Positions 1-28,641 of a stretch of 28,641 bases of DNA are shown piece by piece; the stretch's first letter is position 1, and each line of letters opens with the position of its first letter. Source of the DNA: a virus; the IMG/VR virus record IMGVR_UViG_3300024262_000190, positions 1 through 28,641 of that record; one strand, 5' to 3'. A program made the position numbers and the translations under genes. The notes below the pieces were generated by a model. It did not search any database. It was not told the origin of the DNA and was given only the letters and a program-made list of their open reading frames with translations.

Positions 1-1
1 A

Positions 2-154
2 GACGTAGTTATCGGGTGGTTAGAAGGATCATTAGATATACCTGCAATGCAAGCTGGTATAGCTGCAAATATACAATCTCAGATTACACCAGTAAATGAA
101 GATTTATATTTCACTTGGCAAAACCCAGTTCCACCAGTACCACCAGCTGAATAG
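2..154 (+). CDS. C-terminal end of an unknown protein (partial)
   Basis: An open frame enters from the left edge and ends at TAG at 152-154, giving the last 50 residues of a protein. The visible part begins DVVIGWLEGSLDIP and ends in a proline-rich tail, PVPPVPPAE. No domain can be recognised. It lies on the same strand as all the downstream genes and is followed by a 69-base AT-rich spacer, so it probably belongs to the same late gene cluster. Since the beginning is missing, no function is assigned. Confidence 0.6.
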   Translation, partial: DVVIGWLEGSLDIPAMQAGIAANIQSQITPVNEDLYFTWQNPVPPVPPAE

Positions 155-223
155 GTAAAGTACACTTAAAACGTGTAATTATATAATTAACAATTAATTA
201 ATAACAATTTAAATTAAATCAAC

Positions 224-481
224 ATGGCAGAAGAAGCTAAAACAATGATTACTGAAGAACAATTAAAAACTGTTCAAGAGCAACAAGCTAAATTAACCGA
301 AGGGTTAAGAACTTTAGGAGTACTAGACGTTCAAAAACAAAACGTTCACGGTCAAATAGCTGAACTATCTAAAGAGATTGAAGCTACTAAAAAAGAACTA
401 GAAGAAGAATATGGTCAAGTTAATATTGATCTTAAAGATGGTTCTTACGTTGAGATCGAAAAAGAAGATGACAAAAAGTAA
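224..481 (+). CDS. Small coiled-coil protein of unknown function
   Basis: This gene encodes an 85-residue, highly charged protein. Residues 10-65 are rich in Glu, Gln, Lys and Leu with a heptad-like pattern (for example AELSKEIEATKKELEEEYGQ), which suggests one long alpha-helical coiled coil. The last 20 residues are acidic then basic. There is no signal peptide, membrane segment or catalytic motif. The ATG follows an AT-rich leader with no clear Shine-Dalgarno sequence. The end overlaps the next gene by 14 bases, so the two are probably co-translated. Small coiled-coil proteins are common near packaging genes of marine phages, but the role of this one cannot be told from its sequence. Confidence 0.75.
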   Translation: MAEEAKTMITEEQLKTVQEQQAKLTEGLRTLGVLDVQKQNVHGQIAELSKEIEATKKELEEEYGQVNIDLKDGSYVEIEKEDDKK

Positions 482-698
482 TATTAGAAAGATAAGCATC
501 GGGTCGGATTACAAAAACGACGCGATGCATTATTCTGTTGGTCAACAAGTGTATGGAGGTCATGAAATATCTCATATACTTTTAGAAGAGCAAGATAAAT
601 CTTACAATGTTTATATAAAAAAAGGTTCTGAAGTATTACCATGGAAAAAGTTTAACTCTAACATGGCGATATCTGTAGAATACGATCTACAATATTAA
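468..698 (+). CDS. Small hypothetical protein
   Basis: A 76-residue protein starting MTKSNIRKISIGSDYKND. The frame is open from an earlier ATG at 411. I prefer the ATG at 468 because the earlier start would overlap the upstream gene by 71 bases and add an unconvincing stretch (MVKLILILKM...). The 468 start leaves a 14-base overlap and has a purine-rich stretch just before it. The protein has short strand-like segments with many Tyr, Lys and Ile residues and no recognised motif. Its stop TAA shares a base with the ATG of the next gene (TAATG), indicating translational coupling. Function unknown. Confidence 0.65.
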   Translation: MTKSNIRKISIGSDYKNDAMHYSVGQQVYGGHEISHILLEEQDKSYNVYIKKGSEVLPWKKFNSNMAISVEYDLQY

Positions 699-1324
699 TG
701 AAAAGTATATTTAACTTTATTGTAAAACCTTTAAATGAAAGATACGATAATGAGGTAAAAATAGGTGATATATCATTTACGGTTAACACTAAAATTGACG
801 ACTTTATAAATATTAGTAGAAATGCTATTGTAGTATCTACACCTTTAGCTTATGAAACTTCTATAAAAATAGGTGATGAGATTATAGTCCATCATAATAT
901 ATTTAGAAGATGGTACGATATAAAAGGTAAAGAACGTAATAGCGCTAAGTATTTTAAAGATAACTTATACTTTGCTCAACCAGATCAGGTTTTTTTATAT
1001 AAAAAAGATTCTAAATGGATCTCATTTAATGATAGTTGTTTTGTTCAACCTATAAAAAATAACAACAAGTTTAAGACTGATAAAACTAAAAAGCTTATTG
1101 GTATATTAAAAATTGGTAATAGCTCGTTAAAAGCGCTAGGAATAAACCCAGGAGACATTGTAGGCTTTAGGCCAAAGAGAGAATGGGAATTCGCGCTAGA
1201 CGGAGAGCTTTTATACTGTATGAAATCTAATGATATTGTAATCAAATATGGACACAAGGAAAACGAAATTGAATATAATCCTAGCTGGGCAAGTAGCCGT
1301 AGAGGAGTTGATCAAAGTAGCTAA
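698..1324 (+). CDS. Putative tandem GroES-like co-chaperonin
   Basis: A 208-residue protein that I read as two successive GroES (Cpn10)-type beta domains. In the first (about residues 7-118), a FIVKPLNERY opening is followed by a loop-like stretch, then IKIGDEIIVHHN at 56-67, and it closes with a DSCFVQPI strand. The second (about 130-185) has LIGILKIG, then LGINPGDIVGF, then GELLYCMKSNDIV. This resembles the GroES order of a G-x-V strand, GD-x-V and a final DI strand. Phage co-chaperonins such as T4 gp31 cap the host GroEL so that capsid protein can fold, and the position just before terminase, portal and capsid genes would suit that. One GroES subunit is about 97 residues, so a double-domain chain is unusual. 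The last 25 codons overlap the next gene. The assignment rests on pattern reading only. Confidence 0.5.
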   Translation: MKSIFNFIVKPLNERYDNEVKIGDISFTVNTKIDDFINISRNAIVVSTPLAYETSIKIGDEIIVHHNIFRRWYDIKGKERNSAKYFKDNLYFAQPDQVFLYKKDSKWISFNDSCFVQPIKNNNKFKTDKTKKLIGILKIGNSSLKALGINPGDIVGFRPKREWEFALDGELLYCMKSNDIVIKYGHKENEIEYNPSWASSRRGVDQSS

Positions 1325-1523
1325 AGAACCTATAGTAGATGGTGATGATGATATAACTGCAGATAGACTTAAAAACGCTGCTGCAACTAAAAAACTAGCT
1401 ATATTCGATGCTTTTGAAATTTTAAGTAGGATTAAAGAAGAGCAGGATATATTAGATGAAAAACCTAAAGAAGCTAAAAAAGAAGTTGTATTTCGTGGTT
1501 TTGCTGAAGGAAGATCTAAATAA
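1248..1523 (+). CDS. Putative small terminase subunit or packaging accessory protein
   Basis: A 91-residue, mostly helical protein with a central acidic patch (VDGDDDITADR, about residues 30-40), a helix running through AAATKKLAIFDAFEILSRI and a charged C-terminus. It directly precedes the large terminase gene, sharing a TAATG stop/start, which is where the small terminase subunit is normally found. No helix-turn-helix DNA-binding motif is clear, so the call rests on position. The start at 1248 is the only ATG in this frame and makes the first 25 codons overlap the co-chaperonin-like gene in another frame. A TTG at codon 21 would nearly remove the overlap. It could instead be an unrelated small protein. 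Confidence 0.55.
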   Translation: MDTRKTKLNIILAGQVAVEELIKVAKEPIVDGDDDITADRLKNAAATKKLAIFDAFEILSRIKEEQDILDEKPKEAKKEVVFRGFAEGRSK

Positions 1524-3727
1524 TGTACAAGCAAACCCTATACAAGGTATTACCTTATCATGTTAAACCTAAGATTCTAACAAGAATGAATAGGTATAAA
1601 AAATGGGAGTATGGATATAATGAAGACCATAACATGGTTGTTATATCTAAAACTGGTCAAATTGGAGAGGTTTATGAAATACAAAACCTTAAAATAGCTT
1701 TACCTAAAACTGACGGTATACATACTTTTGAAGACAATAGATGGAATCGCTTTAAATATCCAAAAGAATTAAAAAGAATAAAAACAGTATTTGACTGGAG
1801 AGAATATCCAGATGACTTTAAAGAAAAATACTACGATTATATTGATAAAGAGTTTAAACGCCGTGAAGAAGGTTTTTGGTATACTAACAAAGACAAACCT
1901 ACTTATATTACCGGTAGCCACTATATGTATTTACAATGGTCAAAGATTGATGTAGGCCAACCTGATTTTAGAGAATCAAATAGATTATTCTTTATATTTT
2001 GGGAAGCTTGCCGAGCTGATAATAGGTGTTATGGTATGTCTTACCTTAAAAACAGACGTTCTGGATTTTCATTTATGGCATCTGGAATTACGGTTGACAT
2101 GGCTACGATATCAACTGATGCACGTTTTGGGGTTTTATCTAAATCTGGTGCAGATGCTAAGAAAATGTTTACAGATAAGATAGTACCAATATCAGTCAAT
2201 TATCCTTTCTTTTTCAAGCCAATACAAGACGGTATGGATCGTCCTAAGACTGAATTAGCTTATCGTGTACCAGCTTCTAAATTTACAAGAAGATCTATAG
2301 TTTCTACAGATAAACCAGAAGATCTTGCTGGACTAGATACAACTATAGATTGGAAAAACACTGGAGACAATGCTTATGATGGAGAAAAACTAAAGCTTTT
2401 AGTTCATGATGAATCAGGTAAATGGGAAAGACCTAACAACATATTAAATAACTGGAGAGTTACAAAAACTACATTAAGACTAGGTAGTAGAGTAATTGGT
2501 AAATGCCTTATGGGTAGTACTTCAAATGCTTTAGACAAAGGTGGCAGAAACTTTAAAAAATTATACGATGACTCAAACGTTAATAAAAGAAACGCAAATG
2601 GACAAACTCGTTCAGGACTATATTCTTTGTTCATTCCTATGGAATGGAACTACGAGGGATACATTGATTCTTATGGCTACCCTGTCTTCGAAACCCCACA
2701 GGGACCAGTGTTTGGACCTCATGGAGCGCCAATCAAAATTGGGGTTGTTGAATACTGGGATAATGAGGTAGATGGTCTTAAAGAGGACCAGGATGGATTA
2801 AATGAATTTTATAGACAGTTTCCACGCACAACAAAACACGCGTTCAGAGATGAATCAAAACAATCTTTATTTAATCTTACAAAAATATACCAACAAATAG
2901 ATTATAACGAAGACCTTGAAAGGAGCTCTATAGTAACAACTGGTAGTTTTCACTGGGAAGAAGGTATGAAAGATACTAAAGTTATATTTGTACCAAATAA
3001 AAGCGGAAGGTTTAAAGTATCATGGGTTCCACCAGTTCATTTACAGAATCAAGTATTTATTAAAAATAATATGAAACATCCTGCTAATGAGCATATAGGT
3101 GCTTTTGGATGTGATAGTTATGATATATCAGGTACGGTGGATGGTAAAGGATCCAATGGTTCTTTACATGGCCTAACTAAATTTAGCATGGATGACGCTC
3201 CTTCTAATCACTTTTTTTTAGAATATATAGCTAGACCACAAACGGCTGAAATATTTTTTGAGGATGTGCTTATGGCTTTACATTTTTATGGCATGCCAAT
3301 ACTAGCGGAAAACAACAAACCAAGATTATTATATTATCTAAGGCGTAGAGGTTACAGAAACTTTTCTATGAATAGACCTGATAAATTAAAATTATCTGTA
3401 ACAGAAAGAGAGATTGGTGGAATACCAAATTCTAGTGAAGATATAAAACAAGCGCATGCTGCTGCTATAGAAACCTACATAGAAGATTATGTTGGAGAAC
3501 TGGTTGACAAGCATGGTTCAATGTATTTTCAAAGAACATTAGAAGATTGGGCCCAGTTTGATATTAACAATAGAACAAAGCACGATGCTTCTATAAGCTC
3601 AGGGCTTGCTATAATGGCATGTAATAAAAATAAATATAGACCAGTAAATGAAATAATTAGAGAGAAAGTTTCTTTAGGTTTTTCAAAATATAATAATAAA
3701 GGAGATTTTTCTAAAATAATAAAATAA
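1523..3727 (+). CDS. terL: Large terminase subunit (DNA-packaging ATPase/nuclease)
   Basis: A 734-residue protein that would power DNA packaging into the prohead and cut the concatemer. The ATPase half has a P-loop-like KNRRSGFS at residues 176-183. This departs from the classical GxGK[ST] form but is like the K-x-R-x-x-G-x-S form found in many terminases. A Walker B-type strand, LKLLVHDESGK, follows, with Asp296 and the catalytic Glu297. The C-terminal half has an RNase H-like nuclease start, GAFGCDSYDISGT, with Asp531 as a likely metal ligand and further acidic residues downstream. The length is greater than the usual 450-650 residues, mostly because of an N-terminal region before the P-loop. 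It is coupled by TAATG to the small gene upstream and touches the portal gene downstream. Confidence 0.9.
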   Translation: MYKQTLYKVLPYHVKPKILTRMNRYKKWEYGYNEDHNMVVISKTGQIGEVYEIQNLKIALPKTDGIHTFEDNRWNRFKYPKELKRIKTVFDWREYPDDFKEKYYDYIDKEFKRREEGFWYTNKDKPTYITGSHYMYLQWSKIDVGQPDFRESNRLFFIFWEACRADNRCYGMSYLKNRRSGFSFMASGITVDMATISTDARFGVLSKSGADAKKMFTDKIVPISVNYPFFFKPIQDGMDRPKTELAYRVPASKFTRRSIVSTDKPEDLAGLDTTIDWKNTGDNAYDGEKLKLLVHDESGKWERPNNILNNWRVTKTTLRLGSRVIGKCLMGSTSNALDKGGRNFKKLYDDSNVNKRNANGQTRSGLYSLFIPMEWNYEGYIDSYGYPVFETPQGPVFGPHGAPIKIGVVEYWDNEVDGLKEDQDGLNEFYRQFPRTTKHAFRDESKQSLFNLTKIYQQIDYNEDLERSSIVTTGSFHWEEGMKDTKVIFVPNKSGRFKVSWVPPVHLQNQVFIKNNMKHPANEHIGAFGCDSYDISGTVDGKGSNGSLHGLTKFSMDDAPSNHFFLEYIARPQTAEIFFEDVLMALHFYGMPILAENNKPRLLYYLRRRGYRNFSMNRPDKLKLSVTEREIGGIPNSSEDIKQAHAAAIETYIEDYVGELVDKHGSMYFQRTLEDWAQFDINNRTKHDASISSGLAIMACNKNKYRPVNEIIREKVSLGFSKYNNKGDFSKIIK

Positions 3728-6121
3728 ATGATTCAAGGAAATTATAACAGTGGTTTTCCCAGTCAGGTAGTACCTGATGAAGAGAAAATGAGTTGGGAGT
3801 ACGGTACTCGTGTAGGTAGAGCTATAGAGTATGAGTGGTTCAGAAGTAATAGAGGTGGAGATAGGTTTTCCATGAACTTTGCTAATTTTCATAACTTAAG
3901 ATTATATTCTAGAGGAGAACAGTCTATACAAAAATATAAAGACGAGTTGTCTATTAATGGAGATTTAAGTTATTTAAATCTTGATTGGAAACCCGTACCT
4001 ATTATACCTAAGTTTGTAGATATTGTAGTAAACGGAATGTCGCAAAGAGACTATGACGTTAAAGCTTACGCTCAAGATCCTGAGTCACAAAAGAAAAGAA
4101 CTAATTACGCTGAAGGTTTATTAAGAGATATTCAAGCTAGATCGTTTTTACAAAAAGCAGAAGAGCAAATAGGTATGAATCTATGGACAACTTCAGCTCC
4201 AGAAAATTTACCAGAAAATAAAGAAGAGTTAAGTCTGCATATGCAGCTTACTTATAAGCAATCAATTGAAATAGCAGAAGAAGAAGCTATATCAAACGTG
4301 ATGGCTCAGAATAAATATATCCAAACCAAAAGAAGAATGCTACAGGATTTAGTAGTATTAGGTATTGGTGCGGTTAAAACTAATTTTAATAAATCAAACG
4401 GTATAACTGTTGAGTACGTAGACCCGGCTAATTTAGTATACTCATATACTGATGATCCAAACTTTCAAGATTTGTATTATGTAGGTGAAGTAAAAATGAT
4501 ACATTTAGCTGATCTACAGAAGCAATTTCCTGATTTGTCTGCTGACGAACTAAAGAAAATTGAAAAATTTCCAGGTACACAAAACTACCTTAGAAATTGG
4601 AACGAATCACCTGATATGGTAGCTGTATTGTTTTTTGAATACAAAACATATAGTAACCAGGTTTTTAAAATAAAACATACTGACCAAGGCTTAGAAAAAG
4701 CTTTAGAAAAAACTGATTTCTTTAATCCACCACCTAGTGACAACTTTGAAAGATTATCAAGATCTATAGAAGTGTTGTACAGCGGCGCTAAAGTTTTAGG
4801 TATTGAAAACATGTTATCTTGGGAAGTTTCTCAAAACATGACTAGACCTTTCTCTAATATGACAAAGGTTAATATGAATTATCAAATATGTGCTCCTAGA
4901 ATGTATAGAGGACGTATAGAATCTCTTGTTGGAAGAATAACAGGTTTTGCTGATATGATTCAATTGACTCACTTAAAGCTACAACAAGTTATAGCTAGAA
5001 TGGTGCCAGATGGTGTATTTGTAGATGTAGATGGTTTAGCTGAGGTTGATTTAGGTAATGGAACAAATTACAACCCACAAGAAGCTCTTAATATGTATTT
5101 CCAAACTGGTTCTATAGTTGGTAGATCATTAACCCAAGACGGAGACCCAAACAGAGGGAAAGTTCCTATTCAAGAATTACAAACGTCCAGTGCTAATGGT
5201 AAAATACAATCGTTAATAGGTACGTACCAATATTATTTACAAATGATAAGAGATGTCACTGGGCTTAATGAAGCTAGAGACGCGAGCACTCCAGATAAAG
5301 ATGCTTTAGTAGGTATACAAAAAATGGCGGCTGCAAATAGTAACACCGCGACTAGACATATACTACAAGCGTGTTTATACTTAACTGTTAAAGCTGCAGA
5401 AAACGTATCGCTAAGAATTGCTGATATGTTAGAGTATGATCTATTGGCAGAGACTCTTAAAAAATCTATAAGTAATTTTAACGTAGGCACGCTAGAAGAA
5501 ATGGCTAATTTAAACTTATTTGAATTTGGTATATATCTAGAGCTAGAGCCAGACGACGAAGAAATTGCTAAGTTAGAACAAAACATTCAAGTTGCTTTAC
5601 AATCAGGTCAAATATTTTTAGAAGATGCTATTGATATTAGACAAGTCAAAAACTTAAAATTAGCTAACCAAACGCTAAAAGTTAAACGTAAAGCTAAACA
5701 AAAAATGGATCAGCAAATTGCTCAGCAAAATATACAAGCGCAGTCTCAAGCAAATATACAAGCTCAAGAAGCCGCTGCTTTATACGAAGTCCAAAAACAT
5801 GAAGCTATGGCCTCTTCTAAGTTACAAATAGAACAAGGCAAGGCTCAGTTTGAAATACAAAAAATAGAAAAAGAAGCCCAAATAAAGAAAGAGTTAATGG
5901 AGATAGAATTTGGTTATCAAAAACAATTAGCTCAAATGGAAAAAGGATACATAAGTGGCAAGGAATCAGAAATAGAAGATCGTAAAGATAAAAGAACAAA
6001 AATGCAAGCAACACAACAAAGTGAGATGATTGCACAAAGAAACAACGACTCAGGTCCTGTAGATTTTGAATCAGGAAATGACAGTTTAGGAGGAATAAAT
6101 CTAAATGGCTTTGGTCTATAG
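3728..6121 (+). CDS. Portal protein with long C-terminal coiled coil
   Basis: A 797-residue protein that begins directly after the terminase stop codon. Terminase-portal adjacency, the length and several sequence features fit a portal, the dodecameric ring at the DNA entry vertex. Residues near 210-250 (LVVLGIGAVKTNF, then VEYVDPANLVYSY) have the wing-domain look of podovirus portals. Residues 510-545 (VTGLNEARDASTPDKDAL, then helices rich in Ala, Asn and Thr) match the conserved portal stem/crown helix region. From about residue 650 to 770 the chain turns into a Gln/Ala/Glu/Lys-rich coiled coil (for example QQIAQQNIQAQSQANIQAQE), longer than in many portals and possibly a barrel extending into the head. 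It ends in a glycine- and serine-rich tail. Confidence 0.88.
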   Translation: MIQGNYNSGFPSQVVPDEEKMSWEYGTRVGRAIEYEWFRSNRGGDRFSMNFANFHNLRLYSRGEQSIQKYKDELSINGDLSYLNLDWKPVPIIPKFVDIVVNGMSQRDYDVKAYAQDPESQKKRTNYAEGLLRDIQARSFLQKAEEQIGMNLWTTSAPENLPENKEELSLHMQLTYKQSIEIAEEEAISNVMAQNKYIQTKRRMLQDLVVLGIGAVKTNFNKSNGITVEYVDPANLVYSYTDDPNFQDLYYVGEVKMIHLADLQKQFPDLSADELKKIEKFPGTQNYLRNWNESPDMVAVLFFEYKTYSNQVFKIKHTDQGLEKALEKTDFFNPPPSDNFERLSRSIEVLYSGAKVLGIENMLSWEVSQNMTRPFSNMTKVNMNYQICAPRMYRGRIESLVGRITGFADMIQLTHLKLQQVIARMVPDGVFVDVDGLAEVDLGNGTNYNPQEALNMYFQTGSIVGRSLTQDGDPNRGKVPIQELQTSSANGKIQSLIGTYQYYLQMIRDVTGLNEARDASTPDKDALVGIQKMAAANSNTATRHILQACLYLTVKAAENVSLRIADMLEYDLLAETLKKSISNFNVGTLEEMANLNLFEFGIYLELEPDDEEIAKLEQNIQVALQSGQIFLEDAIDIRQVKNLKLANQTLKVKRKAKQKMDQQIAQQNIQAQSQANIQAQEAAALYEVQKHEAMASSKLQIEQGKAQFEIQKIEKEAQIKKELMEIEFGYQKQLAQMEKGYISGKESEIEDRKDKRTKMQATQQSEMIAQRNNDSGPVDFESGNDSLGGINLNGFGL

Positions 6122-6146
6122 ATAACCTTATTTATTAATTTTATAT

Positions 6147-6170
6147 TATTATATTATGTCAGAAACAAAA
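6147..6170 (+). repeat. Shared start-region motif, copy 1
   Basis: Nine bases before the scaffold-like gene (TATTATATT), its ATG and its first codons match copy 2 at 8877-8900 at 23 of 24 positions. This could be a translation-start signal, a promoter element or chance similarity of two M-S-x-T-K protein starts in AT-rich DNA. Confidence 0.4.
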
Positions 6171-7352
6171 ACAAACGATGAAGTAGTGTCGCAAAATCCT
6201 ATTGAAAAAGGAGACGTTAATACTGAATCAAAATCAGATTACAAAGTTGATCTAAAAACTGGAACAACAAAAAAACAAGAAACTTCTACTATAACTAAAG
6301 TGGATTTAACTAAAAAACCAGAAACAGATGCCATTCAAATCGGAGAAACAGGAAAGATGGATGTGGGCAAACAAACCGGAGATAGCGCTAAAGTGGACAA
6401 ACAAATACCAGAGTCCAGCCAAGCTACTGAAGAGTTTAAACAAATCCAAGAAGTAACTGAAGAAGAATTAAAAAAAGTTGAAAATGTTGTTAAAGAAGCT
6501 GTTAGAGACGAAAAAGTCTTAGGAAAACAACTACCAGAGAATATTGAAAAACTAGTTTCATTCATGGAAGAAACTGGAGGTACAGTGGAAGATTACGTTA
6601 GACTTAGCGCTGATTATTCCAATGTAGATGGAGAAACATTATTAAAAGAATATTATAAAAAATCTAAACCACATCTTAACGATGAGGAAATAGGGTTCAT
6701 CATGGAAGATAACTTTTCTTATGACGAAGAACTAGATGACGAGCGAGAAGTCAGGAAGAAAAAACTCGCACTTAAAGAAGAGGTTGCAAAAGCTCATGGC
6801 TATTTAGAAGAACTTAAGGGTAAATATTACGACGAGATCAAGTTGAGACCGGGCGTTACCCAAGAACAACAAAATGCCACAGACTTTTTTAATCGATATA
6901 ATGAAAATCAGCAAGTTGCTACTCAGCAGCACGAGGATTTTAAGACTAAAACTAAAGAATTACTTTCTAACGATTTCAAAGGTTTTGAATTCAAAGTAGG
7001 AGATAAGAATTTTAGATACGGTGTTAAAAACCCTAGTGAAGTCGCAGAGTCCCAATCAAATATCACAACATTTGTTCAAAAGTTTTTGGACAACGATGGA
7101 GCGGTAAAAGATCACGAGGGTTATCACAAAGCAATGTACGCCGCTAGAAACGCAGATACTATAGCACAACATTTTTATGAGCAGGGTAAAGCCGATGCTG
7201 TAAAAGATGTGATTGCTAAATCTAAAAACATAAGCAACGACTCTAGGCCACAGCCTACTGGAGATGTTTTTGTTGGAGGATTTAAAGTAAAAGCAGTTAG
7301 TGGTGCTGATTCAAGTTCATTGAAAATAAAAACTAGAAAATTTAACAATTAA
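6156..7352 (+). CDS. Putative capsid scaffolding protein
   Basis: A 398-residue, very hydrophilic protein between the portal and major capsid genes, the classical position of the scaffold. Residues 1-90 are low-complexity, rich in Lys, Thr, Glu, Asp and Gln and probably disordered. Residues 90-125 (EEFKQIQEVTEEELKKVENV) and 190-260 look like long charged helices. The C-terminal third is more mixed (FKGFEFKVGDKNFRYGV) and could be the part that binds the capsid shell. There is no catalytic motif and no separate prohead protease gene nearby, so whether the scaffold is cleaved or released intact is not evident. The call rests on position and composition. Confidence 0.7.
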   Translation: MSETKTNDEVVSQNPIEKGDVNTESKSDYKVDLKTGTTKKQETSTITKVDLTKKPETDAIQIGETGKMDVGKQTGDSAKVDKQIPESSQATEEFKQIQEVTEEELKKVENVVKEAVRDEKVLGKQLPENIEKLVSFMEETGGTVEDYVRLSADYSNVDGETLLKEYYKKSKPHLNDEEIGFIMEDNFSYDEELDDEREVRKKKLALKEEVAKAHGYLEELKGKYYDEIKLRPGVTQEQQNATDFFNRYNENQQVATQQHEDFKTKTKELLSNDFKGFEFKVGDKNFRYGVKNPSEVAESQSNITTFVQKFLDNDGAVKDHEGYHKAMYAARNADTIAQHFYEQGKADAVKDVIAKSKNISNDSRPQPTGDVFVGGFKVKAVSGADSSSLKIKTRKFNN

Positions 7353-7365
7353 AATTTAAAACAAA

Positions 7366-8808
7366 ATGGGAATATTAACTCCTCAATTTGGTAGTTTAGT
7401 GCCTTCACAAGCACAACAAACGTTGGCAAACAACTACCTAAACTTCAACGGCGCTGCCGGTGGGGGAACATTCGCACAACAATACCTTCCAGAAATTTAT
7501 GAAGCAGAAGTAGAAAGATACGGTAATCGTACTATCTCTGGTTTCTTAAGAATGGTTGGTGCTGAAATGCCAATGACATCTGATCAAATAATTTGGTCGG
7601 AACAAAATAGATTACACATTGCATACGATGGTGTTGCATGTAACCAAGTTCAAACAATCACGTTACCAGCTGGCGTTACTAACGTACTAGCTCCTAACAT
7701 GACTGTTGTAATTATGGATCCAGCTAATCCATCTGCTACTGTACACGCTATCGTAGGAAATGGAGCTATTCAAACTGGTAACCAAACTGCTACAGTTTAT
7801 CCTTATGTTGCTGCTAACCTTGCTGGGTTAAGCGCTGCTGGACTAAAACTATTTGTATATGGTTCTGAATTTGCAAAAGGTACTGCTGGTTCTACTGAGA
7901 ACGTGACTCCTTCTTTTACACAATTTGCTAACTCACCAATCATTATCAAATCTAACTACCAAATTAGTGGATCTGATACTGCTCAAATAGGTTGGGTTGA
8001 AGTTGCTGCTGAAGATGGAACATCAGGTTTCTTGTGGTATTTAAAAGCTGAAGGTGAAACTAGATTAAGATTCGAAGATTACTTAGAAATGAGTATGGTT
8101 GAGGGTCAATTAGCTACGGCTGGTTCTGGTTTTTCTGCTAATCAAGCTTTAATACCTGGATTTGGTGGAGCTGCTCCTGTTATAGCTGCTAAAGGTACTC
8201 AAGGTTTATTCTCGGCTATACAGTCAAGAGGTAATGTTATGGCTGGATACGGTGGAACATTAACTGACTTTGACGCTATATTACAAAACTTAGATTCTCA
8301 AGGTGCTATTGAAGAAAACATGCTTTTCTTAGATAGAGCTACTGAACTACAGTTTGATAATATGTTAGCACAACAAAATTCTTACGGAGCTGGAGGTACA
8401 TCTTACGGTGTATTTGAAAACTCTGAAGAAATGGCGTTGAATTTAGGTTTCTCTGGATTTAGAAGAGGTTCTTATGACTTCTACAAGACTTCATGGAAAT
8501 ACCTAAATGATGCTTCTACAAGAGGCGGTTCTGGAAACTTCACTGGTGGTGACAACATCGACGGTGTACTAGTACCTGCAGGAACAACTACTGTGTATGA
8601 CCAATTACTTGGTACAAACATACGTAGACCATTCCTACATGTTAGATACAGAGCTTCACAAGCTGATGACAGAAGAATGAAATCTTGGATCACGGGATCT
8701 GTTGGTGGTGCATTCACTACAACAAATGATTTCATGCAAGTATCTTTCTTATCTGAAAGATGTTTAGTAACACAAGCTGCAAATAATTTCGTATTATTCG
8801 TTGCTTAA
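7366..8808 (+). CDS. Major capsid protein
   Basis: A 480-residue protein following the scaffold-like gene after 13 bases. Its features fit an HK97-fold capsid subunit: a helix-rich N-terminal arm (residues 10-60), a mid-sequence stretch of short beta strands rich in Ala, Gly, Thr and Val that may be an inserted surface domain (about 95-190), and a C-terminal half of mixed helices and strands ending in a hydrophobic strand (NNFVLFVA). No Cys cluster or cleavage site is obvious. Codons such as GCT, GGT and TTC are frequent, as expected of a highly expressed gene. A strong hairpin lies directly behind the stop codon. The assignment is by position, length and composition. Confidence 0.85.
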   Translation: MGILTPQFGSLVPSQAQQTLANNYLNFNGAAGGGTFAQQYLPEIYEAEVERYGNRTISGFLRMVGAEMPMTSDQIIWSEQNRLHIAYDGVACNQVQTITLPAGVTNVLAPNMTVVIMDPANPSATVHAIVGNGAIQTGNQTATVYPYVAANLAGLSAAGLKLFVYGSEFAKGTAGSTENVTPSFTQFANSPIIIKSNYQISGSDTAQIGWVEVAAEDGTSGFLWYLKAEGETRLRFEDYLEMSMVEGQLATAGSGFSANQALIPGFGGAAPVIAAKGTQGLFSAIQSRGNVMAGYGGTLTDFDAILQNLDSQGAIEENMLFLDRATELQFDNMLAQQNSYGAGGTSYGVFENSEEMALNLGFSGFRRGSYDFYKTSWKYLNDASTRGGSGNFTGGDNIDGVLVPAGTTTVYDQLLGTNIRRPFLHVRYRASQADDRRMKSWITGSVGGAFTTTNDFMQVSFLSERCLVTQAANNFVLFVA

Positions 8809-8822
8809 TAATCATGTAATTC

Positions 8823-8849
8823 TTACCCTCGTTGTAGTAACGGGGGTAA
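8823..8849 (+). terminator. Hairpin terminator after the capsid gene
   Basis: The arms TTACCCTCGTT (8823-8833) and AACGGGGGTAA (8839-8849) form an 11-base-pair stem with one G-U pair and a 5-base loop. The next bases (TTATTACTCTTAT) are T-rich but not an unbroken T run. It would end or weaken transcription after the capsid gene, or protect the 3' end of its message. Confidence 0.6.
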
Positions 8850-8876
8850 TTATTACTCTTATAAACTATTTAATTA

Positions 8877-8900
8877 TATTATATTATGTCAAAAACAAAA
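8877..8900 (+). repeat. Shared start-region motif, copy 2
   Basis: This matches 6147-6170 at 23 of 24 positions across TATTATATT, the ATG and the first codons. This copy lies just after the terminator-like hairpin, where a new promoter would be useful; whether the motif acts in transcription or translation is not shown by the sequence. Confidence 0.4.
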
Positions 8901-9662
8901 GAAAAAATAAACCACAACCCGGAAGAGGGTTGGGAAATAAAAGATAGAAACTATTTTCTTACTGGAAAAGATAGACCTTTAACTTATACACTACCTTCAA
9001 AACACTCGGCACGTTACCCTTTACTGTGGTTCAACGAGCACACTGGAGAACAAAAAGCTATAAGGTATGCTACTAACCAAATGTCTCCATTCGAGATAGA
9101 TCAAAAAGGTGAAGTAACAATGTCTCATATTGTCTTTAGAGATGGTACGTTGCATGTTCCTAAGAGAATGCAGTCATTACAAAAACTTTTATCAATATAT
9201 CATCCCTATAAGGATTCTAGATATGTAGAACATTTACCAATGGCAGAAGCTCAAAATGATTTATTTTATTTAGAGCTAGAAATTGAAGCATTGAACCACG
9301 CTAAAAACATAGGTGTTGACGAAGCTGAAGCTATTCTTAGAGTGGAAAAAGGTTCTGTAGTATCTGAAATGAGTTCTAAAGAAATAAAAAGAGACGTCTT
9401 ATTGTTTGCTAAAAAAGATCCACAATTGTTTCTTGATTTAGCTAAAGATGACAATGTTCTTTTAAGGAATCTTGGTATTAAAGCTGTTGAAGCTGGAATA
9501 ATAAATCTTTCAAGTGACAATAGAGATTTCAAATGGGCAAGCAATGGCCGAAAACTTTTAACAATACCTTTTGAAGAACACCCATACTCAGCGTTAGCTG
9601 CATGGTTCAAAACAGATGAAGGTTTAGAAGTTTATAAAACTATAGAGAAAAAACTCTCTTAA
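8886..9662 (+). CDS. Hypothetical protein of the head module
   Basis: A 258-residue soluble protein with no signal peptide or membrane segment. The N-terminal half is beta-rich (NYFLTGKDRPLTYTLPSKHS, then RYATNQMSPFEID and IVFRDGTLHVPKRMQ). The C-terminal half is helical, including KKDPQLFLDLAKDDN at about 178-192, and closes with HPYSALAAWFKTDEG near residues 232-246. The even, well-ordered composition suggests a conserved protein, but I cannot attach a function. It sits between the capsid gene and the connector genes, so a head-completion, decoration or head-tail joining role is reasonable. It is flanked by hairpins at 8823-8849 and 9674-9705 and so may form its own transcription unit. Confidence 0.75.
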   Translation: MSKTKEKINHNPEEGWEIKDRNYFLTGKDRPLTYTLPSKHSARYPLLWFNEHTGEQKAIRYATNQMSPFEIDQKGEVTMSHIVFRDGTLHVPKRMQSLQKLLSIYHPYKDSRYVEHLPMAEAQNDLFYLELEIEALNHAKNIGVDEAEAILRVEKGSVVSEMSSKEIKRDVLLFAKKDPQLFLDLAKDDNVLLRNLGIKAVEAGIINLSSDNRDFKWASNGRKLLTIPFEEHPYSALAAWFKTDEGLEVYKTIEKKLS

Positions 9663-9673
9663 CCTGTAATACT

Positions 9674-9705
9674 AATATAGGGTCCGTTTATTCGGGCCCA
9701 ATATT
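9674..9705 (+). terminator. Hairpin terminator after the 258-residue protein gene
   Basis: The core arms GGGTCCG (9680-9686) and CGGGCCC (9693-9699) pair with one G-U and a 6-base loop. After one A/A mismatch the stem continues for five A/T pairs, giving arms 9674-9686 and 9693-9705. It lies twelve bases after the stop codon, with no strong T run behind it. Confidence 0.6.
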
Positions 9706-9722
9706 ATAACAAAAATACACAA

Positions 9723-10646
9723 ATGGCAATAAACGTAGATACTGTTTATAAGACAGTTTTATTAATACTTAACCAACAGCAAAGAGGTTATATGACCCCT
9801 GATGAGTTCAACAAAGTTGGATCTCAAGTACAGTTGAATATGTTTGAGAACTACGCTAGTGATCTCAATCAACAATACCGCGTTCCTCAAAACGATACAG
9901 AGTACGCTAATAGAGTTAAGAATATAAACGAAAAAATTGACATTTTTAAAAAGATTGGTTCTGCTAATTACAATACAGCGAACTCTTATTTTACTCTTCC
10001 TTATGCTAGCGCTTTACCTTTTTTCACAGAGAGCGAAGCAAACAACAATACTAACACTTACACGGTAACTGGTTTTACTAGTTTAACTCAAACAAACTTT
10101 GATGTGCAATGGAAAGTAACGGCTGGAGCTACTGAAATATATGATTACACTTTTACAACAACTGGAACTGGTACACAATTTGTATTTACCAGCGTGCCAG
10201 TTGGCGCGATGGTTTTTGAAGCATATTCCATGGATTTTTACAGAATAGGTACTGTTATTTATAACGATGCTACAGAAGTACAAATGATGGATAGAAACGA
10301 GTGGTACTTAATTAAAAGAGCGCCTTTGGTTGCTCCCACTACTTCTCAACCAGCCTGCTTGTATGAAGACCAAAAAATATACGTATACCCTACATCTATA
10401 GTAAATAGTATACAAGTTTCTTATATTAAAAAACCTAGTAATCCTATTTGGGGTTATGTGCCAGGTGCTTTAGGTCAATTTACTTACAACGAAGAAACAT
10501 CTACTCAATTTGAATTACATCCATCAGAGCAAACAGAACTTATATTAAAAATATTAATGTACGCTGGTGTCATTATAGAAGATCCAAGCTTAGTACAGAT
10601 CGCTTCAGAAAAAGTACAAGGTGATGAAATAAATGAAAAAAGCTAA
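9723..10646 (+). CDS. Putative head-tail connector (adaptor/ring) protein
   Basis: A 307-residue protein with helical ends and a beta-rich middle. Residues 1-80 are helical (TVYKTVLLILNQQQRGYMTP, then a region with NEKIDIFKKIG). Residues 100-165 are a Thr/Gly/Phe-rich insertion (YTVTGFTSLTQTNF, TFTTTGTGTQFVF). The C-terminus is helical (TELILKILMYAGVIIEDPSL), as expected for proteins that dock on the portal ring. It begins a pair of genes, only three bases apart, that lead into the nozzle gene, which is the place of T7 gp11-like adaptors or crAss-phage ring proteins. The exact position in the tail cannot be decided from the sequence. Confidence 0.6.
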   Translation: MAINVDTVYKTVLLILNQQQRGYMTPDEFNKVGSQVQLNMFENYASDLNQQYRVPQNDTEYANRVKNINEKIDIFKKIGSANYNTANSYFTLPYASALPFFTESEANNNTNTYTVTGFTSLTQTNFDVQWKVTAGATEIYDYTFTTTGTGTQFVFTSVPVGAMVFEAYSMDFYRIGTVIYNDATEVQMMDRNEWYLIKRAPLVAPTTSQPACLYEDQKIYVYPTSIVNSIQVSYIKKPSNPIWGYVPGALGQFTYNEETSTQFELHPSEQTELILKILMYAGVIIEDPSLVQIASEKVQGDEINEKS

Positions 10647-10649
10647 CAA

Positions 10650-11849
10650 ATGGGATTACTTACAGAAAATAACTTACAATACTACGGAGGAACTCAATTG
10701 TTTACTCAGAACGCTAACACTCGAGATTTTGTTAGCACATTTGATACTACATTAGTATTTACGACAAACGACCCTACTAGTTCTGCTTACTCATTAAACA
10801 ACTGTCAACTGTATCAAAGTGTTGATTTTGGTGTTACATGGACATCTTATAACACTTTAGTTAATCCTCTTTACACTGCTACGTTTAATCAATTAAATAA
10901 TACTATAACTATAGCAGCACCAGGAATACCAACTGGAAACTGGTTTATGATTCAGTTGAAACAGTCTGCAATTGACAATAATTACGGAAGCTACGAATAC
11001 ATAAGTATAAACGATGTTGTTAATAATTATTTAGTCGCTTATGTTGGTGAAGGCAAACTAGTACCTAATGTCAAAAGAACTGATGTTATATTCCATGCTA
11101 AGCGTGGGTTACAAGAATTTAGTTATGATACCTTAAAAAGTATTAAATCTGTAGAACTCAGTATACCTAGCAGCTTATCTTTAATAATACCGCAAGATTA
11201 CGTGAACATAGTTAGATTATCTTGGATAGATCAACTTGGTGTTAAGAGAATAATATACCCTGCTAACAACCTAACCACGGCGCCATACTCAGCCTTATCA
11301 CAAGATCAAGCTGGTTTTCCTATACAAGATGCTAATTCTAATAATATAGAAGTTCCGCCAACAACAATAGAAAGATGGAACAAAGCAGACACTAGAAATA
11401 TAACAGGTAACTTTGGGTCAAACTCTGCTTACAATACAGAGGCTTGGTTAGATGGATACCCTATGCTATGGCAAGGAGCTGTTGGGGAAAGATACGGTTT
11501 AAACCCATCAACATCTCAAACAAATGGTTGGTATGTTATAGATGAAAGAAGAGGTGCTTTTAACTTTTCAAGTGATTTAGCTGGAAAACTAATAGTACTA
11601 GAATATATATCAGATGGACTGGCTATTGATTTAGATACTAAAGTACCTAAAATGGCAGAAGACGCGATGTACGCGCATATAAATCATTCTATACTGGCTA
11701 GTAGAATAAATCAACCAGAGTATATTGTACAAAGATACAAGAAAGAAAGAAGTGCTAAACTAAGAAATGCTAAGATAAGATTATCTAACATAAAACTTGA
11801 TCAAATAGTTCAAGTAATGAGAGGTAAATCTAAGTGGATTAAAAATTAA
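10650..11849 (+). CDS. Virion structural protein, putative tail ring/adaptor with Asp-box insertion
   Basis: A 399-residue protein. The region from about residue 115 to 200 (SINDVVNNYLVAYVGEGKL, TDVIFHAKRGLQEFSYDTL, IPQDYVNIVRLSWID) has the look of a structural protein that often precedes the nozzle gene in marine phages; this is from memory of the family. The N-terminal 100 residues form a beta-rich insertion with one Asp-box, SVDFGVTW, at residues 57-64 (pattern SxDxGxTW, seen in bladed beta proteins). The C-terminal part is helical and basic (IVQRYKKERSAKLRNAKIRL), fit for contact with DNA or the portal. It lies three bases after the connector gene and three before the nozzle gene, so the three are likely one translational unit. 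Confidence 0.6.
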   Translation: MGLLTENNLQYYGGTQLFTQNANTRDFVSTFDTTLVFTTNDPTSSAYSLNNCQLYQSVDFGVTWTSYNTLVNPLYTATFNQLNNTITIAAPGIPTGNWFMIQLKQSAIDNNYGSYEYISINDVVNNYLVAYVGEGKLVPNVKRTDVIFHAKRGLQEFSYDTLKSIKSVELSIPSSLSLIIPQDYVNIVRLSWIDQLGVKRIIYPANNLTTAPYSALSQDQAGFPIQDANSNNIEVPPTTIERWNKADTRNITGNFGSNSAYNTEAWLDGYPMLWQGAVGERYGLNPSTSQTNGWYVIDERRGAFNFSSDLAGKLIVLEYISDGLAIDLDTKVPKMAEDAMYAHINHSILASRINQPEYIVQRYKKERSAKLRNAKIRLSNIKLDQIVQVMRGKSKWIKN

Positions 11850-11852
11850 TAC

Positions 11853-14800
11853 ATGGCAGAAATAAAAAATACCTTTTTAAAAGGTAAAATGAACCAAGAT
11901 TTAGACGCTAGACTTGTTCCTAATGGAGAGTATAGAGAAGCAACAAACTTACAAATAAGTAGATCAGAAGGGTCGACTGTTGGTGAGTTTGAAAACATTT
12001 TAGGTGATCTAGTTGTTGCGTCTACTGGTGATGCTACTATAAAAATTATAGGTTATTTTTCTGACACGGCAAATAATATTATATATTTTTTTGCTACAGA
12101 TCATTATTCCAACTCGTCCCCTGTATTAAGAGCAAGTGCCACAGAAAACTGTAGAATATACTCTTACAACATTGACACTAACGCTTTAATTCTTTTAGTA
12201 GATGGTTACTGGTTAAACTTAAACCAAGCGTATCCAATTTATGGTATTAATTTAGTTGAAGATCTATTATTCTGGACAGATAACTTAAATCAACCTAGAA
12301 AAATAAACGTAACTACAGCTAACCCAACTCCTTTAGTAACCCCAACTTATTACTTCAACGAAGACCAAGTATCCGTAGCAAAATATTACCCATATCAACC
12401 AATTGTTGTTATGGAAAGATTTGCGTTTACGATAGATGGTGCTAGTTCAACTGACACTATTACTCTTGATCTACTGACTACAGATATTCAGGTTGGAGAC
12501 ATTGTTACAGACGCGGTAAAAACAGGGACCATAGTAATTGATTCTTTAGTAACGGTTATACAAATAAAAAGTAGCTATGTTGTTAAGTTATCAAAAGCTA
12601 TAACAGTTACGGATGGATTTAGAATAGATTTCAGTAGACCTTCTATGGAAAATCAAGCTAACCCATATGTTAGTGATTATAGTTTAATAGAGAGTTACGC
12701 CGTTTCAGGAGGTACTGTAGGTGCTAGCATAACAATATCCACAAGTTTATTAAACTCTACTCCAACCATAGGCATGTATGTAACATGTCCCGATTCTGCT
12801 GCTAAAATAGGTAGTAGTGGCGTTGGCGCTACGCCAGATAACACAGGTGTTATAACCTCTGTAACCATCAGTGGTACAGACACCTTGATAACGCTAGACG
12901 TAACAAACACTCTTTCCGCTTCAACTCCATATCCAGATATAGTAATAGGCACAAACCCTAACTATGACGCTTCATGGAAGGGAGATCCAGATCTTTTAAA
13001 ACAAAAATATATAAGGTTTAGTTATAGAATTAAATTTGTTGACAACGAGTACTCTTTAATGGCTCCATTTAGCCAAATATTATTTATACCTGAACAATAC
13101 GGAGAATTTGGTAAAGGTATAAACACCCAGTTAGAAGACATGAACAGCGCTTATAAAAGCACTATAGTTTCTTGGATGCAAAACAACGTTGATAGTATAA
13201 TACTACGCATGCCTATTCCTAAGGTTATAAACGCGGGTCAAAGTTTAATAACGCCAACGAACGCTACTGAATTAATAAATTGTCTTCACATAAAATCTAT
13301 AGATGTTCTGTATAAAGAATCTAATTCTTTAGCGGTAAAAGTCCTTGACACGGTTCAGGTATCAAGTTCAACTATTTTTACTAGTATATTGTACGATGAT
13401 TTAGTTAACTTTAATACAGTAAAGTTTATAGACTATAATTACGAGTCTAGCAAGCCTTATAAAACTCTTCCAGAAAACCAAACCGTTAGAGTGTATGATA
13501 AAGTACCCGTGCAAGCCTTGTCTCAAGAGGTTATTGGAAACAGAGTTGTTTATGGCAACTATGTAGACAAACACACTAGTCCTTTAGCGGCTAATTATGG
13601 GGTTGTTATTGCCGATAAATCAGTAGTATATGACAACTACACTCAATTCCCTAACAGTTCTTTAAAAGAAAATAGAACATATCAAGTAGGTTTAATTTTG
13701 TCAGACAGGTACGGTAGACAATCAAATGTTATTTTGTCAACAAATGACGATAATCCTGATCAACCTGGCTCTACTATATTTTCACCTTACAAAAAATATT
13801 TAAGCAACGACGTGTTTAATTGGCTCGGCGATGCGTTAAGAATTACGTTTAACGCGGCTATACCTGTAGGCGATGGCTCTATGAGTAGTGGTCCTGGTGA
13901 ATTTACCACAGTAAACCCATTAGGTTGGTTTTCCTATAAAACTGTAGTCAAGCAGCAAGAGCAAGATTATTACAATGTTTATTTGCCTGGTTTTGTAAAT
14001 GGGTATCCGGTAACGCAAGACTTAGAGCAAAATCAAACTGTTTTCACCACTTTAACCGGCGACAACGTAAACAAAGTGCCTAGAGATCTAACAGAGGTTA
14101 CTGGCCAACAAACTCAATTTAATAGTAGTGTTAGACTATTTGGTAGAGTAAACAATCCAGACATAAACAACAAACAAACAGGAACCCCTATCATACCTTA
14201 CACAGATCATCAACTACCTTGGAACCAACAATACTACCCAGGTATAAGTTCTGAATTTGTAAGAAACATAACAACAACACAAGACGGTGAAATTCAAACG
14301 TCTCCTTTCAAAGGCGGAATACCTGAAGCTGATTTTAGTAACTCAGTTGGATCAATTCCTTGGGGTACAACCCCTGGTGGAGTTGGTAATGATGAAATGG
14401 AGCCGCTATACATCGGGGATGCAAATCCTTATTATGCAGAATTAAGTGTTGGGCAAAGAGTACTAGAAACAAATAATTTAGACGCGGTTAATGCTTCTAG
14501 AAATAGAAGTAACCAATTGGGTGCTATATGTACCGTTAATGCTGCTGGCTCTAGTGGTAACATAATAACTATGCAACCGTTTTTAACTGTATCTGAGACT
14601 AATCCTACTGTTTCTTTGCTAGATATATTTTGGGAAACATCTTCAACAGGTAGTCTTGTAGATTTAAATTCTACTATCAATGCCCAATACGAAGGATTAG
14701 TTACAACAACAGACACAGCGTTGTCTTTCTTTGAATCTGCAGAACCCGAAACACCTGTTGATGCTAGTTTTAGCTTTTTAGACGGTGGTGGAACTCCTAG

Positions 14801-16133
14801 AACTCCAACGTCGGCTGTTATAACAACTATATTAGACAATCAAGGAAACTCTGTAGATACTGATACATTTGAATTAAGAAATAATGGTAATGGTACTTAT
14901 GGTTTATATACTGGTGACTTGTTGACCACAGGTTTAGACGCTTATTTTTGGTATGGAACCACGTCACCTCAAGTAAACAATTATAATATTACATTCACAA
15001 CAGTATTTACCGCTGGAAACACTATAACATACACAAACACTATATCTACAATGAACGTGTTAGTCAAAAATGTTACACCTTCTACTTTAGTAGGAAATCA
15101 GTGTCCTATAACATTAAGCGGAACTGATGCTCCTTCTGTAAACGATACCACTATATTCAACTTTATAACAGGTCAAGCTGTTGGAGATCCACCGGTGGCC
15201 AATTATGGTAAGTGGGTTAACGGATCTGCAGATGTTACTAACTACCAACAAGAGTTGATTTTTAGCATTATATCTCAAACTGATACTAGTGGGGCTATAA
15301 ATATTTTTGAATTTACTACTCCATCAAATGGTATTTTAACCGTAAGGTCAAGCACCACTTTAGTTACTGGGGAAACTTATACTATTAATGTAGGTGTCAC
15401 TGACAACAATGGGGTAGTGACTGGGGTTTCTCCTTATACTGGTATACAAGGAAATTGTTCAATATCATTTACTGTTGGTGCTCAACATATAAATAGAGCC
15501 CCTTGTAACGGACCAGTTTTACCTCAAGCAAATATTGGTTGTGGTAACTACAGACAAATATGGGCTTTTGTAAATAGCGCATCTGAAGCAGGGACTACTG
15601 GTGGTTTAGGAGCTTATCCTTCAACAGGTATACCTACTATATTTTATGGTACTTCAAATAGTTATACTTATTACAATGTCGCTAACAAGTACAGCGGAAC
15701 TATAGCAGGTACTACTACTAATGGTGGTTTAAACTCTGGCGCTAGTTTATACATAACGCCCACATTGAGATTTACAAACCCTGGCGCTATATCACAGAAA
15801 AATGGTAATATATACTATACTATACAACACAGGACTAACGCGCAATCCTCATGGACTCAAGCTGTTTATTACAAAATACAACAAGGTACTGGGACAATTG
15901 TTACTACTACTGGAACTGTTGGAACAGCAAACTATTTATCTGGAGAATACTTAAGTGGTGGAGCTACTGATTACAAAACCAAATATTGGTTTGATGTTAC
16001 GGGAGAATATAGAGTATTGACAAGTTATCTCCAAGGACAAATATGTAGTAGTGCACAGTCTTCTACAGCCACTTTCTTTCCAGACTTTGGGGATGGGGAA
16101 TATGATTTCCAATGTTCTTTAGGTCCATTGTAA
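11853..16133 (+). CDS. Tail nozzle/stabilisation protein, N-terminal part, with Ig-like C-terminal extension
   Basis: A 1426-residue protein. Its opening (KGKMNQDLDARLVPNGEYRE, residues 10-29, then EFENILGDL) is a hallmark of phage nozzle/DNA-stabilisation proteins that plug the portal exit. Later signatures are GLILSDRYGRQSNV near residue 613 and GWFSYKTVVKQQEQDYYNVY near residue 691. Up to about residue 800 the chain reads as beta strands of a propeller-like body. From about 950 to 1426 it becomes Thr/Ser/Gly/Asn-rich repeats of short strands resembling Ig-like or fibronectin-like domains, with a few Cys (for example GNCSISFTVG). Such domains are thought to bind carbohydrates or host surfaces. 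The usual C-terminal half of the nozzle appears as the next gene. Confidence 0.72.
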   Translation: MAEIKNTFLKGKMNQDLDARLVPNGEYREATNLQISRSEGSTVGEFENILGDLVVASTGDATIKIIGYFSDTANNIIYFFATDHYSNSSPVLRASATENCRIYSYNIDTNALILLVDGYWLNLNQAYPIYGINLVEDLLFWTDNLNQPRKINVTTANPTPLVTPTYYFNEDQVSVAKYYPYQPIVVMERFAFTIDGASSTDTITLDLLTTDIQVGDIVTDAVKTGTIVIDSLVTVIQIKSSYVVKLSKAITVTDGFRIDFSRPSMENQANPYVSDYSLIESYAVSGGTVGASITISTSLLNSTPTIGMYVTCPDSAAKIGSSGVGATPDNTGVITSVTISGTDTLITLDVTNTLSASTPYPDIVIGTNPNYDASWKGDPDLLKQKYIRFSYRIKFVDNEYSLMAPFSQILFIPEQYGEFGKGINTQLEDMNSAYKSTIVSWMQNNVDSIILRMPIPKVINAGQSLITPTNATELINCLHIKSIDVLYKESNSLAVKVLDTVQVSSSTIFTSILYDDLVNFNTVKFIDYNYESSKPYKTLPENQTVRVYDKVPVQALSQEVIGNRVVYGNYVDKHTSPLAANYGVVIADKSVVYDNYTQFPNSSLKENRTYQVGLILSDRYGRQSNVILSTNDDNPDQPGSTIFSPYKKYLSNDVFNWLGDALRITFNAAIPVGDGSMSSGPGEFTTVNPLGWFSYKTVVKQQEQDYYNVYLPGFVNGYPVTQDLEQNQTVFTTLTGDNVNKVPRDLTEVTGQQTQFNSSVRLFGRVNNPDINNKQTGTPIIPYTDHQLPWNQQYYPGISSEFVRNITTTQDGEIQTSPFKGGIPEADFSNSVGSIPWGTTPGGVGNDEMEPLYIGDANPYYAELSVGQRVLETNNLDAVNASRNRSNQLGAICTVNAAGSSGNIITMQPFLTVSETNPTVSLLDIFWETSSTGSLVDLNSTINAQYEGLVTTTDTALSFFESAEPETPVDASFSFLDGGGTPRTPTSAVITTILDNQGNSVDTDTFELRNNGNGTYGLYTGDLLTTGLDAYFWYGTTSPQVNNYNITFTTVFTAGNTITYTNTISTMNVLVKNVTPSTLVGNQCPITLSGTDAPSVNDTTIFNFITGQAVGDPPVANYGKWVNGSADVTNYQQELIFSIISQTDTSGAINIFEFTTPSNGILTVRSSTTLVTGETYTINVGVTDNNGVVTGVSPYTGIQGNCSISFTVGAQHINRAPCNGPVLPQANIGCGNYRQIWAFVNSASEAGTTGGLGAYPSTGIPTIFYGTSNSYTYYNVANKYSGTIAGTTTNGGLNSGASLYITPTLRFTNPGAISQKNGNIYYTIQHRTNAQSSWTQAVYYKIQQGTGTIVTTTGTVGTANYLSGEYLSGGATDYKTKYWFDVTGEYRVLTSYLQGQICSSAQSSTATFFPDFGDGEYDFQCSLGPL

Positions 16134-16164
16134 AAATCAAGTAAAAACAAGTAATAATTAATAT

Positions 16165-17541
16165 ATGGCAATCACTATTGAATTAAGTTATTTTAATACC
16201 TTCGCGTTGAAGAGATTAGCTAGCACAGCAGTGCCTCAAATAGCTGATCTTAATGAAGATTGGTTTATTGAAGAAGCAAGAATAAAAGGTGGTTACAACA
16301 ACACTACTGTTGACTTCGGTGTTAAAGCTTATTTAGTGGAAGACGAAGCTAACTCTGTTAGAAGAACTAATTCTCTTATATATTCTGGAGTGTTTAACTC
16401 TAGGACAGGTATAAACCAAACAAATCAATTTAGCGTTGCTGAAGAAATAACTAGATCTGTAGATCCAGTTGGTGGATCAATACAAAAACTACATTCTGAA
16501 GACACAAATCTTATAGTGTTTCAAGAAAAGAAAGTTAATAGAGCGTTGATAGATAAAGACGCTATATACACAGCTGAAGGTTCAGCCGTGACAACATCTG
16601 CTAGATTAGTTATAGGACAAATAACTCCTTACGCTGGTAACTGGGGTATTGGTACAAATCCAGAATCATTTGCTGTATATGGTTATAGAAAATATTTTGT
16701 AGATAGAAATAGAAATGCAGTATTAAGATTATCTCAAGATGGTATTACGGAAATTTCTAACTATGGAATGATGGATTACTTTAGAGATAAACTATCTGTT
16801 ATAACAAACACCGGTACTATAACTGGTGGATGGGATATGCATAATCAAAATTACATTGTAAGTATGATTCCTTATTATGGCGCTATTGGTGACGATCCAA
16901 ATAACTATGAAACATTATGTTTTGACGAAAGAAGCCTAGGTTGGACTACAAAATATACTTACTATCCTAGTTTTATAACTAGTTTAAAAGGAAACACGTA
17001 TACAAGTTTTGACGGAAAATGGTTTCAATCCTACGTAACTAATCAACCAAGAAATTCTTTCCATGGTCGCGTAGCTTCACCAAGCACTGTTAAGTTTGTT
17101 CTAAATCCTGCGCCAGATAAAATGAAAAACTTTAATACAATAAGTTACGAAGGCACTAACGGATGGGAAGTAACATCAGTGGTGAGTGACGAAACTGGTT
17201 GGACTGAAAACAGTCCCGCGTTTGTATCAGACACGGCTTCCACTATATGGAGCTATAATCAGGGCCAATATCAAGAAGGAGGAGTTACTCAATATGCAGG
17301 TTTTGCTAGAAAACAAAACAATTATGTTGCTGCTATAAAAAATAGTACACCAGCACAGACCGGTGAGGTTGTTTTTGGTAATTCACTTATGGGTATAAAA
17401 GGTTATAATGTAGTAGTTACAATGCAAACAGACACAACAAGATCTATAACAGCTAATGGTCAAACACAGCAGTTAACTGCTACAGACGCAAACGGATTAA
17501 AAGAATTGTTCTCCGTTGGTAGTACTTTTTCATTACAATAA
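16165..17541 (+). CDS. Tail nozzle/stabilisation protein, C-terminal part
   Basis: A 458-residue beta-rich protein. The stretch from residue 165 to about 205 (NPESFAVYGYRKYFVDRNRN, then AVLRLSQDGITEISNYGM) matches the conserved core of phage stabilisation/nozzle beta-propellers, in which the body and this core usually belong to one chain. Other propeller-like repeats are ETLCFDERSLGWTTKYTY near 250 and TYTSFDGKWFQSYV near 277. The C-terminus (ITANGQTQQLTATDANGLKE) is a compact sandwich-like tail. It follows the 1426-residue protein after 31 bases and has its own start codon behind an AT tract. It probably assembles with that protein at the tail tip. A separate tail hub is an alternative. Confidence 0.68.
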   Translation: MAITIELSYFNTFALKRLASTAVPQIADLNEDWFIEEARIKGGYNNTTVDFGVKAYLVEDEANSVRRTNSLIYSGVFNSRTGINQTNQFSVAEEITRSVDPVGGSIQKLHSEDTNLIVFQEKKVNRALIDKDAIYTAEGSAVTTSARLVIGQITPYAGNWGIGTNPESFAVYGYRKYFVDRNRNAVLRLSQDGITEISNYGMMDYFRDKLSVITNTGTITGGWDMHNQNYIVSMIPYYGAIGDDPNNYETLCFDERSLGWTTKYTYYPSFITSLKGNTYTSFDGKWFQSYVTNQPRNSFHGRVASPSTVKFVLNPAPDKMKNFNTISYEGTNGWEVTSVVSDETGWTENSPAFVSDTASTIWSYNQGQYQEGGVTQYAGFARKQNNYVAAIKNSTPAQTGEVVFGNSLMGIKGYNVVVTMQTDTTRSITANGQTQQLTATDANGLKELFSVGSTFSLQ

Positions 17542-17547
17542 AATTAT

Positions 17548-17958
17548 ATGGAATTAAATATTAGAAAATTAGAAGAAAGCGATTGGGACACTTTAGTGTC
17601 TTGGTGGTTAAAGTGGCGTTACTGGAAAGTAGCCCCACCAAAAGATTTTTTACCAGACAATGGAACTGGTGGGTTTATGGTTGAGAAAAACAACAAACCT
17701 ATAGTTTCAGGCTTTATGTATTTTACTAATTCTAAGGGCGTGTTATTGGAATGGATAGTATCTAATCCAGATTACAAAGATGATGACAGAAAAGAAGCGC
17801 TAGAGCTCTTAATATCAACAGCAGAAGACTTTATAAAGCAAGCTGGTAAGTCTTATATATTTAGCATTGGTAGAAATGCTAGTTTAATAGAAACTCACAA
17901 GAAATTAGGTTATTCAGTAGATGAAAAACCTTCTTACGAAATAATAAAAACAATTTAA
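17548..17958 (+). CDS. GNAT-family N-acetyltransferase-like protein
   Basis: A 136-residue protein with the size and order of secondary structure of a GNAT acyltransferase. It starts LNIRKLEESDWDTLVSWW (strand then helix), passes through a GGFMVEKNNKPIVSGFMYF hairpin, then a LLEWIVSNPDYKDDDRKEAL stretch where acetyl-CoA would bind, and finishes with SYIFSIGRNASLIETHKKLG, a typical late helix ending in an aromatic strand. The usual R/Q-x-x-G-x-G/A loop is degenerate here (DDDRKEA), so catalytic activity is not assured. It is tucked between nozzle and internal protein genes, six bases after one and one base before the other, so it is translated with virion proteins and may modify one of them or be packaged. 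Confidence 0.65.
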   Translation: MELNIRKLEESDWDTLVSWWLKWRYWKVAPPKDFLPDNGTGGFMVEKNNKPIVSGFMYFTNSKGVLLEWIVSNPDYKDDDRKEALELLISTAEDFIKQAGKSYIFSIGRNASLIETHKKLGYSVDEKPSYEIIKTI

Positions 17959-17959
17959 T

Positions 17960-18712
17960 ATGGCAGCAGTAACAGCAGCGGTCGCGGGTACCGTAGGTGG
18001 CGCGTTAGTAAAAGGCATTGGCGCGGGCAAAGCAGCAAAAAGAGCAGGCAGGAGAGCAAACGCCGCTCGTAAAGCTATTTCAGACCTTGAAGCAAATAGA
18101 CAAGACGTTATAAATCCTTTTGACAATATGGAAGGAGTGGCTGATATGGCAGAAAACCTAACAGGTATGATGTCTAATCCTATGGCTAATCTAGGCGTGG
18201 CAACACAAGCCGCGGAGATGCAAGCTGAAGAAGCAGACATAGCACTAGCAAATACTCTAGATACGTTAAGAGCTACAGGGGCAGGTGCTGGAGGGGCTAC
18301 AGCTTTAGCTCAAATGGCACTTAAGAGTAAACAAGGTATAAGTGCAAGTATTCAAACTCAAGAAGCTGCTAATCAAAAATTAAGAGCTCAAGGAGAGCAA
18401 AACCTACAACAAAGGCAGGTTGCTGAAGAGCAAAGGATTCAAGGCGTAGAAATGAACGACTCAATTAGGTTGCAAAACGCAGAGTCACAAGGTAGAGTAT
18501 TTGAATTTAACACACAAGAGAGTAGAGACAACACTAAACTTAGTAGACTGTATGGACAACAAGCAAACGCAGAAGCTAACGAAGCGCAAGCAAGGGCTTC
18601 AGGTGTAAATGCTTTAGCCGGAGGTTTAAGTGGGCTTGGTAGTTTAGGAATGAGTGGAATGTTAGGCGCATTACCAGACCAATTGCTGTATAAAACTCTG
18701 GTTGATTCATAA
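17960..18712 (+). CDS. Putative internal virion (ejection) protein, gp14-like
   Basis: A 250-residue Ala/Gln/Gly-rich protein. The first 22 residues (MAAVTAAVAGTVGGALVKGI) could insert in a membrane, followed by a basic segment (AAKRAGRRANAARKA). The centre (about 80-200) is helical and Gln/Glu-rich with coiled-coil character. A Gly/Leu/Ser/Met patch (ALAGGLSGLGSLGMSG) precedes the C-terminus. This composition and the place after the nozzle resemble T7 gp14, which is ejected ahead of the DNA and forms a pore in the outer membrane. Similarity is by composition and order, not by a motif. Its last 11 codons and stop (18678-18712) lie in the left arm of a perfect inverted repeat, so its C-terminal residues (QLLYKTLVDS) may have been acquired with that repeat. 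Confidence 0.6.
   Translation: MAAVTAAVAGTVGGALVKGIGAGKAAKRAGRRANAARKAISDLEANRQDVINPFDNMEGVADMAENLTGMMSNPMANLGVATQAAEMQAEEADIALANTLDTLRATGAGAGGATALAQMALKSKQGISASIQTQEAANQKLRAQGEQNLQQRQVAEEQRIQGVEMNDSIRLQNAESQGRVFEFNTQESRDNTKLSRLYGQQANAEANEAQARASGVNALAGGLSGLGSLGMSGMLGALPDQLLYKTLVDS
18678..18711. repeat. 34-base inverted repeat, left arm
   Basis: The reverse complement of this segment is identical to 20332-20365 over all 34 bases; the match ends at 18677 on one side and 18712 on the other. The arm covers the last 11 codons of the gp14-like gene and two of the three bases of its stop. The arms bracket 1620 bases with one gene. Possible explanations are a site for DNA inversion, a product of a past inversion or copying event, long-range RNA pairing, or an assembly or amplification chimera. 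Confidence 0.95.
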
Positions 18713-18731
18713 ATAAAAATAAAATATAAAA

Positions 18732-20323
18732 ATGGCAGAAGGATATCCAGTAACCCATTTGACGAAAGAGAGATACAATCTATTGCAGCTCCTTTTGTTA
18801 ATTTAGCAAACGCTTGGTCTAACAAACAAAACGCGCTTACGGCAAAGCAAAAAGCTATACGCAATAGAGAGGCTACAGCATATGAAAATGCTTACAAGCA
18901 ACTAGGTCAAATAGAAAGCGTTGATTACGCTACTTATGATGAGAACATGAGAAACTTCTTTGACGGTAAAGTTGATGACTATGTAAAAATAAAGAACAAT
19001 ATAGATTCAGGTGTTATAAACCCACAAGAAGGAGCTAGGTCACTAGCTTATATATCTAACATGATAGACGAATATAAAACCATAGCGCCAAAGGTTTTAG
19101 CTCAAGCTAAATTTATGATGGAAAACGGAGCTGGTGGTACTAATGAATTATCGAAACTAAATGATCCTAATTTAGAGATATTATTTTCTAAATTACTAGA
19201 AGGTTCTGGTGAGGTTACTTTAGCAGAAAACGAAAAAGGTAAAATGTATTTAAAAGGAGCTGGAAAAATAGATGGTCAAGACTGGAATTATGACCTAAAT
19301 TTAAGCGAGTTTGATAAAATAAACGCAAAAGGAGATAGTTTAGCTGTTACAACTATAAGTTTAGAAGACCTAGGCTTGAATGAAGTTTCTCAAGCAGCTA
19401 TAGCGGCTTCTACGCAAACCGAATTAAAAGAAAATAACACCAGCGTAGAGTACGTCAACGTTGATCAGGTTAGAACAAGTCTTAGTAACTCTTTTAGTAA
19501 TTCAATCGACGAGTTAATGAGAGGCGAATCATTTGCAAGTGTTTGGGCTGATCAAATCTACGAAAGCAAAACTGTAGACGAATTACGAGATGAAAACTTA
19601 CTATGGGATCCTGCTGATAAAGCTAAAGTTGAAAAAGCTAAAACTTGGTTGATTGATAAAGCTATAGAAACTCAAGTACCAATACAGAATCAAGTTCAGT
19701 TTTCACAAAGAGATGAAAATGGCCTTCCTGTTACCACGAGTGAAATTGAAGGAGTTGATGAAGTAAGCTCTACTTTTGGAGTGAAGCCAAAAGTAAAACA
19801 ACCTGATATAGACAAGGACAAAGATAGCGCTATTGAAACTTTTCAAATCTATTCTAGCGATCCTGTTGGTTCTTTTGAGTCAACGTTTCAAAAAGTAGGT
19901 GGCGCAAATGTTGACGGAAACGAAGTCAGTAGAAAAGGGAATATTATTACGGTAAAATACACTTACGATGGTGATGAAAAACCAACAATAACTAACTATG
20001 ATCTAGATAATAAAAAAGATTTTGAAAAATATTTTGAAAATCTTAGAATAAGCAAAGGAATGTTTGAAGGAACCGCTGTAGAAAGCCAAAACAAAAGACA
20101 GGATTTTACAGAAGAAGTTAAAAAACAGTTTGTTTTAAATAAAGCAAAGAAAAGAGCTCAAGCAGCTAAAAAAACAATAACTGATGATTTTTCGCCTGAA
20201 GATTTTGCGTCACGAAACGATATGAGCGGTATGAGCGATAATGAAAAAATGACCGCGTATAAAGAAGAGGTAGAAAAAAGAGTAAGAGAGCTTGAAGAAA
20301 TGGTCAACCAAAAAGTTAAATAA
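18732..20323 (+). CDS. Putative internal virion protein, apparent frameshift near the 5' end
   Basis: This encodes about 530 residues if repaired. The main frame is open from 18713 to the stop at 20321-20323, but its first ATG is at 18947. Upstream of that ATG it still reads as good protein (SNPFDEREIQSIAAPFVN, then LANAWSNKQNALTAKQKAIR). The only start there is ATG at 18732, in another frame, beginning MAEGYPVTH and running to a stop after 24 codons. One missing A near 18743 would join the two as MAEGISSNPFDERE. The protein is acidic to neutral, largely helical, with a basic coiled-coil C-terminus (KAKKRAQAAKKTI, then EKRVRELEEMVNQ) and no recognised domain. Its place corresponds to T7 gp15. 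The gene is bracketed by the 34-base inverted repeat. I see no slippery sequence for programmed frameshifting. Confidence 0.6.
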
Positions 20324-20331
20324 TATATATA

Positions 20332-20365
20332 TATGAATCAACCAGAGTTTTATACAGCAATTGGT
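20332..20365. repeat. 34-base inverted repeat, right arm
   Basis: This is identical to the reverse complement of 18678-18711. It covers the base before the ATG of the giant gene, the ATG itself and the following codons (MNQPEFYTAIG). It lies directly after an alternating AT run (20321-20332). In a transcript spanning both arms, this arm could pair with the left arm and hide the start codon. Confidence 0.95.
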
Positions 20366-23300
20366 TTTGATGAGCCTGTTGATGTAAATGAATTAAGTGA
20401 AGAAAATAGAAAATTCTTTTTTGAGCAGTTTTCACCAAAACCAGTAAAGCAAAACGATCCTGCTGTAAATGCGGAGGCCAATGTAGGATCGACAACAAGT
20501 ACGGCTTCAATATCGGGAAATGGTTCTTCGGAATTACAAGACGCTAAAAAGATTTACACAGAATCGTTATATAGCGAAGAAAAATTAACTATAGATGCAA
20601 TTGAAAAATACAACAAGTTGCAGGAAAACGTTTCAAACTTAACTACTAGAACAGAAGAAGGCGAACAAGTAGCTGAAGATATAATGGAAAGTGTAAACTC
20701 TTCTACAATTAATCCTAACGCGTCTAGAGCTGCAGAAGAATTTTTTGAGCCTATACAACAAGCGTTAGCTAAAATAAGTGGAGACATTTATACAATTGGT
20801 AGCAAGGCTGTAGATTATATATCAGACCCCACTAATATACCAGCATCAACACCACTTGCTGTTATTAACAAAGCATTTGATTATGAACCAAATGAAAAAA
20901 GTGATATTTTTGATGGAAAAAAAATAATAAAAGATTCAAAAGGAATAAAAGATTTTAATTTAATAAATGAAAATCAAAAAGAAGTCGCTATTAAAGCTTT
21001 AAAAGATCAAGGAAACACTGATATTACTAACGAACAGTGGATGAAGTATATAGAGGTGAATTCTAAAGACGAAGAGTTTAAAAATTCTGTTAAAGATATT
21101 TTTATAAAAGACTACGTAAAGCGAGGCCAAAAAGAAAAATTAATAGAAGACAACTGGAAAGACTCAAGTTGGGATGGTTTTTCAGAAGGATCCACACAAG
21201 ACACCAGAGAAGCAGCAGGTAAATTACTTTTAAGCAATTTAGACGATCAAGCAAAAAGCAATATAGCCACCTCAATTAGTCTAGACGCAAAAATAATAGA
21301 TGTACAAAATGAATTAAATTCTTTAAGAAGTTTAAGGCCTACGTCAAAAAAAGAAAGAGAATTGTTTATAACTTCTTTTACAGATCTTTCTAAAGAAAGA
21401 AAAGCACTCATAGATGCCTATGGAGACGTGGTTAATAGACAGATAAAAATAGGCGCGGAGTCTGAAGACATTAGAGGTTATATAGACACTGTTGGTAGAA
21501 ACCAAGGATGGCTAGTAAATCCTATAGGGGCTTTAGCTGGCGGTACTTATGATTTTATAGATGGTGTTGATGAGTTTATTGATAGAATGACTTACACGCC
21601 ATGGGAAATGGCAGGTGATTTAATAAAAGCAAACACAGATAAAGGTAATTGGCTTAACAAAGCCGTTATGGGCATGGAAGGTTTAGAAAAAACCAATATG
21701 GGTTTAGACACTGCTATAAACAACATGAGGGAAGGTTTAGCAGAGCCTATTAGTGTTGACGACATAGATAGTTGGTCAGATATGTGGAAGTGGAGTTCTC
21801 ACTTAGTTGGATCACAAGCCGCAAACACAGCGGTAATGCTAACGACTGGAGGATGGGCGTTACCTTTGCTAGGCGCTAGTTCTGCAGGCGCATCATTTAA
21901 TCAAATGCAAGAAGAAATAGATTTATATGGCGCAGAATACACGCCGCTTCAAATGTATACGGTAGCTCTTGGCACAGGTTTAGCAGAGGCTTTAAGTGAA
22001 AAAATAACACTAGGCCAATTAAATAGAATTAAAGATGGATTAAAAGCATCAAGAAATCTTAGCTTAAAAGTAGGTACTCGTGATTATATAAAGAATTTAT
22101 TTACAAAGCAGGGCGGTAAAAGAGTAGGCGCGCAAGGTTTTATTTATGGTAAGGAAACTTTTGAAGAAGGTTTTACAGAAGCTGTAGCTGGTTTTTCTCA
22201 AAGAGCTTTAGAAAGATACGTATTAGGAAAAGATACAGATTTATTTGACGGAATGAAGGATGAATTTATTTCCGGTGCTTTCATGAGTGGGTTTGTTTAC
22301 AAGTCTCCAGGTTTAGCCGTTAAAATGTATAGAGCATTTCAACCGGCGGATTCCAATGAAGCTATAGGTAAACTACAAACTAGAATGGCTGAAATAGGAA
22401 AGATACTTGAGGATAGTCCTTCTATGGATGGTAAAATTAGAGAAAAGTTAGAAAACGAATTGCAAGAAGGCGCTACTAAAGTTCAGCAAATAATGGCTAG
22501 GGATTTTAAGAACATGGACAAAATGACTCAACAAGAGCAAAATGACCTAATGTCTAAAGAAGATCAAATATACAAGCTTAGAGAACTTTACGATGCTACT
22601 CTTAATGATAACAATATAAATGAAAAAGATAGAAAGTCTATATTAAATACTTTAAACTCTGAATATAAATCTATAAGAAACGATAAAATTAAACTATTAG
22701 CAGAGGTAAATGTTAGAGAAGAAATAGCTTTAACGCAGAAGCTAGGTAAGGAAACTGGTAGAACTGATTTTGGTGACAGCGCTGTTGGAACAGGTTTAGC
22801 TGTTGAAGTTGTAGAAGATGATGCTGGGCTTGAAGCTTTAACTGGAAACACCCAAACAGGAGTTGAGGGTGTTGAGCTAGATAATGGTCAAATAATCCTT
22901 AACAAAGGTGAAATGTTAGCAGCTGCTATACGTAACGGTGGTAATATAGGAACTGGTATACACGAAATACTACACAAAGTATTAAAATCAGAATTTAGTA
23001 AAGACCCAGTTAAAGCTAAAAAACTAAAAGATCAATTCTTAAAAACATTAAAATCAGAAGATAAATCTCTTCATGCTGTAGTTATGGCTAGAGCAAAAGC
23101 TAATTATTCTGTTGAGTATTTAGTTTCAAACCCTGATGAATACTTAACTATATTAGCTAGTGTTTTAAAAGAAAACGAGGTAGAGTATAGCCAAGCTACT
23201 GATGGGGTTTTTAAAAAAATAGGTAATTTTTTATCTGGAATTTTTAGTGAAAAACTAGACGTAGACCCTAGTGATTTTAGTTTTAAAGACGGCCAAGATG

Positions 23301-26300
23301 CTTATAATTTTGTACAGAATTATGTAAAAAATACTTCAGAAGGTAAAATATCGGATAGAGCTAAGAAGCTAGCGGAAGCTGGTAAAGACATGAATACAGG
23401 TAATAAAATGTCCTTAAGCTCTAAAGACTCCGCGACAGTTAACAAGATTTATGAATTACAAGGCGAGGCTGGCTTAATGGACGTTGTTGATTTAATGAAA
23501 GATACAGCAGATGGCTTAGCTAGAGGTTTTAGAAATAGACCTAAGTATGAATCATTTAAAGAAATACTAGCTGACGAGATATTATCTGGCAAAAGAGGTA
23601 TTATGGAAGTTGCTATGGGTTACCCTGCTTATGTTAAAGAACAAAAAGCAAAAGGAGAAAAACTTGCCCCGCTTTCAGGTTATTTAAATAATTCATTTTC
23701 AACTAAAGCAGGATTTAAAAGATACATAGAGATAGCCGATAGAATTTTAGGTAAAGACGAACAAAGTAAATTTACGGAGCAAATAAAAGAAGAAGCTACG
23801 AGCATAATTGATTCAGAGGTTTCCACTGAAAAAGAAATTAAAGCAAAGCCAAAACCTAAATTAAGAAAAGACTTAAAACTACAAGACGATGTTATTGATA
23901 AAATTAAAAACGCTGTAGTAAAAACTTTTGGTACTAAACTACCCAACGTTAAATCACCTCAATTTAGAAAAGAATTAGAAAAACAATTTAGAACAGAGTT
24001 AAAATCTGTTATGGCTAAACTAATGGGTAGAACTGATTCTTATGAATCATTTTTAAGAGATAACTTTGAAGTTATATACGAAGCAATACCTCAAGAAGTA
24101 ATAAACAAAAGATTTAAAGATTTTTCTGATCCCGTAATGAAAAACGGTAAGCAAGTTAGAGAAAAAACAGCACAAGGCAACGCTATATTTAAGAAAAAGA
24201 AAATAGTTAAAGCTGAGTTTATAAAGTACTTTTTAGGCTCTAACGTAGGAAGATCCACTCAAGGAACTAGAAAAACTGCTTTAGCAGAAACCTTAGCTCA
24301 AGAGCTAGCTCTAGACGCTACTATGGAAGTTATTCAAAACCCTGGTGTGCTAGAAAAAGCTATTGCTATATCACAGTTAGTCGATGGTGATTTTACATTG
24401 GAAGGTGTATCGTTGAAAATTAAAAGACCTAAAGGCGTTAAATTTGCTATAAATAAAATAAATAGTCTCAACAACGCTATAGTTGAAGAACTTACTTTAG
24501 CTAACGCTTTTCAAAAAGGAAATTTTAATCCAGCTAAAGAGGCTGAAAAAGCTTTTAATAAAAGTATTGTGGATTACAATAAACTAATAATAGGTCTTGA
24601 CGTTGAGCCATTTGACATGGGCACGGGCAAAGGAAGAAAAGGATTTTTAGATTATGCTTATAGTAGTGGGTTAATTACTAAGCTTCCTAAGGTTTTCTTT
24701 AGAATGATGACAGGAACAACTGAAGACGCTGTTACAAAAGGTCAAAACATTGGTTCTAGGTCTAAATCACAGTCAGATACCGGTTATCAAATTTTAATAA
24801 ATGAGTCGAATGACGAAGGAGATATTGTATCAGTTGGTTATGACATAGAAACAGCTGATGGTAGCACTTTAAGAGATTTTGCTGGAAAATTACCGTTTAG
24901 AAATGTTACAGAAGTCGATGCTTGGATAAAACAAATCGAAGATGGCACGTATAAAATAGATGAAAAAACAATGCCTGCTAAGAAATTTGCAGACGTAAAC
25001 TCAATTAGCCCTAATATAATAGCCGCTTTATCTAGTACTAAGTATACTAAGATGAAGAAAAATAAAGAGCTTAGTTTTGATAGAATCAAAGAAAAAGATT
25101 TTCAAGCAGAACAAGATAAATCTATAGAAGGTCTTAAAGAGATATTTTTAATATTCCAACAAGCTATTAAAGATGACAAAAACGCAGTAGCGTGGGTTGG
25201 AGCTTTGCTTTCGTCTACTAGCTCAAATCAAGGTCACTTTATAAGAATCGCTGCCCCTATAAGATTTTTTACAGATAATTTAGATTTGATAGGTGGAGAA
25301 TTAAAATTAGTAGAAGAACATAGTTTACCTGCTTCTGCTACTGCAAAATATTTATTTGGCTTAGCTATAAACGGAACTGTAAACGATCATTTTGACAATA
25401 TTAAAGATAATTATTTTCAAGGAGTTTTAAACAAGATAGATGATGAAAAGTTAAAAGGTAGCATGCTTAATGGTGGGAAATATAACTACATTTCTGTTAT
25501 GCCAATGGGTTGGATGATAAATGATAGAACTTGGGCTAGATATTTTAATATAAATGTAGGTAACAATAATGGTGGTATTGATCCTGCTTCTATAATATGG
25601 CACGATGGTAAAAGTATTAAAGCTAAGTTTAATGTTAATTCCTACGGTTTTATAGCTAAAGGAAATACTATAAAAACAGAAAAAGAAGCTAAAAAAATAA
25701 ATAGTAAATTATCAAGAAATATACCTGAAAACGGTTCAATAAGCCAACAACTACAAGCAATATCTAACATAGATAAAACCATGAAGTCGGCTAGAAACAT
25801 TAATACTCCAGAAAAAGGAATTAGTGTTTTTGATTTTGATGACACACTTGCTAGAACTAATAGCAAAATAATTGTCACTATGCCTAATGGTAAGGTTCTA
25901 AAAATAAACGCTACAGAGTTTGCTAAGCGAGACGCTGAGCTAACTGATAAAGGCGCTAAATATGATTTTAGTGAATTTAGCAAAGTTGTTGATGGTAAAA
26001 AAGGACCATTAGCTGATCTTGCTTTAAAACGCCAAGGTAAGTTTGGAAGCAAAGATATATTTGTATTAACAGCTAGACCTCAGTTGGCTGCTAGAGCAAT
26101 TAAAAAGTTTCTAGACGGTATTGGGTTAAGTTTACCATTAGCTAATATTACTGGACTAGAAAACGGCACTCCACAAGCCAAGGCTGACTGGGTATTGTCT
26201 AAAACTGCCGCCGGTTATAATAACTTTTACTTTGCTGATGACGCAATAAAAAACGTTAAAGCTGTAAAAGAAATATTAGATCAAGTAGATGTTAAATCTA

Positions 26301-28336
26301 AAGTACAACAAGCCAAATTTAGTAAAAATCAAAGACTAAACGATCAGTTTAATCAGATAGTAGAAGATTCTACTGGGCTCGAGTCTTATAAAAGTTTCTC
26401 TAACGCAAGAGCTAAAACTATAGGAAGAAGTAAGAGCTCTGGTTGGTTCATACCACCACAAGCTGAAGATTTTGTAGGTTTATTATACCCTTTGTTAGGT
26501 AAAGGAAAAGCCGGTGATAGAGCTATGCAGTTTTTTAAAGAAAACTTATTAGATCCTTTTAATAAAGCAGAGAACGCTTTGACTCAAGCTAAAATTTCTG
26601 TTGCTAATGATTTTAAAGTACTTAAAAAGCAATTCAAAAGTATACCTAAAACGCTTAAGAAAGAAGCTATGGACGGTTTTACTTACGGTGATGCTTTAAG
26701 GGTTTATATATGGTCTCAGCAAGGCATGGAAGTGCCTGGTTTGTCTAAAAGAGATTTAATAGAGCTTAATTCGTTTATAGAAAACGATTCAGACTTAAGG
26801 AATTTTGCTCAAGGTCTTCAAATGATACAGAAAAATAGAATATACCCTAAGCCAGATGAAAGCTGGTTAGCGGGTACAATAACTACAGACATCATAGGGG
26901 GTATAAACGATGTTGTTAGATCTGAATATTTGCAAGACTGGCAACAGAATATAGACATTATATTTTCTGTTGAAAATTTAAATAAACTAGAAGCTGCTTA
27001 TGGCGCAAACTACAGAGAAGCTTTAGAGAATATTATATCCAGAATGAAAACTGGTAGCAATAGACAAAAAAGTAGTAGTAGAGTTATAAACGAAATAACT
27101 GATTGGTTAAATAATTCGGTTGGGGCTATTATGTTCTTCAACACTAGATCAGCTGTGCTTCAAACTATATCTGCAATAAACTTTGTAAACTACGGAGACA
27201 ACAATATACTTAAAGCTGGTTTAGCATTTGCAAACCAACCACAGTTTTGGAAAGACTTTAACAGATTGTTTAATTCTGAATACTTAGTAGCTAGACGTAA
27301 TGGTTTAAAAATAAATGTTAATGAATCTGAAATTGCTGACGCTGTTAGGGATTCTAAAAACAAACCTAAAGCAGCTATAGCTTATTTACTTAAAAAAGGT
27401 TTTCTGCCTACACAAATAGCGGATAGTTTTGCTATTGCTTCTGGTGGGGCTACTTTTTATAGAAATAGAATAAACACTTATTTAAAACAAGGTCTAACAC
27501 AACAAGAGGCTGAGGAGAAAGCTTTTGAAGATTTCTATGCTATATCAGAAGAAACTCAACAGTCTAGTAGAACAGATCGTATAAGCCAAGAACAAGCTAG
27601 TATTGCTGGTCGTGTTATTCTTGCTTTTGCAAACACACCACAACAATATGCTAGAAGATCTAAAAAAGATTTCTTAGATTTAGTAAACGGAAGAGGTGGA
27701 CCAGGTGCTTGGAAAGGGCAAATAGGTAGAATAATATACTATCAAGGGGCTCAAAACTTATTGTTTAACGCTTTACAAAACGCGTTGTTTGCTATGTTGT
27801 TTGATGATGATGAAGATGAGCCTCAAGACAAATCACTAAGAATAGCCAACGGAATGGCTGATTCTACTTTGAGAGGTATGGGTATTTATGGAGCAGCAGG
27901 CGCTACTCTTAAAAACATACTAATGAAATTGTATATCGAAAGCGAAAAGAAAAATCCTAAATATGAAGACGCGGCTTTAGAAATGTTAAGTTTTTCTCCA
28001 CCGCTAGATTCTAAAGTTACTAAGTTTAGATCTGCTTTAAGAACGTTTAATTGGGACGCAAAAGAAATCCGCGAAAAAGGTTTTAGTTTAGATAACCCTG
28101 CTTTAATGGCGGGTGGACAAGTGCTTTCAGCATTTACAAACATTCCACTAGATAGAGTTATAAGAAAATACAATAACTTAGACAAAGCTTTTGAACAAGA
28201 GACTGAAACATGGGAAAGTGTTGCTTTAACACTAGGTTGGTCTGAGTGGGAAATAATGGGACCAGACAAAAAGAAAACTACTACCACTATTAAAAAATCA
28301 ACTGGTAGCAAAAAACGTAAAAAAAGAAAACAATAA
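20333..28336 (+). CDS. Giant multidomain virion protein with metallopeptidase-like and HAD phosphatase domains
   Basis: A 2667-residue protein, the largest here, at the end of the ejection-protein series (T7 gp16 position). Residues 495-660 hold glycine-rich, partly hydrophobic helices (LPLLGASSAGASFNQMQEE, FEEGFTEAVAGFSQRALE). A zinc-peptidase motif HEILH lies at 877-881 with a possible third ligand, Glu936, in NPDEYL. A HAD phosphatase follows with its four signatures: DFDDT at 1834-1838 (Asp1834, Asp1836), Thr1913 in LTAR, Lys1950 and FADDA with Asp1969/Asp1970. After KFS at 1995-1997 the C-terminal 670 residues are helical, with NTRSAVLQTISAINF near 2270, an acidic DDDEDEP near 2490 and a basic tail (GSKKRKKRKQ). 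It resembles phage large polyvalent proteins, thought to be injected with DNA. No lytic transglycosylase motif was recognised. Confidence 0.75.
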   Translation: MNQPEFYTAIGFDEPVDVNELSEENRKFFFEQFSPKPVKQNDPAVNAEANVGSTTSTASISGNGSSELQDAKKIYTESLYSEEKLTIDAIEKYNKLQENVSNLTTRTEEGEQVAEDIMESVNSSTINPNASRAAEEFFEPIQQALAKISGDIYTIGSKAVDYISDPTNIPASTPLAVINKAFDYEPNEKSDIFDGKKIIKDSKGIKDFNLINENQKEVAIKALKDQGNTDITNEQWMKYIEVNSKDEEFKNSVKDIFIKDYVKRGQKEKLIEDNWKDSSWDGFSEGSTQDTREAAGKLLLSNLDDQAKSNIATSISLDAKIIDVQNELNSLRSLRPTSKKERELFITSFTDLSKERKALIDAYGDVVNRQIKIGAESEDIRGYIDTVGRNQGWLVNPIGALAGGTYDFIDGVDEFIDRMTYTPWEMAGDLIKANTDKGNWLNKAVMGMEGLEKTNMGLDTAINNMREGLAEPISVDDIDSWSDMWKWSSHLVGSQAANTAVMLTTGGWALPLLGASSAGASFNQMQEEIDLYGAEYTPLQMYTVALGTGLAEALSEKITLGQLNRIKDGLKASRNLSLKVGTRDYIKNLFTKQGGKRVGAQGFIYGKETFEEGFTEAVAGFSQRALERYVLGKDTDLFDGMKDEFISGAFMSGFVYKSPGLAVKMYRAFQPADSNEAIGKLQTRMAEIGKILEDSPSMDGKIREKLENELQEGATKVQQIMARDFKNMDKMTQQEQNDLMSKEDQIYKLRELYDATLNDNNINEKDRKSILNTLNSEYKSIRNDKIKLLAEVNVREEIALTQKLGKETGRTDFGDSAVGTGLAVEVVEDDAGLEALTGNTQTGVEGVELDNGQIILNKGEMLAAAIRNGGNIGTGIHEILHKVLKSEFSKDPVKAKKLKDQFLKTLKSEDKSLHAVVMARAKANYSVEYLVSNPDEYLTILASVLKENEVEYSQATDGVFKKIGNFLSGIFSEKLDVDPSDFSFKDGQDAYNFVQNYVKNTSEGKISDRAKKLAEAGKDMNTGNKMSLSSKDSATVNKIYELQGEAGLMDVVDLMKDTADGLARGFRNRPKYESFKEILADEILSGKRGIMEVAMGYPAYVKEQKAKGEKLAPLSGYLNNSFSTKAGFKRYIEIADRILGKDEQSKFTEQIKEEATSIIDSEVSTEKEIKAKPKPKLRKDLKLQDDVIDKIKNAVVKTFGTKLPNVKSPQFRKELEKQFRTELKSVMAKLMGRTDSYESFLRDNFEVIYEAIPQEVINKRFKDFSDPVMKNGKQVREKTAQGNAIFKKKKIVKAEFIKYFLGSNVGRSTQGTRKTALAETLAQELALDATMEVIQNPGVLEKAIAISQLVDGDFTLEGVSLKIKRPKGVKFAINKINSLNNAIVEELTLANAFQKGNFNPAKEAEKAFNKSIVDYNKLIIGLDVEPFDMGTGKGRKGFLDYAYSSGLITKLPKVFFRMMTGTTEDAVTKGQNIGSRSKSQSDTGYQILINESNDEGDIVSVGYDIETADGSTLRDFAGKLPFRNVTEVDAWIKQIEDGTYKIDEKTMPAKKFADVNSISPNIIAALSSTKYTKMKKNKELSFDRIKEKDFQAEQDKSIEGLKEIFLIFQQAIKDDKNAVAWVGALLSSTSSNQGHFIRIAAPIRFFTDNLDLIGGELKLVEEHSLPASATAKYLFGLAINGTVNDHFDNIKDNYFQGVLNKIDDEKLKGSMLNGGKYNYISVMPMGWMINDRTWARYFNINVGNNNGGIDPASIIWHDGKSIKAKFNVNSYGFIAKGNTIKTEKEAKKINSKLSRNIPENGSISQQLQAISNIDKTMKSARNINTPEKGISVFDFDDTLARTNSKIIVTMPNGKVLKINATEFAKRDAELTDKGAKYDFSEFSKVVDGKKGPLADLALKRQGKFGSKDIFVLTARPQLAARAIKKFLDGIGLSLPLANITGLENGTPQAKADWVLSKTAAGYNNFYFADDAIKNVKAVKEILDQVDVKSKVQQAKFSKNQRLNDQFNQIVEDSTGLESYKSFSNARAKTIGRSKSSGWFIPPQAEDFVGLLYPLLGKGKAGDRAMQFFKENLLDPFNKAENALTQAKISVANDFKVLKKQFKSIPKTLKKEAMDGFTYGDALRVYIWSQQGMEVPGLSKRDLIELNSFIENDSDLRNFAQGLQMIQKNRIYPKPDESWLAGTITTDIIGGINDVVRSEYLQDWQQNIDIIFSVENLNKLEAAYGANYREALENIISRMKTGSNRQKSSSRVINEITDWLNNSVGAIMFFNTRSAVLQTISAINFVNYGDNNILKAGLAFANQPQFWKDFNRLFNSEYLVARRNGLKINVNESEIADAVRDSKNKPKAAIAYLLKKGFLPTQIADSFAIASGGATFYRNRINTYLKQGLTQQEAEEKAFEDFYAISEETQQSSRTDRISQEQASIAGRVILAFANTPQQYARRSKKDFLDLVNGRGGPGAWKGQIGRIIYYQGAQNLLFNALQNALFAMLFDDDEDEPQDKSLRIANGMADSTLRGMGIYGAAGATLKNILMKLYIESEKKNPKYEDAALEMLSFSPPLDSKVTKFRSALRTFNWDAKEIREKGFSLDNPALMAGGQVLSAFTNIPLDRVIRKYNNLDKAFEQETETWESVALTLGWSEWEIMGPDKKKTTTTIKKSTGSKKRKKRKQ

Positions 28337-28641
28337 TGGCGCAAGGAATTATGAAAAAACTTATATTATTGGTTATGTTACTAAGTAGCTGTGGAAGTTT
28401 TCAATATGTAAATGACACTATGCTTATAGACGAGTCAACAAACGTCTCTATGTTTAGCGACTACAATGCTAATATTATTCGTTTTGTAATAAAACCTATT
28501 CGACCATCATTTTACTTTACTAATAACTATGGTTATTGGGGCATGAGACCTTTGTGGATGGATTTTGATTTTTATCAAGGTAATTTTTATAACTATTACT
28601 CTAGCTTTTACAGACCTTGGAATTATTGGGATTACTATATG
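28336..28641 (+). CDS. Putative phage-encoded lipoprotein (partial, right edge)
   Basis: The frame opens at ATG 28336, overlapping the giant gene's stop as TAATG, and is open for 102 codons to the window edge. A second ATG at 28351 gives the more usual signal start, MKKLILLVMLLSSC. The positively charged start, hydrophobic core and lipobox LSSC with Cys at 28390-28392 mark a signal peptidase II lipoprotein, so the mature protein would be lipid-anchored in the cell envelope. The mature part is rich in Tyr, Trp, Phe and Asn (for example NYGYWGMRPLWMDFDFYQ). Phage lipoproteins often block superinfection or aid lysis, but which applies here is unknown. Confidence 0.65.
   Translation, partial: MAQGIMKKLILLVMLLSSCGSFQYVNDTMLIDESTNVSMFSDYNANIIRFVIKPIRPSFYFTNNYGYWGMRPLWMDFDFYQGNFYNYYSSFYRPWNYWDYYM

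Follow-up and report, generated by a model that had tools for sequence, protein, structure and literature searches.

What does a marine podovirus do with a late protein of 2667 residues that bears the signatures of two enzymes? The protein (the giant) is encoded in IMGVR_UViG_3300024262_000190, a 28.6-kb metagenomic virus fragment analyzed over its whole length of 28,641 nucleotides (the window). An earlier note had claimed that an HExxH peptidase motif and a full haloacid dehalogenase (HAD) signature stand together in this protein. Both prove to be real domains with catalytic residues conserved among homologs, and one late-gene polypeptide thus combines two enzyme domains of unrelated chemistry, a zincin and a HAD. 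The reading favored here, at a probability of roughly 0.7, is that the giant is a polyvalent virion protein of the type of the virion RNA polymerase (vRNAP) of phage N4, ejected early with other cargo replacing the polymerase, and that its podovirus has cultured relatives among the flavobacterial phages.

The locus, its neighbors and its relatives

The window contains a podovirus late module with genes for a GroES-like protein, terminase, portal and virion proteins, in the order terL-portal-capsid...giant. All features described here lie on the plus strand. The gene for the giant (20333-28336, an open reading frame call with an ATG start) is the last complete gene of the module. The terminase shares 62% identity with its counterpart in the freshwater podovirus MW202828 and 44% with those of the Flavobacterium elemo phages and, aside from the environmental genome MW202828, all of its matches are phages of Flavobacteriaceae. 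The start codon of the giant gene is not preceded by a Shine-Dalgarno-like sequence. Absence of such a sequence would fit a Bacteroidota host. Comparison of gene order showed that the giant or its homolog likewise closes the structural cassette in MW202828, the elemo phages and Cellulophaga phage phi38:1, and in N4 the late cassette ends with the vRNAP gene (gp50).

Two neighbors are of interest. A 250-residue Ala/Gly-rich protein (17960-18712) is conserved in the family (77 rows in the family profile) and is possibly a component of an ejection channel. A 458-residue protein immediately upstream of the giant (18947-20323) is poorly conserved (four rows in the family profile) and is, by its position alone, a possible member of an ejection cassette. 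Homology of these two proteins to N4 gp51 and gp52 was considered and rejected, as a profile comparison gave no match.

In IMG/VR, 113 relatives of the giant were found and 80 loci were fetched. Searches with the full-length giant gave nothing above cut-off in Pfam and PHROGs, and tblastn of the giant, or of its HAD, against cultured phages gave no match. Profile searches of the PDB with the segments designated A2-A4, A7 and A8 returned nothing significant.

The N-terminal domain and the N4 virion RNA polymerase

Residues ~480-800 (21770-22732) form an ejection/membrane-type domain, as judged by HMM matches, hhalign and hydropathy, with a hydrophobic peak at 495-520 and an ETFEEG motif near residue 607. 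The domain matches elemo gp18 (5e-77), phi38:1 gp101 (3.5e-44) and phi46:3 gp120 (3e-34). Both elemo gp18 and phi38:1 gp101 are labeled structural in database annotations and are encoded by the last genes of their structural cassettes. These flavophage giants, together with UOF82488 of MW202828, are syntenic with the giant; gp101 and gp18 share its 480-800 domain, and gp18 and UOF82488 share its zincin. They differ from it in length (1691-3859 residues), in having no detected HAD and, for elemo gp18, in carrying DUF3293.

N4 gp50 consists of an N-terminal domain with membrane helices, the RNA polymerase, an HExxH-bearing domain (C1) and a helical domain (C2), in that order; it is expelled into the cell, and its N-terminal domain enters membranes (PMC12633501). 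Segments of the giant were compared by hhalign with profile segments of N4-like vRNAPs in 30 pairwise comparisons. The two best of the 30 were the collinear ones: the N-terminal domain matched the N4 N-terminal region at about residues 385-540 (probability 85.7, E 5.5e-6) and the zincin gave a weak match to the N4 zincin (probability 41.6, E 2.7e-4). The remaining 28 fell below a probability of 3. An RNA polymerase domain was sought and rejected, as no region of the giant matched the N4 RNA polymerase profile (probability <2). Homology of the C-terminal core of the giant to N4 C2, suggested by eye, was also rejected (probability 0.3); what the two share is a helical make-up.

The giant thus resembles N4 vRNAP (Schitoviridae) in being very large, in being encoded by a terminal late-cassette gene, in its homologous N-terminal domain and in having an HExxH domain and a large helical C-terminal region. 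It differs in lacking an RNA polymerase domain, in its length (2667 versus 3500 residues), in the HAD and extra domains located between zincin and C-terminal core, and in a core of dissimilar sequence.

Two enzyme domains

The zincin-like metallopeptidase domain (residues ~795-1010; 22715-23362) was delimited by conservation, a structural model and profile matches. Its HEILH motif (residues 877-881; 22961-22975) is the sole HExxH in the giant, whose composition predicts 0.0017 per protein. The earlier note offered Glu936 (23138-23140) as a possible partner of this motif, and its standing is now better: H877, E878, H881 and E936 are identical in 49 of 49 homologous domains (the giants with a detectable zincin-homologous region, including the copy in the window), which makes E936 a well-supported, probable third zinc ligand. 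Residues between the invariant ones vary freely (HEVLH, HEFIH, HELGH and HEKGH all occur), and the spacer also varies greatly. The conservation patterns of the zincin residues, and of those of the HAD described below, are not due to chance.

An AlphaFold model of residues 775-1815 (model A; 46 sequences, mean pLDDT 76) has, in model numbering, a helix at 2-33, strands at 50-53, 72-74 and 80-83, the HExxH helix at 100-115 and E936 in a later helix at 161-173. HEILH, which the earlier note required to lie in a metallopeptidase helix, is thus modeled in a helix that follows three strands. Judged by the order of secondary structure (helix, three strands, HExxH helix, E936 helix), which agrees with the order published for zincins, the modeled arrangement is zincin-like. 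Searched as part of the large multidomain model A, the region gave no significant fold match in the PDB. Its subthreshold Pfam matches include M90, M78 and SprT-like zincins, with M90 at 0.032 for the window and 1.6e-4 for the best family member, both below cut-off. Among the flavophage giants, the zincin HMM also matches elemo gp18 at 6.5e-12 and the giant of MW202828 at 2.8e-9.

The zincin would most likely cut the giant itself into functional pieces, either during assembly or after entry. The main text of the 2017 survey of polyvalent proteins by Iyer et al. reports that N4 vRNAP, although it has a zincin, enters the capsid uncut (PMC5512222). This weakens the case for self-cleavage and suggests that any processing of the giant may follow entry. 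It also favors the second choice, in which the zincin would be an effector that cuts host proteins and not the giant, a role that the same text gives as an alternative for polyvalent proteins (PMC5512222) and that is compatible with the giant being an ejected virion protein. A near-universal zincin amid varying cargo is better explained by housekeeping processing, however, and cleavage of host proteins is regarded here as possible and the less probable of the two.

The HAD-superfamily phosphatase domain (residues ~1815-2003; 25775-26341) is identified by motifs, model, and fold and profile matches. Motif I is DFDDT at residues 1834-1838 (25832-25846; within FDFDDT from 1833), motif II is VLTAR at 1911-1915 (26063-26077), motif III is Lys1950 (26180-26182; in AKADWV from 1949) and motif IV is Asp1969-Asp1970 (26237-26242; in FADDAIKN from 1967). 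D1834, D1836, T1838, T1913, R1915, K1950, D1969 and D1970 are invariant in two alignments of 35 and 38 sequences, A1914 of motif II is likewise invariant, and N1974 is kept in at least 90% of the aligned homologs. In an AlphaFold model of residues 1808-2667 (model B; 38 sequences, mean pLDDT 73), a Rossmann-like domain precedes an all-helical region, and the HAD motifs occupy consecutive strands (22-27, 102-106, 132-134 and 157-161 in model numbering). The claim that all four motifs are present at 1834-1970 thus holds up, with the motifs in order, invariant and on the expected strands, and they converge in the model as the earlier note demanded of a real HAD. The top PDB fold match of model B is the HAD effector Ceg4 (probability 0.99), with further HAD proteins ranking lower; the HAD entries matched include 6aok (0.99), 9jz1 (0.95) and 1zjj (0.87). 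Owing to the length of the query, the E-values of these matches are weak.

Not every relative carries both domains. Four apparently complete giants have no HExxH (L032, L049, L050 and L079) and 18 giants have no HAD, indicating that neither enzyme is indispensable. Presence of the HAD requires at least five changes on a tree of the C-terminal core, four of them forced by well-supported branches; on this tree the HAD has been switched on or off at least four times among the relatives.

In 18 relatives, a P-loop kinase is nested within the HAD, in a beta-hairpin just after motif I that also accepts smaller inserts. The kinase is of the AAA_33/zeta-toxin/PNK type (AAA_33 6.8e-13, Zeta_toxin 6e-13), it also matches phrog_505 (polynucleotide kinase), and its distribution needs two changes on the core tree, consistent with its having been received twice. 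These relatives resemble PNKP-type enzymes such as T4 Pnk and eukaryotic PNKP in having HAD phosphatase and P-loop kinase in one polypeptide, but the kinase is nested inside the HAD and not placed in tandem. A P-loop kinase was not found in the protein of the window.

The HAD would dephosphorylate a nucleic acid, a nucleotide or a protein in the host. Nucleic-acid ends or nucleotides are favored because the relatives nest a PNK-type kinase in the same HAD. A narrower proposal is that the HAD is a polynucleotide 3'-phosphatase that heals ends, protecting or repairing nucleic acids cut by host defense right after entry. It is a special case of an ejected giant and does not exclude other forms of it. 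In line with this proposal, phrog_415 ('polynucleotide kinase') matches 32 of 35 kinase-free HAD domains (E 0.0013 for the window), bacterial Pnkp is weakly matched in PDB profiles, and the 18 nested kinases are of the PNK/zeta type. However, the window protein itself has no kinase, the kinase family also matches zeta-toxin-type kinases, roughly half of the kinases have Gly in place of the Walker A Ser/Thr, and the best fold match is to the effector Ceg4. In addition, RNA ligase was not found in the kinase-bearing contigs; the one ligase hit that was inspected resembles DNA ligase, and contigs without the kinase have such hits as well. An end-healing role is thus a tentative suggestion. A separate idea, tRNA repair, was rejected, as neither RNA ligase nor tRNA genes could be tied to the kinase.

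The helical core, polyvalent proteins and proposed delivery

The earlier note described residues ~1030-1830 as well formed and unrecognised. This stands in that no family match was found, and is amended in that a conserved domain was located within the stretch. Residues ~1011-1559 (23363-25009) are mostly helical in model A (most of the pLDDT values lie at 80-95, and the linkers are of low confidence), have no family assigned and gave no significant match in a PDB profile search. Residues ~1560-1800 (25010-25732) form an alpha/beta domain, supported by conservation and model, with a near-invariant E1662-H1663-x-x-P; its family is unrecognised, and a PDB profile search gave no match. Residues 2000-2667 had also been called unrecognised, a view that can no longer be held. 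The C-terminal core (residues ~2004-2667; 26342-28333), defined from the relatives and model B, is all-helical with a lysine-rich tail; this stretch of ~650 helical residues is universal in the family, being present in the 81 giants compared.

Against BFVD, model B strongly matches unnamed viral proteins; it also matches, with E-values from about 5e-8 to 5e-5, entries that bear the name ART-PolyVal or large polyvalent protein, and a 'structural protein' of Tenacibaculum phage Gundel_1. Comparison with large polyvalent families was thus positive for the C-terminal fold. The HMM of LPD38 (PF18857), an optional rather than a defining domain, found no match in eight records and was silent in the control genomes too. 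In searches of the giant with LPD and MPTase-PolyVal HMMs none reached threshold. Like the large polyvalent proteins described in the main text of the survey by Iyer et al., the giant unites unrelated enzyme domains in a single late-gene product with a zincin hub; unlike them, as far as that main text shows, it has a HAD phosphatase, since a word search there found no haloacid dehalogenase domain (PMC5512222). Among the papers searched, none combines haloacid dehalogenase with polyvalent proteins.

The late-module position, homology to structural proteins and N-terminal profile match to N4 vRNAP support grouping the giant, by sequence, with virion and ejection proteins. The earlier note went further in suggesting that the enzymes, if the protein enters the cell, could act on the host early; the kinship with virion and ejection proteins stands, and the action of HAD and zincin is still a proposal. 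The giant would be packaged in the capsid and leave through the tail with the DNA, then act in the cell ahead of phage gene expression. Because their catalytic residues are kept in relatives, the zincin and HAD are probably active enzymes and would reach the host as infection begins. The chassis is, on this reading, of the N4 vRNAP kind: a membrane/ejection domain at the N terminus is followed by a central zincin-like peptidase and, toward the C terminus, by an extensive helical region.

It is improbable that the giant is a virion protein whose enzyme-like domains are purely structural or serve assembly (as part of tail, core or scaffold), never act on the host and at most include a maturation protease in the zincin. 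Two observations suit this explanation: gp101 of phi38:1 (1691 residues) shares the 480-800 domain and has no zincin or HAD match, which implies that the chassis works without them, and the N4 zincin region is required for encapsidation, according to the main text of the survey (PMC5512222). However, the HAD keeps invariant catalytic residues and is gained and lost as a cassette, unusual behavior for a structural element, and the N-terminal domain matches that of an ejected protein. Least probable is a non-virion enzyme made during infection that happens to adjoin the structural genes, given that the giant has homologs annotated as structural, is related to the N-terminal region of N4 vRNAP and keeps its position at the end of the cassette.

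Zincin-bearing polyvalent proteins that are delivered early are established, and self-processing and injection are published themes for them in the main text of the survey (PMC5512222). What is new, as read from the sequences, is the combination of HAD and zincin on a polymerase-free chassis of N4 type, together with the nesting of a kinase in the HAD of relatives. A speculative and rather doubtful extension is that the family provides a general chassis for cargo, akin to N4 vRNAP, with ejection domain, zincin and helical core constant and the enzyme exchanged. The exchanged part would be the polymerase in N4 and the HAD, or the HAD with a kinase in its cap, in the giant family, and on entry these marine phages would inject an enzyme for end healing or phosphate editing in place of a polymerase. 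Ejection of the chassis is testable in the cultured relatives (the elemo phages and Cellulophaga phi38:1). If the giant is ejected and active, the architecture of N4 vRNAP would exemplify a more widespread delivery chassis with exchangeable cargo, and some marine phages would send a phosphatase into the host, alone or with a nested kinase, ahead of any phage gene expression.

A kinase nested in the HAD domain of relatives

In 18 relatives, the HAD domain of the giant protein is interrupted directly after motif I by a P-loop kinase of the PNK/zeta type, which is about 170 residues long. The insertion is found in L028 (14441-15601) and in the homologues at loci L022, L027, L030, L031, L033, L035-L040, L047, L053, L056, L058, L072 and L077. 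Gly replaces the Walker A Ser/Thr in about half of the 18 kinases, and the tree of the helical C-terminal core indicates two origins for the insertion. The RNA_ligase model matches a ligase in contigs with the nested kinase and in contigs without it; the match in L114 (1195-2046) reads like an ATP-dependent DNA ligase by its sequence.

Other variation among the homologues

In L060 (8339-14534), the giant is encoded by two overlapping ORFs of 1337 and 737 aa, the second of which is the C-terminal core. Either a frameshift or a fault in the assembly could account for this, or the gene may really be split. The 3859-aa giant of the freshwater podovirus MW202828 (L084:741-12320, P0002) contains HEFGH twice and is named in its record as a reticulocyte binding/rhoptry protein, an unlikely identity. 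An extra HEKQH lies past the helical core, near the C-terminus, in L064, L065, L067, L073 and L074.

The giant gene and its EHxxP domain

Within the structural cassette of the window, a 136-aa protein (phrog_17252; 17548-17958) resembles a GNAT acetyltransferase, judging from its residues. The start region of the giant gene (20323-20335) lacks a Shine-Dalgarno sequence, and the start codon is preceded by the run TATATATATATATG. Residues 1560-1800 of the giant form a conserved alpha/beta domain that contains a near-invariant EHxxP motif (E1662-H1663; 25316-25321). This domain, which matched no family and no PDB entry, could be another enzyme, the third in the giant, or could serve in binding.
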